A program made the translations under genes and the position numbers. DNA of 64,000 bases, from positions 1 to 64,000 of the forward strand of contig NZ_BAAAYN010000011.1 in assembly GCF_039536245.1 (NCBI RefSeq), given 5' to 3'. This DNA is from Cryptosporangium minutisporangium. GTDB lineage: Bacteria > Actinomycetota > Actinomycetes > Mycobacteriales > Cryptosporangiaceae. Below the pieces are notes generated by a model, which searched no databases, was not told where the DNA came from, and saw only the letters and a program-made list of their open reading frames with translations. Shown in pieces: positions 1-64,000 of the stretch. Position 1 is the first letter of the stretch. Each line of letters begins with the position of its first letter.

Positions 1-48
1 GGCGCGGGGCGCTGGCCGGCCGACGCGGGCGGGCCGCTGGCGGGCGCA

Positions 49-143
49 TTTTCGGGAAGGGCACCTCACCGCGGGGCGCGAGAGGTTGCCTTTCGGGAAA
101 ACCACCTCACCGCGCGTCCGGAGAGGTTGATTTTCGGGAAAGC
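49..143. repeat. 95-bp direct repeat, copy 1
   Basis: This copy matches 645-740 with about three substitutions and one single-base indel. It contains three TTTCGGGAA cores separated by CACCTCACC and GAGAGGTTG segments. The two copies flank the 32-bp-unit array at 387-580. Confidence 0.85.
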
Positions 144-386
144 CGCGCGCCCGCGCCCGGCGCACGCCCGCTCCGCGGCGCCTCGGCGTAGCGCCGCCCG
201 GGCGGACGGGCCGATCTTCCGGCGAGCACGTCACGACGCGCTGCACCGTCAAGCGGTCGTGGTAACGCCTCCCAGCGCAGAGTGCCCGGCAGTGCAACGG
301 CGGGTGACGTCGCTGCACCGGCGGGAGGCACCCGCCCGACCGACACCGGTGCTGGACACGAGCCCTGGCTGACACGACGTCGGAGG

Positions 387-580
387 GTGGTTGTCGGCGT
401 TTCCGGGTGCACGCCGAATGGGTGCTGCGCTTTCCGTGCCATGGTCCGGAATGCACGACAACCACCCTGGGCAGCGCCCCGAAAGCACGACAACCACTGG
501 GTGCGCCACCCGGAAACCGCACCAACCACCCCGCACGGCGCCCGGAGAACGCGCCAACCATGAGCGGCGCCACCCCGACG
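387..580. repeat. 32-bp-period repeat array, small copy
   Basis: One GTGGTTGTCG unit begins at 387. An imperfect palindrome around TCCGTGCCATGG follows near 433-450. Units in the opposite orientation (CACGACAACC and variants) then begin at 454, 486, 518 and 550, exactly 32 bp apart. The layout of arms converging on a CCATGG-centred palindrome is the same as in the larger array at 41210-41880. Confidence 0.8.
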
Positions 581-644
581 GCCGCCTCTGTCGAGCAGTC
601 AGCCACTCCCGGTGGCACGACCATGCATCGTCGCGAGGGGTGGC

Positions 645-740
645 TTTTCGGGAAGAGCACCTCACCACGGGGTGCGAGAGGTTGCCTTTCGGGAAAACCA
701 CCTCACCGCGCGTCCGGAGAGGTTGATTTTCGGGAAAAGC
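645..740. repeat. 95-bp direct repeat, copy 2
   Basis: Near-identical copy of 49-143, ending about 75 bp before the stop of the first acyl-CoA dehydrogenase gene. Confidence 0.85.
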
Positions 741-813
741 ACCCGCGCCTCGCGCACGACGCCCGCGCGCACGCCGCCCGCGCCCCGCGCACGCCACACC
801 GCGCGCGCGGCGG

Positions 814-1941
814 TCAGCGGTAGCGGGCGGCTAGGCGTTGGCGGTGCTCGGCGGGTGAGCCGAACAACGAGCGGTTCAGCGCCGCCCGCTTGAGATACGC
901 GTGGAGCCCGCTCTCCCAGGCGTACCCGATCGCGCCGTGCAGCTGCATCGCGGTGCCGGCGGCGTCGACCGCGGCCGCGCACGCGTAGGACTTCGCCCTC
1001 GAGACCGCCAGGGCCGTCTCCGTCGCATCCGAGGCCCCCGAAGCGTCCACGGCGAGCGAGCGCGCGGCCTCGGACACCAGCCGGCGGGAGAGCGACGCCT
1101 GCACGAAGAGGTCCGCGCAGGCATGTTTGACCGCCTGGAACGAGCCGATCGGGCGGCCGAACTGTTCGCGCGTCCGGGCGTAGGCCACGGTGGCGGCGAG
1201 CACCGCTTCGCTGATGCCGAGGCTGTCGCAGGCCAGCGCGGCGGCCGCCCGGTCGACGAGCCGACGCACGGCCGCGTCCGGGTCGGCCGTGAACGGCAGC
1301 ACCGCGGCGGACGGCAGCGGCACGGCGTCCGCCTCGACGATCCCGAACCGGCGGGTCGGGTCGAGAACCTCCTGCTCGACGACGCCGAGCGGCACCGCAC
1401 CGGGATCCAGCAGCACGACGACGGGGGTGCCGCCGGGTTCGCGGGCCAGCAGCAGGAGCCGGTCGGCGCCGACCGCGTCCGGCACGAACGTGGCCCGCCC
1501 GGACAGGCGGAGGCCCCGCTCCAGCCGGAACGGGACGTCGCCCCGCAGGCTGTCCACTCCGGCGTCCAGCACCGCGGCGGTCGGGGCCACGGCGCCGCGC
1601 GCGACGCCGTCGAGTAACGCGTGGCGGTCGGGCGACGGCGCGAGCAGACCGAGCGTCCCGACGGCGAGGACCGCACCGAGGTACCGGCTGTGGGCCGCCG
1701 CCCGGCCCAGCTCCTCGAGGACGACCGCGGCCTCGGCGAACGTGGCGCCCGCCCCGCCGAGCGCGTCGGACACCTCGAGGCCCGTCCACCCCGCTTCGGC
1801 GAGCGTGCGCCACTCGACCGGGTTCTCCGGCGGGTGCGCGCCCAGCAGATCACGGGCGACCGCACGCAGCTCGTCGTGCAGCTCGGCCAACTCCGCCGAA
1901 TCCACCAACTCAGTGGCTCCCTGGGGTTCGCTGATCGTCAT
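814..1941 (-). CDS. Acyl-CoA dehydrogenase, likely alpha-type partner
   Basis: A 375-residue acyl-CoA dehydrogenase, an FAD enzyme that introduces the alpha-beta double bond into an acyl-CoA. The C-terminal domain carries the family signature TREQFGRPIGSFQAVKH and a MQLHGAIGYAWE segment. The glycine-rich N-terminal half is shorter and more degenerate than in classical homotetrameric members. The ATG start at 1941 overlaps the previous gene's stop by four bases (ATGA), so the longer upstream frame is rejected. The neighbour 1938-3140 is a better-preserved paralogue. Such translationally coupled unequal pairs are known to form alpha2beta2 FadE heterotetramers in actinobacterial steroid side-chain degradation. 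Hetero-oligomerisation here is inference. Confidence 0.9.
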   Translation of the reverse strand: MTISEPQGATELVDSAELAELHDELRAVARDLLGAHPPENPVEWRTLAEAGWTGLEVSDALGGAGATFAEAAVVLEELGRAAAHSRYLGAVLAVGTLGLLAPSPDRHALLDGVARGAVAPTAAVLDAGVDSLRGDVPFRLERGLRLSGRATFVPDAVGADRLLLLAREPGGTPVVVLLDPGAVPLGVVEQEVLDPTRRFGIVEADAVPLPSAAVLPFTADPDAAVRRLVDRAAAALACDSLGISEAVLAATVAYARTREQFGRPIGSFQAVKHACADLFVQASLSRRLVSEAARSLAVDASGASDATETALAVSRAKSYACAAAVDAAGTAMQLHGAIGYAWESGLHAYLKRAALNRSLFGSPAEHRQRLAARYR

Positions 1942-3140
1942 GCGGCGCCCGGTTCCCGCGGCAGCCCGAGGCCTCGCTCGCCGATGATCGTCCGCTGGAT
2001 CTCGCTCGAACCGCCCGGAATCGTCCACTCCCACGAGCTGACGAAGTCGAGCATCCACGCGCCGGACTCCCACCCGCTGGAGAGCGGCTTCCGGAGCACG
2101 GTGTGCGCCGCCGGGCCGCTGATCTCCACGCCGAAGTCCGTGACGCGCTGGAGCAACTCGCTGTAACAGAGCTTGACCACCGACGCATCGGCCGGCCCGG
2201 TCGTCCCCGCCGCGGCCCGCTCGACGTGCGCCCGGCACAGCGCACGGAGGGCCGCGATCTCCGTCTCGAAAGCGCCGAGCCGCTCCTGCACCCGGGGGTC
2301 GTCGAGCGGGCGCGTGCCGTCGGAGCGGCGGGCACCGCACGCCTCCACCAGCCACCGGAAGCCCGCGTTACCCAGCCGCTCCGCGAGTTCGAGCATCGTC
2401 ACGCCGCGCTCCGCGCCCAGCGTCGCCTGTGCCACCCGCCAGCCCTCGTTCTCGTTCCCGACGAGGTTCGCCGCCGGGACCGTCACGTCGTCCAAGAAGA
2501 TCTCGGCGAAGTGCGAGTCGCCGGTGGCTTGCCGGATCGGACGCACGTCGACGCCGGGCGAGCGCATGTCCAGCAGCAGGTAGGAGATCCCGCGCCGCTT
2601 GGGCGCCTGCGGGTCCGTGCGGGCCAGCAGCAGGCACCAGTCCGCGTGCACCGCACCGCTCGCCCAGATCTTGTGCCCGTTGACGACGTAGCGGTCGCCG
2701 TGCCGGCGAGCGGTGGTCCGCAGACTGGCCAGATCGGACCCCGCGCCGGGCTCGGAGAACCCCTGGACCCAGATCTCCCCGTCGAGGATCGCGGGCAGGT
2801 GCCGCGCACGCTGCTCGTCGGTACCGGCGACCATAAGCGTGGAGGCGGCGTGGTGGATCGCGACGAACGCGAGCACGAGCCGGGGCGCGTCGGCGGCAGC
2901 GAGCTCCTGGTAGAGCACCGTCTGCGCCGCCGCGGACATCCCGCCGCCCCACTCGGCCGGCCAGTGCGGCACGGCGAGGTCCGCTCGACGCAGCTCCTGG
3001 AACCAGTCGTGCTGGAACGCGACGTACTCCTTCTCCGGCACGCCGGTCTGCGCGCGCCGCCAGTCGCGGGGCACGTGCGTCCGGCACCACTCCCGCACGG
3101 CGCTCCGGAACTCCGCGGGGTCGGTAGGCCAGGCGCTCAC
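1938..3140 (-). CDS. Acyl-CoA dehydrogenase, likely beta-type partner
   Basis: A 400-residue acyl-CoA dehydrogenase. Visible family segments are the PAEWGGGM and VQGFSEPGAGSDLASLRT motifs of the middle domain, NGHKIWASGA, and the C-terminal GGSSEIQRTIIGER that closes the FAD site. The GTG start at 3140 overlaps the hydratase stop (GTGA). Its own stop overlaps the start of the smaller paralogue downstream. It most resembles FadE proteins that work in heteromeric pairs. The position beside an enoyl-CoA hydratase fits a beta-oxidation cycle on a bulky acyl-CoA. The substrate is not readable from sequence. Confidence 0.93.
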   Translation of the reverse strand: MSAWPTDPAEFRSAVREWCRTHVPRDWRRAQTGVPEKEYVAFQHDWFQELRRADLAVPHWPAEWGGGMSAAAQTVLYQELAAADAPRLVLAFVAIHHAASTLMVAGTDEQRARHLPAILDGEIWVQGFSEPGAGSDLASLRTTARRHGDRYVVNGHKIWASGAVHADWCLLLARTDPQAPKRRGISYLLLDMRSPGVDVRPIRQATGDSHFAEIFLDDVTVPAANLVGNENEGWRVAQATLGAERGVTMLELAERLGNAGFRWLVEACGARRSDGTRPLDDPRVQERLGAFETEIAALRALCRAHVERAAAGTTGPADASVVKLCYSELLQRVTDFGVEISGPAAHTVLRKPLSSGWESGAWMLDFVSSWEWTIPGGSSEIQRTIIGERGLGLPREPGAA

Positions 3141-3919
3141 GGTGTGCTCGCCGGACGCCGGAGTGCCCGCAGCCGGTCGCGGTGGTCGGCTGAGCGCATC
3201 GTGGCGCCCTCCGCGGCGAACCCCGCCGGCAGCGCCTCGGCCAACGCGCGGGACAGGACGCCGTTGAGCAGCAGCTTGGTGCCGCGCAGCGCCTCCGGCG
3301 GCTGGGCCGCGAGCCGCTCCGCGCAGCGTCGGGCCTCGGCGAGGACGGCCTCCGGCGCGACCGTGCGGGTGGCCAGGCCCAGCTCGACCGCGGTCGCCGC
3401 CGGGATCCGGTCGCCGGTGTAGAGGTACTCCCGGGACCGCAGGATCGGGGTGATCAGCGACCAGAACGCCGCGCCGCCGTCCCCGGCGACCAGGCCTACC
3501 GTGACGTGCGGATCGGCCAGGTACGTGGTCTCCGAGAGCAGCACGATGTCCGACAGCACGGCCAGCGTGCAGCCCAGGCCGACGGCCGGCCCGTTGACCG
3601 CGGCGATCACCGGCAGCGGGAAGCGGAGCATCTCCTCGACGATCCGGGCGCCGGACCGCAGGCTCGCGTCCCGGGCTTCCGGGTCGTCGAGGAAGGACGT
3701 GATCCAGTCGAGGTCGCCGCCGGAGCAGAACGCCCGCCCGGCGCCGGTGAGGATCACCACCCGCGCCTCCTCGTCGGCGGCGAGCTGCTGCCAGACGTCG
3801 GCGAGCGCGGAGTGGAGCGATTCGTCGACCGCGTTGAGGGCGTCGGGCCGGTTCAGCACGACGGTCCGTACCGGCCCGTCGGCCTCGACGCGCAGCTCGG
3901 CGGGCAGGTCGTACGTCAC
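3137..3919 (-). CDS. Enoyl-CoA hydratase/isomerase family protein
   Basis: A 260-residue crotonase-fold protein with the expected N-terminal RTVVLNRPDALNAVDES, the oxyanion-hole segment GRAFCSGGDLDW and NGPAVGLGCTLAVLSDI. GLVAGDGGA matches hydratases rather than isomerases. It would hydrate an enoyl-CoA made by the adjacent dehydrogenases. The GTG start at 3919 is chosen because family similarity begins there and the length is normal; the open frame extends further upstream without homology. It lies 14 bp after the preceding gene's stop and overlaps the next gene by four bases, so it is within one operon. Confidence 0.92.
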   Translation of the reverse strand: MTYDLPAELRVEADGPVRTVVLNRPDALNAVDESLHSALADVWQQLAADEEARVVILTGAGRAFCSGGDLDWITSFLDDPEARDASLRSGARIVEEMLRFPLPVIAAVNGPAVGLGCTLAVLSDIVLLSETTYLADPHVTVGLVAGDGGAAFWSLITPILRSREYLYTGDRIPAATAVELGLATRTVAPEAVLAEARRCAERLAAQPPEALRGTKLLLNGVLSRALAEALPAGFAAEGATMRSADHRDRLRALRRPASTP

Positions 3920-3933
3920 GGCTGGCCGTCCTC

Positions 3934-4905
3934 TCACACCGGGCTGGCGTCGAGCGGTTGCTCGGCGCCCAGTGGCTCGCAGTACAGGCCGGTCAGTCCA
4001 CGCCGTCCGAGCAGCTCCGTCAACCGCTCGCGCGCCGCCGACAGGCCCAGCGGCAGTCGTCGGAGCGGCTGGCTGTACCGGGACAGCCAGGAGAGCGCGG
4101 TCTCGTCGCAGAAGCCGACCGCGCCGTGCAGCTGGTGTGCGGCGCGGAACACGGTGTCGGCCGCCTCGGCGGCCGCGACCCGCAGCGCGAGCGCGTCCGC
4201 GAGCGCGTCGTCGCCGCCGTTCCGGACGCTCCACAGCGCGTACTTGGCCAGCACCTCGACCCCCATCCGCTCGACCTCGGCGTCGGCGAGCTGGAACTGC
4301 ACCGCCTGGAACGCCGAGAGCGGCCGGCCGAACTGCGTGCGTACACCGACGTGCGCCCGGGCGAGGTCGATCGCGCGGTCCAGCATCCCGAGCAGCGTCC
4401 AGCTCGGCAGCACCAGCCCGAGCGCGACGTCTTTCGCGCCGTCGTCGTCGATCGCGGACAGCTCCAGCTCACTGACGAACAGCGAGGTACGCGTCGGCTC
4501 GCTCCCGGGCTTCGCGATCGCGCTGCTGCGCTGCCCGTCCAGGGTGACGGCGACCCAGCGCAGATCCAGGTGGGCGATGGCCGCGGCGGGCACCGGCCCG
4601 GCGACGACGACCAGGCCGTCGGCGGCGAGATCGACCGGGCGGGCCAGCCGCTCGGCCACCGGGTAGGCCAGCGCCCAGTACCCCGCGCTCCGGCACAGCG
4701 CCGCGGCGGCCTCCAGCTCCAGGGCGCTGGTGCGGGGCTCCAGTTCCCAGGCGCCGAGGTTCTCCAGGACGGGCTCGGCGAGACCGGCCCGCCGGTCCGG
4801 TTCGTCCTCGGCGAGCTGCGCCAGCTGGTCCCCGCCCGCCGCGGCGAGGGCACGCGATGCCTGCCGCGCGTACTCGATCGCCTCGTCGCTCAGATCCAGG
4901 TTCAC
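3934..4905 (-). CDS. Acyl-CoA dehydrogenase, short alpha-type partner
   Basis: A 323-residue protein, well under the usual 380. It retains the C-terminal dehydrogenase fold: RTQFGRPLSAFQAVQFQLAD and AHQLHGAVGFCDETALSW. The N-terminal helical domain is abbreviated and the middle domain divergent. The GTG start at 4905 overlaps the stop of 4902-6059 by four bases. Short partners of this kind in FadE heterodimers typically supply part of the FAD site while the larger subunit supplies catalysis; that assignment here is inference. A divergent stand-alone dehydrogenase is the alternative. Confidence 0.85.
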   Translation of the reverse strand: MNLDLSDEAIEYARQASRALAAAGGDQLAQLAEDEPDRRAGLAEPVLENLGAWELEPRTSALELEAAAALCRSAGYWALAYPVAERLARPVDLAADGLVVVAGPVPAAAIAHLDLRWVAVTLDGQRSSAIAKPGSEPTRTSLFVSELELSAIDDDGAKDVALGLVLPSWTLLGMLDRAIDLARAHVGVRTQFGRPLSAFQAVQFQLADAEVERMGVEVLAKYALWSVRNGGDDALADALALRVAAAEAADTVFRAAHQLHGAVGFCDETALSWLSRYSQPLRRLPLGLSAARERLTELLGRRGLTGLYCEPLGAEQPLDASPV

Positions 4906-6059
4906 GACGCCGCCAGCAGGGCGCGGGAGAGCAGCATGCGCTGGATCTCGATGCTGCCCGACGCCACGGTGGACGCCTGGGCGTACCGCCAGTGGTCCTC
5001 CACCTCGCGGCGGAATCGGACGCCGTCCGGCCCGGTCAGCGACGCCGCACCCGCGATCTCCATCAGCACCTCCGCGCTGTCCTGGTCGAGCCTGGTCACC
5101 GCGATGCGGTAGGCCGCGGCGTCCCCCGGGGTCACCTGGCCGTCGTTCTGCAATGCGACGACCCGGTAGGCGAGCAGCCGGGCCCGTCGGCAGTGGACGA
5201 GCATCCGGGACCAGCGCGCCCGCAGCTCCGGCGGAAGGCCGTCCCACTGGTCACCCAGGACGCCCGGTGCGGCCAGCAGCAGGCGCTCGCACCGGGCGTA
5301 GCGCGCGATGCCGACGCGCTCGAACGACAGCACCTCCTGGACCACCCGCCAGCCGTCGCCCACGGTGCCGAGCACGTCGGTGGGCTCGACCCGGACGTCG
5401 TCGAAGAAGACCTCGTTGAGGTGGTGCGGGCCCATCAGGCTGCGGATGGGCCGGACCTCGATCCCCGGCGTGCTCATCGGCACCAGGAAGATCGTCAGCC
5501 CGTCCTGCTTCTTCGCGCCGGTGGCGGTCCTGGCCAGCAGGAAGCACCACTGCGCCATCGTCGCGTAGGAGGTCCAGATCTTCTGGCCGGAGATGCGCCA
5601 GCCGTCACCGTCCGGGCGGGCGGCCGTCCGCAGCGACGCGAGATCGGAGCCGGCTTCGGGCTCGCTGAAGCCCTGACACCAGATCACCTCGCCCCGCGCG
5701 ATCGAGGGCAGGTGGAGACGCTGCTGGTCCGGTGTCCCGTGGCGCATGATCGTCGGCCCGACCCAGTTGACGCCCATGTACTGGGCGCCGCGGGGTTCGT
5801 GGTGTGCCCACATCTCCTCGCGGACCACCGTCTGTTCCCAGGCCGAGCCACCGCCGCCGCCGAACTCCTCCGGCCAGGCGATGCAGAGCAGGCCGCGGTC
5901 GGCGAGGAGCCGGCAGAACTCCTGGGCCACCGCCAGGTCCGCCGGGTCATCGGTGAACGCGCCGAGGTAGTCGTCGGGGACGTGCTCCGCCACGAGACGA
6001 CGCAGCTCGGCGCGGAGGACCGTGGCGCGCTCGCCCATCGTGTAGTCCATGCGGACCAC
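4902..6059 (-). CDS. Acyl-CoA dehydrogenase, first gene of the operon
   Basis: Up to 385 residues. Recognisable elements are IAWPEEFGGGGG, CQGFSEPEAGSDLASLRT, GQKIWTSYA, IRSLMGPHHLNEVFFDDVRV and a C-terminal SGSIEIQRMLLSRALL. It is the larger partner of the overlapping 3934-4905 gene. Two starts are plausible, at 6059 and the internal ATG at 6050; both keep the whole domain. A near-palindromic operator ends nine bases before the start (6068-6083), so repression or activation at this site should control all five genes down to 814. Confidence 0.92.
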   Translation of the reverse strand: MVRMDYTMGERATVLRAELRRLVAEHVPDDYLGAFTDDPADLAVAQEFCRLLADRGLLCIAWPEEFGGGGGSAWEQTVVREEMWAHHEPRGAQYMGVNWVGPTIMRHGTPDQQRLHLPSIARGEVIWCQGFSEPEAGSDLASLRTAARPDGDGWRISGQKIWTSYATMAQWCFLLARTATGAKKQDGLTIFLVPMSTPGIEVRPIRSLMGPHHLNEVFFDDVRVEPTDVLGTVGDGWRVVQEVLSFERVGIARYARCERLLLAAPGVLGDQWDGLPPELRARWSRMLVHCRRARLLAYRVVALQNDGQVTPGDAAAYRIAVTRLDQDSAEVLMEIAGAASLTGPDGVRFRREVEDHWRYAQASTVASGSIEIQRMLLSRALLAAS

Positions 6060-6067
6060 GATAGCTC

Positions 6068-6083
6068 AATCCTTACAATGATA
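6068..6083. promoter_or_regulatory. Shared operator, site 1
   Basis: The sequence AATCCTTACAATGATA fits the consensus ATCnTTrCAAnGAT shared with four other promoters in the window. It sits just before the start of the acyl-CoA dehydrogenase operon. On the minus strand it follows a TATCAT-like -10 element, so a bound protein would overlap the transcription start region. Confidence 0.75.
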
Positions 6084-6089
6084 ATGAGT

Positions 6090-6866
6090 TTAGCGCGCAG
6101 TCCAGCCGCCATCGACAACGATCGTCTGGCCGGTCACGTAGCCCCCGCCGTCGCCGACGAGCCACAGGACCGCACCGACGATGTCCTCAGCGGAGCCCTC
6201 CTTGGGCAGCGGCGTGTTCCGGCGGAGGTACTCCCGCGCCTTCTCCGCGTCGTAGAGCGGGCCGGTGATCTCGCTGCGGAAGAAGCCGGGCGCCACCGTG
6301 TTCACCCGGATCGAGTGCCGCGCCCACTGCACCGCGAGCTCGGCGGTGAGACCACTCAGGCCCGCTTTGCTCGCCGCGTAGGACGCCTGTGGGATACCCG
6401 GGATGCCGACCCGGCCGCTGATCGACGAGATGTTGACGATCGCACCCCGCCCGACCGTGCGCATGTGCGGGAAGACGCCCTGCGCGAGCAGGAACGGCGC
6501 GACCAGGTTCAGGTCGAGAGTCCGGCGGATCGCGTCGACGGGTTCGGACTCGCCGCGCGCCTCGGTGAACATGCTGCCGGCGGCGTTGACGAGGATCTCC
6601 GGTGGCCCGAGCGCCTCCGCGACGGCCGGCACCACCTCGCCGACCCGGTCGGGATCGGACAGGTCGCAGGCGACGGCGAGACCGTCGAAACGCTCGGCCA
6701 GTTCGGCCAGCCGATCGTGCCGGCGCGCCACCACGGCGACCCGCGCGCCGAGCGACGCCATCGCCTCGGCCACCGCCGCACCCAGGCCGGACGAGGCACC
6801 GGTCACGATCGCCACCCGACCGTCGAGATCGAGCATTCGCGCCGCGACGTCGCGGTCGAAGGCCAC
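6090..6866 (-). CDS. SDR-family oxidoreductase
   Basis: A 258-residue classical short-chain dehydrogenase. It has a TGASSGLG cofactor loop near residue 22, an LVNAAG motif, the catalytic Ser in NISSISG, Tyr and Lys in SYAASKAG, and a C-terminal TGQTIVVDGG. It probably oxidises or reduces a hydroxyacyl/keto intermediate. The GTG start at 6866 is preceded by a purine-rich GAGGGGAG; an internal ATG after eleven codons is also possible. It has its own operator about 92 bp upstream (6958-6973). It ends just before the operator of the downstream dehydrogenase operon, so it is a separate unit. Confidence 0.92.
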   Translation of the reverse strand: MAFDRDVAARMLDLDGRVAIVTGASSGLGAAVAEAMASLGARVAVVARRHDRLAELAERFDGLAVACDLSDPDRVGEVVPAVAEALGPPEILVNAAGSMFTEARGESEPVDAIRRTLDLNLVAPFLLAQGVFPHMRTVGRGAIVNISSISGRVGIPGIPQASYAASKAGLSGLTAELAVQWARHSIRVNTVAPGFFRSEITGPLYDAEKAREYLRRNTPLPKEGSAEDIVGAVLWLVGDGGGYVTGQTIVVDGGWTAR

Positions 6867-6957
6867 GCGGGTCTCCCCTCACACGCAGGCCTCGCGCAGC
6901 CACCGCCCCGCGAGGAGCGACCGTCGGCCGCTTCGCCCGATCGTAGGGAGAACTTTC

Positions 6958-6973
6958 AATCCTTACAAGGATA
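6958..6973. promoter_or_regulatory. Shared operator, site 2 (most symmetric)
   Basis: AATCCTTACAAGGATA contains ATCCTT and AAGGAT as exact inverted arms around AC, the most symmetric of the five sites. It lies between the GntR regulator gene and the SDR gene that it probably controls. Confidence 0.75.
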
Positions 6974-6985
6974 AGGCCCGGCGAG

Positions 6986-7789
6986 TCAGCCGCGCCGGAA
7001 CCGCTTCCGGCTCCGGTCGGACGCCGCGTCGATGACGCCGCCCTTCAGCGATCGGCCCACCCAGTGCTGCGCCGCCGCGAGGTGGTCCCGCGCGATCCGT
7101 GCGGCCTCGTCCGCGTCGCCGTCTTCGATGCACTCCACCAGGCGCTCGTGTGCGCGGTGCGCGGCGGCGCAGTCCCCGCGCGAGGGGTAGGCGCCCCGGG
7201 ACGCTTGCGCCTCCGCCCACGCCTCCTCCTGCACCGACCAGAGCGACGTCAGGCTCTTCACGACGACCCGCAGCGTGGCGTTGGTCTCGAAACCGACCAG
7301 CGCGTCGTGGAACTCGCGCGACGCCGTCGTGAAGACGGCCCCGTCGTCGATGCAGTTCTCGCCGACCACCAGCAGTTCTCGCAGCCGGGGCACCACGACC
7401 CGGCTGCGATCGGCCCGCTGCGCCAGGCGGGCCACGCACAGCGGTTCGAGCACCGCCAGCGCCTCTCCGAGGTCGGTGGCCTTGACCTGCATCGCCTGCA
7501 GCGTCAGACCGAGCGCGTACCCCGCGGTTCCGATGTCCGGTGCGTGCACGATCGCACCGCCGCGATTGCCCCGGCGGACGGTGATGAATCCTTCGGTCTC
7601 CAGAATGCGCAACGCCTCGCGCACCGAGGGGTAGCTCACTCCGAACTCGGCGACGAGCTCGTCCTGCTTCGGCAGCGACGTCCCGTCGACGATGCCGCCC
7701 GCGAGGATCCGGTCCCGGAGGACAGAGGCGACCTGCTCCGCCATACGCAATTGGCCTATTTTGGTGTGTTCGGAGCCCGCAATCGCCAT
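6986..7789 (-). CDS. GntR-family (FCD subfamily) transcriptional regulator
   Basis: A 267-residue regulator. Residues about 15-85 form a winged helix-turn-helix (LPKQDELVAEFGVSYPSVREALRILETEGFI, here given only as a landmark region). The rest is an all-helical FCD ligand domain with the expected REFHDALVGF and AHRAHERLVECIE histidine-bearing helices, which usually bind a metal and a carboxylate or acyl effector. It stands between two units carrying the shared ATCnTTrCAAnGAT operator. That makes it a candidate for the regulon's regulator, but the operator does not look like the short TNGTnnnACNA sites usual for this family, so the link is unproven. Confidence 0.9.
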   Translation of the reverse strand: MAIAGSEHTKIGQLRMAEQVASVLRDRILAGGIVDGTSLPKQDELVAEFGVSYPSVREALRILETEGFITVRRGNRGGAIVHAPDIGTAGYALGLTLQAMQVKATDLGEALAVLEPLCVARLAQRADRSRVVVPRLRELLVVGENCIDDGAVFTTASREFHDALVGFETNATLRVVVKSLTSLWSVQEEAWAEAQASRGAYPSRGDCAAAHRAHERLVECIEDGDADEAARIARDHLAAAQHWVGRSLKGGVIDAASDRSRKRFRRG

Positions 7790-7822
7790 AATTATAAGTT
7801 TAGCAGTGATGCCGGTGGCGGT

Positions 7823-9316
7823 TCATGACCGTTCCGGCGTGCCAACGAGTTGGGACAGCCCGGTGCGCTGGACCTTACCCATCGCGTTCACCGGCAGGGC
7901 GTCGACCTGTGTCCACAGCTCGGGCACCTTGTACGGGGCCAGTTCGCGTCGGCACCGCTCGGCCAGTGCGTCCAGATCGAGCGTTCCGCCCGCGCTCTGG
8001 ACGACGGCCGCCACGCGCTGGCCCAGACGCTCGTCCGGCACCCCGCAGACCGCGACCCGGACGACGTCCGGGTGCCCGGCGATCACCCGCTCCACCTCCA
8101 GCGGGTAGACGTTCGCTCCACCTCGGATGATCACCAGCTTCTTCCGGTCCAGGACCGTCAGCCATCCGTCGCCGTCGACGGCTCCGACGTCGCCGGTCGG
8201 GAACGGGCCCGGCGACGACTGGCGGACACCACCGTCCTCCCAGTAACCGAGCAGGGGGGTCCACCGCCCCGCCCACCGACCGCCTGCCGCCGCCGCCAGC
8301 CGCAGCTCACCCGGCTCCCCCACCGGCAGCCGCCGCCCCGCGTCGTCGTACGCCGCGACGTCGAACTGTGGCAACACCTGCCCGCTGGCGGCCGGGCGCC
8401 AGTCGCTCCCCGGTGGATCGATCGCCACCACGGTCGGCGCCTCGGTCAGGCCGTAGGTGGCCCGCGGCGCCACCCCGTGGGCGGCGGCGAACGCGCGGCG
8501 CACGGCGTCGGGAGTGTCGCTGCCGCCGCTCCACACCTCCCGCAGCGAGCTCAGGTCGGCGCCGGGGCGTCGGGCCAGGTCGTAGAGCTGGGCAGGGGCC
8601 CCGTTCCACACGGTGACGCGCCGGGTGGCGATCCACTCGGCGACGCCGTCGGCGTCCCGCCGGTCCATCAGGACACAGCAGCCACCGGCCTGCGCGGTCA
8701 GCAGCGTCGAGAGGACGATGAGGTTGAGGATCGTGAGCGGGAAGCTGTCGCCCTTGCGCAGCTCCGGCCCCCAGCCCCGGGTCGCGACGAGCACCGCCCC
8801 GGGCAGCAGCAGGTTCCGCTGGCTGTGCACGACGGCCTTCGGCGCACCGGACGTTCCGCTGGTGAACGCGATCCCGGCCGGCGCGTCGACGTCGTGATCG
8901 ACGGTGGGCGCGGTGAGGTCCCGGTCGAGCAGCTCCGCCCATCGATCGGAGTGCACACCATCCACCCGGCACCGCGGCCCGGCGAGCACGACGGTGGGCT
9001 CGCAGAGGTCCCGGAGCGCCTCCTGCTCACCCGGGGCCAGCGCCTCGCCGATCCCGGCCCAGATCGCGCCGATCCGCTGCGCGCCGTGGAAGGCCGCGAC
9101 GATCTGCAGGTCGTTGGGGAGGCAGGCGGCCACCCGGTCGCCCGGGCGGACACCGAGCGCCCACAGGGCTCCGGCGGCCCGCCGCGCCTGATCGTCCAGC
9201 TCCGCATAGGACCAGACGCCCGACGCCGCTTCGACCGCCGGACGGTCCGGATACCGGGCCACCGCGGCGTCCAGGACTCCTGCCACCGCGTTTCCCGTGT
9301 CCTTGCTGCGCACCAT
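7823..9316 (-). CDS. Acyl-CoA synthetase (AMP-forming)
   Basis: A 497-residue ANL-superfamily ligase that activates a carboxylic acid through an acyl-adenylate to a CoA thioester. Visible motifs are the P-loop FTSGTSGAPKAVVH near residue 150, TYGLTE, the hinge GDVGAVDGDGWLTVLDRKK, RGGANVYPLEVE, and the C-terminal catalytic lysine in AMGKVQRTG. The start at 9316 is 14 bp from the shared operator at 9330-9345. It is divergent from the CaiB operon at 9380. Substrate class (medium or cyclic acid) cannot be told from sequence. Confidence 0.93.
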   Translation of the reverse strand: MVRSKDTGNAVAGVLDAAVARYPDRPAVEAASGVWSYAELDDQARRAAGALWALGVRPGDRVAACLPNDLQIVAAFHGAQRIGAIWAGIGEALAPGEQEALRDLCEPTVVLAGPRCRVDGVHSDRWAELLDRDLTAPTVDHDVDAPAGIAFTSGTSGAPKAVVHSQRNLLLPGAVLVATRGWGPELRKGDSFPLTILNLIVLSTLLTAQAGGCCVLMDRRDADGVAEWIATRRVTVWNGAPAQLYDLARRPGADLSSLREVWSGGSDTPDAVRRAFAAAHGVAPRATYGLTEAPTVVAIDPPGSDWRPAASGQVLPQFDVAAYDDAGRRLPVGEPGELRLAAAAGGRWAGRWTPLLGYWEDGGVRQSSPGPFPTGDVGAVDGDGWLTVLDRKKLVIIRGGANVYPLEVERVIAGHPDVVRVAVCGVPDERLGQRVAAVVQSAGGTLDLDALAERCRRELAPYKVPELWTQVDALPVNAMGKVQRTGLSQLVGTPERS

Positions 9317-9329
9317 TTCTTGATATCAC

Positions 9330-9345
9330 AATCCTTGCAATGATT
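9330..9345. promoter_or_regulatory. Shared operator, site 3 (divergent promoter)
   Basis: AATCCTTGCAATGATT lies in the 63-bp gap between the divergent ligase (-) and CoA-transferase (+) genes. It is directly preceded by CTTGATATCAC, a flank also found beside the operator at 25784. One site in so short a gap probably controls both directions. Confidence 0.8.
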
Positions 9346-9379
9346 GACTGATTAAGGTCCGACGCGGAGGTAACGAGAC

Positions 9380-10564
9380 GTGAGAACGAGTCATCCCGGT
9401 CCGCTGTCCGGCGTCCGCGTCATCGACCTCACGGCGATGGTGATGGGCCCCTACTGCACCCAGATCATGGCTGACCTGGGCGCGGACGTGATCAAGATCG
9501 AGCCCCCCAGCGGCGACAACACCCGGTACATCTCGGCCGGCCCCGAACCGGGCATGGGCGGCGTGTTCACCAACATCAACCGGGGCAAGCGCAGCGTGGT
9601 GCTCGACCTCCGGACGGCCGAGGGCAAGGACGGGCTGTCCGCGCTGATCGAGGGCGGCGACGTCTTCATCCACTCGATGCGCGGCAAGGCCATCAACGCC
9701 CTCGGGTTCGGCTATCCGGAGGTCGCGGCGATCAACCCGACGATCGTCTACACGAACTGCTACGGCTACGGCCGCCGCGGTCCGGACGCGAACCGGACCG
9801 CGTACGACGACACGATCCAGGCCGAGTGCGGGCTGCCGTACGTCCAGCAGCAACTGACCGGGACACCCAGCTACGTGGGCACGATCCTCGCCGACAAGGT
9901 GGCCGGAATGACCGCGCTCTACGCCACCACGATGGCGCTGTTCCACCGCGAGCGCACCGGCGAAGGCCAGGAGGTCGAGGTCGCCATGTTCGAGACGATG
10001 GCCGCGTTCATGCTGGTGGAGCACGCCAACGTCGCGATGTTCACCCCGCCGCTCGGCCCGCCGGGGTACCCGCGCGCGCTGGCCCCCAACCGCGCTCCGT
10101 ACCGCACCAAGGACGGCCTGATCTCCGCGCTGGTCTACAACGACAAACAGTGGTCCGCGTTCGTCGACGCGGTGAAACCGCCGTGGGCCCGCCCCGAGTT
10201 CGCGACGCTCGCACAACGCGCGCAGCAGGTGGAGACCGTCTACGCGCTGCTGGCCGAGACGTTCCGGGAGCGCACCACGCAGGACTGGCTCGACCTGCTC
10301 CGATCCCTCGAGATCCCGGCCGCACCGGTCCGCGCCCTCGACGAATTGCTCGACGATCGGCACCTGAACGCCGTCGGCCTGTTCGAGACGGTGGACACGC
10401 CGAACGGCCCGGTGCGTTTCCCCGGGGTGCCGACCTGGTTCTCCCGCACGCCGGGCCGGGTCGCCGGTCCGGCACCCCGGCTCGGCGCCCACACCGAGGA
10501 GATCTTCGACGAACTCGGCCGCGGCACACCCAGCCGGGAAGCATCCGACCGGGGCGGGAAGTGA
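9380..10564 (+). CDS. Class III CoA-transferase (CaiB/BaiF family)
   Basis: A 394-residue family III CoA-transferase that moves CoA between an acyl-CoA donor and a free acid. It begins with the typical LSGVRVIDLTAMVMGPYCTQIMADLGADVIKIE block. Asp172 in TILADKVAG matches the catalytic aspartate that forms a mixed anhydride. The GTG start at 9380 has GGAGG nine bases upstream. It is the first gene of a tightly packed operon (four-base gap, then two ATGA overlaps) with an acyl-CoA dehydrogenase, a second CoA-transferase and a hydratase. It probably loads CoA on the substrate of the following dehydrogenase. Confidence 0.93.
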   Translation: MRTSHPGPLSGVRVIDLTAMVMGPYCTQIMADLGADVIKIEPPSGDNTRYISAGPEPGMGGVFTNINRGKRSVVLDLRTAEGKDGLSALIEGGDVFIHSMRGKAINALGFGYPEVAAINPTIVYTNCYGYGRRGPDANRTAYDDTIQAECGLPYVQQQLTGTPSYVGTILADKVAGMTALYATTMALFHRERTGEGQEVEVAMFETMAAFMLVEHANVAMFTPPLGPPGYPRALAPNRAPYRTKDGLISALVYNDKQWSAFVDAVKPPWARPEFATLAQRAQQVETVYALLAETFRERTTQDWLDLLRSLEIPAAPVRALDELLDDRHLNAVGLFETVDTPNGPVRFPGVPTWFSRTPGRVAGPAPRLGAHTEEIFDELGRGTPSREASDRGGK

Positions 10565-10568
10565 CGGC

Positions 10569-11747
10569 ATGACGTTCTCTTTCACCGACTCGCTCACCGA
10601 CGACCAGCGGGGCATCCGCGACGGGGTGTTGGAGCACTGCGCGCGCTTCTCCGACCAGTACTGGCTCGATCGGGACCGGGACGGCACGTTCCCGCACGAC
10701 TTCCACGCGTCGATGGCGAAGTCGGGCTGGCTCGGCATCGCGATGCCGGAAGCCTGCGGCGGCGCCGGGCTCGGCATCTCCGAGGCGGCCGTGATGATGC
10801 AGGCCGTCGCCGAGGCCGGCGGCGGGATGACCGCCGCGTCCAGCATCCACGGCCCGGTGTTCAGCATGCAGCCGGTCGCGCAGTTCGGCACCCCGGAGCA
10901 ACGGCAGCGGATGATCCCGCCGGTGCTCAGCGGCGAGAAGCTGATCTGCTTCGCCGTGACGGAGCCCGACGCCGGGCTGGACACGACCGCACTGCGTACC
11001 CGAGCCGAACGCCGCGACGGCGGTTACCTGGTCAACGGCGAGAAGATCTGGATCTCGGTCGCGCAGGAAGCGCACTCGATGATGCTGCTCGCCCGCACCA
11101 CCCCACTCGACCAGGTGAAGCGACGGACCGACGGGCTGTCGCTGTTCTTCACCGACCTCGATCGGTCCCGGGTGGAGGTGCGCGCGATCCCGAAGATGGG
11201 CCGGCACGCCGTCGACTCCAACCTGCTGTTCCTCAACGACCTGTGGATCCCGGAGTCCGACCGGATCGGCGCGGAAGGCGACGGGTTCCGGATCATCCTG
11301 CACGGTCTCAACCCGGAGCGGATCCTGCTCGGCGCGGAGGCGGTGGGGCTGGGCCGTGCCGCGCTGCAGCGTGCGGCGCGCTACGCCCGGGAACGAGTCG
11401 TCTTCGGCCGGCCGATCGGCATGAACCAGGGTATCCAGCACCCGCTCGCCCGCTGCTGGGCCCAGCTGGAGGCCGCCAACCTCATGGTGATGCAGGCCGC
11501 CACCCGGTTCGACCGGGGTCAGGAGTGCGGTGTTCCGGCGAACGCGGGCAAGTACCTCGCCGCCGAGGCCGGGTTCGAAGCGTGCCACACCGCGATGCTG
11601 ACGCTGGGCGGCATGGGGTACGCGCAGGAGTACCACGTCGAGCGGTACCTGCGGGAGATCCTCATCCCCCGGACCGCACCGATCAGCCCGCACATGATCC
11701 TGAACTACCTGGCCGAGAAGGTTTTCGACCTGCCGAAGTCGTACTGA
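10569..11747 (+). CDS. Acyl-CoA dehydrogenase
   Basis: A 392-residue, full-length acyl-CoA dehydrogenase with all classical segments: MPEACGGAGLG, CFAVTEPDAGLDTTALRT, NGEKIWISVA, RERVVFGRPIGMNQGIQHPLA and GGMGYAQEYHVERYLRE. Unlike the paired dehydrogenases at 814-6059 it stands alone and looks like a self-sufficient homo-oligomer. The ATG is five bases after the CoA-transferase stop, and its stop overlaps the next start (TGATG). Oxidation of the thioester made by 9380-10564 is the natural role. Confidence 0.93.
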   Translation: MTFSFTDSLTDDQRGIRDGVLEHCARFSDQYWLDRDRDGTFPHDFHASMAKSGWLGIAMPEACGGAGLGISEAAVMMQAVAEAGGGMTAASSIHGPVFSMQPVAQFGTPEQRQRMIPPVLSGEKLICFAVTEPDAGLDTTALRTRAERRDGGYLVNGEKIWISVAQEAHSMMLLARTTPLDQVKRRTDGLSLFFTDLDRSRVEVRAIPKMGRHAVDSNLLFLNDLWIPESDRIGAEGDGFRIILHGLNPERILLGAEAVGLGRAALQRAARYARERVVFGRPIGMNQGIQHPLARCWAQLEAANLMVMQAATRFDRGQECGVPANAGKYLAAEAGFEACHTAMLTLGGMGYAQEYHVERYLREILIPRTAPISPHMILNYLAEKVFDLPKSY

Positions 11748-12997
11748 TGAGCGTGGACCTGCGCCGGATACTGCGCGCCGGGGACCACGTCGTCGTCGGT
11801 CAGGCCTGCGGCGAGCCGACGACGCTGGTCGAGGCGCTGATCGAGCAGGGACCAGAGATCGGCGGCCTGACGGTCTTCGTCGCCACCAGCTTCTCCGGGC
11901 TGTTCACCGACGCCTCCCCGGACGCGTTCGCGCTGCAGAGCATGGGGGCGATCGGGGCACTCCGCGCGCGGGCCGCCCAACACCGGCTGAACGTCGTCCC
12001 CTGCCACGTCGGCCGGGTCGGCTCGCTGATCGAGGACGGGATCATCGGCTGCGACGCGGTGTTCCTCCAGGTCAGCCCCGCCGACGCCAACGGCGACCAC
12101 AGCTGTGGGCTGATCAGCGACCACATCGGCGCCGCGGTCGCGAAGGCCCGCGTGGTCGTCGCCGAGGTGAACGACCGGACGCCGTTCACCTGCGGGGAGG
12201 TGGTACCGGCATCGGCCATCGACCACGTCGTCCCGGTCTCCCGGCCGCCGGTCGAGGTGCCGCCCGCGACGGTCACCGCGACCGATCGGGCGATCGCCGC
12301 GCATGCCGCGGACTTCGTCGAGGACGGCTCGGTGCTCCAGGTCGGCATCGGCGCGGTGCCCGACGCCCTGCTGCGCCTCGTGGGCGACCGCCGCGACCTC
12401 GGAGTCCACTCGGGAATGCTCGGCGACGGCCTGGTCGACCTCGTCGAGGCGGGCGTCGTCACCAACGCCCGGAAGCCGATCGACCGCGGCGTCTCGATCA
12501 CCGGCGCGCTGATCGGCACCCGGCGCCTGTACGACTTCGCGCACCGCAACCCCGCGATCCGGATGTGTTCCGCGTCGTACACCCACGACGCGGCCGTGCT
12601 CGGGCAGCTACCGAAGCTGGTGACGCTCAACTCGGCGCTGGAGGTCGACCTCACCGGGGCGGTGAACGCGGAGCAGAGCGGCTCGGCCTACCTCGGCGGT
12701 ACCGGCGGCCAGGTGGACTTCGTCCGGGCCGGTGCGCGCTCGCCGGGGGGTCACGCGCTGATCGTTCTGCCCGCGACCGCCAAGCGCGGCACGGTCAGCC
12801 GGATCACCGCCCAGCTGTCCGGCCCGGTCACCACCGCACGCAGCGACGTGGACGTCGTCGTCACCGAGTTCGGCGCCGCGCAGCTGCGCGGCCGGACGCT
12901 GGCCGAGCGCGCACGCCGCCTGGTCGCGATCGCCCACCCGGACTTCCGGGAGGACCTGGATCGCGAGGCCCACGCGATCGCACGGAGAGGTTACTGA
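11747..12997 (+). CDS. Acetyl-CoA hydrolase/transferase-family CoA-transferase
   Basis: A 416-residue protein of the acetyl-CoA hydrolase/4-hydroxybutyrate CoA-transferase family. Evidence includes VGIGAVPDALL, LGVHSGMLGDGLVDLVEAGVVTN and TLNSALEVDLTGAVNAEQSG, the last holding the glutamate that forms the glutamyl-CoA intermediate, plus a C-terminal TEFGAAQLRGRTLAERA. It could move CoA from acetyl- or succinyl-CoA to an acid, or recycle a thioester product. The ATG at 11747 overlaps the dehydrogenase stop; a much longer frame upstream lies antiphase within that gene and is rejected. A second CoA-transferase of another family in one operon suggests two acids are activated without ATP. Confidence 0.88.
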   Translation: MSVDLRRILRAGDHVVVGQACGEPTTLVEALIEQGPEIGGLTVFVATSFSGLFTDASPDAFALQSMGAIGALRARAAQHRLNVVPCHVGRVGSLIEDGIIGCDAVFLQVSPADANGDHSCGLISDHIGAAVAKARVVVAEVNDRTPFTCGEVVPASAIDHVVPVSRPPVEVPPATVTATDRAIAAHAADFVEDGSVLQVGIGAVPDALLRLVGDRRDLGVHSGMLGDGLVDLVEAGVVTNARKPIDRGVSITGALIGTRRLYDFAHRNPAIRMCSASYTHDAAVLGQLPKLVTLNSALEVDLTGAVNAEQSGSAYLGGTGGQVDFVRAGARSPGGHALIVLPATAKRGTVSRITAQLSGPVTTARSDVDVVVTEFGAAQLRGRTLAERARRLVAIAHPDFREDLDREAHAIARRGY

Positions 12998-13761
12998 TGG
13001 ACGCTGTCCTGTTCGACGCCCGCGACGACGGCATCGCGGTGATCACGCTCAACCGCCCGGAGACGCGGAACTGCCTGGCCCGGGACGTCCGCGAAGGACT
13101 GGCCGCAGCCTGGGACCGGTTCGAGCGGGACCCCGCACTGCGCGTCGCCGTGCTGACCGGGGCCGGGGACAAGGCGTTCTGCGCCGGCGGTGACCTGAAG
13201 GAGATGGTGGAGACCGGCATGGGCGTTCCGCCCCGAGACCTGTTCCCGCTGCCGTACGACACCGTCGAACTGTCCAAACCCACGATCGCCGCGGTCAACG
13301 GCGTCGCGTTCGCCGGCGGGTGGATGCTCGCGCAAGCCTGCGACCTGTGCGTGGCCAGCACGACCGCGCGATTCGCGGTGACCGAGGTGAAGGTCGGGCG
13401 GAGCTCGCCGTGGGCGGCACCGCTGATCCACATGATCCCGCAGCGGATCATGATGGAGATCCTGCTGACCGGCAACCCGATCACCGCCGCGCGAGCATAC
13501 GAGATCGGGCTGGTCAACCGCCTGGCCGAGTCCGGCGACGTGCTCACCGTCGCGCTGGACCTGGCCCGCGAGATCCTCGCCGGCGCTCCGCTCTCCGTCC
13601 GGGCCGCCCGGGAGACCGTGATGCTCTCCACCGAGATGGGACGGTCCGCCGCGCTACAGGCGGCGAGGCACGCCTCGGAGACCTGCTACCGCAGTGACGA
13701 CGCCCAGGAAGGCCCCCGCGCGTTCGCCGAGAAGCGCGCCCCCCGCTGGACGGGCCGCTGA
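12997..13761 (+). CDS. Enoyl-CoA hydratase/isomerase family protein
   Basis: A 254-residue crotonase-fold enzyme with AVITLNRPETRNCLARDV at the N-terminus, the oxyanion-hole segment DKAFCAGGDLKEM and NGVAFAGGWMLAQACDLCVAS. The second glycine-rich segment, TEVKVGRSSPWAAPL, differs from the first hydratase at 3137. It would hydrate the enoyl-CoA from the preceding dehydrogenase, or act as an isomerase or lyase, since the fold is promiscuous. The ATG overlaps the CoA-transferase stop (TGATG). It is the last gene of the operon, followed by a strong hairpin. Confidence 0.92.
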   Translation: MDAVLFDARDDGIAVITLNRPETRNCLARDVREGLAAAWDRFERDPALRVAVLTGAGDKAFCAGGDLKEMVETGMGVPPRDLFPLPYDTVELSKPTIAAVNGVAFAGGWMLAQACDLCVASTTARFAVTEVKVGRSSPWAAPLIHMIPQRIMMEILLTGNPITAARAYEIGLVNRLAESGDVLTVALDLAREILAGAPLSVRAARETVMLSTEMGRSAALQAARHASETCYRSDDAQEGPRAFAEKRAPRWTGR

Positions 13762-13786
13762 GCCGCAGCGGCCGGCGGATTTTCGA

Positions 13787-13820
13787 AGACCACCCGTCAG
13801 CGGCCGCAGACGGGTGGTCT
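13787..13820. terminator. Bidirectional hairpin terminator
   Basis: AGACCACCCGTC and GACGGGTGGTCT form a perfect 12-bp stem with a 10-nt loop between two convergent genes. TTCGGG follows the stem. The core sequence is akin to the dispersed TTTCGGGAA hairpin repeats at both ends of the window, so it may be a repeat unit recruited as a terminator. Confidence 0.75.
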
Positions 13821-13865
13821 TTCGGGAAACCGTCCGCCGGCCGCCACCGGCCGCCGCCCGCAACG

Positions 13866-14456
13866 TCAGCGGACCGCGCGGATGCCGCGGAGGTACGGCT
13901 CCAGGTCGGCGTCCAACTCGACGCCGAACGTCCGCATGGCCTTGGCCAGCATGTCGTAGGTACCGACCGCGAACACCAGGTCGATGAGCTGCCGCTCGTC
14001 GAACTCGCCGGACAGGGCCCGCCAGGTGTCGTCGCCGATCGTCCCGTCGCTGAGCAGCTCGTCGGCCGCGGACAGCAGCGCGCGCTCCACCGGGGTCCAG
14101 CCCGGTGCGTCCGGCCCCTCGCCCACCCGGTCGATCTCCGCGTCGTCCAGGCCGACGCCGTCGGCCTGGACGACGTGCTGAGCCCACTCGTAGTCGCACC
14201 GCCGGAGCCACGCCACCCGCAGCACCAGCAGCTCGCGATACCGGCCGGGCAGCGGAGACCCGTACAGGAGGTGTCCGTTGAACTGGAGGAACGCGGTGGT
14301 GAGCGCGGGGTGGTTGGCCAGCACGCCGAGCAGGTTCGCGCCGTTCGGGCGCCCCTCGGAGGGCTTGCCCGCCCGGACCGTGTCCCGGAATTCGGTGATG
14401 AACGTCCGGAGTTCCGGCGACCACTCGGCGGGCGGAATCGGCGGAATGCGGCTCAC
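13866..14456 (-). CDS. Carboxymuconolactone decarboxylase-family protein
   Basis: A 196-residue AhpD/CMD-like helical protein. The family core is visible as LLVLRVAWLRRCDYEWAQHVVQ around residues 80-100, followed by a helical C-terminal half. Members include gamma-carboxymuconolactone decarboxylases and AhpD peroxidase partners. Only one cysteine is present in the core, so the AhpD CxxC mechanism is not supported. The GTG start at 14456 overlaps the SDR stop (GTGA). It is the last gene of a TauD-SDR-CMD operon, so a ring-cleavage or lactone step is possible but not shown. Confidence 0.82.
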   Translation of the reverse strand: MSRIPPIPPAEWSPELRTFITEFRDTVRAGKPSEGRPNGANLLGVLANHPALTTAFLQFNGHLLYGSPLPGRYRELLVLRVAWLRRCDYEWAQHVVQADGVGLDDAEIDRVGEGPDAPGWTPVERALLSAADELLSDGTIGDDTWRALSGEFDERQLIDLVFAVGTYDMLAKAMRTFGVELDADLEPYLRGIRAVR

Positions 14457-15196
14457 GTGTTGCGCCCGCCGTTGACGCCGAGGATCTGTCCGGTGATGTA
14501 GCCGGCCTCCTCGCTCACCAGGAACGCGGTGGCCGCCGCGATGTCCTCGGGCCGGCCGACCCGTCCCACCGGGGTCTTGGCGGTCTGCGCCGCGAGGTCG
14601 ACGTATCCCTGCTCCACGGTCTGGCGGAGCATCGGCGTGTCGATGAAGCCGGGCGGGATCGTGTTGACCGTGACCCCGTACCGGGAGAACTCCAGCGCCA
14701 GCACCTTCGTGAGGCCGACGACGCCCGACTTCGCGGCGACGTAGCCGGACATCCCGGCCGAGCCACTGTGGATGCTCGACGAGGAGATGTTGACGATGCG
14801 TCCCCAGCCTTCCTCGACCATTCCCGGTAACGCCGCCTGGCAGCAGTGGAACGTGCCGGTCAGGTTGACCGCCAGCATCCGGTTCCAGGTCTCGAGCGTG
14901 ACCTCGAGGAACGGGCCGACGACGCTCACCCCGGCGTTGTTCACCAGGATCGTCGGCCGCCCCAGCCGGGCACCGACCTCGCCGAGGGCCGCGTCGACGG
15001 CGGCCCGGTCGGTCACGTCGACGGCCAGGCCGACGGACTTGCCACCGTCCTCCTCGATCGACGCGGCGGCGGCCGTGGCCGCGTCGCCGTCCCGGTCGAG
15101 GACCGCGACGAGTGCGCCGTCCGCGGCGAGGCGTCGGCTGATCGCCTCGCCGATCCCCGATCCGCCGCCCGTGACGACAGCAACCCGTGTGCTCAT
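14453..15196 (-). CDS. SDR-family oxidoreductase
   Basis: A 247-residue short-chain dehydrogenase with TGGGSGIG near the N-terminus, LVNNAGVS, NISSSSIHSG, the catalytic YVAAK and a C-terminal YITGQILGVNGG. The pattern is close to FabG/3-hydroxyacyl dehydrogenases. Its ATG overlaps the dioxygenase stop by four bases and its stop overlaps the next start, so the three genes are translated as a unit. It may oxidise the alcohol produced by the upstream TauD-type dioxygenase. Confidence 0.92.
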   Translation of the reverse strand: MSTRVAVVTGGGSGIGEAISRRLAADGALVAVLDRDGDAATAAAASIEEDGGKSVGLAVDVTDRAAVDAALGEVGARLGRPTILVNNAGVSVVGPFLEVTLETWNRMLAVNLTGTFHCCQAALPGMVEEGWGRIVNISSSSIHSGSAGMSGYVAAKSGVVGLTKVLALEFSRYGVTVNTIPPGFIDTPMLRQTVEQGYVDLAAQTAKTPVGRVGRPEDIAAATAFLVSEEAGYITGQILGVNGGRNT

Positions 15197-16020
15197 GTGA
15201 TGGCCTCATCTCCGACGACAGTGGTGCGGTGCATCCGGCGCGGCTGCGCGCGGTCGAACGGACAGGCGCGGTGAACGAGACCCCGGTTGTCCCACATCAC
15301 CATGTCGCCCACCGACCAGTGGTGGCGCAGCACGCGGTCCGGTGCGGTGGCTCGCCGTTCGAGGTCCGCCAGCAGAGCGCGCCCTTCGTCCACGTCCATA
15401 CCGACGACGTGCGACGCCGTGCCCCCGAACACCAGCGAGCGACGCCCGGACCGGTGCGCCCAGACGAGCGGATGTTCCCGCCCCGCCCGGGAATCCCACT
15501 CCGCTTGCTGTTCCGGCGTCGGGTCCGGATACGTCCGACGCTGGATGGCCTCGAACGTGTGGACCACGCGCAGCCCGGCGTAACGGTCCTTCTCCGCGTC
15601 GGAGAGGGCGTCGTACGCCGCGTAGGTACTCGCGAACTCCGTCTCGCCGCCCTCGTCCGCGGTGACGTGGGCGGTCAGGATCGACGCCTTCGCCGGTACC
15701 GCGTCCAGGGCGCCGTCGAGGTGCCAGTGGTCGTTGCTCGCGAAATACTCGGCGTTCGGATTGGCCGGGTCGAAGCTGATCTCCATGACCTCGGGATTCG
15801 AGTAACCCCGGAACTGCACGAGGTCGCCGAGCGTGCGGCAGAACGCCACCTGGGCGTCGTCGTCGATCCCGAGTTCCCGGAACAGCAGGACGCCGTGCTC
15901 CTCGAGCGCGTCCCAGCACTGGCCGGGTACGTCCGCGTCGTTCAGCAGGCGGTCGACGTCGACCGCGAGCGCCTCGACCCCCACCGTGTCGCCGAGCTTC
16001 GCGAAGGCGATGGCCGCCAT
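15193..16020 (-). CDS. TauD/TfdA-family 2-oxoglutarate-dependent dioxygenase
   Basis: A 275-residue non-haem iron dioxygenase. The iron facial triad begins with HLD (His100, Asp102) in NDHWHLDG. The distal histidine lies in NRGLVHRACPFD, and the following RAQPRRMHRTT provides arginines for 2-oxoglutarate. It would hydroxylate or cleave an ether, sulfonate or alkyl substrate with decarboxylation of 2-oxoglutarate to succinate. It is the first gene of a three-gene overlapping operon, 75 bp downstream of the ferredoxin gene, and may be read through from the P450 unit. Confidence 0.92.
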   Translation of the reverse strand: MAAIAFAKLGDTVGVEALAVDVDRLLNDADVPGQCWDALEEHGVLLFRELGIDDDAQVAFCRTLGDLVQFRGYSNPEVMEISFDPANPNAEYFASNDHWHLDGALDAVPAKASILTAHVTADEGGETEFASTYAAYDALSDAEKDRYAGLRVVHTFEAIQRRTYPDPTPEQQAEWDSRAGREHPLVWAHRSGRRSLVFGGTASHVVGMDVDEGRALLADLERRATAPDRVLRHHWSVGDMVMWDNRGLVHRACPFDRAQPRRMHRTTVVGDEAIT

Positions 16021-16095
16021 CGCACCCCTCCTCTCACTGATCAGGATTGGGCAACGCCGGCTCGTTCACGCGGGAAACGAACCGGCGCGTGCCCG

Positions 16096-16284
16096 TCACT
16101 CCAGGCGGATCGCCCGCTCCGGGCAGGTGCGCTCGGCCTCCTGCGCCGCCGTTTCGAACGCCGGGTCGATCTCCGCCACGCGCACCACCGCGAAACCGTC
16201 GTCGCTGAGGTCGAACACCTCCGGGCAGACCGAGACGCAGACGCCGTGTCCGCGACAGCGATCCTCGTCGACCAGCGCCTTCAC
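16096..16284 (-). CDS. P450-type [3Fe-4S] ferredoxin
   Basis: A 62-residue ferredoxin with Cys10-x2-His13-x2-Cys16 and a terminal Cys-Pro in RTCPERAI, the usual actinobacterial P450 redox partner with His in place of the second cluster Cys. An extra Cys20-Pro directly after the first motif (VCVSVCPEVF) is worth noting. The GTG start at 16284 overlaps the P450 stop by four bases. It carries electrons from a ferredoxin reductase, not encoded next to it, to the P450. The NuoF-like protein at 48303 is a conceivable reductase but is distant. Confidence 0.93.
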   Translation of the reverse strand: MKALVDEDRCRGHGVCVSVCPEVFDLSDDGFAVVRVAEIDPAFETAAQEAERTCPERAIRLE

Positions 16285-17573
16285 CGCACCGCACCCGGCG
16301 TGAACTCGAGGTGCAGCTGGGTCAGGCCGCGCAGGATGTACGTCGGGAGATAACTGAACTTCCGGTCGCCCGCCGGCCCGTGGTGGGCCTCGGAGATCCG
16401 GATGTCCTCGGTCCGGTCCAGGAACCGCTCGATCGTGGCGCGCGTCTCCGCCCGGGCCAGCGGCGCTCCGGGGCACGAGTGGATGCCGCGCCCGAACGCG
16501 ATGTGCTGCCGGGCGTTCCGACGGTCGATGTCGAACACGGCCGGGTTCTCGAAGCGACGCGGATCGCGGTTCGCGGCGCCGTTGAGCAGCATGAGCGTGG
16601 TGCCGGCCGGAACGTCGACGCCACCCACGGTCGTCGGCACCCGGGAGAGCCGGAAGTCACCCTTGATCGGGCTCTCCAGCCGCAGGGTCTCCTCGATGAA
16701 CTGCGGGATCCGGTCCCGCTCGCGCCGCAGCAGCGCCTGGAGCTCGGGGTTCTCGCCCAGGATCTGGAACGCCGAGCTCAGCAGCCGGACCGTGGTCTCC
16801 TGGCCCGCCGAGTAGACGTTGCACGCCACCTTCGCGACGTCGGAGACGGTCGGCATCGAACCGTCCGGGAACGTCGCCGACGCCATACCGGTGAGGACGT
16901 CCTCGCGCGGGTTCCGGCGGCGGTCGTCGATGTAGGCGGAGAAGCGGTCGTAGAGGAACCCCAGCGGGTTGTGCTCCAGCGGCTTGTCCCCGGTTCCTCC
17001 GATACCGGCGCCGGATCGGGGACGCCGGAGTCCCGCGGCGATCTCGTCCCGGTCGGCCTCCGGGACCCCGAGCAGGTCGGCGATGACGAGCATCGTGTAC
17101 GGCGCCGCGAACCCGCTGATGAACTCGCCCTCGCCCGGCGCGAGGAAGGCGTCGAGCAGCTGGTCGGCCAGCTGCCACATCACCGCCTCGTTCTCCTTGA
17201 GGCGCTTGGGGGTGATCAGGCGCATCAGCAGCGCGCGGTGGTCGGTGTGGACGGGCGGGTCCATGCACGGGAGCTGGTCGCTCATCGGGAGCTCGGCCCG
17301 GTGCTCCTCGATCAGCGTGGAGACGTCGTCACCGGTGAGCGGGACCGGGAAGCCGGGGAACGGGCCGGTCACCGCCGTGCAGGAGGAGAACGTCACCGCG
17401 TCGTTGAACACCTGCACGGCCTCGTCGTAGCCGGTCACCATGAAGACGTCGTGGTGCGGCTCGCGCCGCACCGGGCTCTGGGCGCGGAGGGCCTCGAGGT
17501 ACGGGTACGGATCGGCCGCCACCTGGTCGTCCCGGAAGAAGTTCACCTCTGCGCTATCGGCACGGTCGTCCAT
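16281..17573 (-). CDS. Cytochrome P450
   Basis: A 430-residue soluble bacterial P450. The I-helix oxygen-binding motif is AGQETT (residues 256-261, Gln where Asp or Glu is common). The ExxR motif is E295-R298 and the haem loop is FGRGIHSCPGAPLAR with Cys367. It hydroxylates a hydrophobic substrate using the ferredoxin encoded by the overlapping downstream gene. The ATG has no close rival. The upstream 194-bp gap separates it from the aldehyde dehydrogenase and contains GTTGATCAAC near 17632, a possible operator half. Confidence 0.96.
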   Translation of the reverse strand: MDDRADSAEVNFFRDDQVAADPYPYLEALRAQSPVRREPHHDVFMVTGYDEAVQVFNDAVTFSSCTAVTGPFPGFPVPLTGDDVSTLIEEHRAELPMSDQLPCMDPPVHTDHRALLMRLITPKRLKENEAVMWQLADQLLDAFLAPGEGEFISGFAAPYTMLVIADLLGVPEADRDEIAAGLRRPRSGAGIGGTGDKPLEHNPLGFLYDRFSAYIDDRRRNPREDVLTGMASATFPDGSMPTVSDVAKVACNVYSAGQETTVRLLSSAFQILGENPELQALLRRERDRIPQFIEETLRLESPIKGDFRLSRVPTTVGGVDVPAGTTLMLLNGAANRDPRRFENPAVFDIDRRNARQHIAFGRGIHSCPGAPLARAETRATIERFLDRTEDIRISEAHHGPAGDRKFSYLPTYILRGLTQLHLEFTPGAVR

Positions 17574-17767
17574 CGATCCTTCTCTCGTCTCTGCGGAGCC
17601 TGCTGCCTCAGGGCAGGTGGGGTGGCCGCTTGTTGATCAACGTCGCTGGTAGGAGGGGCCCTCAGTGCTTCGCGACCGCGCCGGCCAGCGACGGCCCCGG
17701 CGCGAGCCGCCCCGACGGGGGCGATCCCGACGAGGACGGCTCCGCCGGAGGCGGCTCCGACGAAGAC

Positions 17768-19189
17768 TCAGTAGCCGAGGATGCCCTTGATCTCGAGGTA
17801 GTCGGTGAAGCCGAACTCGCCCCACTCGCGTCCGTTGCCGCTCTTCTTGTAGCCGCCGAACGGGCTGCAGAAGTCGAACGCGTTGTTGACGTACACCGCG
17901 CCGGCCCGGATCCGCCTCGCGACGGACCTGGCGAGTTCCTGGTCGGTGCCGGAGACGTTGGCCGCCAGCCCGTACTCGGTGTCGTTCGCGATCTCCACGG
18001 CCTGGTCGACGTCGTCGTAGCCGATGATGACGAGCACCGGGCCGAAGATCTCCTCGCGGGCGATCGTCATGTCGTTCGTGACGTTCGCGAAGACCGTGGG
18101 CTTGACGTAGAAGCCGGCCTCCAGCCCGTCCGGACGGCCCGGCCCGCCGGCCACCAGCGTGGCGCCTTCGTCGGTCCCCTTCTGGATCAGGGCCTGAACC
18201 TTCGCGAACTGCGCCTCCGACACCACCGGACCGATCGCGACCTCACCGGTCGGGTCGCCGACCGTGGTGGCGGCCGCGGCCTCCCGGGCGGCGGCGACGG
18301 CCTCGTCCATCCGCGCGCTGGGCACCAGCATGCGGGTGGCGGCGCTGCAGGTCTGTCCCGAGTTCATCATCACGCCGCCGACGCCGGTGGCGACGTTCCC
18401 CGCTAACGCGTCGTCGTCGAGGATGACGTGCGGGCCCTTGCCGCCCAGCTCCTGGACGACTCGCTTCACGGTGGGCGCGGCGTTCTTCGCGACCTCGATC
18501 CCGGCGCGCGTCGACCCGGTGAACGAGATCAGATCCACGTCCGGGTGGGCCGAGAGCGGGACACCGACGCCCGGTCCGTCGCCCTGGACGAGGTTGAACA
18601 CACCGGCCGGTACCCCGGCGGTGTCCAGGATCTCGGCGAAAATCTGGCCGACGCCCGGCACCTGCTCGGACGGCTTGAGAACCGTCGTGCAGCCGGTCGC
18701 CAGCGCCGGGAACACCTTGACCGCGATCTGGTTCAGCGGCCAGTTCCACGGCGTGATCAGCCCGCAGACGCCGATCGGCTCCTTGACCACGCGGGTCACC
18801 CCGCGCTGCTCCTCGAAGACGAAGTTCTCCAGCAGCTCGATCGCGGTGGTGAGGTGTCCGGCGCCGAGCCCCAGTTGGAAGCCGCCGGCCAGAGCCGCCG
18901 GTGCGCCCATCTCCTCGGTCAGTGCGGCGGCGAGGTCCTCGCTGCGCTTCTGGTAGACGTCGAGGATCGTGCGGAGCAGCTCGAGCCGCTCGTCCTTGCT
19001 CGTCGCCGACCAGGCCGGGAACGCAGCCTTGGCGGCGGCGACCGCCCGGTCGACGTCGGCGGCCGACCCCGCCGCTACCCGCCCGCACACCTGCTCGGTC
19101 GCCGGGTTGACCACGTCGATCGTCGCGGGTGTGGCCGGGTCGACCCACTGGCCACCGATGTAGAACTTCGAATATTCACGCATGGTCAC
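17768..19189 (-). CDS. Aldehyde dehydrogenase (NAD(P)+)
   Basis: A 473-residue ALDH with Asn149 in PWNW, the nucleotide-binding FTGSTRAG, general base Glu247 in QELGGKGP and nucleophile Cys281 in SGQTCSA. It oxidises an aldehyde to the acid. It directly follows a thiamine-diphosphate enzyme (one base between genes), so the likely substrate is the aldehyde released by decarboxylation or carboligase cleavage. Two starts, GTG at 19189 and ATG at 19183, differ by two residues. It ends a long operon that begins at 25728. Confidence 0.95.
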   Translation of the reverse strand: MTMREYSKFYIGGQWVDPATPATIDVVNPATEQVCGRVAAGSAADVDRAVAAAKAAFPAWSATSKDERLELLRTILDVYQKRSEDLAAALTEEMGAPAALAGGFQLGLGAGHLTTAIELLENFVFEEQRGVTRVVKEPIGVCGLITPWNWPLNQIAVKVFPALATGCTTVLKPSEQVPGVGQIFAEILDTAGVPAGVFNLVQGDGPGVGVPLSAHPDVDLISFTGSTRAGIEVAKNAAPTVKRVVQELGGKGPHVILDDDALAGNVATGVGGVMMNSGQTCSAATRMLVPSARMDEAVAAAREAAAATTVGDPTGEVAIGPVVSEAQFAKVQALIQKGTDEGATLVAGGPGRPDGLEAGFYVKPTVFANVTNDMTIAREEIFGPVLVIIGYDDVDQAVEIANDTEYGLAANVSGTDQELARSVARRIRAGAVYVNNAFDFCSPFGGYKKSGNGREWGEFGFTDYLEIKGILGY

Positions 19190-19190
19190 G

Positions 19191-20897
19191 TCACTGTGTC
19201 CCTTCGGCGTACCAGGTCCGGAACTCGTCGTAGCTCGGCATCTCTTCCGAGTTCGCCTTCGGGTCGATCACCACGTGGACGACGGCGGTCTTGCCGCTGG
19301 CGTAGGCGCGCTTGATCGCCGGGGCGATGTCCTCGTCGCGCTCCACGTACTCGCCGTGGCAACCGAAACCCTCGGCAACCTTGTCCAGGCGGGTGTTCGT
19401 GCTCCAGTGGGTGCCGGTCTCCCGGGAACCCTGGCCGAAGGTCCTCTTGTAGACGCCGACTTCGAGTCCCCAGGAGTAGTCCACGCCGACGACGCACACA
19501 AGAGGCAGGTTCAGCCGGGCGGCGGTCTCGAGCTCCGCGACGTGGAACAGGAACGACGAGTCGCCGGTGATCAGCATCAGCGGACGCCGCCCACCGTCGG
19601 CCACCCCGGCGCCCACCGCGTAGGGCAGGCCGGTGCCCAGGTGCCCGAAGTTCTGGTTCCAGATGACGTCGTTCGGCTTGGCCTGGGAGTACGTCCAGCC
19701 GAAGATCGTCGTCGCGCCGCCGTCGCGCACCATGATCCCGTCCGCCGGGAACACCTTCGTCGCCTCGACGATCATTCGGGCGGGGTGCACCGGCGAGCGG
19801 CCGGACGGCGCGCTCTCGGCCAGCTCGGCGAGGCGCTCCGCGTCCTTCGCGATCCAGTCGGCCAGCGCCGGTGCCGCCGTGCGCGGCGAGTCCGCCAACG
19901 CGTCGACGAGCTGCGGGACGATCGCGCGCAGGTCGCCGACGAGCGGAACGTCGATCGGTCGGTTCACGCCGACGGCCTGCGGGTCCTGCTCGACGAGGAT
20001 CCACTTCCGGTTCGCCTCGTTCGGGATCCAGTGCCGGCCCCGGCCGTAGTGCACCGGCTCGCCGAGCTCGGTGCCGAGCGCCAGGCAGAGGTCGGACTGC
20101 ACGACCGCATCGACCGCCGACGGCGAGAACCCGTACGGGAACGTGCGGTCCTCGCACCCCTTGAGGTACGAGGTGCCGCCGGACGTCTGGATGATCGGGC
20201 AGGCCATCGCGTCGGCGAGCGCGCGGACCGACTCCCCCACTCGTGCGGTGTGCACACCGTGCCCGACCAGCAGGATCGGATGCTTCGCCGCCCGGATCAA
20301 CTCGACCGCCTCGGCGATCCGCTCCGGCCCGGCGGTCTGGTTCACCAGCCGGTACGCGGACGGCGGCAGGGCCGGGGGCACGTCGAGCTCGGCCTGGATG
20401 ACGTGCGACGGGTACTCGACGTACGCCGGGCCCGGTGTTCCGGACAGCGCCGCCCGTAAGGCTTGGCGGAGGACCTCGTCGGTCTGGTCCGGGTACTCGA
20501 TGCTGGCGGAGTACTTGACCGACGGCTCGACCAGCTCGGCCTGCTTCACGAACTGGATCCGTCCGCGCCGCACCCGCTGCTCGGTGATCCGGGCGCGCTG
20601 GCCGCCGAGGAAGATCACCGGCGAGTTCTCCACCTTCGCGCACATGATCGCCGGCGCCAGGTTCGCGATGCCGGGCCCGAGCGTGCCGATGCAGACCGCG
20701 GGTCCCCCGGTCATCCGGGAGACCGCCTCGGCCATGAAGCCGGCGGACGCTTCGTGGTGCGGCGCGACGACGCTCCAGCCCCGCTCGTCGGCGAGGTGGA
20801 ACATGTGCACGAAGTTCGGGTCGGGGATGCCGAAGAGCGTGTTCACGCCCTCGGCTTCGAGCAAGTCCAGGATGCGTTCGTAAACCTTGACCGTCAT
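19191..20897 (-). CDS. Thiamine diphosphate-dependent decarboxylase/lyase
   Basis: A 568-residue three-domain ThDP enzyme related to acetolactate synthase, benzoylformate decarboxylase and benzaldehyde lyase. Glu of the N-terminal pyrimidine domain is in HHEASAGFMAE. The central FAD/NAD-like domain follows, and the pyrophosphate domain has the GDSSFLF start of the Mg-ThDP motif. It probably removes CO2 from a 2-oxoacid or splits a 2-hydroxyacyl unit to an aldehyde for the adjacent dehydrogenase. The start overlaps the SDR stop (ATGA). True acetolactate synthase is unlikely given the neighbours and lack of a small subunit. Confidence 0.9.
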   Translation of the reverse strand: MTVKVYERILDLLEAEGVNTLFGIPDPNFVHMFHLADERGWSVVAPHHEASAGFMAEAVSRMTGGPAVCIGTLGPGIANLAPAIMCAKVENSPVIFLGGQRARITEQRVRRGRIQFVKQAELVEPSVKYSASIEYPDQTDEVLRQALRAALSGTPGPAYVEYPSHVIQAELDVPPALPPSAYRLVNQTAGPERIAEAVELIRAAKHPILLVGHGVHTARVGESVRALADAMACPIIQTSGGTSYLKGCEDRTFPYGFSPSAVDAVVQSDLCLALGTELGEPVHYGRGRHWIPNEANRKWILVEQDPQAVGVNRPIDVPLVGDLRAIVPQLVDALADSPRTAAPALADWIAKDAERLAELAESAPSGRSPVHPARMIVEATKVFPADGIMVRDGGATTIFGWTYSQAKPNDVIWNQNFGHLGTGLPYAVGAGVADGGRRPLMLITGDSSFLFHVAELETAARLNLPLVCVVGVDYSWGLEVGVYKRTFGQGSRETGTHWSTNTRLDKVAEGFGCHGEYVERDEDIAPAIKRAYASGKTAVVHVVIDPKANSEEMPSYDEFRTWYAEGTQ

Positions 20898-21805
20898 GAG
20901 GTCCTCGCCATTTCGAAACTACGCTGGATGTGGTCGACGAACGCCGACGGGACGACCGGCAGGGTCCACGGGTCGCTGGTGTCGCGGATCGTGGAGATTT
21001 CGTCGGCGACCTGCTCGATCGACCAGGAGGGCCGGTACACACCCCGGCTCTCGGCGACCCAGGCCCGCGCGACCCGGCCGGCCATCGTCACCAGCACCTC
21101 GCCGCTGATCGAACAGGACTCGTGTGCGAGCCAGCCGACGACCGGAGCCGTCAGCTCCGGGTCCATCGGCGGGTACGCCGACGTGTCGAGCCCTTCGGCG
21201 AGCCTGGTCAGCGCGCCGGGGGCGATGACGTTGGACTTCACGCCGGAGGCCGCCCCCTCGAGCGCGGCCACGTGGGAGAGCCCGATCACGCCCGCCTTCG
21301 CCGCGCTGTAGTTCGCGACCTGGTGGTTGCCGTAGAGGCCGCCGATCGAGGAGGTCAGCACGATTCGGCCGTACCCGGCCGCGGCCATCACCGGGAACGC
21401 CGGCCGGACGACGTGGAACGCACCGCGGAGATGGACGTCGAGCACGGCGTCGAAGTCCTCGTAGGTCATCTCCGTCAGCGGCGCCCGCCGGTTGTTGCCC
21501 GCGTTGTGGACGAGGACGTCGATCCGGCCGAAGTGCTCGATGGCCGCGGCGACGATCGCCTGACCGCCCTCGGGCGTCGCCACCGACTCCGTGCAGGCCA
21601 CGGCCTGCCCGCCGGCCTTGTCGATCTCCCGGACGACCTCGGTGGCCGGGCCGTCGTCGGCCCCGTCGCCGCTGATGCTGACGCCCGGGTCGTTGACGAC
21701 GACCTTCGCGCCCTTCGCGGCGAGCAGCAGGGCATAGGCCCGCCCCAGGCCACGTCCGGCGCCAGTGACGACGGCGACCCGGTCGTCAAAGCGCAGTTCG
21801 CTCAT
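20894..21805 (-). CDS. SDR of the MFE-2 (3-hydroxyacyl-CoA dehydrogenase) type
   Basis: A 303-residue SDR. The N-terminal VAVVTGAGRGLGRAYALLLA followed by KVVVNDPG is characteristic of the dehydrogenase domain of multifunctional enzyme type 2. The catalytic residues are Ser in LTSSIGG and Tyr-Lys in YSAAKAG. The C-terminal extension of about 50 residues is usual for that subgroup. It likely oxidises a 3-hydroxyacyl-CoA. The ATG at 21805 overlaps the stop of a 33-codon ORF by four bases, which implies coupled translation. Its stop overlaps the ThDP gene start. Confidence 0.92.
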   Translation of the reverse strand: MSELRFDDRVAVVTGAGRGLGRAYALLLAAKGAKVVVNDPGVSISGDGADDGPATEVVREIDKAGGQAVACTESVATPEGGQAIVAAAIEHFGRIDVLVHNAGNNRRAPLTEMTYEDFDAVLDVHLRGAFHVVRPAFPVMAAAGYGRIVLTSSIGGLYGNHQVANYSAAKAGVIGLSHVAALEGAASGVKSNVIAPGALTRLAEGLDTSAYPPMDPELTAPVVGWLAHESCSISGEVLVTMAGRVARAWVAESRGVYRPSWSIEQVADEISTIRDTSDPWTLPVVPSAFVDHIQRSFEMARTS

Positions 21806-21903
21806 GAGCGCAGCTCCAGAGCGTCGAGGACGTCGAGGCACTTCGCTCTCAGGGCGTCGTCGCGGTCGATCTCGGGCGTCTCGGTCGGTGCGCAGTTGTG
21901 CAT
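21802..21903 (-). CDS. 33-residue mini-ORF resembling the BVMO N-terminus
   Basis: A 33-codon frame begins with ATG at 21903, eight bases after the Rieske oxygenase stop and preceded by GAGGAA. It ends with a stop that overlaps the next SDR start. Its start, MHNCAPTETPEIDRDDALR, closely matches the first residues of the BVMO at 52511-54343 (MQNLQNCAPTATPEVDHDALR). That BVMO also follows a paralogous Rieske gene with the same short gap. It is either a remnant left by deletion of a BVMO gene or a conserved leader or docking peptide. Translation signals are intact; function is unknown. Confidence 0.65.
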   Translation of the reverse strand: MHNCAPTETPEIDRDDALRAKCLDVLDALELRS

Positions 21904-21911
21904 CGGGTTCC

Positions 21912-23273
21912 TCAGGTCAGGTCGGTCGGTGCGCCGGTGCCCATGTACTTCGCGAGGTTGTGGTGGAGATTCGCCACGCTGCGCTCGCTGTACGGGTTGG
22001 GCTTCGGCCCGGAGAAACCCCGCGACTTCATGCCCTTCTGGACGGCCGCCATGTTGGAGAAGTCCTGCGGCAGCACCGTCCGCCAGTTCGGGTCGTCCTC
22101 CGGGGTGTACTCCCACTCGGTGGCCGGCTCCTGGCCAGCCGGGTAGAGCTGGTACACCGCGACCTCGAAGATGCATTTGTCGGGGTCGTAGCCGTAGGGC
22201 CGGGCGCTGTAGCAGAGCATGTTGTTCTGCCCGTGCCCGATCTGGAAGTTCGGGAAGATCTGGAAGGCCGTGCCGGACTTGGCGGCCACCTCCGGCGGGA
22301 TCGTCGGCCAGACCACGCCTCGCTCGGCGTCCTCCCGCCGGGCGGTCGCCATCCAGTACTGCAGAACCTCGGGCGGGGGCGTCCCCTCCGGAAGCTCCTG
22401 CTCCAGCCGGTTGGCGACCTCGACGAGCGTCTCGGTGGTGTTGGTGTTCGCGTTCTGCCAGATGAAGTTCTGCATCACAGCGGTGGACACCCGGGCGTCC
22501 GCCCCGCCGGCGATCCGCACCTTCCCCTGGTTGCCCTCCAGGCCCTTCGGAGCCTCGAAGCCGATGTTGCTGTGCTTGCCCTGCGCCTTCGCCCAGCCGA
22601 GGTTCGCCCCGAACTGGTTGAACTCGGGGTGGGTGTAGGGCACGTGGTAGATCTCCATGAAGGCCTCGAGTGCGACCTTCCAGTTGCAGTCGAAGACCAA
22701 CCATCGACGCCACCGGTACCGGAAGTTCTCCAGCTGGTATGGCTCGAGCAGGCCGGCCGCCGGCTCCAGGTAGTCCCGCAGCGGCTCGCACTCCGGGTCC
22801 AGGTTGATCCAGATCCAGCCGCCCCAGGTGTCGACCTTCACGTTCGTGAGCCGGATCTTGTCGTCGGTCAGCCCGCACGGCCAGTCCTGCTTCTCGGCGA
22901 CGAACGTGTTCTCGCCGTCGAGGTTGTACCGCCACCCGTGGTACCCGCAGACGAACCCTCGGCCGCGCCCCCGGGCGTCGTGCTTGCCGGGCGGGGTGTC
23001 GAGCAGCCGACGGCCCCGGTGGGAGCACACGTTGTAGTACGCCCGGAACGTGTTCGGCCCGCTCCGGACGACGATGATCGAGTCGTCCAGGATGTCGTAG
23101 GTGAGGTAGCTCCCGACCTGCGGGAGCTCCTCCACCCGCCCGACCTGCTGCCAGACCTTGGCCCACAGCTTGTCGCGCTCGGCCCGGGCGTACTCGGTGG
23201 AGATGTACGCCTCCACGCCGATCGTGACCGGCTGGGACAGCGCCTCGGTGGTCTTCTCAACCGTCTCGGTCAT
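21912..23273 (-). CDS. Rieske non-haem iron oxygenase, large subunit (paralogue 1)
   Basis: A 453-residue ring-hydroxylating-type oxygenase. The Rieske cluster ligands are Cys83-x-His85 (CSHRG) and Cys109-x2-His112 (CGYHGW). The mononuclear iron histidines are His210 and His215 in EIYHVPYTHPEF, after the conserved DCNWKVALEAF. No small subunit gene is adjacent, as in KshA-like monooxygenases that need a separate reductase. The ATG at 23273 (GGGAG upstream) gives the same MTETVE start as the paralogue at 54351. Operon neighbours suggest hydroxylation upstream of an SDR and a ThDP lyase. Confidence 0.94.
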   Translation of the reverse strand: MTETVEKTTEALSQPVTIGVEAYISTEYARAERDKLWAKVWQQVGRVEELPQVGSYLTYDILDDSIIVVRSGPNTFRAYYNVCSHRGRRLLDTPPGKHDARGRGRGFVCGYHGWRYNLDGENTFVAEKQDWPCGLTDDKIRLTNVKVDTWGGWIWINLDPECEPLRDYLEPAAGLLEPYQLENFRYRWRRWLVFDCNWKVALEAFMEIYHVPYTHPEFNQFGANLGWAKAQGKHSNIGFEAPKGLEGNQGKVRIAGGADARVSTAVMQNFIWQNANTNTTETLVEVANRLEQELPEGTPPPEVLQYWMATARREDAERGVVWPTIPPEVAAKSGTAFQIFPNFQIGHGQNNMLCYSARPYGYDPDKCIFEVAVYQLYPAGQEPATEWEYTPEDDPNWRTVLPQDFSNMAAVQKGMKSRGFSGPKPNPYSERSVANLHHNLAKYMGTGAPTDLT

Positions 23274-23290
23274 CCAGTCTCCCGAAGAAG

Positions 23291-24130
23291 TCAGCGCGTG
23301 ATCGCTGCGCGGAATCCCTCGTCTTTGAGGAAGAGGGATGTGTTGTCGGCGCCCAGGTGCGTCCACTTGAGGTTGAGACCGCCGTCGACCAGGAGCGTTT
23401 GTCCGGTGAGGTAGCTCGACAGGTCGGAGAGCAGGAACAGGATCGGCCCAGCCTGTTCCTCCGGGCGGCCACGGCGACCCATCGCGATCGCACGCTGATC
23501 ACGCTCGGCGTCGTGGTCGACGTAGGCGCCGGACGCGGGGGTCTCGGTCACGCCGGGCGCGACCGCGTTCACCCGGATCGCGTACGGCGCCAGTTCGACC
23601 GCCATCGTGCGGGTCGCCGCGACCACGGCGGCCTTCGCGGTGCCGTAGGCGATGTGCAGCGGCGCGGTGTTCATCCCGCTGATCGACGAGATCGAGACCA
23701 GGGACCCCGGGCGGCCCTGGGCCTTGAGTTCGGCGGCGACCGCCTGGCTCATGAAGAACATCGTCTCGAGGTTCTGCTGGAACAGCGCGCGCCAGTCGGT
23801 GCGGGTCACGCGGGTGGCGGGCATCCAGGTTGCCGGCGCGGCTCCGCCCGCGACGTTGACCAGCCCGTACAGCGTGCCATCCGCTTTGGTCGCGGCCTCC
23901 AGCACGGTGGCGACGCCGTCGTCGGTGGACGCGTCGGCGGCGACCGGCACCACCGACAGCCCTTCGGCCGCCAGTGGCGCGATGTGCTTGTCGAGGTTCT
24001 CCGGCGAGCGGCTGACCGCGATCGCGGTCGCCCCGGCCTCGGCGACCATCCGCGTCACCGTGGTGCCGATCCCGCCACCGCCGGCACCGGAGACGACGAC
24101 GACGCGCCCGTCCAGTCCGAGGATGCTCAT
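23291..24130 (-). CDS. SDR-family oxidoreductase with atypical cofactor loop
   Basis: A 279-residue SDR with VVVVSGAGGGGIGTTVTRM in place of the usual TGxxxGxG. Catalytic SISSISG and AYGTAKAA are kept, as is YLTGQTLLVDGG, followed by a longer tail of about 25 residues. Start overlaps the SMP-30-like gene's stop by four bases. It is 17 bp upstream of the Rieske gene and so belongs to the same operon. It may act on the alcohol formed by that oxygenase. Confidence 0.9.
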   Translation of the reverse strand: MSILGLDGRVVVVSGAGGGGIGTTVTRMVAEAGATAIAVSRSPENLDKHIAPLAAEGLSVVPVAADASTDDGVATVLEAATKADGTLYGLVNVAGGAAPATWMPATRVTRTDWRALFQQNLETMFFMSQAVAAELKAQGRPGSLVSISSISGMNTAPLHIAYGTAKAAVVAATRTMAVELAPYAIRVNAVAPGVTETPASGAYVDHDAERDQRAIAMGRRGRPEEQAGPILFLLSDLSSYLTGQTLLVDGGLNLKWTHLGADNTSLFLKDEGFRAAITR

Positions 24131-25728
24131 CGCGTCCCCTCCTTCAGTGCCAGGACGCTGCCGTCGCCGTCCGCGGAGACGTAGAGCGTCCCGTCCGGCC
24201 CCGCGGCGATCCCGGCGAACGGCCCCTCAGGCCCGGAGAAGGGTTGGAGCCCGAGCAGCGGCTTCGGCGTGACGCCGGGCGGTGCCCCCACCGGGAGGTC
24301 TCGCGCGATCGTCTGCTGCGCCTTGCTCCCGAGATCGACGCTGATCAGCGTCTTCGCTCCGACGTCGAGCACGAAGAGGCGGCTGCCCTGGACCACGATT
24401 CCCTGCGGCCGCTCCAAGCCGTCGACGACGGTGTCGACGCCGGAAGCGGTGACCGCGACGATCCGGCCCGCACCGGACTCGGCGATCAAGCAGGTCCCGT
24501 CCTCGGCGAACGCGACCCCGACCGGCTGATCCAGTCCGGCGGCCAGCTCCTCGAAGTTGCCGGACCGGACCGCAACCACCCGGCCCGCGCCGAACTCGGC
24601 CGCGACGACGTCCCCTCCCGGTCCGACCGCAACTCCGTAGAGCTGGTCGAGCCCCTCGGCCAGCACGTCGCTCTCGCTGCTCGCCGGCCGGTAGCGGGTG
24701 ATCTGACCCAGGGACGTGGTGACGAGGAACTCGCCGTCGCCGGACGCCGTCACCCCGCGGACGTAGCCGGGGTAGCCGGGGCTGAAGAGCATGCCCACCG
24801 TCTCCGGCGCGGCGCCGGCACGCAACTCGTAGAAGTTCGCCCCGTCGGCGACGTAGAGCCGGCCGTCGGCGCCCACCGTCAGGTCGAGCGGCCCGTTCAG
24901 GCCGGCGGGAAGAGTCGGCCGGGTGGTTCCGTCACCGAGGATCTCGGTGATCGCACCGCTGAAGCTCGAGACGAACAGCCGGTCGCCGACGAATGTCAGA
25001 TTGTCGATGCCGGGTGCGAGCGTGGCCAGCACCGTGCTCTCGCCGGAGCGCGGGTCGATGCGCAGGACCTGACCGCTACCGCACTGCGTGGAGACGATGT
25101 AGCCCGCGGGGTCGAACTTCACCGCGGAGGGACCGCCCAGATCGCCCGCGACCCGCTCGGGCTCGCCGCCCTCCGGATCGACCTTCCAGATCTCGTTCGT
25201 GCCCAGCAGCGGGTAGTAGAGCTTCCCGTCCGGGCCGGCTTCCAGCGCGTTGGGCATCATTAGCCCCTCGAGCAGGACTCGAGGAGTGCCGCCGTCGAGC
25301 GGAAGCTCCAGCAGGCGCCCGCCGATCCGGCATTCGTCGACGAACAGCCGACCTTGGTGGAACGTGATGCCGTTCGCGCCGGGCAGGTCGTCGCGTAAGA
25401 CCCGGGTGCGGCCGTCGTCGCTGCGGACGCTCACCCGCCCGTCGTAGTACTCGGTGATGTAGAGATCGCCGTTCGCGTCGAAGGCCAGGTCGTCGGGCGC
25501 GACGATCTCGCTGCCCTTCGCGCTGATGGTTTCCAGTTGCCCGGTCTCGAGGTCCAGCGCGCTGATCGAGCTACCGGATACCTGGGCGATGTAGATCCGG
25601 CCGTCCACGCCGGTGCGTAAGCCGTTGGCGCCGAACAGCCGGCTCGGTGGGGTGAGGCGTTCCAGGCTCCACCCATCGGCGAGGCCGGCCGGCGTCGCGC
25701 CGGTGAATCGTGACCGCTGCAAAACCAT
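24127..25728 (-). CDS. SMP-30/NHL-type beta-propeller protein
   Basis: A 533-residue protein made of repeated 40-50-residue blade units (for example GVDGRIYIAQVSG, DANGDLYITEYYDGR, GADGRLYVADGANFYEL, GPDGTLYVSADGDG). This is the pattern of SMP-30/gluconolactonase and NHL propellers, long enough for a double propeller. No signal peptide is evident. Lactonase or hydrolase activity is possible, but the calcium-binding residues cannot be confirmed by eye. It is first in the operon running to 17768, with the shared operator 56 bp upstream of its ATG. Confidence 0.82.
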   Translation of the reverse strand: MVLQRSRFTGATPAGLADGWSLERLTPPSRLFGANGLRTGVDGRIYIAQVSGSSISALDLETGQLETISAKGSEIVAPDDLAFDANGDLYITEYYDGRVSVRSDDGRTRVLRDDLPGANGITFHQGRLFVDECRIGGRLLELPLDGGTPRVLLEGLMMPNALEAGPDGKLYYPLLGTNEIWKVDPEGGEPERVAGDLGGPSAVKFDPAGYIVSTQCGSGQVLRIDPRSGESTVLATLAPGIDNLTFVGDRLFVSSFSGAITEILGDGTTRPTLPAGLNGPLDLTVGADGRLYVADGANFYELRAGAAPETVGMLFSPGYPGYVRGVTASGDGEFLVTTSLGQITRYRPASSESDVLAEGLDQLYGVAVGPGGDVVAAEFGAGRVVAVRSGNFEELAAGLDQPVGVAFAEDGTCLIAESGAGRIVAVTASGVDTVVDGLERPQGIVVQGSRLFVLDVGAKTLISVDLGSKAQQTIARDLPVGAPPGVTPKPLLGLQPFSGPEGPFAGIAAGPDGTLYVSADGDGSVLALKEGTR

Positions 25729-25783
25729 GGTGACGGACTCCCGGCAACGTCGTCGTTAGCATGGGGCGCCCTCTTGATATCAC

Positions 25784-25799
25784 AATCATTGCAAGGATT
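25784..25799. promoter_or_regulatory. Shared operator, site 4 (divergent promoter)
   Basis: AATCATTGCAAGGATT is the reverse complement of site 3. It lies in the 135-bp gap between the divergent SMP-30-like operon (-) and reductase operon (+), again preceded by CTTGATATCAC. It is placed to control both directions. Confidence 0.8.
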
Positions 25800-25863
25800 C
25801 ATTAGATAGGCTCAGGCCGATCCCGGCCCCCGGGAGGCAGACCCAGAAGGGACCCGCTCACCG

Positions 25864-26847
25864 ATGTTCTCGGCGTTACTCATCACCAAGGACCAGACCG
25901 AGCAGTCCGTCAGCGTCACCGAGCTGGCCGAGGACGCGCTCCCGGCCGGCAACGTCGGGGTCGCCGTCGAGTACTCGACGCTCAACTACAAGGACGCGCT
26001 GGCCATCACCGGGCGCTCCCCGATCGTGCGCTCGTTCCCGATGGTGCCCGGCATCGACCTGGCCGGGGTCGTCACCGACAGCTCCCACTCCGCGTGGAAA
26101 CCGGGTGACCGCGTCGTCCTCAACGGCTGGGGCGTCGGGGAACGGCACTGGGGCGGCCTGGCCCAGCGTGCCCGCCTCGACGGGGACTGGCTGATCCCGC
26201 TGCCCGCCGAGCTCACGACCCGGCAGGCGATGGCGCTGGGCACTGCGGGCTACACCGCGAGCCTGTGCGTGGAGGCGCTGCTCGCCTCCGGCGTGCGGCC
26301 GGACCAGGGCGAAGTACTGGTCACCGGAGCGACCGGCGGGGTGGGCAGCGTGGCGGTCGCCCTCCTGGCCCGAGCCGGCTACACCGTCGCCGCGTCCACC
26401 GGCACGACCGCCGAGGCGGAGTACCTCCAAGGGCTGGGGGCCACGTCCGTGCTCGACCGCGCGGAGCTGTCCGGCCCGGGCAAGCCGCTGCAGAAGGAGC
26501 GGTGGGCCGGCGTCGTCGACTCGGTCGGCAGCCACACGCTCGTCAACGCCTGCGCGCAGACCCGGTACGGCGGCGCGGTCGCTGCCTGCGGCCTGGCCCA
26601 GGGGATGGATCTTCCGGCCACGGTGGCGCCGTTCATCCTGCGGGGCGTGTCCCTGCTCGGCGTCGACAGCGTGATGGCACCGCTCGACCGTCGGCGCGCG
26701 GCCTGGGACCGGCTCTCCCGGGACCTGGACCCGGCCGCGATCGAGGTGATCGCCTCCGAGATCCCGCTCTCCGACGCGATCGCCACCGCCGGTTCCCTGC
26801 TGGACGGCGCGATCCGTGGCCGCGTCGTCGTCGACGTCAACCGCTGA
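25864..26847 (+). CDS. AcuI/YhdH-type NADPH acryloyl-CoA reductase family protein
   Basis: A 327-residue medium-chain dehydrogenase/reductase without zinc. Family marks are [22 protein letters not shown] at residues 40-60, PGIDLAGVV, the NADPH loop [12 protein letters not shown] and [14 protein letters not shown], as in AcuI/YhdH. Known members reduce acryloyl-CoA to propionyl-CoA; here it may reduce another short or branched enoyl-CoA. It begins an operon with a double-hotdog dehydratase and a ligase, opposite the SMP-30-like operon and sharing its operator. Confidence 0.9.
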
Positions 26848-26857
26848 GGAGTTCTAC

Positions 26858-28039
26858 ATGAGTGAGAAGGCACCGGAGCTGGATCTCACCGACGTCGACC
26901 ACCGGGTCGGCCAGCCGGTCGGGGGCGGCCAGCTGTGGGATCCCTGCAGCTCGTCGGATGTCCGGCGCTGGGTGATGGCGATGGACTATCCCAACCCGAT
27001 CCACTGGGACCAGGAGTTCGCCCGGGAGTCGAAGTTCGGCGGCCTGATCGCACCGCAGTCGATCGCGGTCGCGCTGGACTACGGGCACGGCGCCCAGCCC
27101 GCCTGCGTCGGCTACATCCCCGGTAGCCACCTGATCTTCGGCGGCGAGGAGTGGTGGTTCTACGGCTGCCCGGTCCGCCCGGGCGACCAGCTGTTCCAGC
27201 AGCGCCGGTTCCACGACTACAAGGTCGTGGACACCAAGTTCGCCGGGCCGACGATGTTCTCCCGCGGCGACACCACCCACACCAACCAGCACGGGACGCT
27301 CGTCGCGAAGGAGCGCTCCACGGCGATCCGCTACCTCGCCGCCGAGGCCGAGAAGCGCGGGCTCTACGACGCCCAGTTCGGCACCGTGCGGACCTGGACG
27401 GGCACCGAGCTGAACGAGATCGAGAAGGTGCGCCATGAGTGGCTCCTCTCGAACCGCGACGGGGTCTCCCCCCACTTCGACGAGGTGAACGTCGGCGACC
27501 GGCTGCCCCGGCGGGTGATCGGCCCGCACAGCATCGCCAGCTTCACGACCGAGTACCGCGCGTTCCTGTTCAACATCTGGGGCACCTTCCACTGGGTCAC
27601 CCCGGCCGGCGTCGAGGACCCCTGGGTCTACCAGGACCCGGGCTGGGTGGAGGGTTTCGCGTTCGACGAGGAGGGCGCGAAGATCGACCCGCGCAAGCGC
27701 GACGGCTTGTACGTCGGCCCCTCGCGCGGCCACATCGACAGCGAGAAGGCCAGCGAGGTCGGGATGACGCGCGCCTACGGCTACGGCGCGACGATGGGCG
27801 CCTGGTGCACCGACTACCTCTCCTACTGGGCCGGGCACGAGGGCATGGTGCGCCACTCGAAGGCCAACTTCCGCGGCCCGGCTTACGAGGGTGACGTCAC
27901 GTACTTCGACGCCGAGGTCGTCGGCAAGGAAGCCGAGTCGTCGTGGGGCGTGCCGCTCGTCCAGGTGAAGCTGCGCCTGACGAACCAGGACGGCACGGTG
28001 CTGGTGGACTGCACGGCCGAGGTCGAGGTGCCGCGATGA
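26858..28039 (+). CDS. Double-hotdog MaoC-like dehydratase (FAS1_DH type)
   Basis: A 393-residue protein with two hotdog modules. The N-terminal one carries MDYPNPIHWDQEFARE, matching the DxNPxH active-site pattern of (R)-specific hydratases. The C-terminal module has the AYGYGATMGAWCTDYLSYWAG helix region. It would hydrate an enoyl-CoA or dehydrate a hydroxyacyl-CoA. The ATG at 26858 has GAGGAG ten bases upstream; the open frame before it overlaps the reductase. Its stop overlaps the ligase start (GATGAG). A paralogue at 55915 lacks the active-site His. Confidence 0.88.
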   Translation: MSEKAPELDLTDVDHRVGQPVGGGQLWDPCSSSDVRRWVMAMDYPNPIHWDQEFARESKFGGLIAPQSIAVALDYGHGAQPACVGYIPGSHLIFGGEEWWFYGCPVRPGDQLFQQRRFHDYKVVDTKFAGPTMFSRGDTTHTNQHGTLVAKERSTAIRYLAAEAEKRGLYDAQFGTVRTWTGTELNEIEKVRHEWLLSNRDGVSPHFDEVNVGDRLPRRVIGPHSIASFTTEYRAFLFNIWGTFHWVTPAGVEDPWVYQDPGWVEGFAFDEEGAKIDPRKRDGLYVGPSRGHIDSEKASEVGMTRAYGYGATMGAWCTDYLSYWAGHEGMVRHSKANFRGPAYEGDVTYFDAEVVGKEAESSWGVPLVQVKLRLTNQDGTVLVDCTAEVEVPR

Positions 28040-29709
28040 GTCTCTCCATGACCTCCGGGCCGCCGCTGGCCGACGAGCCGGGGCTCGGCACGCTGACGCT
28101 CCCCGGTCTGCTGCGCGAGACGACCGCCCGCTACGCCGACCGCGAGGCGCTGGTGCTGCGCGAGGCGGACGGCGAGATCCGCTGGACCTACGCGGAGCTG
28201 TGGGACCGGGCGGTCTCGGTGGCCCGCGCGGTGCGCGCGTCCGGCCTGGGCAAGGACAGCCGGGTCGGCGTCCTGATGACCAACCGGCCGGAGTGGGTCG
28301 CAGCGGTGTTCGGCATCTCGCTGGCCGGCGGCGTCGCGGTGCCGCTGAGCACGTTCTCGACGCCGTCGGAGCTCGACTACCTGCTCCGGACGTCGGGCAT
28401 CTCCTGGCTCTTGTTCGAGCGCGAGGCACCACGCAAGGACTTCCTCGACGCGCTGACCACGCTCGAACCGGCGATCACCACCGCCGCACCGGGGGCGCTG
28501 CGCTCAACGACGTACCCGTTCCTCCGCGGCCTGGCGGTGCTCGGCTCCGGCGCGGGCGGGGCCGTCGAGTCCTGGGACGAGTTCCTGGAGCGGGGCACTT
28601 CCGAGCCAGTGGAGCTCGTGGAGGCGACCGCCGCCACGACCAACCCGAGCGACGCCGCGCTGCTGCTGTTCTCGTCCGGCTCCACCAGCAAGCCCAAGGG
28701 CATTCTCAGTGCCCATCGGGCGGCGTCGATCCAGTGCTGGCGGTTCGCCCGGCTGTTCGGAGTGCGGCCCGAGGATTACGTACGGTGCTGGCCGGCCAAC
28801 GGGTTGTTCTGGTCGGGCAACTTCGCGATGGCGCTCGGCGCGACGCTCTGCACCGGCGGCGCGCTGGTCCTGCAGCGCGGCTTCGATCCCGCCGAAGCCC
28901 TCGACCTCATGCAGGCCGAGCGGGTGACGATGCCGTTGGCCTGGCCGCACCAGTGGCCCCAGCTCGAAGCGGCACCGAACTGGTCCGAGGTGGACCTGAG
29001 CAGCATGCGGTTCGTCGACGGGAAGTTCGCGCTGGCGAAGCACCCCACGGTGTCGAGCAACTGGTTCGAGCCCGGCCACGCCTACGGCAACACCGAGACG
29101 TTCACGCTCACCACCTGCTTCCCGGCCAACACTCCGGAGGAGGTGGGCGCCGGAAGCAGCGGAGAGCCGCTGCCGGGCGTCACGGTGAAGATCGTCGACC
29201 CGCTGACCGGCGCGGTGGTACCCCGCGGCGAACACGGGGAGATCTGCGTCAAGGGCCCGACGTTGATGCTCGGCTACGTCGGCACGCCGCTCGACGAGAC
29301 GCTCGACGCCGAGGGGTACTTCCGGACCGGCGACGGCGGCCGGCTGGACGACCGTGGCCGGCTGTTCTGGGAGGGACGGCTCACCGACATCATCAAGACC
29401 GGCGGGGCGAACGTCTCGCCGCTGGAGGTGAACGAGGTCCTCGCGCGGCACCCGGGCGTCAAGGTCGCGTACACGGTCGGCGTCCCGCACGACACGCTCG
29501 GCGAGGTGGTCGTCGCCTGCGTGGTGCTGCACGAGGGCGCGGCGGAGGACGCCGATGGCCTCATCGCCTACCTGCGGGAAGAGCTGGCGAGCTACAAGGT
29601 GCCGCGGCACGTGCTGTACTTCCGCGAGGACGAGATCGCGCTCACCGGCAGCGCGAAGATCAAGTCCGGGGATCTGCGCGAGCTGGCCGCCAAACGCCTG
29701 AACGCCTAG
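28036..29709 (+). CDS. Acyl-CoA synthetase (AMP-forming)
   Basis: A 557-residue ANL ligase with P-loop LLFSSGSTSKPKGILSAH, YGNTE, GDGGRLDDRGRLFWEGRLTD at the hinge and GGANVSPLEVNEVL. The C-terminal catalytic lysine is probably in GSAKIKSGDLRE. The ATG at 28036 overlaps the dehydratase stop. It activates the acid whose thioester is processed by the two upstream genes. No gene follows within the operon; the next DNA is the decay zone at 29759. Confidence 0.92.
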   Translation: MSLSMTSGPPLADEPGLGTLTLPGLLRETTARYADREALVLREADGEIRWTYAELWDRAVSVARAVRASGLGKDSRVGVLMTNRPEWVAAVFGISLAGGVAVPLSTFSTPSELDYLLRTSGISWLLFEREAPRKDFLDALTTLEPAITTAAPGALRSTTYPFLRGLAVLGSGAGGAVESWDEFLERGTSEPVELVEATAATTNPSDAALLLFSSGSTSKPKGILSAHRAASIQCWRFARLFGVRPEDYVRCWPANGLFWSGNFAMALGATLCTGGALVLQRGFDPAEALDLMQAERVTMPLAWPHQWPQLEAAPNWSEVDLSSMRFVDGKFALAKHPTVSSNWFEPGHAYGNTETFTLTTCFPANTPEEVGAGSSGEPLPGVTVKIVDPLTGAVVPRGEHGEICVKGPTLMLGYVGTPLDETLDAEGYFRTGDGGRLDDRGRLFWEGRLTDIIKTGGANVSPLEVNEVLARHPGVKVAYTVGVPHDTLGEVVVACVVLHEGAAEDADGLIAYLREELASYKVPRHVLYFREDEIALTGSAKIKSGDLRELAAKRLNA

Positions 29710-29758
29710 CGCCTGAACCCCTAGCGGTCGACGACGGAACGATGTGGCGTCGGGCTCG

Positions 29759-30100
29759 CTATGACGAGCCTTCCGCCACCTCGTTCGGCGACCCGAGCGT
29801 GCTCAGCAGCGCATGGGTGTCCTGTGGGAACACGCGGATCTCGCTGATCAGCCCGTCGGTGAAGCCGAACAGCTCGACGACGTCCACGGTCGCCACCCGG
29901 CCGGACTGCTTCGCGGTCCAAGTCTGGGTGGTCACCTGGACGACGGTGCCGCCGCACCCGTGGATCCGGGGCTCGTCGATCGTCCGGTCCCAGTGCTCGG
30001 CGAAGAGCGAGCCCATCCGGCGGACACCGTCCAGACCGGAGTGCTCACCGCCGTGCGGTAACGAGGCCGGTTGCTGGATCCGGATCTCCGGGATCTTCGG
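29759..30100 (-). pseudogene. NTF2/SnoaL-like protein, 5'-truncated remnant
   Basis: About 114 residues in frame, from IPEIRIQQPASLPHGGEHSGLDGVRR to the stop at 29759. They match the C-terminal two thirds of SnoaL-like NTF2-fold proteins (GRVATVDVVELFGFTDGLISEIRVFP). The expected N-terminal helices are absent. Similarity ends where an aldehyde dehydrogenase fragment begins on the opposite strand. No start codon in a sensible place restores a full gene, so this is a remnant at a deletion junction. Confidence 0.75.
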
Positions 30101-30385
30101 GCCGGTGGCCTGCGTCCTGCCGTTCGACTCGTTGGACGAGGTCGCGGCACGGTCGAACGACAGCCCGTACGGACTCTCCGGCGGGATCTGGACTGCGACC
30201 TCGGCACCGCCCACCGGCTGGCCGGGATGCTGCAGGTCGGCACGGTGTGGGTGAACACGATGCTGCTGTTCGACCCGGCGGTCCCGTTCGGCGGCTACAA
30301 GGCCAGCGGGTGGGGACGCGAGATGGGCGGGCCAGGCGTCGAGGAGTACCGGAACGTCAAGTCCGTCTGGGTCGATCTCGCCTGA
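30090..30385 (+). pseudogene. Aldehyde dehydrogenase C-terminal fragment with frameshift
   Basis: FGPVACVLPFDSLDEVAARSNDSPYGLSGGIWT is read in one frame and DLGTAHRLAGMLQVGTVWVNTMLLFDPAVPFGGYKASGWGRE in another (shown only as landmarks, 30100-30200 and 30205-30385). Together they match the last 95 or so residues of an ALDH. A base appears lost near 30200. The catalytic domain is missing. The fragment abuts the truncated SnoaL-like gene, so a recombination removed both 5' parts. Confidence 0.82.
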
Positions 30386-30445
30386 GTACCCACCTGCGGC
30401 AGCCAGCACCTGTCGCCTGTGGCTCACTGCCCTTACCCTGCGTGC

Positions 30446-32800
30446 ATGGTCGCGAGGAATGATGCGACCGCGGCAGCGGGTGGGGGCAACCGGTTCGAGT
30501 GGGACGTGGCGCTGTCGTTCGCCGGCGCGCAGCGTGCCTATGTAGAACGGGTAGCGGCTGCGTTGCGCGCGGCGGGAGTGCGGTGTTTTTACGATGTCGA
30601 CGAGCAAGTCGCGCTCTGGGGTGAACACCTGGCCGAGGTGCTTCCGGCGATCTATGCCGAGCGAGCACGGGCCGTTGTGCTCTTCATCTCGGCGGAGTAC
30701 GCGGCGAGGCAATGGACGCGCTTGGAGCGTCGCTCCGCGCTCGTTCGCGCGGCCCGGGAGCAATCGGAGTACGTGCTGCCGGCGCGTTTCGACGACACCC
30801 AGCTACCCGGAATACTGTCCGACTTGGTGACGGTCGACCTCCGCAGTCGCTCTCCGGAGGAGTTCGCCGACCTGGTCGTGGACAAGCTCTCCAAGCTGGG
30901 GCTTGGGAGCGCGGTCCCTCCCAAGCGCGCACGGTCGGTCGCGGTCGTTCGGGGCCTGCCGCCGCGGAACCGATTGCACACCGGACGCGAAGCAGTCTTG
31001 GAGAGGGTCGGCGGTGCGCTGGAGACCGGGCCAGTCGCCGTGGTCGCTGTCCAAGGCATGGGTGGGGTCGGAAAGACTCAGATCGCGTTGGAGTACGCCC
31101 ACCGGGGGGTGGCTTCCGCCAAGTACGGCTTTGTCGGCTGGATTCGCTCTGAATCCCAGCTGACGCTGGTCGAGGACCTGGCCGGGCTCGCGCCCGCGCT
31201 GGGCGTGCCGGTGACGGCGGACCTGGACGAGACGGTCGCTGCGGTCCGCGCAGCGCTCGGGGCCCAGGATGCGTGGCTGATGGTGTTCGACAACGCTCCG
31301 GACGCCGTCGCGCTCCGACGATGGCTGCCGGACGGACCCGGCCATGTACTGATCACCTCCCGTGACCGGGGTTGGCGTCGCGTCGCAGAGCCGATTGAGG
31401 TAGAGCCATTCACCCGAGGAGAGTCGATCGCCTATCTGCAAGCGGCGACCGGCAACTCGGCCACCGGCACTACCGTGGACGCGCTCGCCGACGAGCTCGG
31501 CGACCTGCCGTTAGCGCTCGCGCAGGCAGCGGCCTACATGGACCGTCACCGACTGTCGATCGGGGGCTACTTCGCGCTCTATCGATGGCAGGCGGAGGCT
31601 GGTCGGTGGCTCGCGGAGCCGCTGGAGGACTATCCGGCCGGCGTTGCGACAACGTGGCTGATCCAGCACACCGCCCTCGCTGCCGCGGATCCGGCGGCGT
31701 TACAGCTTTTGCGGCTGTGCGCGTTCCTCGATCCTGACGAGATCGACCTTGGCCTTCTGCTCTCCCGCCGGGAACAGTTGGCCGGAGATCTTACCTCGGC
31801 GCTGGCGGACGCAGCCGGAGATCCGGCGAGCATCGAGGCCGTGATCGGTGCGCTGACGAAGACCGGGTTAGTGACTCGGCTGGACGACACGCGGCTTCGC
31901 TTGCACCGGCTGATCGCCCTGGTCACCCGACACCAACTCGCCGCAGACCGGGCTGAGGCGGCATGGGCCTCGCACGCTGCTCGGCTGATTCACGTGCTCT
32001 TCCCCGATCAGCCCTGGGACCACCCCCATTGGCACACCGTCGCCCGGCTCGCCGCGCACGCCACCGCGGCAGCCGCGCACGCAGCGCGAACGGCGACAGC
32101 CGCAGGCCAGGCACCGCCGGACGAGGCCGGCGCGGTGTTGAGTCTTCTCGGCGCCTACCTCGGGGAACGCGCGGACTATTCCACGGCGTCGGCTGTGCTC
32201 AGCCGGGCGTTCGCGCTGACCGAAGCCACCCATGGGCCCGAGCATCCGGAAGTTGCCCGCACTCTCGGCAACCTCGCTCTCGTCCAGAAGGCACTCGGTG
32301 AGCACGAGGCAGCTCGCGCCAGTCTGGAGCGGGTGCTCGCGATCTTCGAAGCCGTGGACGGGTCGGACCATCCTCGAGTCGCTCGCACGCTGAACAACCT
32401 GGGCAATGTCCAACGCGAGCTGGGCGATCTCGATGCCGCCCTCACCAACCTCCAACGCGCCCTCGCCATCGAGGAGAACGCCTACGGACCCGACCACCCC
32501 GAAGTCGCACGCACCCTCGGCAACATCGGCAACGTCCAACGCGACCTCGGCCAGCTCGATGCCGCCCTCACCAACCTCCAAAGCGCCCTCACGATCCAGG
32601 AAACGGTTTACGGGCACGACCACCCCGACGTCGCCCGGGCCCTGGCTAATCTCGGCTGCGTCCAGCAGGCTCGCGGCGATCTCGACGCCGCCCACAGCAG
32701 TTTCGAGCAGGCCCTCTCGATCTTCGTGTCGGCCCTCGGCGCGGGACATCCCGACGCATCCTGGGTCCAGCGCCTCTTTGACGGTTTGGCGGACCCCTGA
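30446..32800 (+). CDS. TIR-NTPase-TPR protein (bacterial NLR-like, STAND)
   Basis: A 784-residue protein. Residues about 17-150 form a TIR domain (WDVALSFAGAQ, FYDVDEQVALWGEHL, VVLFISAEYAARQW) with Glu94 in QWTRLERR at the NADase position. Residues 175-560 form an NB-ARC-like STAND NTPase: Walker A GMGGVGKT (204-211), Walker B WLMVFDN, LITSRDR, GDLPLALAQ. The C-terminus has at least four 42-residue kinesin-light-chain-type TPRs (HPEVARTLGN). Such proteins sense phage or stress ligands and activate NAD+ cleavage; a defence role is inference. TACCCT seven bases before ATG 30446 suggests a leaderless transcript. Three TTA codons, rare here, and its place in a pseudogene zone suggest acquisition. 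Confidence 0.9.
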   Translation: MVARNDATAAAGGGNRFEWDVALSFAGAQRAYVERVAAALRAAGVRCFYDVDEQVALWGEHLAEVLPAIYAERARAVVLFISAEYAARQWTRLERRSALVRAAREQSEYVLPARFDDTQLPGILSDLVTVDLRSRSPEEFADLVVDKLSKLGLGSAVPPKRARSVAVVRGLPPRNRLHTGREAVLERVGGALETGPVAVVAVQGMGGVGKTQIALEYAHRGVASAKYGFVGWIRSESQLTLVEDLAGLAPALGVPVTADLDETVAAVRAALGAQDAWLMVFDNAPDAVALRRWLPDGPGHVLITSRDRGWRRVAEPIEVEPFTRGESIAYLQAATGNSATGTTVDALADELGDLPLALAQAAAYMDRHRLSIGGYFALYRWQAEAGRWLAEPLEDYPAGVATTWLIQHTALAAADPAALQLLRLCAFLDPDEIDLGLLLSRREQLAGDLTSALADAAGDPASIEAVIGALTKTGLVTRLDDTRLRLHRLIALVTRHQLAADRAEAAWASHAARLIHVLFPDQPWDHPHWHTVARLAAHATAAAAHAARTATAAGQAPPDEAGAVLSLLGAYLGERADYSTASAVLSRAFALTEATHGPEHPEVARTLGNLALVQKALGEHEAARASLERVLAIFEAVDGSDHPRVARTLNNLGNVQRELGDLDAALTNLQRALAIEENAYGPDHPEVARTLGNIGNVQRDLGQLDAALTNLQSALTIQETVYGHDHPDVARALANLGCVQQARGDLDAAHSSFEQALSIFVSALGAGHPDASWVQRLFDGLADP

Positions 32801-32808
32801 TCGCCTGG

Positions 32809-33545
32809 TCAGCTCTCGGACTCACAGCGCGGGGCAGCGGCGATCTTCGCGTCGAGTAGCGCGGGGATGTCGGAATCGGGGGTTCCCAGCTCGCGGAGGA
32901 TCTCCACGGTGTGCTCGCCGACGCCGGGCAGCAGCAGGCGCGGCCCGGCACCGGCGTCCGGTCCGTACCGCACCAGCGGGCCGACCTGCTCGAAGTGGCC
33001 CCAGTCCGGCGTGGCGTAGCTGATCGCCCGGCCGAGCTGACGGTTGACCGGGTCGTCGAGGACACCGCGCCGGAATCCGTCGCGGTCCAGCGGCGCGACC
33101 GGCTCGGCGACTGCGCCGAGAGTTCGCAGGCGCTCCACCCAGGTGTCGGCCGATGCAGTCGCGAACGCCGCAGCGGGCACCGCCTCCGCCCGCCGAGCCT
33201 CGTCACCGCCGTGGCCCCGCCCAGCGTCCGCGTGGCCATCGTCGCGGCGCGCGTCCGCGTCACGGCCGTCGGTCCGCCTCGCGCCGGCGCGTAGCGGCAC
33301 GTAGGACGTGGGGAGTCCGTCTACCTCGGGCAGCGAGGCGAGCCGCCCCCACGACTCCCGGTCCGGGATGACCAGCGCGAACCAGGCCCCGTCACCGCCT
33401 CGGTAGAGCCGGTAGCCCGGCCCGTACCCGGTCTGCTCGGCGTCGAGCTCCGGGCCGCGTACCAGCCGATCGTCCCGGTGGAACACTCCACTGTGCAGCA
33501 GGCAACCGGCGCCCAGCAGGCTCGTCACCCACGTATCTCCCGAGG
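32809..33545 (-). pseudogene. CaiB-type CoA-transferase, 5'-truncated
   Basis: From about 33545 the frame reads DTWVTSLLGAGCLLHSG, HRDDRLVRGPELDAEQTGYGPGYRLYRGGDG and WVERLRTLGAVAEPVAPLD to the stop. This matches the C-terminal half of family III CoA-transferases. The N-terminal half with CoA-binding and catalytic Asp is absent, and upstream the sequence becomes a DUF35 fragment on the other strand. A low-complexity Arg/Asp/Gly-rich stretch interrupts the middle. A short transcript could still be made, but activity is not expected. Confidence 0.78.
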
Positions 33546-33634
33546 CGGTGACGATCGGGGCGATCGTCGAGATCGGCTTCGAGCCCGGCCCCGGCGGGGT
33601 CAGCATCCCCAGCTTCCTGGTCGTAGCTCCGTGA
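33535..33634 (+). pseudogene. DUF35 (OB-fold acyl-CoA-associated) C-terminal fragment
   Basis: About 30 residues end in VTIGAIVEIGFEPGPGGVSIPSFLVVAP. The stop overlaps the GTG of the following thiolase gene. The pattern matches the OB-fold tail of DUF35 proteins, which are normally encoded directly before Ltp2-type thiolases. The zinc ribbon and most of the gene are gone. The fragment is short, so the call rests partly on the conserved gene order. Confidence 0.6.
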
Positions 33635-34816
33635 GCCGGACCGACGTGCTCGAACGCCGAGCGGTGATCTCCGGCGTCGGCCAGTCCGCGATCGGCAGGC
33701 AGGTGGAGCGCTCCGGCCTCCAGCTCACGCTCGACGCCGTCCTCGCCGCGGTGGCGGACGCCGGGCTGACGATCGACGACATCGACGGGCTCGCGATGTT
33801 TCCCGGCGGCGGCGCGGCGAACGTGCCCGGTTACGCGAACGGCAATCTCTGCGAGGTCCAGGACGCGCTCGGGCTGGCGACCCGCTGGCGGCAGGGCGTC
33901 GTCGAGGGCATGGCGCTGCCGTTCTACGGGCCCGCGCTCGCGGTGGCCACCGGTCAGGCCCGGCACGTCGTCGTCTGGCGGACCGTGAAGGAAGGCAGCG
34001 CCGCCCGCAGCGGCGGCGGTCGCCCGGCCTACGGCTCCACCAAGCCCGTCGCGGAGGGGCCGCTGGCCTGGCTGTTGCCGGTGGGCATGCTCTCCCCGGT
34101 CTGCCAGGTGGGCCCCCTACGCGACCCGCTACCTGCACGAGTACGGCGTCCGCCGGGAGCAGCTCGCCTGGATCCCGGTGACCCAACGGGCGTCGGCCGC
34201 GCTCAACCCGGCCGCGGTGTACCGGTCACCGCTGAGCGTCGAGGACTACCTGGCGGCCCGGATGATCTCCTCGCCGATCTGCCTCTACGACTGCGAGGTC
34301 CCGGTCGACGGGGCGACCGCGATCGTGGTGTCGGCGGCCGAGACCGTCCCGGACCTGCGCGCTCCGGTGCGGATCGAGGCGATGGCCGGCGTCGTCGAGG
34401 ACCGTCCGTCCTGGGAGCAGTGGCGCGACCTGACGCGGGTCGGGCACGGCACCGCGGCGGCGATGTGGGCCCGCACCGATCTGCGCCCGGCCGACGTGGA
34501 CACCGCACAGCTCTACGACGGCTTCACGATCGAGGTCGTCTGGTGGTTGGAGGCGCTCGGCTTCTGCGGCACCGGCGAGGCCGGCGACTACGTCGACGGC
34601 GGAGAACGAATCGCGCTCGGCGGCGAGTTGCCGCTGAACACCTGGGGCGGGCAGCTGTCCGGCGGACGGCTGCACGCCGCGTTCGGCCACACCGTCGAGG
34701 CGGTGCGCCAGCTCCGCGGCGAGGCCGGGAACCGCCAGGTGGCGGGTGCCGAGGTCGCCGCGGTGACGAACGTCGGCGGGTACGAGGCCGGCGCGGCCCT
34801 GCTGACCCGCCGTTGA
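33631..34816 (+). pseudogene. Thiolase-like lipid-transfer protein (Ltp2 type), frameshifted
   Basis: The GTG at 33631 opens RRAVISGVGQSAIGRQ, then LTLDAVLAAVADAGLTIDDIDGLAMFPGG and EGSAARSGGGRPAYGS. The match continues after a shift near 34100-34120 in a second frame (PYATRYLHEYGVRREQ, QLYDGFTIEVVWWLEALGFCGTG, AFGHTVEAVRQLRGEAG) to the stop at 34816. Joined, it would be a full thiolase-fold protein of about 395 residues, like the aldolases/thiolases of sterol side-chain cleavage. A single indel, or a sequencing error, breaks it. Confidence 0.82.
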
Positions 34817-34834
34817 CCACAGGGAGGCACAACC

Positions 34835-35321
34835 GTGGAGCGTCCAGGACGAGTCGAGAACAAGGTCGCGATCGTGACCGGTGCGGGTCGACACCCGGGC
34901 CGGACATCGGCACCGGGAAGGCGACCGCGGTCGTCCTCGCCCGCGAGGGCGCGAGCGTCCTGCTCGTCGACCTGCACGCGGACCGGGCCGAGGAGACCAA
35001 GCGGATGATCACCGAGGAAGGCGGCGTCGCCGAGGTCTTCACGGCCGACGTGACGACGTCCAGCGGCTGCGAGTCGATGGTGCGCGCCGCGGTCGAGGCG
35101 TTCGGCACGCTCGACGTCCTGGTGAACAACGTCGGCCTGGCCTCGCTCGGCACGGTCGTCGGCACCACCGAAGAAGCCTGGGATCGGGCACTCGACCTCA
35201 ACCTGCGCAGCGCGTTCCTGGCGTCGAACTTCGCGGCGAAGGGCGGTTTGCTCGCGCTGACCGTCGACATGGCGTACTCGCACGGCCGGCAGGGCACCCG
35301 CGTCAACGCGGTCGCGCCGGC
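34835..35321 (+). pseudogene. SDR remnant with frameshift and internal deletion
   Basis: The GTG at 34835 (GGGAGG upstream) starts VENKVAIVTGAG. The frame changes near 34885 to DIGTGKATAVVLAREGASVLLVD, then LVNNVGLASLGT and LRSAFLASNFA run straight into AKGGLLALTVDMAYSHGRQG. About 35-40 residues holding the catalytic Ser and Tyr are missing. Similarity ends at RVNAVAP, where a CoA-transferase tail begins. Two lesions plus a fusion make a functional enzyme very unlikely. Confidence 0.82.
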
Positions 35322-35633
35322 GTCTTCGCCCGGCGGACGCTCGAGTCGTGGGGAAGTGCGTTGGCGGACTGCACCGGTGGCTGGACGACCAGCCAGCGCC
35401 TCGACGAGCTGGCGACCGACCCGCAGACGGTGGCGAACGGCTACCTCGCCGACGTCGACCTGGGCAACGGGCACGCCCTCCCGCTGGTCACCGTCCCGGT
35501 GCAGTTCGACGAGCGTCCGGGGCAGCCGAGCCGCGCAGCGGAGCACGGCGAACACACCGAGGCCGTGCTCCTCGAAGCGGGCCTGACCTGGGAGGAGATC
35601 GCCACGTTGAAGGCCGCCGCGACTATCCCCTGA
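35322..35633 (+). pseudogene. CaiB-type CoA-transferase C-terminal fragment
   Basis: About 103 residues starting VFARRTLESWGSALADC and including DELATDPQTVANGYLADVDLGNG, PVQFDERPGQPSRAAEHGEHTE and LEAGLTWEEIATLKA. This is the standard tail of family III CoA-transferases. It is joined out of frame to the SDR remnant and lacks a start. It ends just before a strong hairpin. Confidence 0.8.
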
Positions 35634-35654
35634 GGGTCGGCCCCGCCGACCCTC
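35632..35654. terminator. Hairpin terminator between convergent units
   Basis: GAGGGTCGG and CCGACCCTC form a perfect 9-bp stem with a 5-nt loop. It overlaps the stop region of the CoA-transferase fragment and stands just before the end of the convergent gene at 35661. Confidence 0.7.
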
Positions 35655-35660
35655 CTCGCC

Positions 35661-36773
35661 TCAGCCCAGCGCCGCGACGATCTGCGGCAGGTCCACCGTC
35701 GTCCGGATGCCAGGCGGCGCCGCGCAGACGACCGGCACCGCGTTGACCGCGCGGTTGGCCGTGTACCCGGGCGACCTCTCGGCCATGTGCTCCAGCGCGA
35801 ACGGGAAGAACAGGTCGACGTGCAGCGGAGCGTCACCGTCGACCGTGAGCCGCCAGCCGGTGGCCCGCAGGTCCCACTCGGTCTCCAGGTCGGCGTGGCA
35901 GTACCAGGTGGCGCAGAACGTCAGGAGTGAACTCTGTTCGACCGGCGTCTGCTGAGGTCGGTTCACCTCGGAGGAGGCCGGGGGTTGAAAAGAGTTCACA
36001 GCTTGGCCGCCGCGCCGGCCGGTCACCGTGATCCGCTGCGCCGCGACCGTTCCCGGCTCCAGGGTCCCGGCCGCGATCGTCAGCGGGCGCGGGGTCACCG
36101 CGAACTCGCCGGTGGCGTCGACGCTCTCCAGCGGCGTGCCGAGCGCGTCGGCCAGCACCTCCAAGGAAGGGCCGAAGCTGCCCCGCAAGGCGGCGAGCCG
36201 CCGCTCGCCGAACTCCCCCGGCGGCTTTCCGAAGCCCATCACGTCGAAGAGCAGTGCCGGGGAGTTCCGCTGCGACAGGTCGGCGAACTCGTCGATCCGC
36301 AGACCGTCGAGGCGCCGCTGGATCGACGTGACCACCAGCGGTAACGCCTCGGTGATGAAACCCGGGCTGCTACCCGTGCTGTGGATCGTGGTCCCGCCGC
36401 GGGCGCACGCCTCCTCGACCCGCTTCCGGACGTCCGGGTCGAGGTTCGCGGGTCGGACGAACTCGCCGCGCGTCGAGACGACGTTCGCGCCGGATTCGAG
36501 TACCCGGCAGACGTCGTCGAAGTCGCACGCGAGCGGCGTGTACAGGACGCAGTCGGCGTCGAGCGCGAGGATTTCGTCGATCTCGGAGGTCGCGCGGATC
36601 CCGGTGGGGCCGAGTCCGCAGAGCTCGCCGGCGTCCCGGCCGGCCTTGGCCACGCTGTGCGCGTAGACCCCGACGAGCTCCAGCCCGGGATGTTCGATCA
36701 CTCCTCGGAGGGTGCGGGCACCGATGTTGCCGGTGGCCCACTGGACGACGCGATACGGCGGTGCGGCAGGCAT
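35661..36773 (-). CDS. Dihydrodipicolinate reductase-like NAD(P)-dependent dehydrogenase
   Basis: A 370-residue Rossmann protein of the group annotated as DapB-like or 2,4-diaminopentanoate dehydrogenase-like. It has RVVQWATGNIGARTLRGVIEHPGLELVGVYAHS at the N-terminus (landmark), DCVLYTPLA and TGSSPGFITEALPL. The enzyme's substrate in such clusters is unknown. About 25 residues between RITVTGRR and LLTFCATWYC (VNSFQPPASSEVNRPQQTP) come from a 71-bp inverted-repeat element at 35928-35998. The element leaves the frame open and is absent from the normal family pattern. Start is the ATG at 36773. Confidence 0.82.
   Translation of the reverse strand: MPAAPPYRVVQWATGNIGARTLRGVIEHPGLELVGVYAHSVAKAGRDAGELCGLGPTGIRATSEIDEILALDADCVLYTPLACDFDDVCRVLESGANVVSTRGEFVRPANLDPDVRKRVEEACARGGTTIHSTGSSPGFITEALPLVVTSIQRRLDGLRIDEFADLSQRNSPALLFDVMGFGKPPGEFGERRLAALRGSFGPSLEVLADALGTPLESVDATGEFAVTPRPLTIAAGTLEPGTVAAQRITVTGRRGGQAVNSFQPPASSEVNRPQQTPVEQSSLLTFCATWYCHADLETEWDLRATGWRLTVDGDAPLHVDLFFPFALEHMAERSPGYTANRAVNAVPVVCAAPPGIRTTVDLPQIVAALG
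35928..35998. mobile_element. 71-bp terminal-inverted-repeat element inside a coding frame
   Basis: The ends TGAACTCTGTTC and GAAAAGAGTTCA are inverted repeats with one mismatch in 12. The element is 71 bp, the same length as the related copy at 49781-49851 (ends TGAATTCTTTTC/GAAAAGAATTCA). Both share GGTTGAAAAGA before the right end. It interrupts the dehydrogenase coding sequence in frame. Size and structure resemble a MITE or REPIN-like unit; no transposase is seen. Confidence 0.75.
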
Positions 36774-36800
36774 GGCCCGACGGTAATGCCTGTCGACGTG

Positions 36801-36832
36801 ATCATGTAGATGGTTGTAAAACTTTCTATGAT
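36801..36832. promoter_or_regulatory. Possible imperfect inverted repeat upstream of the dehydrogenase gene
   Basis: ATCATGTAGA and TTTCTATGAT flank an AT-rich core (GTTGTAAAAC) in the 52-bp gap upstream of the 36773 start, overlapping the end of the VOC gene. The arms differ by one extra base. It may be an operator or promoter element; support is weak. Confidence 0.3.
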
Positions 36833-37269
36833 GACCAGAGGCGTTCCAGCCCCGACTGGACCTCGCGGCTGACGAGCTCGATCCGCGGGCCGTGCGCCGG
36901 GCGGTGGTACGCCCAGTACGGTGTGCCGTCGGGCCGCGCGCCGGTCACCTCCAGCGCGTAACCCCGGGCCACCAACGCGGCGGAGTCCGCTGCGACGTCG
37001 TCGGACCAGTAGCCGAGGTGGTGGATGCCGGACGTCGACGGCTGCCAGATCGGATGACCCGGAACGCTCCGGATCACCTCTAGCCGCGGCACCGTCCGCG
37101 AGTACGCGAACCGGAGTTCGGGCTCGGCCGGACCGGTCGGCAGCACGACCGACGTCGGCCCGCCGATCTCGGGCGCCCACTCGTAGCCGAACAGCGCGGT
37201 CAGCTGCGCCAGCGTGCCCTCGAGGTCGTCGACGACGATGCCTGTGTGGAACTGGTCGGCCGCCCTCAT
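36826..37269 (-). CDS. VOC (glyoxalase-fold) family protein
   Basis: A 147-residue vicinal-oxygen-chelate protein: FHTGIVVDDLEGTLAQLTALFG at the start, then SGIHHLGYWSDDV, and a C-terminal RIELVSREVQ with the metal-ligand-like Glu. Related proteins include glyoxalases, epimerases such as methylmalonyl-CoA epimerase, and dioxygenases. The gene overlaps the kinase-like gene stop by four bases, so it is co-translated with it, which suggests an isomerase or hydrolase on the same acyl-CoA path. Confidence 0.87.
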   Translation of the reverse strand: MRAADQFHTGIVVDDLEGTLAQLTALFGYEWAPEIGGPTSVVLPTGPAEPELRFAYSRTVPRLEVIRSVPGHPIWQPSTSGIHHLGYWSDDVAADSAALVARGYALEVTGARPDGTPYWAYHRPAHGPRIELVSREVQSGLERLWSS

Positions 37270-38291
37270 CCCGCGTAGTCCGTGGTCTCGGCCAGGCCGG
37301 CGGCGCGGCTCATCAGGTCGACCGCGATCGGACCGAACGCCTGCAGCGTGGTGTTGTCGCCGGCCCGCTGGAAGCCCTGTTCGATGACGACGCCCATCTT
37401 GAACCGGGACAGGATCAGGTAGTAGTCGAGGTCGTCCAGCTGGCGGCCGGACACCTCCGCGTACCGCGCGAGCAGCTCCGCCCGGCCCGGCATGCCGTGC
37501 ATGTCCACGTAGCTGGGGCCGCCCGCGTCCGCCGACGGATCCTCCGGCCAACGGTCGATCAGCCAAGCCAGGTCGAGCTTCGGGTCGCCGATCGTCCCCA
37601 TCTCCCAGTCGACGATCGCCGCGAGCCGGGCCGGGGCACCGTGCCGGAACATCACGTTCGCGAACTGGTAGTCGCCGTGCAGCAAGCCGGGAACGTAGTC
37701 CAGCGGCTGATGTGCGCGCAGCCAGGCGGCCGCCTCCTCGAAGCCGGCCAGGTCGCGCTTCTTGATCTTCTGGTAGAGCGCGGTCCAGCGGTCGACCTGC
37801 CGCTCGTGGAACCCGTCCGGCTTGCCCAGGCCGTCCAGGCCCTGCGCCCGCCAGTCCACCTTCGACAGCAGCGCGATGCCGTCGATCAGCTCGATCGCCA
37901 GCCCGCGGCGGGCGGCCAGGTCGTCGTCGAACGGCTCCGGCCACTTCCCGCGGGTGGCCATCGGTGACCAGCCGTCGACGAAGCCCATCAGGTAGAACGC
38001 GCGGCCGAGCACCGACGTGTCGGCGCAGACCGCGTACGCGGCAGTGCACGGGACCTCGGTTCCGTCGAGGGCCTCGATGATCCGCCACTCGCGGAGGATG
38101 CCGGCGTCCCGGTTGGGCGGTGCGGACGGCGGCGGGATGCGGAGGGCGGCGTGCAGGTCACCGCGGCGGATCTCGAAGATCTGGTTCTGCGCGCCGCCGG
38201 TGACGAACCGGTGCTCGATGGGGGCGCCCTTGCCCGGCAGGTCGGTGCCGTCCAGCCAGGTGGCGAGCCGGTCGACGTCGAGGTCGCTCAT
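37266..38291 (-). CDS. Phosphotransferase (APH family), predicted 4-hydroxyacyl-CoA kinase
   Basis: A 341-residue aminoglycoside-phosphotransferase-fold kinase: GGAQNQIFEIRRGD near the N-terminus, catalytic loop LLHGDYQFANVMF and metal-binding IVDWEMGTIGDPKLDLAWL. Its start overlaps the acyl-CoA dehydrogenase stop. The same pair (APH kinase plus dehydrogenase) is known as ACAD10/11 in animals and LvaA/LvaC in bacterial levulinate catabolism, where the 4-hydroxy group of an acyl-CoA is phosphorylated and then eliminated. That function is inferred here from gene order; an antibiotic-resistance role is unlikely. Confidence 0.88.
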   Translation of the reverse strand: MSDLDVDRLATWLDGTDLPGKGAPIEHRFVTGGAQNQIFEIRRGDLHAALRIPPPSAPPNRDAGILREWRIIEALDGTEVPCTAAYAVCADTSVLGRAFYLMGFVDGWSPMATRGKWPEPFDDDLAARRGLAIELIDGIALLSKVDWRAQGLDGLGKPDGFHERQVDRWTALYQKIKKRDLAGFEEAAAWLRAHQPLDYVPGLLHGDYQFANVMFRHGAPARLAAIVDWEMGTIGDPKLDLAWLIDRWPEDPSADAGGPSYVDMHGMPGRAELLARYAEVSGRQLDDLDYYLILSRFKMGVVIEQGFQRAGDNTTLQAFGPIAVDLMSRAAGLAETTDYAG

Positions 38292-39592
38292 GCGTTGCCC
38301 ACCTCGTGCTCCAGTAACGCGGCGTACTTCGCGCGGGCCGCCTCCCGGCGCTTCGGTAGGTGCTGGGTGGGCCAGAGGTCGTCGCTGGGCTTGTAATTGC
38401 GCAGCACCTGCCGGGCGACGGTGACCTTGTGCACCTCGGTCGGGCCGTCGGCCAGCCCCATGATGCTCGCGCCGAGCATGTGCCCGAAGAGCGGCATCTC
38501 GTCGCTGATGCCGAGGGCGCCGTGCACCTGGACCGCGCGCCAGGCGATGTCGTGCAGGACGGTCGGCATCGTCGCCTTCACCGCGGCGATGTCCTTCCGC
38601 ACCTTGCGGTAGTCGTTGTACTTGTCGATCGTCCACGCGGTGTAGAGCACCATCAGCCGGAACTGCAGCAGCTGGGCGTAGGAGTCGGCGATGTAGCCCT
38701 GCACGAACTGCTTCTCGGCGAGCAGCGAGCCCTGGGTCCGGCGGCTCAGTGCCCGCTCGCACAGCATGTCCAGCGCCTTTTGCGCCTGGCCGATCGTCCG
38801 CATGGCGTGGTGGATCCGGCCACCACCCAGGCGGGTCTGCGCGATCGCGAAGGCCTGCCCCTCTCCGCCGAGGACCGCGTCCGCGGGGACGCGGACGTCC
38901 TCGTAGCGGATGAGCGCGTGGGTGCCCTCCTCCTCGCCCTGCTCCATCGCGAGGCCGGTGTTGCGGATGATGTTGACGCCCGGCGTGTCCGCCGGGACCA
39001 GGAACATCGACATGCCCTGGTACGGGCTGATGTCCGGGTTCGTCACCGCCATCACGATGAGGAACGTCGCGGTGCGGGCGTTGGACGAGAAGTACTTCAG
39101 CCCGTTGAGCACCCACTCGTCGCCGTCACGGACCGCGGTGGTGGTGAACTGCGTCGGGTCGGCGCCGCCCTCGGCCTCCGTCATCGAGTAGCAGGAGAAG
39201 ATCTCGCCGTTGAGCAGCGGCTTCAGGTACCGCTCCTTCTGCTCGGGCGTGCCGTAGTGGGCGATGATCTCGGCGTTGCCGGTGTCCGGCGCCTGGCAGC
39301 CGAACACGATCGGCGCCCAGGACGCCCGGCCGAGGATCTCGTTGAGCAGCGCGAGCTTGACCTGTCCGAAGCCCTGGCCGCCGAGTTCCGGGGTGAGGTG
39401 CGTGGCCCACAGGCCCTGGCGCCGGACCTCCCCCTTCAGCGGCTCGATCGCCGCTTTCCGAGCACCCGACAGCGGCGTGAACTGCAGGCCGGGCCACTGC
39501 AGGTCCAGCGGCTCGACCTCCTCACGGACGTACGCGTCCGCCCAGTCCAGCTTCGCTTGATACTCCGGGTCGGTCTCGAAATCCCACGCCAT
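38288..39592 (-). CDS. Acyl-CoA dehydrogenase paired with the kinase
   Basis: A 434-residue acyl-CoA dehydrogenase, longer than the others here and of the ACAD10/11-like group: HLTPELGGQGFGQVKLALLNE, APDTGNAEIIAHYG, CYSMTEAEGGADPTQF, NGLKYFSSNA, QVHGALGISDEMPLFGH and DGPTEVHKVTVARQVLRNY. In the LvaC/ACAD11 model the enzyme acts on a 4-phosphoacyl-CoA. It is the first gene of a three-gene overlapping operon with the kinase and VOC protein, and is divergent from a TetR gene with a double operator in the 50-bp gap. Confidence 0.93.
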   Translation of the reverse strand: MAWDFETDPEYQAKLDWADAYVREEVEPLDLQWPGLQFTPLSGARKAAIEPLKGEVRRQGLWATHLTPELGGQGFGQVKLALLNEILGRASWAPIVFGCQAPDTGNAEIIAHYGTPEQKERYLKPLLNGEIFSCYSMTEAEGGADPTQFTTTAVRDGDEWVLNGLKYFSSNARTATFLIVMAVTNPDISPYQGMSMFLVPADTPGVNIIRNTGLAMEQGEEEGTHALIRYEDVRVPADAVLGGEGQAFAIAQTRLGGGRIHHAMRTIGQAQKALDMLCERALSRRTQGSLLAEKQFVQGYIADSYAQLLQFRLMVLYTAWTIDKYNDYRKVRKDIAAVKATMPTVLHDIAWRAVQVHGALGISDEMPLFGHMLGASIMGLADGPTEVHKVTVARQVLRNYKPSDDLWPTQHLPKRREAARAKYAALLEHEVGNA

Positions 39593-39625
39593 CGTGGCCC
39601 TCCCTCTTTGCTGTCGGCCGGTCGA

Positions 39626-39659
39626 AGAATATGATTCTGGCCATGCAGAACGTAATTCT
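39626..39659. promoter_or_regulatory. Tandem operator of the TetR gene
   Basis: AGAATATGATTCT (39626-39638) and AGAACGTAATTCT (39647-39659) are two short palindromic sites whose centres are 21 bp apart, two helical turns. The ATG at 39643 lies between them. They sit in the gap between the divergent TetR and acyl-CoA dehydrogenase genes, the usual place for TetR autoregulation by two dimers. Confidence 0.72.
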
Positions 39660-40293
39660 TGAGGACGGCGATCCGCAAGACGTCGCCGCGCGGATCGCCG
39701 CCGGGACGCGGGACCGGCGGGCTCCCGACTACACCGACGAGGTGCGACGACTCCTCGCCGCGGCGCTCGAGGTGATGCGCAGATGCGGGACGACGTCGCG
39801 TCCCCGGGTCGCCGACATCGTCGCCCGCGCCGGCCTGTCCAACGACGCCTTCTACCGGCACTTCTCGTCGAAGGAAGCCCTGGTCGCGGCGTTGCTCGAG
39901 GACGGTGCCCAGCAGCTGCGCAGCTACCTGGCGCACCAGATGGCGAAGGAGACCGACCCCGCGGCGCAGGTGCGGCGGTGGATCGAGGGCGTGATGACGC
40001 AGGCCAACGAGGACGTCGCCGCGACCACGCTCGCCGTGCTGTGGAACGGCGGGACCGCCGGGAAGGGCCTCGCCTCGGGACGCCACTTCGCCAGCGGCCC
40101 GCTCGGGACGCTGCTGCACGAGCCGTTCGCCGCGCTCGGCAGCACCCAGCCCGAGTTCGACGCCGCCCTGGCGTCGCACGCGATCTTCGGCCGGCTGTCG
40201 GACTACCTGTGGCAACAGATCCAGCCGACGTCGTCCGACATCGACCGCATGACCACGTTCTGCCTGAGAGCGATCACCGGAGGAGCCCGATGA
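39643..40293 (+). CDS. TetR-family transcriptional regulator
   Basis: A 216-residue regulator (220 if the start at 39631 is used). The helix-turn-helix is RPRVADIVARAGLSNDAFYRHFSSKEALVAALLED near residues 53-87 (landmark). The rest is a helical ligand domain. I prefer the ATG at 39643 because the tandem operator spans 39626-39659 and the upstream start would lie inside the first site. It is coupled to the downstream SDR (TGA/ATG overlap) and divergent from the dehydrogenase-kinase operon that it probably represses. Confidence 0.9.
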   Translation: MQNVILEDGDPQDVAARIAAGTRDRRAPDYTDEVRRLLAAALEVMRRCGTTSRPRVADIVARAGLSNDAFYRHFSSKEALVAALLEDGAQQLRSYLAHQMAKETDPAAQVRRWIEGVMTQANEDVAATTLAVLWNGGTAGKGLASGRHFASGPLGTLLHEPFAALGSTQPEFDAALASHAIFGRLSDYLWQQIQPTSSDIDRMTTFCLRAITGGAR

Positions 40294-41057
40294 ACACCCT
40301 CGCGGAGTTACACGACCTCACCGGCAAGGTCGCGGTGGTGACCGGGGGGACCCGGGGCCTGGGCCGGGCGATCGTCCAGGGTCTCGCCGAGGCCGGCGCC
40401 GACGTCGTCGTCGCCTCGCGCAAGCCCGAGGCCGTCGAGGCGGTGGCCGCGGAGCTGCGGGCGTCGACCGGTACCAAGGCGGTCGGGATCCCGTGCCACG
40501 TCGCGAACTGGGACGACTGCGACCGGCTCGTCGCCGCGACCCTGGAGCGGTTCGGGCGTCTGGACGTCCTGGTGAACAACGCGGGCATGTCCCCGCTCTA
40601 CGAGAGCTTGGACGCGATCACCGAGGAGCTCTACGACAAGACGTTCGGCGTCAACCTCAAGGGCCCGTTCCGCCTCGCGGTGCACGCAGGCACCCACATG
40701 GTCGCGAACGGTGGCGGGTCGATCATCAACATCGGCACCGCGGGCTCGCTGGTCGCGGGGCCCGCGCAGCTGCCGTACGTCTGCGCGAAGGCCGGGCTCA
40801 ACGCGCTGACGGTCTCGCTCGCCGACGCGTTCGCGCCGGCCGTGCGGGTGAATGCGATCCTGCCCGGCCCGTTCCGCACCGACTCCAGCAAGGGCTGGGC
40901 ACCGCCGGAGGGCGAGGACGTGCCGTTCGTGCCGCTGGGCCGGATGGGCCGGCCGGAGGAGGTCTCCCCGCTCGTCGTCCACCTGGCGAGCGCCGCGTCG
41001 AGCTTCACCACCGGGGCGATCATCCGCGTCGACGGCGGCGTCACGAAGAAGGTGTGA
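40290..41057 (+). CDS. SDR-family oxidoreductase
   Basis: A 255-residue SDR with VAVVTGGTRGLGRAIVQGLAEAG, LVNNAGMSP, NIGTAGS, the catalytic Tyr-Lys in YVCAKAG and TTGAIIRVDGG. The serine of the triad is replaced by Thr in the usual NxxS position or lies in GTAGS. The ATG at 40290 (GGAGG upstream) overlaps the TetR stop; the longer frame before it is antiphase in the TetR gene. It probably acts on the hydroxyacyl intermediate produced by the divergent kinase-dehydrogenase operon. Confidence 0.92.
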   Translation: MNTLAELHDLTGKVAVVTGGTRGLGRAIVQGLAEAGADVVVASRKPEAVEAVAAELRASTGTKAVGIPCHVANWDDCDRLVAATLERFGRLDVLVNNAGMSPLYESLDAITEELYDKTFGVNLKGPFRLAVHAGTHMVANGGGSIINIGTAGSLVAGPAQLPYVCAKAGLNALTVSLADAFAPAVRVNAILPGPFRTDSSKGWAPPEGEDVPFVPLGRMGRPEEVSPLVVHLASAASSFTTGAIIRVDGGVTKKV

Positions 41058-41209
41058 CGCCGCGGGCGGGCGGGTTTTGCGGCTTTTCAGGAAGACCACC
41101 TCTGAGGCGTACCGTTCGCCAAGGGCTCGTGGCGGCCACCGCTCGACAGAGGTGGTCACCGGGGCGGCGCTGGCCAATGGCTGTCGCCCTCTCCGGGTAG
41201 CGCCCGGGG

Positions 41210-41880
41210 GTGGTTGTCGCGCACCCCGCGTCGCGCCCGGCGTGGTTGTCGCGTCTCCCGGGCAGTGTCCAGGGTGGTTGTCGCGCACCCCGCGTCGCGC
41301 CCGGCGTGGTTGTCGCGTCTCCCGGGCAGTGTCCAGGGTGGTTGTCGCGCACCCCGCGTCGCGCCCGGCGTGGTTGTCGCGTCTCCCGGGCAGTGTCCAG
41401 GGTGGTTGTCGCGCACCCCGCGTCGCGCCCGGCGTGGTTGTCGCGTCTCCCGGGCAGTGTCCAGGGTGGTTGTCGCGCACCCCGCGTCGCGCCCGGCGTG
41501 GTTGTCGCGTCTCCCGGGCAGTGTCCAGGGTGGTTGTCGCGCACCCCGCGTCGCGCCCGGCGTGGTTGTCGCGTCTCCCGGGCAGTGTCCAGGGTGGTTG
41601 TCGCCCTCTCCGGGCAGCGCCCGGCTTGGTTGTCGCCTCCTCCCGACGACACACGAGGTGGTTGTCGCTTTCCCCGGGTAGCACCCGGCGTGGTTGTCGC
41701 GCTCTCCGGGCGACACACGAGGTGGTTGTCGCTTTCCCCGGGTAGCACCCGGCGTGGTTGTCGCGCTCTCCGGGCGACACACGAGGTGGTTGTCGCGCCG
41801 TCCGTGCCATGGCACGGAAACCACGACACCCATCTCGACGACACCCGGAAACGACGACAACCAACCCGCCAACAGCCGGC
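41210..41880. repeat. 32-bp-period tandem array ending at an 18-bp palindrome
   Basis: GTGGTTGTCG (once TTGGTTGTCG) begins at 41210 and every 32 bp to 41786, nineteen starts with no phase slip. Two unit types alternate, so the first six pairs form near-identical 64-bp dimers. Later units diverge but keep the period. At 41801-41818 lies the perfect palindrome TCCGTGCCATGGCACGGA. After it, degenerate units in the opposite orientation (CGACAACC-type) extend to about 41880. Confidence 0.92.
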
Positions 41881-41904
41881 CACCACCGCACCGCCGGCCG
41901 CGAG

Positions 41905-42205
41905 GAGTGATCTTCCCGAAAAACCATGCCTCAGCGCTGCCGGTGAGGTGGCCTTCCCGAAAAGCCACCTCACGGGCGGCTCGGTGAGGTGGTCATCCCG
42001 AAAAGCACCCGCGGCCCGCCGCGAGGGGTGACCTCCCCGAAACCGCGTCCGCGGGGCGACGCGGAGGCGTGGTCATCGCGAAAAGCCACCCCGCAAGCGG
42101 CTTAGTGAGGTGGCCTTCCCGAAAGCCGCCGCACCGCCCGCCCTCAGAGGTGGTCTTCCCGAAAAACCACCCCGCCACGGGCACGGCGCGGTGGGTGGCT
42201 TTCCT
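41905..42205. repeat. Cluster of TTCCCGAAAA hairpin repeats
   Basis: At least six units carry CCCGAAA flanked by GGTGG- and CCACC-type arms. The clearest is 41943-41973, where GTGAGGTGGC and GCCACCTCAC pair perfectly (10 bp) around an 11-nt loop. The same family, read on the other strand, occurs at 49-143, 645-740 and 13787-13820. They are REP/BIME-like. Confidence 0.78.
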
Positions 42206-42262
42206 GGACGGCTGCACCGGGAACCACCCTCTTGCGTGGCCCACCTCACACGCTTACAGTCG

Positions 42263-42282
42263 CGGAACAAGTGTTTGGTTCG
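42263..42282 (+). promoter_or_regulatory. Conserved 20-bp promoter element, copy 1
   Basis: CGGAACAAGTGTTTGGTTCG matches 18 of 20 bases at 44194-44213. It contains GAAC and GTTC as outer inverted arms and AACA/TGTT inner arms. It lies about 120 bp upstream of the Rieske oxygenase start, so it is a probable operator or activator site. Confidence 0.65.
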
Positions 42283-42404
42283 AGCCCGTAGCGCTCACCA
42301 TCCCGCTTTCCGATCGATAGTGCCCGACCGACACCGCCGTCGAGGGACCCACGCATGGCTGAGTGGACCGTCGGCGGCGAGCCCCCGGAAGGATCAGAGC
42401 TCCC

Positions 42405-43814
42405 ATGACCGTCGCTGATCTCAACCCGAAGTACACCTGGGCCGAGGGGGACGATGCACCGCTCGGCACCAACCCGCCGGAGATCCAGGCCAAGGTGCCG
42501 CACCCGATGCGCGACTCGCGGTTCGTGCCGAAGGAGCGGTACTACTCCCGCGAGGTCTTCGAGCTGGAGAAGAAGCACCTCTGGCCGCACACCTGGCTGA
42601 TGGCCGCCCGCGAGGAAGAGCTACCCAACCCGGGTGACTACGTCGAGTACGAGATCGCCGGCACGTCGGTCCTGCTCGTCCGCCAGCGCGACCACTCGAT
42701 CAAGGCGCTGCACAACGCCTGCCGGCACCGCGCCACCGAGCTGGTGAAGGGCCAGGGACGCCTCCCGGGCGGCCAGCTGGTCTGCCCCTTCCACGGTTGG
42801 CGGTGGAACCTCGACGGCTCGTCGTCGTTCGTCTTCGGCGAGAAGGCGTTCGAACCGGCCTGCCTGAACAAGGACGACCTGGCGCTGCGCGAGTGCCTGG
42901 TCGAGACCTGGGCGGGCATGGTCTGGATCAACATGGACCTCGGCGCCCGGCCGCTGGCCGAGCACCTCTCGCCGGTTCAGCAGCTGCTCGACCCGCTCGG
43001 CATCGGCAACATGCGGGTCAAGTGGTGGAAGCAGGTCGTCCTCAACGCCAACTGGAAGATGGCGCAGGAGGCGTTCTTCGAGGGTTACCACGTCACCCAG
43101 ACCCACCCGCAGCTGTTGATGGGCAACGACGAGGAGTACGGCGAGAAGAAGGCCGAGCAGGTCGCGTACACGACGTTCAAGAACGGGCACGCCCGCTTCC
43201 AGAGCGCGAGCAAGGGCGAGAAGGAGTACGAGCCGGTCTTCGACTCGGAGGAGTTCATCGAGGCCGGCCGGCTGCTCGCTACCGGCCAGGACGCGATGAC
43301 TCTGGAGCAGGACGTCCGGATCTTCGAGGGACTGCGGAACAAGATCCCCCAGGACGACCCGAAGTTCACCCAGCACGCGATCGCCGCGCTCTACGACTAC
43401 GCGCAGGGCGCCGGCATCCCGATGGCGCCGATGGGCCCGGCGATGCAGCTCTGGGGCGGCGACATCTACATGTTCCCGAACTACCTGATGCTACCGATGT
43501 ACGGGAACTGCCTCGCGTACCGGTCGCGGCCGTACAAGGACGACCCGGAGTGGTGCATCTTCGACGTCTGGTCGCTGACCACCTACCCGGTGGGGCAGGA
43601 GCCGGAGCGCGCGGAGCTCAAGGGCATCTTCGACAAGGACGACACCGAGAACTGGGGCCTGATCCCGCGGCAGGACTTCAGCAACATCGAGCGGCAGCAG
43701 CGCGGCCTGCACTCCCCCGGCTTCACCGAGAGCCGGCTGTCCAGCGCCTACGAGCTGTCGATCAGCAACATGCACGAGGAGCTCGACCGGGTCATCGCGA
43801 GCCGGGTGGAGTAA
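42405..43814 (+). CDS. Rieske non-haem iron oxygenase, large subunit (third, divergent)
   Basis: A 469-residue oxygenase with Rieske ligands Cys106-x-His108 (ACRHRA) and Cys127-x2-His130 (CPFHGW). The iron-site histidines lie in FFEGYHVTQTHPQ after LNANWKMAQEA. It is clearly different from the two close paralogues at 21912 and 54351. It is followed after four bases by a plant-type ferredoxin, giving an oxygenase-ferredoxin pair. The ATG at 42405 is chosen because similarity starts soon after; an upstream in-frame extension has no support. Ring or C-H hydroxylation is expected. Confidence 0.93.
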   Translation: MTVADLNPKYTWAEGDDAPLGTNPPEIQAKVPHPMRDSRFVPKERYYSREVFELEKKHLWPHTWLMAAREEELPNPGDYVEYEIAGTSVLLVRQRDHSIKALHNACRHRATELVKGQGRLPGGQLVCPFHGWRWNLDGSSSFVFGEKAFEPACLNKDDLALRECLVETWAGMVWINMDLGARPLAEHLSPVQQLLDPLGIGNMRVKWWKQVVLNANWKMAQEAFFEGYHVTQTHPQLLMGNDEEYGEKKAEQVAYTTFKNGHARFQSASKGEKEYEPVFDSEEFIEAGRLLATGQDAMTLEQDVRIFEGLRNKIPQDDPKFTQHAIAALYDYAQGAGIPMAPMGPAMQLWGGDIYMFPNYLMLPMYGNCLAYRSRPYKDDPEWCIFDVWSLTTYPVGQEPERAELKGIFDKDDTENWGLIPRQDFSNIERQQRGLHSPGFTESRLSSAYELSISNMHEELDRVIASRVE

Positions 43815-43818
43815 CCGG

Positions 43819-44136
43819 ATGGCGATCGTGCGGGTCGAGCCGTCCGGGGTGGAGTTCGACGTCGGGCCGAAGGAGTCCGTCGCCGAAGCCGCCTGGCGGC
43901 AGGACGTCGTCTGGCCGACGAAGTGCTTCGGCCAGGCGGAGTGCATGGTCTGTTTCGTCAAGGTCGTCGACGGCGAGCTGCAGACCGTGCCACCCGAGGA
44001 CGACGAACTGTTCGAGATGCGCACCCGCATGCCCCGGCGGCTCCGCACCCCGCTGACCCGCCTCGCCTGCCGTCTACGCGTCACCGGCGCGGGCGTCGTC
44101 CTGGAAAAAAGGGGCGTGCAGGCGCCGCCGGCCTGA
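43819..44136 (+). CDS. Plant-type [2Fe-2S] ferredoxin
   Basis: A 105-residue ferredoxin with cluster cysteines Cys36-x5-Cys42-x2-Cys45 (KCFGQAECMVC) and Cys84 (LACRLRV). It is a likely electron donor to the Rieske oxygenase encoded just upstream. The spacing and the tail after Cys84 are usual for the family. A perfect 17-bp hairpin starts with the base after its stop, ending the two-gene unit. Confidence 0.9.
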   Translation: MAIVRVEPSGVEFDVGPKESVAEAAWRQDVVWPTKCFGQAECMVCFVKVVDGELQTVPPEDDELFEMRTRMPRRLRTPLTRLACRLRVTGAGVVLEKRGVQAPPA

Positions 44137-44174
44137 CCGTGCGTCCCCCGCGCTCCGGCGCGGGGGACGCACGG
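44137..44174 (+). terminator. Strong hairpin terminator
   Basis: CCGTGCGTCCCCCGCGC and GCGCGGGGGACGCACGG form a perfect 17-bp stem with a TCCG loop, beginning immediately after the ferredoxin stop. No U-tract follows, which is common for actinobacterial terminators. Confidence 0.85.
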
Positions 44175-44193
44175 GAATTCCACGCGGCTCGAG

Positions 44194-44213
44194 CGGAACA
44201 AATGTTAGGTTCG
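44194..44213 (+). promoter_or_regulatory. Conserved 20-bp promoter element, copy 2
   Basis: CGGAACAAATGTTAGGTTCG differs from the copy at 42263 in only two bases. It lies 27 bp upstream of the amidohydrolase start, directly after a terminator, so a new promoter under the same control as the Rieske unit is likely. Confidence 0.68.
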
Positions 44214-44240
44214 GCTCCACCGACACGAGAGAGGCGACCT

Positions 44241-45359
44241 GTGAAGGTCCACCGCGACGGCGGAACCACGCCGCTGATCGACGCGAGCGTCCACGTCTTC
44301 TTCCGCGACAACAAGGACTTCCGGAGCTTCCTCCGTGAGCCGTACGCGAGCCGCGGCATCCCCGACTACGAGATGGACTGGTACGGCGCCCCCGGCGGGG
44401 AGTACCTCGTGGAGGCCGAGGGTCCGAACGGTCCAGACTCCGGCAGCACCTACCCCGGCTCGGACCCGGACTTCGTCGGCGACCATCTGTTCGGCACGAG
44501 CGGTGTCGACGTGGCGGTGCTGCATCCGATGTCCCGCGGCACCCTCCCCGACCGGCACCTGACGTCCGCGGTGCTCGCCGCGCACAACCAGATGCTCGTC
44601 AGCCGGTGGCTCGAGAAGGACAGCCGCTACCGGGGCACGATCCGCGTGAACCCGGAGGACATCCCGGGCGCGCTCCGCGAGATCGAGCGGTACAAAGACC
44701 ACCCGCTCGTCGTCGGAGTAGGCATCCCGCTGCAGTCCCGGGAGCTCTACGGCAAGCCGCAGTTCTGGCCGCTCTGGGAGGCCGCGGCCGACGCCGGGCT
44801 GCCGGTCGCGGTCCACATCGAGACCGGCCAGGGCATCGGCTACCCGCCCACCCCGTCCGGCCACCCGCGCACCTACGAGCAGTACCTCGGCTTCGACGCG
44901 CTCAACTACCTCTACCACCTGATGAACATGATCGCGGAGGGCGTCTTCGAGCGCTTCGACGGGCTCAAGATGGTCTGGGCCGACGGCGCCGCCGACCTCC
45001 TGACCCCGTTCATCTGGCGGATGGACACGTTCGGTCGCCCCCACCTGGAGCAGACGCCGTGGGCGCCCCGGATGCCCAGCGACTACCTCCCCGGCCACGT
45101 CTACTTCGTCCAGGGCAGCCTCGACGGCCCCGGTGACGCAGAGTTCGCCGGCGAGTGGCTGTCGTTCACCGGCAAGGACGAGATGGTCCTGTTCGGCTCC
45201 AGCTACCCGCACTGGCAGCACAACACGGTGGACGCCCTGCCGAGCGCGTTGAGCGCCGAGCAGCGCGACCGCGTCTGCTGGCGCAACGCCGCCGACCTGT
45301 ACGGAATCTACCCAGCCGCGTGCAGCGCAGAGCCTCAGTCCGAAGGAGTGACGCCGTGA
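44241..45359 (+). CDS. Amidohydrolase-2-family protein with altered metal site
   Basis: A 372-residue TIM-barrel protein of the ACMSD/amidohydrolase-2 type, similar along its length to the next gene. Two key positions are changed. The N-terminal metal motif reads DASVHVFF, where the partner has DSDVHPVP. The C-terminal catalytic motif reads GSSYPHWQHN, where the partner has SSDYPHWTFD. Both Asp residues are Ser. The histidine VAVHIETG is kept. It may be an inactive or regulatory subunit or use another chemistry. GTG 44241 follows GAGAGAGG. Confidence 0.85.
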   Translation: MKVHRDGGTTPLIDASVHVFFRDNKDFRSFLREPYASRGIPDYEMDWYGAPGGEYLVEAEGPNGPDSGSTYPGSDPDFVGDHLFGTSGVDVAVLHPMSRGTLPDRHLTSAVLAAHNQMLVSRWLEKDSRYRGTIRVNPEDIPGALREIERYKDHPLVVGVGIPLQSRELYGKPQFWPLWEAAADAGLPVAVHIETGQGIGYPPTPSGHPRTYEQYLGFDALNYLYHLMNMIAEGVFERFDGLKMVWADGAADLLTPFIWRMDTFGRPHLEQTPWAPRMPSDYLPGHVYFVQGSLDGPGDAEFAGEWLSFTGKDEMVLFGSSYPHWQHNTVDALPSALSAEQRDRVCWRNAADLYGIYPAACSAEPQSEGVTP

Positions 45360-46492
45360 CCCGAACCAAGGAGCGCTTACCCAGCACCACCGAGGTGCCG
45401 GTCCGGGTCGTCGACTCGGACGTCCACCCGGTCCCCCGTGCGGGCGCCGTCCTGGAGTACATCCCGGAGAAGTGGCGCAAGTTCCTGCTGTCGCACAAGG
45501 TCGGCGACACGATCAACTACGACGCCCCGGACTACGCGCACGCGTACGCCATGCGCGTCGACACGTTCCCGGCCGACGGCGGCTTCCCGGGCAGCGACCC
45601 GGACATGATGTTCAAGCAGCTGATCATCGAGGCCGGCTCGGACATCGCGATCCTCGAGCCGTCCTCGCGCCAGACCCGGCTCCCGGAGGCCACCGCCGCG
45701 ATGGCCACCGCGACGAACGAGTGGCTCGCCAACCACTGGCTCGACAGCCGGAACAACTGGCACCAGCGCTGGCGCGGTTCGATCTGCGCGGCGATCGAGG
45801 ATCCGCAGGCCGCTGTCGCCGAGATCGAGAAGTGGGCCGGCCATCCCTACATGGCGCAGATCCTGATCAAGGCGGAGCCGCGGCCCTCCTGGGGCGATCC
45901 GATGTACGACCCGATCTGGGCGGCCGCGACCAAGCACGACATCACGGTCAGCTGCCACCTCTCGCGCGGCAACTACGAGACGATGCCGATGCCGCCGGTC
46001 GGATTCCCCAGCTACAACCACGACTTCATGGTCACGTACTCGCTGCTCGCCGCGAACCAGGTGATGAGCCTGATCTTCGACGGCGTCTTCGACCGGTTCC
46101 CGACGCTGCGGATCGTCCTGGTCGAGCACGCGTTCACCTGGATCCTGCCGCTGATGTGGCGGATGGACGCGATCTACGCGGCCCGTAAGTCGTGGATGAC
46201 GATCAAGCGGAAGCCGTCGGAGTACGTCAAGCAGCACATCAAGTTCACCACCCAGCCGCTGGACTACCCGGAGGACAAGACCGAGCTGTCCCGGGCGCTG
46301 GAGTGGATGGAGGCCGAGAAGATCCTGCTGTTCTCGTCCGACTACCCGCACTGGACGTTCGACGACCCGAAGTGGCTGCTCAAACACCTGCCCGAGCACG
46401 CGCGCGAGGCGGTCATGTTCAAGAACGGGATCAACACCTACAAGCTGCCGACCACGGTTCCCGCCGTCGAGAGCCAGACGCGTGTCTGGTGA
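45356..46492 (+). CDS. Amidohydrolase-2-family metal-dependent hydrolase/decarboxylase
   Basis: A 378-residue amidohydrolase with the metal motif DSDVHPVP near the N-terminus, TVSCHLSRG, VEHAF and the catalytic Asp in LFSSDYPHWTFDDPKW. Known relatives include ACMSD, resorcylate decarboxylases and 4-oxalomesaconate hydratase; many act after Rieske oxygenases. The GTG at 45356 overlaps the stop of the paralogue upstream, so the two are made together and may form a heteromer, with this as the catalytic subunit. Confidence 0.9.
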   Translation: MTRTKERLPSTTEVPVRVVDSDVHPVPRAGAVLEYIPEKWRKFLLSHKVGDTINYDAPDYAHAYAMRVDTFPADGGFPGSDPDMMFKQLIIEAGSDIAILEPSSRQTRLPEATAAMATATNEWLANHWLDSRNNWHQRWRGSICAAIEDPQAAVAEIEKWAGHPYMAQILIKAEPRPSWGDPMYDPIWAAATKHDITVSCHLSRGNYETMPMPPVGFPSYNHDFMVTYSLLAANQVMSLIFDGVFDRFPTLRIVLVEHAFTWILPLMWRMDAIYAARKSWMTIKRKPSEYVKQHIKFTTQPLDYPEDKTELSRALEWMEAEKILLFSSDYPHWTFDDPKWLLKHLPEHAREAVMFKNGINTYKLPTTVPAVESQTRVW

Positions 46493-46919
46493 CGCTCCGA
46501 GGCTGGCTGACGCGCAAGCCCGACAACACGTCGACTCGACGCAAACGCCGAGGCTGGCTCAGGGCCGTGAACACGTCGTGGCGACGCTCGACGAGATCCC
46601 GCCGGGCAGCTTCAAGGTGGTCCCGATCGGGCGGCACGGCGTCGGCGTCTACAACGTCAACGGCACGTTCTACGCGATCGCGAACTACTGCCCGCACGAG
46701 GGCGGCCCGCTCTGCAAGGGGCGGGCCCGCGGCCGCACCGTCGTCGACGAAAGCGTGCCCGGCGACGCGGTGATGGTGCGGGATCTGGAATTCATCTACT
46801 GCCCCTGGCACCAATGGGGATTCGAGCTCGCCACCGGGACGACCGCGGTCAAGCCGGAATGGAGCATCCGCACCTATCCGGTTCGGGTCGTCGGGAACGA
46901 CGTCCTCGTCACTGCGTGA
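46482..46919 (+). CDS. Rieske-type ferredoxin
   Basis: A 145-residue small Rieske protein with cluster ligands Cys70-x-His72 (NYCPHEGGPLC) and Cys107-x2-His110 (YCPWHQWGF). The N-terminal 30 residues before the domain look unstructured, so a later start is possible. The GTG at 46482 overlaps the amidohydrolase end by 11 bases. It could supply electrons to one of the oxygenases or act as a subunit of the amidohydrolase complex; neither is shown. Confidence 0.87.
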   Translation: MSGDAPRLADAQARQHVDSTQTPRLAQGREHVVATLDEIPPGSFKVVPIGRHGVGVYNVNGTFYAIANYCPHEGGPLCKGRARGRTVVDESVPGDAVMVRDLEFIYCPWHQWGFELATGTTAVKPEWSIRTYPVRVVGNDVLVTA

Positions 46920-46929
46920 AGGGACATTT

Positions 46930-47796
46930 ATGTCTTCGATCGAAATCAACGGCGGGAACGTCGTCTACGAAATACTCGGCAACCAAGGCGACGAATTGAT
47001 CGTGCTGACGCCGGGCGGCCGATTCAGCAAAGACATCCCGGGATTGCGGCCACTCGCCGAGGCGCTGGTCGACGGCGGCAAGCGGGTCCTGCTCTGGGAC
47101 CGGCCGAACACCGGTGCGTCCGACGTCCAGTTCTACGGCCAGACCGAATCGCACATGCGGGCTTCTACGCTCAAGGGCCTGCTGACCGCCCTGGGCGAGG
47201 GCCCGTGCGTCCTCGCGGGTGGCTCCGGCGGCGCCCGGGACTCGATCCTCACCACGATTCTTCACCCCGAGCTGGCCACGAAGCTGGTCGTCTGGAACAT
47301 CGTCGGTGGGGTGTTCGGCTCGTTCGCGCTGGGCGCCTACTACGCGATCCCGAGCATCCAGGTGGTACAGGCCAAGGGCATCGAGGGGTTGTTCGACCTG
47401 CCGGAGTGGCAGGAGCGCATCGCGGCGAACCCGACCAACGCCGACCGGCTCCGCGCGCTCGACCGCGACGAGTTCCTCCAGCAGATGCTGCGCTGGCTCA
47501 ACGCGTACGTGTCGAAACCGGGCCAGACGATCCCGGGCGTCGACGACCTCGACTTCGCGGGCATCCGGATCCCGACGCTGATCATCCGCGGCGGCAAGGA
47601 CGACTGGTACCACCCCAAGCGAACGTCGCTGGAAGTCAGCTGCCTGATCGAGGACAGCGTGCTGATCGATCCGCCGTGGCCGGAAGACGCCTGGGAGCGG
47701 GCCACGGAGGATCGAGCAGCCGGCAAGGTCGACGGGTACAACATGTTCGACACCTGGGTCCAGGCCGCCCCGGAAATCCTCAAATTTCTAGGATGA
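46930..47796 (+). CDS. Alpha/beta-hydrolase
   Basis: A 288-residue alpha/beta-hydrolase with the oxyanion-side LTPGGRFSKD, the LLWDRPNTGAS segment, nucleophile elbow GGSGGA (serine near residue 99) and PTLIIRGGKDDWYHP. It resembles meta-cleavage-product or ester hydrolases. It comes ten bases after the Rieske ferredoxin and ends the operon that starts at 44241. It overlaps the 3' end of the convergent gene 47780-48247 by 17 bases. Confidence 0.9.
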   Translation: MSSIEINGGNVVYEILGNQGDELIVLTPGGRFSKDIPGLRPLAEALVDGGKRVLLWDRPNTGASDVQFYGQTESHMRASTLKGLLTALGEGPCVLAGGSGGARDSILTTILHPELATKLVVWNIVGGVFGSFALGAYYAIPSIQVVQAKGIEGLFDLPEWQERIAANPTNADRLRALDRDEFLQQMLRWLNAYVSKPGQTIPGVDDLDFAGIRIPTLIIRGGKDDWYHPKRTSLEVSCLIEDSVLIDPPWPEDAWERATEDRAAGKVDGYNMFDTWVQAAPEILKFLG

Positions 47797-48247
47797 GCCG
47801 GACCTCGGCGTTGAGCGCGGCCTCGAGAGCCGTCTGAATGCGACTCTCCGGTATCCGCGCGAGATCGGCCTTGGCCAACCGGACCTCGACGACGTCCAGC
47901 CCGTCGTCGTCGAGGTGCCGGAACACCTGACCGGTCAGACCGAAACCGGCGAGCACACCGAGCGCGTCGTCGTCGGTGCCGCGACTGAGATAGGTCACGG
48001 CACCGGCGGCCGGCTCGACCCCGAACGCCTTCGCACACATCGCGGCGGCGGTGTCCCGCAATACCGCGGGATCGTCGCCCGCCATCAGGAACTGTAATTC
48101 CGGCCGGTGCGGATCGACGTCGCTCCGTACCAATTTTAGGCCCGCTCCCTCGACGTCTGCGGTGAGTGTCGCCATTCGACTCCGCAACGTCGATTCGGTG
48201 AGTTCGCCGCGGGGGTCGACATTGATCCGGACAACCGCTGTTCTCAT
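47780..48247 (-). CDS. Hypothetical protein
   Basis: A 155-residue protein I do not recognise. It has a start RTAVVRINVDPRGELTESTL, a mixed alpha/beta pattern with two similar-looking halves (VRINVDPRG... and VVEVRLAKADLARIPESRI) and no membrane segment or cysteine pair. Composition and codon use look native. The ATG at 48247 is preferred over an upstream in-frame start because the regular pattern begins there. It lies alone on the minus strand between two plus-strand operons, 55 bp from the divergent NuoF-like gene. Confidence 0.75.
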   Translation of the reverse strand: MRTAVVRINVDPRGELTESTLRSRMATLTADVEGAGLKLVRSDVDPHRPELQFLMAGDDPAVLRDTAAAMCAKAFGVEPAAGAVTYLSRGTDDDALGVLAGFGLTGQVFRHLDDDGLDVVEVRLAKADLARIPESRIQTALEAALNAEVRLILEI

Positions 48248-48302
48248 GGCGGGATCGTATACACGGCCCCGCAATTCGTTCGAGGAAAACCTGAGGACGG
48301 GA

Positions 48303-49586
48303 ATGGATAAGTCGTTGTTGACGGCTGGACCTCCAGCGCCCCCGGCGCCGACGGTTCGGATCGCCGCACCGCCGGCGGACGCCCGCCTGCTCCGGACCGG
48401 GGACGGCCCGGAGGACGCCGCGGCCTACCGGGCCTCCGGTGGCTACGCCGCGCTCCCCGACCCGGCCACGCTCGTCGACGAGGTGGACAAGTCCGGCCTC
48501 CTCGGCCGCGGCGGTGCAGCCTTCCCGCTCGGGATCAAGCTCCGCTCGGTACGGGACGCGTGCCGGGCGGACGTACGCCCGGTGGTCGTCGCGAACGGCG
48601 AGGAGGGCGAACCGGCGTCGGTGAAGGACCGGTGGCTGCTCCGCAACCGCCCGCACCTCGTGCTCGACGGGCTGCGGCTGGCCGCCCACGCGGTCGGCGC
48701 GGACACCACCTACGTCTACGTCTCCGACCCGGTGGCCGCCGAGGCGGTACGGAGGGCCGGTGGGAACGTGGTGACGGTCGCTCCGGGGTACGTCGCCGGC
48801 GAGGAGACCGCCGCCGTGCACGCGCTGAACGGCGGCCCGCCCCTCCCGACCGACAAGCCGCCCCGGCCGTACCAGGAGGGCGTGGCCGGCCGACCGACGC
48901 TGGTGAGCAACGTCGAGACGCTCGCCAACCTGCCCTACGTCGCCCGGCACGGCGCGGACGCGTTCCGGGCGCAGGGCACCCCGGGCTCACCCGGGACGTT
49001 CCTGGCCACGATCGGCGGTGCTGGCCGCGCCCCTGCCCTGTACGAACTCCCCCACGGCCTCCCGTTCACCGACCTGCTGGAGCGGCACGGCGTCGACCCG
49101 GACACCGTGCACGGCGCGCTGATGGGCGGGTACTTCGCCGGCGTCGTCAATCGGCAAGTCCTCGACCTGACGCTCGACCACGAGACCGCCCGCCGGTTCG
49201 ACACCGGCCTGGGCTGCGGTGCGATCGCACTGCTCGGCGCCGACACGTGCCCGATCGCCGTGGCCGCGTCGGTGATGGCGTACTTCGACCGGGAGAACGC
49301 CGGGCAGTGCGGCTCGTGCTTCAACGGCACGGCGGCGATGAGCGCGGTGACCGCCGCGCTGCGGGACTTCCGGGCCGAGCAGGCCGATCTCGACCGGCTG
49401 ACCCGCTGGTCGGTGGTGCTCCGCGGACGCGGAGCCTGCGGCACGCTCGACGGCGCCACGAACGTCGCCGCGTCGCTGCTGCGGGAGTTCCCGTCCGACG
49501 TCGAACAGCACCTGGGCGGGGCCTGCTCCACCTGCGCTGACCAGCCGTTCCGGGCCGAGCGTCCGTTCGAGGTGAGGCTGCCGTGA
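48303..49586 (+). CDS. NuoF/HoxF-like NADH-binding flavoprotein
   Basis: A 427-residue protein of the 51-kDa complex I subunit family: GLLGRGGAAFPLGIKL (NADH/FMN site) near residue 68, NGEEGEPASVKDRWLL, SNVETLANLPYVA, an SLBB-like domain and the Fe-S segment GQCGSCFNG with a later GACGTLDG. No other Nuo subunits are nearby. With the overlapping ferredoxin gene it likely forms a stand-alone NADH:ferredoxin oxidoreductase serving the Rieske oxygenases or P450. The ATG at 48303 is chosen (GAGGACGGGA upstream). Confidence 0.88.
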   Translation: MDKSLLTAGPPAPPAPTVRIAAPPADARLLRTGDGPEDAAAYRASGGYAALPDPATLVDEVDKSGLLGRGGAAFPLGIKLRSVRDACRADVRPVVVANGEEGEPASVKDRWLLRNRPHLVLDGLRLAAHAVGADTTYVYVSDPVAAEAVRRAGGNVVTVAPGYVAGEETAAVHALNGGPPLPTDKPPRPYQEGVAGRPTLVSNVETLANLPYVARHGADAFRAQGTPGSPGTFLATIGGAGRAPALYELPHGLPFTDLLERHGVDPDTVHGALMGGYFAGVVNRQVLDLTLDHETARRFDTGLGCGAIALLGADTCPIAVAASVMAYFDRENAGQCGSCFNGTAAMSAVTAALRDFRAEQADLDRLTRWSVVLRGRGACGTLDGATNVAASLLREFPSDVEQHLGGACSTCADQPFRAERPFEVRLP

Positions 49587-49783
49587 GGATCAAGCTCGAC
49601 CGCACGCTCTGCGACGGCTTCGGGGTCTGCGCCAAACACGCCCCGGACCACTTCTCCCTGGACGACTGGGGTTACGCGTCGCTGATCGGCACCGGCGCCG
49701 TTCCACCCGCGGAGGAGGACGACGTGCGCCGCGCGCTGCTGGACTGCCCGGTCCACGCGATCATCGAGCTGCCACCGGAGTGA
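49583..49783 (+). CDS. [3Fe-4S]-type ferredoxin
   Basis: A 66-residue ferredoxin: Cys10-x5-Cys16 in RTLCDGFGVCAKHAPDHF and Cys-Pro in LDCPVHAI. Unlike the one at 16096 it lacks the extra Cys-Pro after the first motif. The GTG/ATG start region overlaps the flavoprotein stop by four bases. Its stop codon TGA is formed by the first bases of a 71-bp inverted-repeat element, so insertion may have changed its C-terminus. It is the probable electron acceptor of the NuoF-like protein. Confidence 0.9.
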   Translation: MRIKLDRTLCDGFGVCAKHAPDHFSLDDWGYASLIGTGAVPPAEEDDVRRALLDCPVHAIIELPPE

Positions 49784-51150
49784 ATTCTTTTCGGCCGACC
49801 CCTGCGGGCGGCGTTCAGCCTGCGAGGTCAGGTGAGGTTGAAAAGAATTCATCGACGACAACGATTCGGGCGCCGAGCGGCCCCCGGGTCGTCGTCGCAG
49901 CGCTGCGGCGCCTGACCGGCGTTCGTCGCGACGGGCCCGGGCCCTCTCGCGGACGAGTGGTACTCGCCGCGATGGGGCCGGCGTTCGTCGCCGCCGTCGC
50001 GTACGTCGACCCGGGGAACTTCGCGACGAACTTCGCCGGCGGCGTCGAGTTCGGCTACCAGCTCGCCTGGGTCATCGTGCTCGCGAACCTGGTGGCGACG
50101 CTGGTGCAGTACGTGACGTCGAAGGCCGGGCTGGCGACCGGCCGGAGCCTTCCGGAGCTGTGCCGGGAGCGCTTCGGCCGGCGCACGAACCTGGCGCTCT
50201 GGCTCCAGGCCGAGGTGGTCGCGATGGCCACCGACCTGGCCGAGTTCGTCGGTGCGGCGGTCGGCCTCCACCTGGTGTTCGGGATGCCGCTGCTGCCGGC
50301 GGGACTGCTGACCGCGGTGGTCGCGTTCACGATCCTCGCGCTGGAGCAGCGGAAGCAGCGGCGGTTCGTGATCGCGGTCGTGGCGTTGTTGCTCGTCGTC
50401 GCCGGTGGGTTCGGGTACCTGCTGTTCGCCGCCGGTACCCAGCACTACGGCGACCTGGCCGCCGGGCTCGTGCCCCAGCTGCCCGGCGACGGCGCGCTGC
50501 CGCTGATCGTCGGCATCGTCGGGGCTACGGTCATGCCGCACGTCATCTACGCGCACTCCGCACTCCAGAAGCCGGCGTACATCGCGAACGACGTCGTCGA
50601 GCGCGGGCGCCGGCTCCGTCTGAACCGGTGGGACTGCATCATCGGTCTGAGCACCGCCGGGGCGATCAACCTGGCGATGCTCTGCGTCGCCGCGGCACTA
50701 CCGGCCGGCGCCGACAGCGCCGCCGATTTGGACTCGATCCATGCCACGCTCGGGGCTACGGCCGGCGCCGGTGCGGCGCTGGCGTTCGGCGCGGCGCTGA
50801 TCGCGTCCGGGTTCGCGTCGGCCAGCGTCGGCACGTACGCCGGGCAGGTCGTGATGGCGGGGTTCCTCAACCGGCAAATCCCGCTGTTCCTGCGGCGCGG
50901 TCTGACGATGCTGCCGTCGCTGATCGTCCTCGGCGCGGCCGTCGACCCGACCCAGGCCCTCGTCGTCTCCCAGATCGTGCTCTCGTTCGGCATCCCGTTC
51001 GCGTTGGTGCCGCTCGTGCTGGTCACCCGGGACCGGCGCGTGATGCGGGAGATGGTCAACCGCCGGGCCGTCACGGCCGCGATGGCCGCGATCTCGGCCG
51101 TGATCACCGGGCTCAACCTGTACCTGATCTACGACACGATCGGCGGGTGA
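49780..51150 (+). CDS. NRAMP-family divalent metal transporter (Mn2+/Fe2+)
   Basis: Up to 456 residues with about eleven hydrophobic segments. It has the TM1 metal motif VAYVDPGNFATN and the TM6 motif VMPHVIYAHSALQ, both diagnostic for NRAMP/MntH. It imports Mn2+ or Fe2+ with protons. The open frame from GTG 49780 reads through the 71-bp element, which would add MNSFRPTPAGGVQPARSGEV. The true start may instead be a GTG after the element. Linked to Fe-S and iron oxygenase genes, it may feed iron demand. Confidence 0.92.
   Translation: MNSFRPTPAGGVQPARSGEVEKNSSTTTIRAPSGPRVVVAALRRLTGVRRDGPGPSRGRVVLAAMGPAFVAAVAYVDPGNFATNFAGGVEFGYQLAWVIVLANLVATLVQYVTSKAGLATGRSLPELCRERFGRRTNLALWLQAEVVAMATDLAEFVGAAVGLHLVFGMPLLPAGLLTAVVAFTILALEQRKQRRFVIAVVALLLVVAGGFGYLLFAAGTQHYGDLAAGLVPQLPGDGALPLIVGIVGATVMPHVIYAHSALQKPAYIANDVVERGRRLRLNRWDCIIGLSTAGAINLAMLCVAAALPAGADSAADLDSIHATLGATAGAGAALAFGAALIASGFASASVGTYAGQVVMAGFLNRQIPLFLRRGLTMLPSLIVLGAAVDPTQALVVSQIVLSFGIPFALVPLVLVTRDRRVMREMVNRRAVTAAMAAISAVITGLNLYLIYDTIGG
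49781..49851. mobile_element. 71-bp terminal-inverted-repeat element, copy 2
   Basis: Perfect 12-bp ends TGAATTCTTTTC and GAAAAGAATTCA. Same length as the copy at 35928-35998 and similar interior (CTGC...TTCA...CCT...GAGG...GGTTGAAAAG). Its first three bases serve as the ferredoxin stop codon, and its body is the leader or N-terminus of the NRAMP gene. Confidence 0.75.
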
Positions 51151-51151
51151 C

Positions 51152-52519
51152 GTGAGCCGGAAGCCGCGCCGCAGAGACACTCTGACCAGCCGCCATACTG
51201 GAGTGGTGACACGACCTCGCGGGTCCGTGGCGGCCGGCTCGCCGCCCCTGGACGGTGCCCGCCGCTCCGAGATTCTGCACATCGCTTCCGACCTGTTCGC
51301 GGCGTCCGGATACACCCGGACGTCACTGAAGGACGTGGCGGACGCCTGCGGGATCCTGCCCGGCAGCCTGTACCACCACTTCGACTCCAAGCAGGCGATC
51401 GCGACCGAACTCCTGGAGCGCTACTACGCGGAGCTGGACGAGATCGGCGGTCGCTGGGTCGACGACCCGCCGCTCGGGCCGGCCGCCCGTACCGCCGACC
51501 GGATCACGGCGCTCGGCATCGCGATCGCCGAGTGCGCGGTGCGCCACGGTGCCGCGCTGCATCTCGCCGCGTACGAGCCGCACGCGGGTGCGTCCCCCGA
51601 CCTGGTGGGGCTCGCGCGCCGGAAGCCGGAGGCGGTCACCGCGGCGATGCAGCGGATCCTGGACGACGCCGCGACCCGCGGCGACCTGGTGGAGCGGGTC
51701 GATCCCACGCTGCTCACTCATCAGCTCGTCGAGACGATGCTGCACGTGGGCCTGGGCCGGCTGCACAAAGACGGCTCACCGGCGCGCACCGCGACGCTGC
51801 TCTGCGCGATGGTCTTGCGGGGCCTGGCGAACCAGCCGCCCGCCGACCGGGCCCTGAACCGCTCGGCCGCGATGGGCGCCGCCTCGGCGACGATCGCACA
51901 GTGGTCCGCCGCCGCAGACGACGACGTCGACGAGCGGCGGGCCGCGCTGCGCGCGGTAGCCCGCGTGGAGTTCGCCCGCCGGGGTTACGAGGCGACGACG
52001 ATCCGGGACATCGCCTCGGCCGCCGGCATGGGCACCGGAACCGTGTACCGGCTGGTCGACGGCAAGGAGGCGCTGCTCGCCTCGATCATGAACACGTTCT
52101 ACACCCGGCTGTCCGCCGGCTACGAAGCCGTGGCCGGGGCGCCTGCCACGGCGATCGAGAGGCTGGACGCGCTGACCTGGCTCAACATCAACGCCCGGGA
52201 GCGGTTCAGCCAGGAGTTCGAGATCCAGCAGGCGTGGTTCCGGTCGTACCCGCCGGAGACGAGCACGCTCTCGGACTCGCTGCGGGAGCGCACCCGCATC
52301 GTCCGGGCCATCGTCGGGATCGGCCTGGACCGCGAGGAGATCCGCACGGACCAGATCGCGGGGCACGTCACCTCGTTGGACGAGCTGACGCCGTGCGTCC
52401 GCGACCTGATCTGGGTGCCGCCGAGCGTCGTCGGACGGACCACGACGCGGGGTGTGCTCGCACACGCCCGCGCCACGGTCCTCCGCGGGGCTCTCGCCCC
52501 TGCTGCTCGATCAGCCTAG
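51152..52519 (+). CDS. Double TetR-family regulator (two tandem TetR units)
   Basis: Up to 455 residues, twice a normal TetR. The first unit has HTH TSLKDVADACGILPGSLYHHF near residue 62; the second has TIRDIASAAGMGTGTVYRLV near residue 287. Each is followed by a helical ligand-type domain. A fused pair could bind two operators as one chain. The start is uncertain: GTG 51152 overlaps the NRAMP stop region, but CATACT followed closely by GTG 51203/51206 suggests a leaderless start. The 3' end overlaps the convergent BVMO gene by nine bases. Confidence 0.88.
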   Translation: MSRKPRRRDTLTSRHTGVVTRPRGSVAAGSPPLDGARRSEILHIASDLFAASGYTRTSLKDVADACGILPGSLYHHFDSKQAIATELLERYYAELDEIGGRWVDDPPLGPAARTADRITALGIAIAECAVRHGAALHLAAYEPHAGASPDLVGLARRKPEAVTAAMQRILDDAATRGDLVERVDPTLLTHQLVETMLHVGLGRLHKDGSPARTATLLCAMVLRGLANQPPADRALNRSAAMGAASATIAQWSAAADDDVDERRAALRAVARVEFARRGYEATTIRDIASAAGMGTGTVYRLVDGKEALLASIMNTFYTRLSAGYEAVAGAPATAIERLDALTWLNINARERFSQEFEIQQAWFRSYPPETSTLSDSLRERTRIVRAIVGIGLDREEIRTDQIAGHVTSLDELTPCVRDLIWVPPSVVGRTTTRGVLAHARATVLRGALAPAARSA

Positions 52520-54343
52520 GGAGAGTCCCTCCAAGTCGCCGCGCTCCCGCCACGCCTTGAGCAGGTCGTCCATCGCGTAGAAGCCCGGCCCGTACGGCTC
52601 GCCGAACTGAGACCGGAGCCGTGGTTCGCCCTCGCCGTTGAAGTACCCCGGGGTGCAGGCGCGCGAGAAGGCGGAGTTGTCGAACGCGGTCTCCCGGACC
52701 GTCGTCACCCACGCGGCCTGAGCCTCTTGCGACGGTTCCACCGTCTTCGCACCCCGCGCCAGGGCCTCCCGGATCACGTAGGAGATGTGCTCTGCCTGCT
52801 GCTCGAACACCGCGGTGACGGCCGCGGTGATGCCACCCTGGATGAACCCGACGAAGAACGCGTTGGGGAATCCGTGGCTCGTCATGCCGTGCAGCGTCTG
52901 GAAGCCGTCGGCCCAGTGGTCGTAGAGCGACAGCCCGTCGCGGCCGGCGAACGGCTTGACGCCCATCTTGCGGTCGAGGTCGGTGGTGGCCTCGAATCCG
53001 CTGGCGAAGACGATGCAGTCGACCTCGTGCTCCACGCCGTGGGCGACGACACCCTTCGCGGTGATCCGCTCGACGCCCTTGGTGTCCGACACGTCGACGA
53101 GCGTCACGTTGGGGCGGTTGAACGTCGGCAGGTACTCGTCGTTGAAGACCGGCCGCTTGCACAGGTAGTTGTAGTACGGCTTGAGCGTCTCGGCCGTCAC
53201 CGGATCCTTGACGATCGACGCGATCCGGTCGCGCAGCCGCTGCGTGTAGCGGTGGTCGATCTCTTCCCGCAGCGCCATGAACTTCGCCGGGTCGGCCAGC
53301 GCGCCCCAGCCGTTCGTGGCGTCGAGGTGCGCCTGCAGGTTGCGGGCGATCTCGGTCCAGCCGTCACAGATCAGGTCGGCCTGACCGGGGGCGAACGCCT
53401 CGAACGCCGCGGTGTGGAAGTTGCGGCGGCGCACCTCCTGCCACCCCGGCTCGAGCGTCGCCGCCCACTCCGGGGTGACCGTGACGTTGCCCCGCTCGTT
53501 GATGTACGAGGGCGTGCGCTGGAAGACGTAGAGGTGCTCGGCGCCGGCCGCCAGGTGCGGGATCGACTGGGCGCCGCTCGCCCCGGTGCCGATGATCGCC
53601 ACCCGCTTGTCGCCGAGCTCGTCGAGACCGCCGCGGATGTCACCGCCGGTGTACTCGTAGTCCCAGCGCGCGGTGTGGAACGTGTGTCCCTTGAAGTCGG
53701 CGATGCCGGGGATGCCGGGGAGCTTCGGGCGATGGAACGGCCCCTGGCACATCACGACGAACCGCGCCCGGATGTCGTCGTCCCGGTTCGTGCCGACCCG
53801 CCAGCGTTCGATCTCCTCGTCCCACCGCAGCGAGCGCACCAGCGTGTGGAAGATCGCGTTGTCGTACAGCCCGAAGTGTTTCCCGAGCCGCTGGCAGTGT
53901 TCGAAGACCTCGTCGCCGAGCGCGTACTTCTGCGTCGGGAGGTACCCGACCTCTTCCAGGAGCGGAAGGTAGGCCGTGGCGTCGGTGTCGATCTGGATGC
54001 CCGGGTACCGGTTCCAGTACCAGGCGCCGCCGAAGTCACCGCCGAGTTCGACGATCCGGACGTCGGACACGCCGGCCTGCTTGATCCGGCCGGCGGCCAG
54101 CAGCCCGGAGAAGCCACCGCCGAGGACGACGACCTCGACGTCCTCGTGGATCGGCAGCCGCGGCACGACCGGCGTGTAGGGGTCCGCCTCGTAGAACTCG
54201 GCGAACTCTCCCTCGGTCACCAGGTACTGCTCGCCGCCCTCCGGGCGGAGGCGCTTGTCCCGTTCGACGCGGTACTTCTCTCTCAACGCGTCGTGATCGA
54301 CCTCGGGGGTCGCCGTAGGTGCGCAATTCTGCAAGTTCTGCAT
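52511..54343 (-). CDS. Baeyer-Villiger-type flavin monooxygenase
   Basis: A 610-residue class B flavoprotein. FAD motif is GGGFSG near residue 75, the BVMO fingerprint FKGHTFHTARWDYE near 218-231, and the NADPH motif GTGASG follows. It inserts oxygen into a ketone to give an ester or lactone. A roughly 60-residue N-terminal extension precedes the FAD domain and begins MQNLQNCAPTATPEVD, a stretch echoed in the 33-codon ORF at 21802. It lies eight bases after a Rieske gene, so hydroxylation and ketone oxidation are probably consecutive. Confidence 0.95.
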   Translation of the reverse strand: MQNLQNCAPTATPEVDHDALREKYRVERDKRLRPEGGEQYLVTEGEFAEFYEADPYTPVVPRLPIHEDVEVVVLGGGFSGLLAAGRIKQAGVSDVRIVELGGDFGGAWYWNRYPGIQIDTDATAYLPLLEEVGYLPTQKYALGDEVFEHCQRLGKHFGLYDNAIFHTLVRSLRWDEEIERWRVGTNRDDDIRARFVVMCQGPFHRPKLPGIPGIADFKGHTFHTARWDYEYTGGDIRGGLDELGDKRVAIIGTGASGAQSIPHLAAGAEHLYVFQRTPSYINERGNVTVTPEWAATLEPGWQEVRRRNFHTAAFEAFAPGQADLICDGWTEIARNLQAHLDATNGWGALADPAKFMALREEIDHRYTQRLRDRIASIVKDPVTAETLKPYYNYLCKRPVFNDEYLPTFNRPNVTLVDVSDTKGVERITAKGVVAHGVEHEVDCIVFASGFEATTDLDRKMGVKPFAGRDGLSLYDHWADGFQTLHGMTSHGFPNAFFVGFIQGGITAAVTAVFEQQAEHISYVIREALARGAKTVEPSQEAQAAWVTTVRETAFDNSAFSRACTPGYFNGEGEPRLRSQFGEPYGPGFYAMDDLLKAWRERGDLEGLSLG

Positions 54344-54350
54344 ACCGTCC

Positions 54351-55733
54351 TCAGAGGGGCTTGGGAGCGCCGGTGCCGACGTACCGGGCGAGGTTGCGGT
54401 GGAAGTTGACGATGCCGCGCTCCCGATACGGGTTCGGCTTGTTGCCCTGGAACCCGTGCCGCTTCATGCCCTTCTGGATCGCGGCCATGTTGGAGAAGTC
54501 CTGCGGCAGGACGATGTGCGTCTCCCAGTACTCGTCGTCGACCGGGGTGTGGATCCACGGCGCCTGGGGGTCCTCGCCGGGCGGGAAGATCTCGTAGACC
54601 GCCGCCTCGAAGATGCACTTGTTCGGGTCGTCACCCAGCGGCCGGGCGCTGTAGCAGAGCGCGTTGTTCAGCCCGTGGCCGATCTGGAAGTTCGGGAACA
54701 CCTGCCAGGCGGTGCCGCTCGCGGCGGTCTGCTCCGGGGTCGGCGACGGCCAGATCACGCCGCGCGCCTCGTCGTCGCGCCGGGCCGAGGACAGCCAGTG
54801 CTTGAGCACGACGTCCGGCGGCGTGCCCTCCGGCAGCTCGTCGACCAGCCGGTTCGCGGCGTCCACCAGGGTCTGCGTGGTGTTGGTGTTCACCGCTTCC
54901 CAGGTGAAGTTCTGCATCTTGGCGGTGGAGATGCGCGGGTCCTCGGTGCCCTGGGCGATGCGGACCTTGGCCTGGTTCTCCTCCATGCCCTTGGGCGCGT
55001 CGTACCCGATGTGGCTGTGCGTGCCCATCGCCCGCGACCAGCCGAGGAAGCTGCCGAAGACGCGGAACTCCGGGTGCGTCACCGGCACGTGGTAGGTCTC
55101 CATGAACGCCTCGAGCGCGACTTTCCAGTTGCAGTCGAACTCCAGCCAGCGGCGCCACCGGCACCGCATGTTCTCCAGCTGGAACGGTTCGAGCAGGCTC
55201 GCCATCGGCTCGAGGTACTCGCGTAACGGCTCGGCGTTCGGGTTCATCGTGAGCCAGATCCAGCCGCCCCACGTGTCGACCTGCACCTGGGGCAGCCGGT
55301 ACGAGTCCAGATCCGGCCCGCCGGGCCCCCAGTCCTCGGCTTCGGTGACGTACGTGCACGCACCCTCGGTGTCGTACCGCCACCCGTGGAACCCGCAGAC
55401 GAACTGCCGACGGCGGCCACGGGCGTCGTGCTCGCCGGGCTCGGTGTCGATGAGCGGGCGCCCGCGGTGCGAGCACACGTTCGAGTAGGCCTTGAACGTG
55501 TCCTCACCGGTGCGGATGACGATGAACTCGTCGTCGGCGATGGCGTACGTCAGGAAATCGCCGAACTTCGGCAGCTCGGAGACGCGGGCGACGTTCAGCC
55601 ACACCTTCGACCAGAGCCTCTCCTTCTCCGCTTGCGCGTACTCCCGGGAGTAATAGGCCTCCACCGGGATGACGTACGGCTCGTCGAGGAGCGGCGCGGC
55701 GGTATCCGTCGGGTTTTCGACGGTCTCGGTCAT
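54351..55733 (-). CDS. Rieske non-haem iron oxygenase, large subunit (paralogue 2)
   Basis: A 460-residue close paralogue of 21912-23273. It has Rieske ligands Cys87-x-His89 and Cys113-x2-His116, and iron-site histidines in METYHVPVTHPEF after FDCNWKVALEAF. Long identical stretches (VDTWGGWIW, FPNFQIGHG, LPQDFSNMAA) show recent duplication. ATG 55733 with GGAGAAAG upstream mirrors the paralogue's start MTETVE. It is the first gene of a two-gene unit with the BVMO and has the shared operator 46 bp upstream. Confidence 0.95.
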   Translation of the reverse strand: MTETVENPTDTAAPLLDEPYVIPVEAYYSREYAQAEKERLWSKVWLNVARVSELPKFGDFLTYAIADDEFIVIRTGEDTFKAYSNVCSHRGRPLIDTEPGEHDARGRRRQFVCGFHGWRYDTEGACTYVTEAEDWGPGGPDLDSYRLPQVQVDTWGGWIWLTMNPNAEPLREYLEPMASLLEPFQLENMRCRWRRWLEFDCNWKVALEAFMETYHVPVTHPEFRVFGSFLGWSRAMGTHSHIGYDAPKGMEENQAKVRIAQGTEDPRISTAKMQNFTWEAVNTNTTQTLVDAANRLVDELPEGTPPDVVLKHWLSSARRDDEARGVIWPSPTPEQTAASGTAWQVFPNFQIGHGLNNALCYSARPLGDDPNKCIFEAAVYEIFPPGEDPQAPWIHTPVDDEYWETHIVLPQDFSNMAAIQKGMKRHGFQGNKPNPYRERGIVNFHRNLARYVGTGAPKPL

Positions 55734-55778
55734 GACTTTCTCCAACCCGTGCGGGGAGCGAACATCCACTGGATTTAC

Positions 55779-55794
55779 AATCATTGCAAGGATT
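55779..55794. promoter_or_regulatory. Shared operator, site 5
   Basis: AATCATTGCAAGGATT is identical to site 4 over 16 bases, although the flanks differ. It lies upstream of the Rieske-BVMO unit (-), about 30 kb from site 4, linking the unit to the same regulator. Confidence 0.8.
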
Positions 55795-55865
55795 GCCCTG
55801 ATAGCGAAAGAGGTGAACCGATTCCGAAGACCTCTCCTTGACACTCGGAGCCGGGCTTGCCTAAC

Positions 55866-55901
55866 GTCCGTATCCGCGAACTGACGTTCGTATAAGCGAA
55901 C
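55866..55901. promoter_or_regulatory. Double IclR-type operator, copy 1
   Basis: GTCCGTATCCGCGAAC (55866-55881) and GTTCGTATAAGCGAAC (55886-55901) lie with 20-bp centre spacing just upstream of the dehydratase start at 55915. The second is a palindrome with GTTCG/CGAAC arms. The same two-site layout occurs at 58647-58682, next to an IclR gene. Confidence 0.78.
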
Positions 55902-55914
55902 GACGGGACCGAGG

Positions 55915-57057
55915 ATGACTACTGAAACCACGCGTGAGTTCCCGAGCATCAACGCCCAGCAGGTGCAGGACCTGCGCGACATGATCGGCAAGCCGGTCCG
56001 CAGCGACCGGCCGCACATCAGCCAGCTGACCCCGGACGCGATCCGGCACTACGCACTGGGCATCGGCGACCGCAATCCGCTCTGGACGGACCCCGCCTAC
56101 GCCGCGGCCCACGACCGACCGCAGCTCGCTCCGCCGTCGGCGCTGCTGGCCATGGACAAGGTCTTCAGCGGGTACGTCAGCGGCCTGCCGGGCATCCATG
56201 CCATGTACGCCGGCGCCACGTTCGAATTCACCCGGCCGCTCCGCGTCGGCGACCAGCTCACCGGTGAGGCGACGCTCGCGGAGCTGATCGAACGACCGAG
56301 CCGGTTCGCCGGGCGCTCCTGGCAGCAGATCTACCGCGTTCCGTTCCGTGACCCGGACGGCGAGCTGGTCTGCACCGGCCACTCCTACTGCTTCCGGACC
56401 GAGCGGGACAGCGCGAGAGAAAACAAGAAGTACGAGGAGATCCGGGTCGAGTGGACGCCGGACCAAATCGCGGAGATCGCCCAGCGGTACCGCGACGAGG
56501 AGGCACGCCGCCGGGGCGCGACCCCGCGCTACGTCGAGGACGTCTCGGTGGGCGACCCCCTCCCTCCGGTGACGAAGGGGCCCTACACCGCCACCACCGC
56601 GATCGCCTACCTCCTGGGCTGGGGTGGCCTCTACGTCCGCGCCCACGGCGACGCGTTCGATCTCTTCGACCGGCACCCGGCGCTCGGCATTCCGAACGAG
56701 TGGGGGGTGCCGGAGCCGCCGGAGCGCGTGCACTGGGACCCGGACCTTGCCCGGCGGGTCGGCGTGCCCGGCGCGTACGACTACGGGCCGGAGCGGGTCT
56801 CCTGGATGGGGCACGTGGTGACCGACTGGATGGGCGACGACGGCTTCCTGCAGTACCTCGACGTCCAGGTGCGGCGGCACAACGTCCTCGGTGAGCTGGT
56901 CACCTGCGACGGCGTGGTGACCGCCGTCGACCAGGCCACCGGCTCGGTCGAGGTGTCGCTGAACGCGGTGAACCAGGACGGTCACGAGTCCGCCCGCGGT
57001 AGCGCCAGGGTGGTCCTGCCCCAGCGCCCCGCCGACGACGGGCACCCGACGTCCTAA
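55915..57057 (+). CDS. Double-hotdog MaoC-like protein lacking the active-site His
   Basis: A 380-residue paralogue of 26858-28039 with two hotdog modules. In the first the active-site pattern reads GIGDRNPLWTDPAYAAA, so the usual DxNPxH His is Trp. The second module has WGGLYVRAHGDAFDLF and PGAYDYGPERVSWMGHVVTDWMG. Hydratase activity may be lost or altered, or supplied by a partner. ATG 55915 lies 14 bp after a double IclR-type operator. The 3' end overlaps the convergent ligase gene by four bases; both share IclR-type sites. Confidence 0.85.
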   Translation: MTTETTREFPSINAQQVQDLRDMIGKPVRSDRPHISQLTPDAIRHYALGIGDRNPLWTDPAYAAAHDRPQLAPPSALLAMDKVFSGYVSGLPGIHAMYAGATFEFTRPLRVGDQLTGEATLAELIERPSRFAGRSWQQIYRVPFRDPDGELVCTGHSYCFRTERDSARENKKYEEIRVEWTPDQIAEIAQRYRDEEARRRGATPRYVEDVSVGDPLPPVTKGPYTATTAIAYLLGWGGLYVRAHGDAFDLFDRHPALGIPNEWGVPEPPERVHWDPDLARRVGVPGAYDYGPERVSWMGHVVTDWMGDDGFLQYLDVQVRRHNVLGELVTCDGVVTAVDQATGSVEVSLNAVNQDGHESARGSARVVLPQRPADDGHPTS

Positions 57058-58637
57058 GCCGGCCATTCCTGCGCGAGCCGGTGTTTGAGGACCTTCCCGG
57101 CCTCATTCACCGGCAGCGCATCGGCGCGGACCCACCACCGGCTCGGGACGGCGAAGTGCGCCAGCGAACTCCCCGCCCAGCGCTCGAGCTCGTCCGGTGC
57201 GGGGTCCGCGCCGTCGGCGGGCACGACGACGGCCGCCACGACCTCGCCGAGGTCCGGGTCGGGCAGCCCGATCACGGCCACCTCCGCGACGTCCGGGTGC
57301 TCTTGCAACACGGTCTCCACCCGGGCAGCGGACACGTTCTCACCACCGCGGATGATGACGTCCTTGCGCCGACCGGTGATGTAGAGGAACCGGTCGGCGT
57401 CGACGTGGCCGACGTCGCCGGTGTGGATCCACCCGTCGGCGTCGAGCGTGGGGTCACCGGGCAGGCCCCAGTACCCGTCCATCGCGGCCGGCGACCGGAC
57501 GAGCACCTCCCCCGCCCCGTCCGGGTCCGGATCGGCGATCCGCACCTCGACGACCGGGGCGAGCCGGCCCGAGCTGCCCGGACGCTCGGCGATCTGCGCA
57601 CCGACGCCCGTGCTCACGACCCCGCCGGCCTCGGTGAGCCCGTACGTCCGGCCGATCCGGCGACGACTGTTCGGGAACGTGACGGAGACTCGCTCCAGGA
57701 GCTCGTCGCTGACCGGCGAGCCGCCCAGGACGATCGTCCGCAGCGTCGGGTAGCCACCGCGGGCCGCGTCCGGATGACGGATCAGACGCTCCATCATCGT
57801 GGGCACGCCGGAGAACATCGTGACGCCCTCCCGGTCGATCAGCCGGAGGACCTCCGCGGGGTCGAACCGGCCGGACAGGAACACGACCCGGCCTCCGGTC
57901 ATCAGCGGCACCAGGACGAGCTGGATCGCTCCGATGTGGAAGAGCGGCAGGCCGACCAGCGTGACGCTCGCCGGAGCGTCCTCCGCGATCTCGTGCGGCA
58001 GCTTCCGGGAGACGACGAGCAGCGTCTGGAGGTTCGCCAGCAGCGCCCGGTGGCTGAGGACCGCGCCCTTCGGAAAGCCCGTGGTCCCCGCGGTGAACAG
58101 CACGACGGCGGGCGCGTCCTCGTCGCGGACGCCGCGGTCGTCGTCGCCGACGGCGGGCGCGTTCCACACGTCGTCGGTCACCAGTTCGGCCAGCGCGATC
58201 CGGCGCAGCCGCGGCGGCACCCGCTCGGCGCGCCGCTCGTCGCAGACGACGACGGTGGGGGTGACGACGCCGCACGCGTGCTCCAGCTCGGACACCGACC
58301 ACCAGCCGTTGCACGGAACGGCGACGGCCCCCAACGCGATCACCGCGAAGAACGTCACCACCCACTCGGCGGAGTTCGCCGCGTAGAGCGCGACCCGGTC
58401 GCCCTCCTGCACCCCGTCGGCGCGCAGCCGCGCGGCCACGGCCTGCACGGCCCGGCGGTGCTGAGCGAAGGTGACCCGCCGCTCGCCCCGCACCAGGAAG
58501 ACCCGGTCGGACCAGCGCGCCGACGCGTCGAGGACGTCGGACACGTCACGCGGTCGCCGTGCGTACATCAGGCAGGAATGGCCGTGCAGCGTGTCCTCGA
58601 CCACCTCGCTGCCCCACCCGGAAGAAGGTTGAGCCAT
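57054..58637 (-). CDS. Acyl-CoA synthetase (AMP-forming)
   Basis: A 527-residue ANL ligase: LFTAGTTGFPKGAVLSH, TYGLTE, GDVGHVDADRFLYITGRRKD at the hinge, RGGENVSAARVE and the catalytic lysine in NEAGKVLKHRL. It is divergent from the IclR regulator and preceded by the double operator at 58647-58682, ten bases from its start. The convergent dehydratase gene has the same operator, so the two probably act on the same acid. Confidence 0.93.
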   Translation of the reverse strand: MAQPSSGWGSEVVEDTLHGHSCLMYARRPRDVSDVLDASARWSDRVFLVRGERRVTFAQHRRAVQAVAARLRADGVQEGDRVALYAANSAEWVVTFFAVIALGAVAVPCNGWWSVSELEHACGVVTPTVVVCDERRAERVPPRLRRIALAELVTDDVWNAPAVGDDDRGVRDEDAPAVVLFTAGTTGFPKGAVLSHRALLANLQTLLVVSRKLPHEIAEDAPASVTLVGLPLFHIGAIQLVLVPLMTGGRVVFLSGRFDPAEVLRLIDREGVTMFSGVPTMMERLIRHPDAARGGYPTLRTIVLGGSPVSDELLERVSVTFPNSRRRIGRTYGLTEAGGVVSTGVGAQIAERPGSSGRLAPVVEVRIADPDPDGAGEVLVRSPAAMDGYWGLPGDPTLDADGWIHTGDVGHVDADRFLYITGRRKDVIIRGGENVSAARVETVLQEHPDVAEVAVIGLPDPDLGEVVAAVVVPADGADPAPDELERWAGSSLAHFAVPSRWWVRADALPVNEAGKVLKHRLAQEWPA

Positions 58638-58646
58638 CGACGCTCC

Positions 58647-58682
58647 GTCCGTATATGTGAACTGGCGTTCGGTTATGCCAAC
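58647..58682. promoter_or_regulatory. Double IclR-type operator, copy 2
   Basis: GTCCGTATATGTGAAC (58647-58662) and GTTCGGTTATGCCAAC (58667-58682), again 20 bp centre to centre, lie in the ligase/IclR intergenic gap. The pair matches 55866-55901 in arm sequence and spacing. Confidence 0.78.
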
Positions 58683-58765
58683 GTAAGTGGCGCCGCGAGG
58701 CCTGTCAACGGGCCCCGGTACGGCAGGCGCACAATGGTGCGGACGTGGGTGCGGGAGGAGTAACG

Positions 58766-59488
58766 ATGTCGGATGCCCTGGCGCGGGAGCACCGGACGGT
58801 CAGCCGGGTCACGACGATCCTGGAGGCCGCCGGTCAGAGCCGGGACGGAGTGCGCCTCGCCGGTCTGGCCGCGCTGCTGGGCGCCCCGAAGTCCTCGGTG
58901 CACGGCCTGGTGAAGGGTCTCGTCGCGACCGGTTACCTGGAGGAACAGGCCGGCGTCTACCGCCTGGGCCCGGCCCTGGACGTCCTGGTGCGACCGGCGC
59001 GCGCGGAGTTCACGCTGTCGGCCCGCCGTGCCCTGGAGAGCCTCCAGCAGACGTTCGACGAGACCGCGATCCTCTGCCGTCTGGTGGGGGACGCCGTCGT
59101 CTACGTGGAGATGGTGGAGTCCCGCCGGATGATTCGGTACTCGGCGCCGCTCAACCAGCGGCGACCGCTCTACCCGACCAGCTCGGGCAAGTGCTTCCTC
59201 GCCCACTTCTCGCCGCGTCGGCGGGCGGCCTACCTCGCCGAGCACGTCGAGGAGGCACGGCGTGCGCTGGTCGAGGACGAGTTGGAGCGCGTCCGCGAGC
59301 AGGGTTACGCCGTCAACCGGGGCGAGACGGTACCGGACGTCTCCGCGGCCGCGAGCCCGATCGTCGTGCAGGGCCGGGTCGTGGGCGCTCTGGCCGTGGC
59401 CGGTCCGAGTGCCCGGATGGCCGACGAGCTGGAGCAGGTCGCGGCCGCGGTGCGCGACGAGGCGGCCAAGGTGGCGCCACGCCTGTGA
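58766..59488 (+). CDS. IclR-family transcriptional regulator
   Basis: A 240-residue IclR regulator. The N-terminal winged helix (VSRVTTILEAAGQ, RLAGLAALLGAPKSSVHGLVKGLVATGYLEE) is followed by an IclR effector domain with PLYPTSSGKCFLA and a C-terminal VSAAASPIVVQGRVVGALAVAGP. ATG 58766 has GGAGGAG six bases upstream. It probably binds the double operators at 58647 and 55866, controlling the ligase, the dehydratase and itself. The effector is unknown, often an aromatic or acyl acid in this family. Confidence 0.93.
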   Translation: MSDALAREHRTVSRVTTILEAAGQSRDGVRLAGLAALLGAPKSSVHGLVKGLVATGYLEEQAGVYRLGPALDVLVRPARAEFTLSARRALESLQQTFDETAILCRLVGDAVVYVEMVESRRMIRYSAPLNQRRPLYPTSSGKCFLAHFSPRRRAAYLAEHVEEARRALVEDELERVREQGYAVNRGETVPDVSAAASPIVVQGRVVGALAVAGPSARMADELEQVAAAVRDEAAKVAPRL

Positions 59489-59495
59489 CCGGCGA

Positions 59496-59702
59496 TCAGC
59501 GGCTCTCCAACTCGGCGATCCGCGCCTCCAGGGTGGACACGATCGAGAGCAGCCCGAGCACCGCCTTGCGCATGACGATCTGGTCGTCCTTGTTGATCCG
59601 GGTGGCGTCCAGGTCCTTCAGCCGGTCGAGCAGGTCCGCCGTCAGCTCCGCGTTCGGGGCCGCCTCGATCTCCTGCACCGTGCTACCGATGTAGCCGGAC
59701 AT
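59496..59702 (-). CDS. Small protein at the end of the 2-oxoacid dehydrogenase operon
   Basis: A 68-residue protein I do not recognise. It starts SGYIGSTVQEIEAAPNAEL and is predicted mainly helical, ending in a heptad-like VLGLLSIVSTLEARIAELESR that could form a coiled coil. Its ATG overlaps the E2 catalytic gene stop by one base (TGATG), so it is co-translated with the complex. It might act as a small assembly or peripheral-subunit-binding factor for a complex that lacks the usual binding domain; that is speculation. Confidence 0.78.
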   Translation of the reverse strand: MSGYIGSTVQEIEAAPNAELTADLLDRLKDLDATRINKDDQIVMRKAVLGLLSIVSTLEARIAELESR

Positions 59703-60442
59703 CAGGAACCTCCGATGGTCTGGTCGATCCAGGTGGGATCCTCGAGCCGCCGCTTGACGTCGGTCAGGAACCGCGCGGCGTCCGCGCCGTCGACGATCCG
59801 GTGATCGTAGGAGAGCGCGAGGTAGACCATCGACCGGATCGCCACCCACTCGCCGCCCTCGGCGTCGGTCAGGGCGACCGGGCGACGCACGACCGCGCCG
59901 GTGCCGAGGATCGCGGACTGCGGTGCGTTGATGATCGGGGTGTCGAACAGTGCGCCGCGGCTCCCGGTGTTCGTGATCGTGAACGTCCCGCCGCTCCCCT
60001 CGTCCGGCCGGAGTTTGCTCTCCCGAGTGCGGGTCGCGACGTCGTCGATCGCGACGGCCAGGCCCGCCAGGTCCAGTTCCTGAGCGTCCCGGATCACCGG
60101 CACCATCAGCCCGCGCTCGGTGTCGACCGCGATCCCCAGGTGCTGCGCCGGGTGGTACTCGATCTCGTGCGTCTCCGGAACCACCGACGCGTTGACGACC
60201 CGGTGCTCGGCCAGCGCCTGGACCGCGGCGAGCGCGAAGAACGGGAGGTAGGACAGCCCGACGCCGTGCCGGGACCGGAACGCGTCCTTGGTCCGGCGGC
60301 GGGCCTCGGTGATCCCGCTGACGTCCGCCTCGACGACGGACGTCAGCTGCGCGGACGTCTGCAGCGACTCGACCATCCGGGTCGCGATGATCTTCCGCAT
60401 CCGGGTCATCCGCTCCCGGTAGGGAGCCTGTACCTGTGTCAT
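59702..60442 (-). CDS. 2-oxoacid dehydrogenase E2, catalytic domain only
   Basis: A 246-residue acyltransferase of the BCKDH/PDH E2 family. Catalytic His214 and Asp218 lie in LSYDHRIVDGADAARFL. It begins directly with ERMTRMRKIIATRMVESL, so both the lipoyl domain and the peripheral subunit-binding domain normally at the N-terminus are missing. The lipoyl domain is a separate protein at 61802. It would transfer the acyl group from that protein to CoA. The start has no in-frame extension with homology, and the gap to the E3 gene is seven bases. Confidence 0.92.
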   Translation of the reverse strand: MTQVQAPYRERMTRMRKIIATRMVESLQTSAQLTSVVEADVSGITEARRRTKDAFRSRHGVGLSYLPFFALAAVQALAEHRVVNASVVPETHEIEYHPAQHLGIAVDTERGLMVPVIRDAQELDLAGLAVAIDDVATRTRESKLRPDEGSGGTFTITNTGSRGALFDTPIINAPQSAILGTGAVVRRPVALTDAEGGEWVAIRSMVYLALSYDHRIVDGADAARFLTDVKRRLEDPTWIDQTIGGS

Positions 60443-60449
60443 GAACGCC

Positions 60450-61805
60450 CTATCCGTGAACGTGGAGCGGCTTCCCGGCCAGCAGCAGGTGCGCCTCGCC
60501 GATCGCCTCGGACTGGGTGGGGTGGGGGTGAATCAGCGTCGCCACCTGCGACGGAGGCGGCTGGAGCGCGTAGAGCACCTGGGCTTCCGCGATCAGCTCG
60601 CTCACCCGGTCACCGACGAGGTGGGTCCCCACGACGCGATCGCCGGTCGCGACCAGCTTCACCGCGCCGCGGGTGCCGAGGATCGCCGAGCGCCCGTTGC
60701 CGGTGAGGTCGTAGGTGACGGTCCGCACGGCGTCGGCACCGTACCGGTCGACGGCCTGCCGCTCGGTGAGCCCCACCGAGGCCACCTCGGGTGAGCTGTA
60801 GGTGACCCGCGGGACGCCGTCGTAGTCGATCGGATCGACGTCCAGCCCGGCGAGGTGCTCCGCGGCCAGGATGCCCTCGGCGAAGCCGGCGTGTGCCAGC
60901 TGCGGTGTGTTCAGGAGGTCGCCCACCGCGTAGACCCCCGGCACGGAGGTACGGCCGAACTCGTCGACGACGACGTGGCCGTCGCGCAGCTCGACCGGCA
61001 ACCCCTCGGTGTTCGGACGCCGCCCGACCGCCACCAGCAGCACCTCGGCGTCGAGGGTGGCGCCGTCGGCCAGCGTGACCCGCGCACCGTCCGCGGTTTG
61101 TTCGACCGCGGTGGCCCGCGCACCGAGCCGGAGCCCGATCTTCCGCCGCCGGAACGCCCGTTCGAGCAGCTTGGAGCTGTCCTCGTCCTCGTTCGGCAGC
61201 AGGTGCGGGAGTGCCTCGACGATCGTCACCGAAGCACCCAGGGACGTCCAGGCCGAGGCGAACTCGCAGCCGATGACGCCGCCGCCCAGCACCACCGCGG
61301 AGCTCGGCACGGCGTCCAGCCGCAGCGCGTCGTCCGAGGTGAGCACCGTGCGGCCGTCCACGGTGATGCCCCGGGGCACCACCGGCGCGGACCCGGTCGC
61401 GACGACCACGGCGGATCCCCGGTACTCGTCGTCGCCGACCCGCACCGTGTCGGGAGCGACGAGCTGCCCCTCCCCCGAGATCACCGTGATGCCCCGACCG
61501 GCGATCAGGCCCTGCAGGCCCTTCCAGTTCTTGGCGATCACCGCGTCCATGTACTTGTGGACACCCGCCATGTCGACGCCGTCGAACGTCGCCCGGATGC
61601 CGACGCCTGCGCTGCCACGGGTGGCGTCCGCGACCTCGCCGGCGTGCAGCAGCGCCTTGGTCGGGATGCACCCGCGGTGCAGGCAGGTGCCCCCGACCCG
61701 GTCCTTCTCCACCAGCGTGACGGTCTTGCCGAGCTCGGCGGCGCGGAGAGCGGCGGCATAACCACCGCTGCCGCCGCCGAGCACGACCAAATCCGAGAAA
61801 CTCAC
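60450..61805 (-). CDS. lpdA: Dihydrolipoyl dehydrogenase (E3)
   Basis: A 451-residue flavoprotein with FAD motif LGGGSGGYAAALRAAELG, redox-active disulfide Cys41/Cys46 in GGTCLHRGCIPTK, a second Rossmann motif VVLGGGVIGCEFAS, and the catalytic His-Glu segment HPHPTQSEAIGE at the C-terminus. It reoxidises the dihydrolipoyl group of the adjacent lipoyl protein with NAD+. GTG 61805 overlaps the lipoyl gene stop (GTGA). The symbol is the generic one for E3. Confidence 0.95.
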   Translation of the reverse strand: MSFSDLVVLGGGSGGYAAALRAAELGKTVTLVEKDRVGGTCLHRGCIPTKALLHAGEVADATRGSAGVGIRATFDGVDMAGVHKYMDAVIAKNWKGLQGLIAGRGITVISGEGQLVAPDTVRVGDDEYRGSAVVVATGSAPVVPRGITVDGRTVLTSDDALRLDAVPSSAVVLGGGVIGCEFASAWTSLGASVTIVEALPHLLPNEDEDSSKLLERAFRRRKIGLRLGARATAVEQTADGARVTLADGATLDAEVLLVAVGRRPNTEGLPVELRDGHVVVDEFGRTSVPGVYAVGDLLNTPQLAHAGFAEGILAAEHLAGLDVDPIDYDGVPRVTYSSPEVASVGLTERQAVDRYGADAVRTVTYDLTGNGRSAILGTRGAVKLVATGDRVVGTHLVGDRVSELIAEAQVLYALQPPPSQVATLIHPHPTQSEAIGEAHLLLAGKPLHVHG

Positions 61806-62047
61806 GGCACCTCGATCGCGGCGATCTCGGTGCCGACCGGGTAGACCTCCTCGGGCTCGGCGGTGCCGTGCCGGAGGATCCCGGACGCCGGGGCGGCCAC
61901 CTCGTTCTCCACCTTGTCGGTCGCGACGACGTAGATCGGCTGCTCCTCCTCGACCGGCTGCCCGTCCTCGACGAGCCACTCCAGGAAGGTCACCTCCGTC
62001 GTGGCCATCGTCAGCTTCGGAACCTGGACGGGGACTTTCTGGGTCAT
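61802..62047 (-). CDS. Free-standing lipoyl-domain protein
   Basis: An 81-residue lipoyl/biotinyl-fold protein with the lipoylation lysine Lys45 in ATDKVENEV and the usual EWLVEDGQPVEEEQPI before it and GILRHGTAEPEEVYPVGTEI after it. It lies between E1 beta and E3 genes (four-base overlaps each side) and takes the place of the N-terminal domain missing from the E2. It resembles GcvH-like or short-E2 carriers but sits in a branched-chain-type operon. Confidence 0.93.
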   Translation of the reverse strand: MTQKVPVQVPKLTMATTEVTFLEWLVEDGQPVEEEQPIYVVATDKVENEVAAPASGILRHGTAEPEEVYPVGTEIAAIEVP

Positions 62048-63054
62048 TTGCTGTATCCCACGGTTGCGCGAACGGCCGCAGCGATGCGGTCGGCGTTGGG
62101 GTAGACGGCGGCTTCCAGGTCCTTCGCGGCCGGAATCGGCCGGAACCGGGAGCCGACGCGGGCCACCGGAGCCCGCAATTGTCCGAACAGGCCGGTGTTG
62201 ATCTGGGCGGCGATCTCGGCGCCGGGGCCGGCGAACTCGACCGCGTAGTGCGCCACGACCGCCCGGGCGGTCCGGCCGACCGACTCCAGCACCGCGGGCA
62301 TGTCGAGCGGTACCAGCGTGCGCAGGTCGAGGACCTCCACGTCGATACCGTCCGCCTCCAGCGCGGTGGCGGCGTCCAGCGCGTCGTACACGCCCCGGCC
62401 GTACGTCACGACCGTGACGTCCGAGCCCGCGCGCTTGATGTCGGCCTTGCCGAACTCGACGACGTGGTTACCGGTCGGCACCGGGCCGCGCTTGCCGTAG
62501 AGCGCCGTGGTCTCCAGGAACAGCACCGGGTCGGGGTCGAAGATCGCGGCCTTCAGCAGGCCCTTCGCGTCCGCGGGGGTGCTGGGCACCACCACCTTGA
62601 TGCCGGGCATGTGCATGAACCAGGCTTCCAGCGACTGCGAGTGGGTGGCGCCCGAGCCCAGCCCACCGAAGCTCGCGGTCCGGATCGTCACCGGGCACGG
62701 CGTGCGGCCGGCCGAGGTGAACCGGGCCTTGGCGGCGAGGTTCACGATCTGGTCCACGGCGATGCCGATGAAGTCCATGATCATGATCTCGGCGACCGGG
62801 AGCCGCCCCTCGATCGCGGCACCGATCGCGGCGCCCGCGATCGCGGCCTCCGAGATCGGCGTGTTCAGCACCCGGTCGGCACCGTGCTTGGTGGACAGGC
62901 CGGAGCTCACGTGGTTGACGCCGCTCGCCGGATCGGCGAGGTCCTCGCCGAGCAGGAACACCCGCTCGTCCTCGGCGAGCGCCTCGTCCAGGGCCGCGTT
63001 CAGCGCCGCCAGCACGGTCATCGTCTTGGTTCCGGTCTCTGTGACGGCGGTCAC
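62044..63054 (-). CDS. 2-oxoacid dehydrogenase E1 beta subunit
   Basis: A 336-residue ThDP-enzyme beta subunit: FLLGEDLADPASGVNHVSSGL, NTPISEAAIAGAAIGAAIEG (with the Glu that activates ThDP), RTPCPVTIRTASFGG, HSQSLEAWFMHMPGIKVVVPSTPADAKGLL and EVLDLRTLVPLD. It pairs with the alpha subunit upstream to decarboxylate a branched-chain or similar 2-oxoacid. GTG 63054 overlaps the alpha stop and its own stop overlaps the lipoyl gene start. Confidence 0.94.
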   Translation of the reverse strand: MTAVTETGTKTMTVLAALNAALDEALAEDERVFLLGEDLADPASGVNHVSSGLSTKHGADRVLNTPISEAAIAGAAIGAAIEGRLPVAEIMIMDFIGIAVDQIVNLAAKARFTSAGRTPCPVTIRTASFGGLGSGATHSQSLEAWFMHMPGIKVVVPSTPADAKGLLKAAIFDPDPVLFLETTALYGKRGPVPTGNHVVEFGKADIKRAGSDVTVVTYGRGVYDALDAATALEADGIDVEVLDLRTLVPLDMPAVLESVGRTARAVVAHYAVEFAGPGAEIAAQINTGLFGQLRAPVARVGSRFRPIPAAKDLEAAVYPNADRIAAAVRATVGYSK

Positions 63055-64000
63055 GACGGGATGCCCTCCATGTTCACGAAGACGTCCTGGTCGAGCTCGG
63101 CCAGGTCCGGGGCGGGTGCGGCGAGGACCTCGGCCAGCGCGGCCTCGACCTGCGCGGTGGCGTCCTCGTCGATCGCGGTGAGCTCGTCCGCGGAGAGCGC
63201 ACCGGAGTCGAGCAGCTTCTGCCGGTACCGCGGGATCGGGTCGGCCTCCTTCGCCGCGGCCAGCTCCTCGGCCGGCAGGTACTTCTGCTGATCGCCGAAG
63301 TAGTGGCCCTCGAAGCGGAACGTCACCGCCTCGATGAACGTCGGGCCGCCGCCGCTCCGGCCGCGCTCGACCGCCGCGGTGACAGCCCGGTGGACGGCCT
63401 CGGGGTCGTTGCCGTCGACCCGCTCGCCCGGCATCGCGTACGCCAGGCGACGGTCGACGACCTGGTCGATGTTCATCGTGTCGCCGATCGGCGTCATCTC
63501 GGCCCAGAGGTTGTTCTGGCAGACGAAGACGACCGGCAGCTGCCACGTGGACGCCAGGTTCATGCCCTCGTGGAACGAGCCGGTGTTGGTCGCGCCGTCG
63601 CCGAAGCACACCGCGGTGACCCGGTCACTGCCCTGCTGCTTGGCCGCGAGCGCGAGCCCGACCGCGACCGGCACGCCGGCGCCGACGATCCCGGTGGTGA
63701 GCGCGACGCCCTGCTCGGGAGCGGTGATGTGCATGGTGCCGCCCTTGCCGCGGGAGGCGCCGATGCTCTTGCCCATGATCTCGCCGAGGATCTCGGTGAG
63801 CGGCACGCCCTTGCCGACCAGGTCGTGGATGCCCCGGTAGGTCGTCACGAGTCGGTCGTCCCGGCGCAGCGCGGCGCCGACACCGGCGGCGACCGCCTCC
63901 TGGCCACGGGACGGCCAGATCACCGCGAAGAACTCACCGCGGCCGATGCCTTTCCGCAACCGCGCGTCGACCGCTTGGGCCAGCGTCATCGTGATGTACA
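63051..64000 (-). CDS. 2-oxoacid dehydrogenase E1 alpha subunit (5' end beyond window)
   Basis: At least 312 residues. It has SRGQEAVAAGVGAAL, RGKGGTMHI, the ThDP motif CFGDGATNTGSFHEGMNLASTWQLPVVFVCQNN (landmark), and FIEAVTFRFEGHYFGD. The reading frame stays open to the window edge: residues YIT precede the ATG at 63989 and fit the family's start region, so the gene begins outside. It heads an operon E1 alpha, E1 beta, lipoyl, E3, E2, small protein. Confidence 0.93.
   Translation of the reverse strand, partial: YITMTLAQAVDARLRKGIGRGEFFAVIWPSRGQEAVAAGVGAALRRDDRLVTTYRGIHDLVGKGVPLTEILGEIMGKSIGASRGKGGTMHITAPEQGVALTTGIVGAGVPVAVGLALAAKQQGSDRVTAVCFGDGATNTGSFHEGMNLASTWQLPVVFVCQNNLWAEMTPIGDTMNIDQVVDRRLAYAMPGERVDGNDPEAVHRAVTAAVERGRSGGGPTFIEAVTFRFEGHYFGDQQKYLPAEELAAAKEADPIPRYRQKLLDSGALSADELTAIDEDATAQVEAALAEVLAAPAPDLAELDQDVFVNMEGIPS

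Follow-up and report, generated by a model that had tools for sequence, protein, structure and literature searches.

A 32-bp repeat array in an actinobacterial genome is probably the long arm of a BOX/MITE-like interspersed element

A new family of modular, non-coding, BOX/MITE-like interspersed elements probably accounts for the tandem array at 41,210–41,880 of the window, which would be the amplified long arm of a single copy. The window comprises positions 1–64,000 of contig C11, and the genome is a 9.23-Mb draft in 152 contigs. Three lines of evidence carry this reading: 56 loci with a common anatomy, empty orthologous sites, and centres that lie outside predicted genes. The family looks nearly species-restricted and looks to possess a conserved, possibly protein-binding core. 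The full element would have the order head, end unit, half-unit, palindrome, half-unit, n units, and tail. A copying process that works in trans would have dispersed it within this lineage, with copies surviving mainly behind genes, where no promoter is broken, and the 32-bp unit or a 64-bp dimer would multiply within a copy by slippage or unequal recombination.

Structure of the array and of a second, compact copy

The motif GTGGTTGTCG starts 19 times at intervals of exactly 32 bp (41210, then +32, +64, and so on to +576 at 41786) when one mismatch is allowed, as an earlier note on this DNA had stated. Eighteen of the 19 starts are exact, the one at 41626 carries one mismatch, and the count includes the half-unit abutting the palindrome. 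The array extends outward by one degenerate unit to approximately 41177 via a 33-bp step. The perfect 18-bp palindrome TCCGTGCCATGGCACGGA at 41801–41818 (0 mismatches) and the reversal of the units beyond it are likewise borne out: about two opposed units lie to its right, namely one at 41855 (one mismatch) and one degenerate half-unit adjoining the palindrome. Together, the opposed arms make a strongly asymmetric inverted repeat of approximately 20 units versus 2; the array has a Tandem Repeats Finder score of 841. The stretch 41208–41591 consists of six identical 64-bp dimers, so that two unit types alternate; the alternation that the earlier note had described holds for this stretch, whereas other unit types occur nearer the palindrome. 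For TCCGTGCCATGGCACGGA with up to three mismatches, the chance expectation is 0.07 matches per 64 kb, and two matches were reached in none of 100 shuffles. Chance is no fair account of the array or of the copy at 387–580. The features of the array and its surroundings are as follows.

41058–42231, no strand: whole composite missing from the orthologous gap in the congeners G002 and G003 (gap between aligned blocks; boundaries approximate)
41081–41107, plus strand: single copy of a second hairpin family with a 41-bp period (TTTTCGGGAAGACCACC type)
41108–41187, minus strand: probable degenerate tail module (tail HMM), weak; the element runs right to left
41177–41808, plus strand: long arm with 32-bp steps (outermost step 33) and 20 units, the half-unit next to the palindrome counted
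41208–41591, plus strand: six identical 64-bp dimers of two alternating unit types; recent local amplification
41801–41818, no strand: central perfect palindrome TCCGTGCCATGGCACGGA
41819–41866, minus strand: short arm of a half-unit and the conserved end unit (GTTGGTTGTCGTCGTTTCCGGGTGTCGTCGAG)
41883–42171, minus strand: tandem run of approximately seven 41-bp hairpin repeats, in the expected head position

The tail of this array is doubtful: the tail HMM gives E = 2.5e-5 for 41084–41187, which includes the adjoining hairpin, and E = 0.044 for 41130–41187 with the hairpin excluded. The head HMM has no match at the array, with or without trimming of the flanking hairpin.

The smaller version with the same centre, noticed earlier at 387–580, is real. 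Its palindrome at 433–450 has two mismatches and is bordered by one full unit on the left and by two exact plus degenerate units on the right. Its features are as follows.

49–147, plus strand: repeats of the 41-bp hairpin family, to the left of the second element
247–391, plus strand: head module (head HMM, E = 2.6e-26; this copy belongs to the training set)
384–563, plus strand: short arm, palindromic centre (433–450, two mismatches), and long arm of approximately four units
551–624, plus strand: tail module (tail HMM, E = 9.6e-11; outside the training set)
645 to approximately 743: three more copies of the 41-bp hairpin beyond the second element

Rfam yields no match at gathering score in the 64-kb window. 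Elsewhere in the window, at 32377–32693, two to three 126-bp tandem repeats lie inside a predicted gene (30677–32800) and appear TPR-like as judged by eye.

Dispersal and anatomy of the family

The exact palindrome TCCGTGCCATGGCACGGA occurs at four places in the genome. The motif GTGGTTGTCG occurs 246 times genome-wide versus 25 times for a reversed control, and the exact 32-bp-spaced pair, for which the earlier note had proposed a genome search, 82 times versus 0 in the control. A sequence-only model built from 13 copies (R1) gives at least 191 matches at E ≤ 1, counting both strands and submatches. The stretches around the matches resolve into 56 loci in this genome and 10 in the congener G002. 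Weak members of the 56 are the second copy of L009, L014, L121, L122, and L123 (score < 50), and the number is likely a lower bound because several copies lie at contig ends.

All 56 loci share a polar anatomy: a palindromic centre separates a short arm from a long one, in which 1 to 31 units are present. Oriented alike, the copies feature a common end unit (consensus GTGGTTGTCGCCGTTTCCGGGTGCCGCCGAG) with a half-unit, the palindromic centre, and the long arm of opposed units; fuller copies add a head of approximately 150 bp and a tail of approximately 80 bp. After trimming of the hairpins and at E ≤ 1e-3, the head is found in 18 and the tail in 17 of the 56 loci, whole or partial—training copies counted, 12 for the head and 11 for the tail—and 38 and 39 loci, respectively, have no detectable head or tail. 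At the same threshold, every match of the head and tail models in the DNA searched lies at an element, and the HMM search detects neither module in the 10 loci of G002. Two distinct end modules around a variable internal module (n = 1 to 31) are present in fuller copies only. The earlier judgment that the array is something other than random satellite DNA agrees with these data: the element is a genome-wide family and no lone satellite.

A search of phage and plasmid collections with one whole element (L094:5734–6168) gave no match, and the paired-unit pattern was not found in viral contigs; a phage or plasmid origin was rejected on these grounds. Among contigs of 84,980 species, from which this genome itself is possibly excluded, the paired-unit pattern occurs in nine stretches with one match each, except for a Myxococcota MAG with three. 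The contig of this MAG (L056) carries its three exact paired-unit copies within approximately 200 bp, and they are probably unrelated. As judged at title level, no paper on this 32-bp-unit repeat was found in the literature.

Ends of the element and the 41-bp hairpin family

The second interspersed hairpin family has the core TTTTCGGGAANNCCACC and a period of approximately 41 bp when tandem; in the window, it occupies 49–147, 645–743, 41081–41107, and 41883–42171. With up to one mismatch, this core has 179 matches in the genome, none for the reversed control, and no more than one in any of four relatives. The hairpin often flanks the 32-bp element and occurs elsewhere too, also as head-to-head pairs approximately 35 bp apart. 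A 15-bp motif, GCGGTCGTGGCAACG, is found inverted at both ends with up to three mismatches in four loci only (L010, L087, L094, and L096). Inverted matches between the head and tail models vanish once the flanking hairpin is trimmed; they came from this hairpin, and terminal inverted repeats are therefore not established.

With up to one mismatch, GCGGTCGTGGCAACG has 10 matches genome-wide versus 6 in the control, and 5 of the 10 are at these elements. Inspection of these 5 matches found no autonomous partner IS with the same ends. Membership in a RAYT-driven REP/REPIN family would account for many copies of a palindromic intergenic repeat and is the most improbable of the readings weighed here. 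The layout is unlike that of REP sequences, and Y1_Tnp (PF01797), the sole transposase family searched, has no match in 5 genomes, whereas 5 of 14 control genomes are positive. The REP/RAYT family was rejected on the result for these five genomes.

Distribution and empty orthologous sites

At E ≤ 1e-5 with stricter filters, R1 finds the element in 2 of 298 genomes of the order, which represent 76 genera. Relatives of the element occur in one of three congeners (G002). In G001, G003, and G004, R1 finds nothing at E ≤ 0.001 and R2, a model built from the G002 copies, nothing at E ≤ 0.01. The R2 search lists 12 places in G002, of which 10 copies were read; each carries, on either side, roughly one unit plus a half-unit, and the long array is absent.

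The array in the window lies between two genes on the same strand that, as read from the translations, encode a short-chain dehydrogenase, with its stop at 41057, and, beginning at approximately 42405, a Rieske-type dioxygenase. The gap between the aligned blocks measures 1183 bp here (41049–42231), 19 bp in G002, and 69 bp in G003; the site comparison rests on these two congeners since G001 has no close match to the gene adjoining the array. The presence of 41-bp repeats in the same inserted stretch means that the insertion may have been stepwise. Six of the seven loci with orthologous DNA in G002 are empty there (the array in the window, L090, L093, L094, L096, and L122), the weaker cases being L096, a long rearranged gap, and L122, which contains an N. 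Any single empty site could be a loss. No target-site duplication is clear by eye at the six empty sites, where the flanks have diverged. The remaining site is occupied in both species (L118 here, L126 in G002). At this site, L118:6028 and L126:6052 apparently carry the core version of their own species (TGTCG here and TGTGG/TGCGG in G002), as could result from concerted change or from separate insertions at the same spot.

Growth of the array and unit phase

Units are 85.4% identical within loci versus 64.7% between loci; these comparisons, the tally of 348 steps, and the comparison of the core exclude L014, L023, L119, L122, and L123, which have odd centres, N's, or both. Among 348 steps, 294 measure 32 bp, 35 measure 31 bp, and 8 measure 33 bp. 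A step of 29, 30, 31, 33, or 35 is present in 32 of the 53 loci having at least two units, which indicates that an exact phase is not required; the steps 32-31-32 open the arm in ten loci. The commonest long arm has four units including the half-unit, within the range of 1 to 31 units as walked. The long runs are local duplications, and the exact 32-bp phase is largely their product. Because of the likeness of units within a locus and the varied steps elsewhere, the perfect phase in the window mainly marks recent duplication. The local homogenisation and the identical dimers are also the grounds for proposing slippage or unequal recombination. The earlier suggestion that a step of 32 bp, as three helical turns, keeps every unit on the same face of the DNA is left without support by the 32 loci that break the phase.

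Homogenisation within loci and identical 64-bp dimers are also what plain satellite DNA would show, i.e., slippage of a chance 32-bp duplication without an element and without selection. This reading is very improbable: the genome has 56 dispersed loci with this unit and centre, and between loci the core is conserved versus the spacer. The dispersed copies refute satellite slippage as the whole explanation; it is a fair account of the growth of the array.

In this draft assembly, an N lies within 800 bp of the centre in 9 of the 56 loci, so that long arrays may be collapsed or misjoined. Single N's in the arrays or beside the palindrome at L023, L119, L122, and L123 resemble places where scaffolds were joined at the repeat, and several contigs start or stop within these arrays.

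Genomic location and direction

None of the 56 centres lies within a gene predicted by a simple codon-usage gene caller; the walked long arm enters a predicted gene at L019 and L117. After exclusion of five loci at contig ends, the 51 loci with both neighbours comprise 19 convergent, 29 tandem, and 3 divergent contexts, compared with 39 convergent, 130 tandem, and 79 divergent among 248 gaps in the same DNA with a minimum length of 150 bp. By Fisher tests, divergent gaps are depleted (p = 1.4e-6) and convergent ones enriched (p = 1.4e-5), the enrichment being less safe because the background gaps are drawn from element-centred stretches and because elements themselves lengthen gaps. The direction of the element in tandem gaps is free (15 and 14) and agrees with gene direction in 30 of the 56 loci. 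It agrees with the local GC skew, calculated without the element stretch, in 40 of the 56 loci; the p value of 0.002 comes from one among several tests. Replication polarity is thus hinted at by the skew, though neither by gene direction nor by the orientation of neighbouring elements. Adjacent elements on one contig have the same direction in 7 cases and opposite directions in 8, i.e., there is no large-scale polarity as expected of a site that guides toward the origin or terminus.

Chromosome-organising sites of the KOPS, matS, or parS type feature replichore polarity or a position near the origin or terminus. The earlier note favoured a host protein-binding array, such as a nucleoid organiser or a centromere- or terminus-like site, in which the helical phasing of 32 bp matters. 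This is unlikely. It agrees with a core that is conserved next to a much freer spacer, with the 294 of 348 steps of 32 bp, and with the 40 of 56 loci in which direction matches the local GC skew (p = 0.002). Against it stand the steps that deviate from 32 bp in 32 of 53 loci, the range from 1 to 31 units, and the 7 same-direction versus 8 opposite neighbours; in addition, the element is not found in two of three congeners and is missing at 6 of 7 orthologous sites. The chromosome-organising role is left without support; that the array lies in an insertion missing from the same site in two congeners argues against an essential role of this kind.

Core conservation and pairing of the arms

Pairwise identity between loci was determined from one first unit per locus in the 43 loci whose first step is 32 bp. 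It amounts to 0.88 at positions 2–11, which is biased upward since these positions were used in walking the units, to 0.72 at positions 12–21, which were not used for walking, and to 0.49 at positions 22–32. A 20-bp core, TGGTTGTCGCGCTTTCCGGG, is kept between loci, whereas the spacer is much freer, and the halves of the palindromic centre carry this core too. The core reads TGTCGCG in this genome and mostly TGTGGCG or TGCGGCG in G002. Preservation of the core while the spacer drifts suggests that something recognises it—most likely a DNA-binding protein, either a mobilising enzyme or a host factor. The proposal of the earlier note that the array binds protein may hold to this extent, as a conserved core and a free spacer would be expected of repeated binding sites; its exact phase is unneeded.

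A specific form of this idea, to which we assign a low likelihood, takes the 20-bp core as the site of a lineage-specific DNA-binding protein. The element would be a dispersing vehicle for arrays of sites, with a palindromic nucleation centre and a locally growing array, and the site differs as a set between the two species, apparently at the shared locus L118/L126 too, as if the specificity of the protein had changed alongside.

A transcription terminator or a stabiliser of mRNA 3′ ends would, like BIMEs, act behind genes through a long hairpin of RNA formed by the inverted arms. This is distinctly improbable, even though the elements sit behind genes and all 7 folded copies give predicted hairpins of greater stability than the shuffle average (z −3.0 to −10.9); the low folding energies follow from the symmetric consensus. 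In 48 of the 56 loci (score > 60, at least 14 centre matches, L018 and L023 excluded), the arms are complementary at 853 of 1152 positions versus 830 when re-paired (z 2.6; 7 of 2000 permutations reach 853). This excess is small, and none is seen across the 10 copies of G002 (177 of 240 versus 178 re-paired). Changes in the arms are one-sided in 286 cases versus 45 matched and 13 unmatched two-sided cases. Covariation was rejected as proof of a hairpin on account of the small excess in this genome and its absence in G002. In addition, ordinary terminator-like hairpins, as judged by eye, adjoin the element at L012, L018, L022, and L090, and the one at L090 is present in the empty site of G002 too. 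From sequence comparison, the pattern points to recognition of the DNA sequence rather than to a kept RNA stem.

Significance and comparison with known systems

The BOX/MITE-like element described here adds an actinobacterial modular interspersed family in which the internal unit multiplies fast as a tandem repeat and at the same time is constrained in sequence. Knowing what recognises the core would show how the elements move, or reveal a host protein gaining hundreds of sites in one lineage. The unit number should serve well as a strain-typing marker, and draft assemblies break or carry N's at these arrays.

BIME, REP, and REPIN sequences are often located behind genes. The element resembles them in being palindromic and extragenic and differs in the layout and size of its unit and in that no RAYT gene was found here.

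Bacterial MITEs such as RUP, ERIC, and the Correia elements are described as small, intergenic, hairpin-forming, and presumably moved in trans (PMC2229807). The element shares these properties with them and, in addition, is missing from the orthologous sites in G002 of six of seven loci. Unlike RUP, ERIC, and the Correia elements, it is GC-rich, contains an internal tandem array of up to 31 units, has weak inverted ends, and shows no target-site duplication by eye.

BOX elements of Streptococcus pneumoniae are non-coding, interspersed, and modular with the order boxA – n × boxB – boxC (PMC3049150). In both systems, a tandem module whose copy number varies lies between end modules that differ from each other, and the elements cluster with other repeat families. 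In contrast to BOX, a central palindrome reverses the units and creates a short and a long arm, the unit measures 32 bp with a conserved 20-bp core, and the ends are often missing. BOX also has a proposed partner IS (same source), whereas none was found here via the end motif. The element is not filed as a member of BOX or of the MITEs because it is likened to them by description, inverted ends and a target-site duplication are not established, and neither a partner IS nor a RAYT was found. By this descriptive rather than sequence likeness, we take it to work as BOX does: End modules enclose a variable internal module, the spread is lineage-specific, and copies would be tolerated behind genes.
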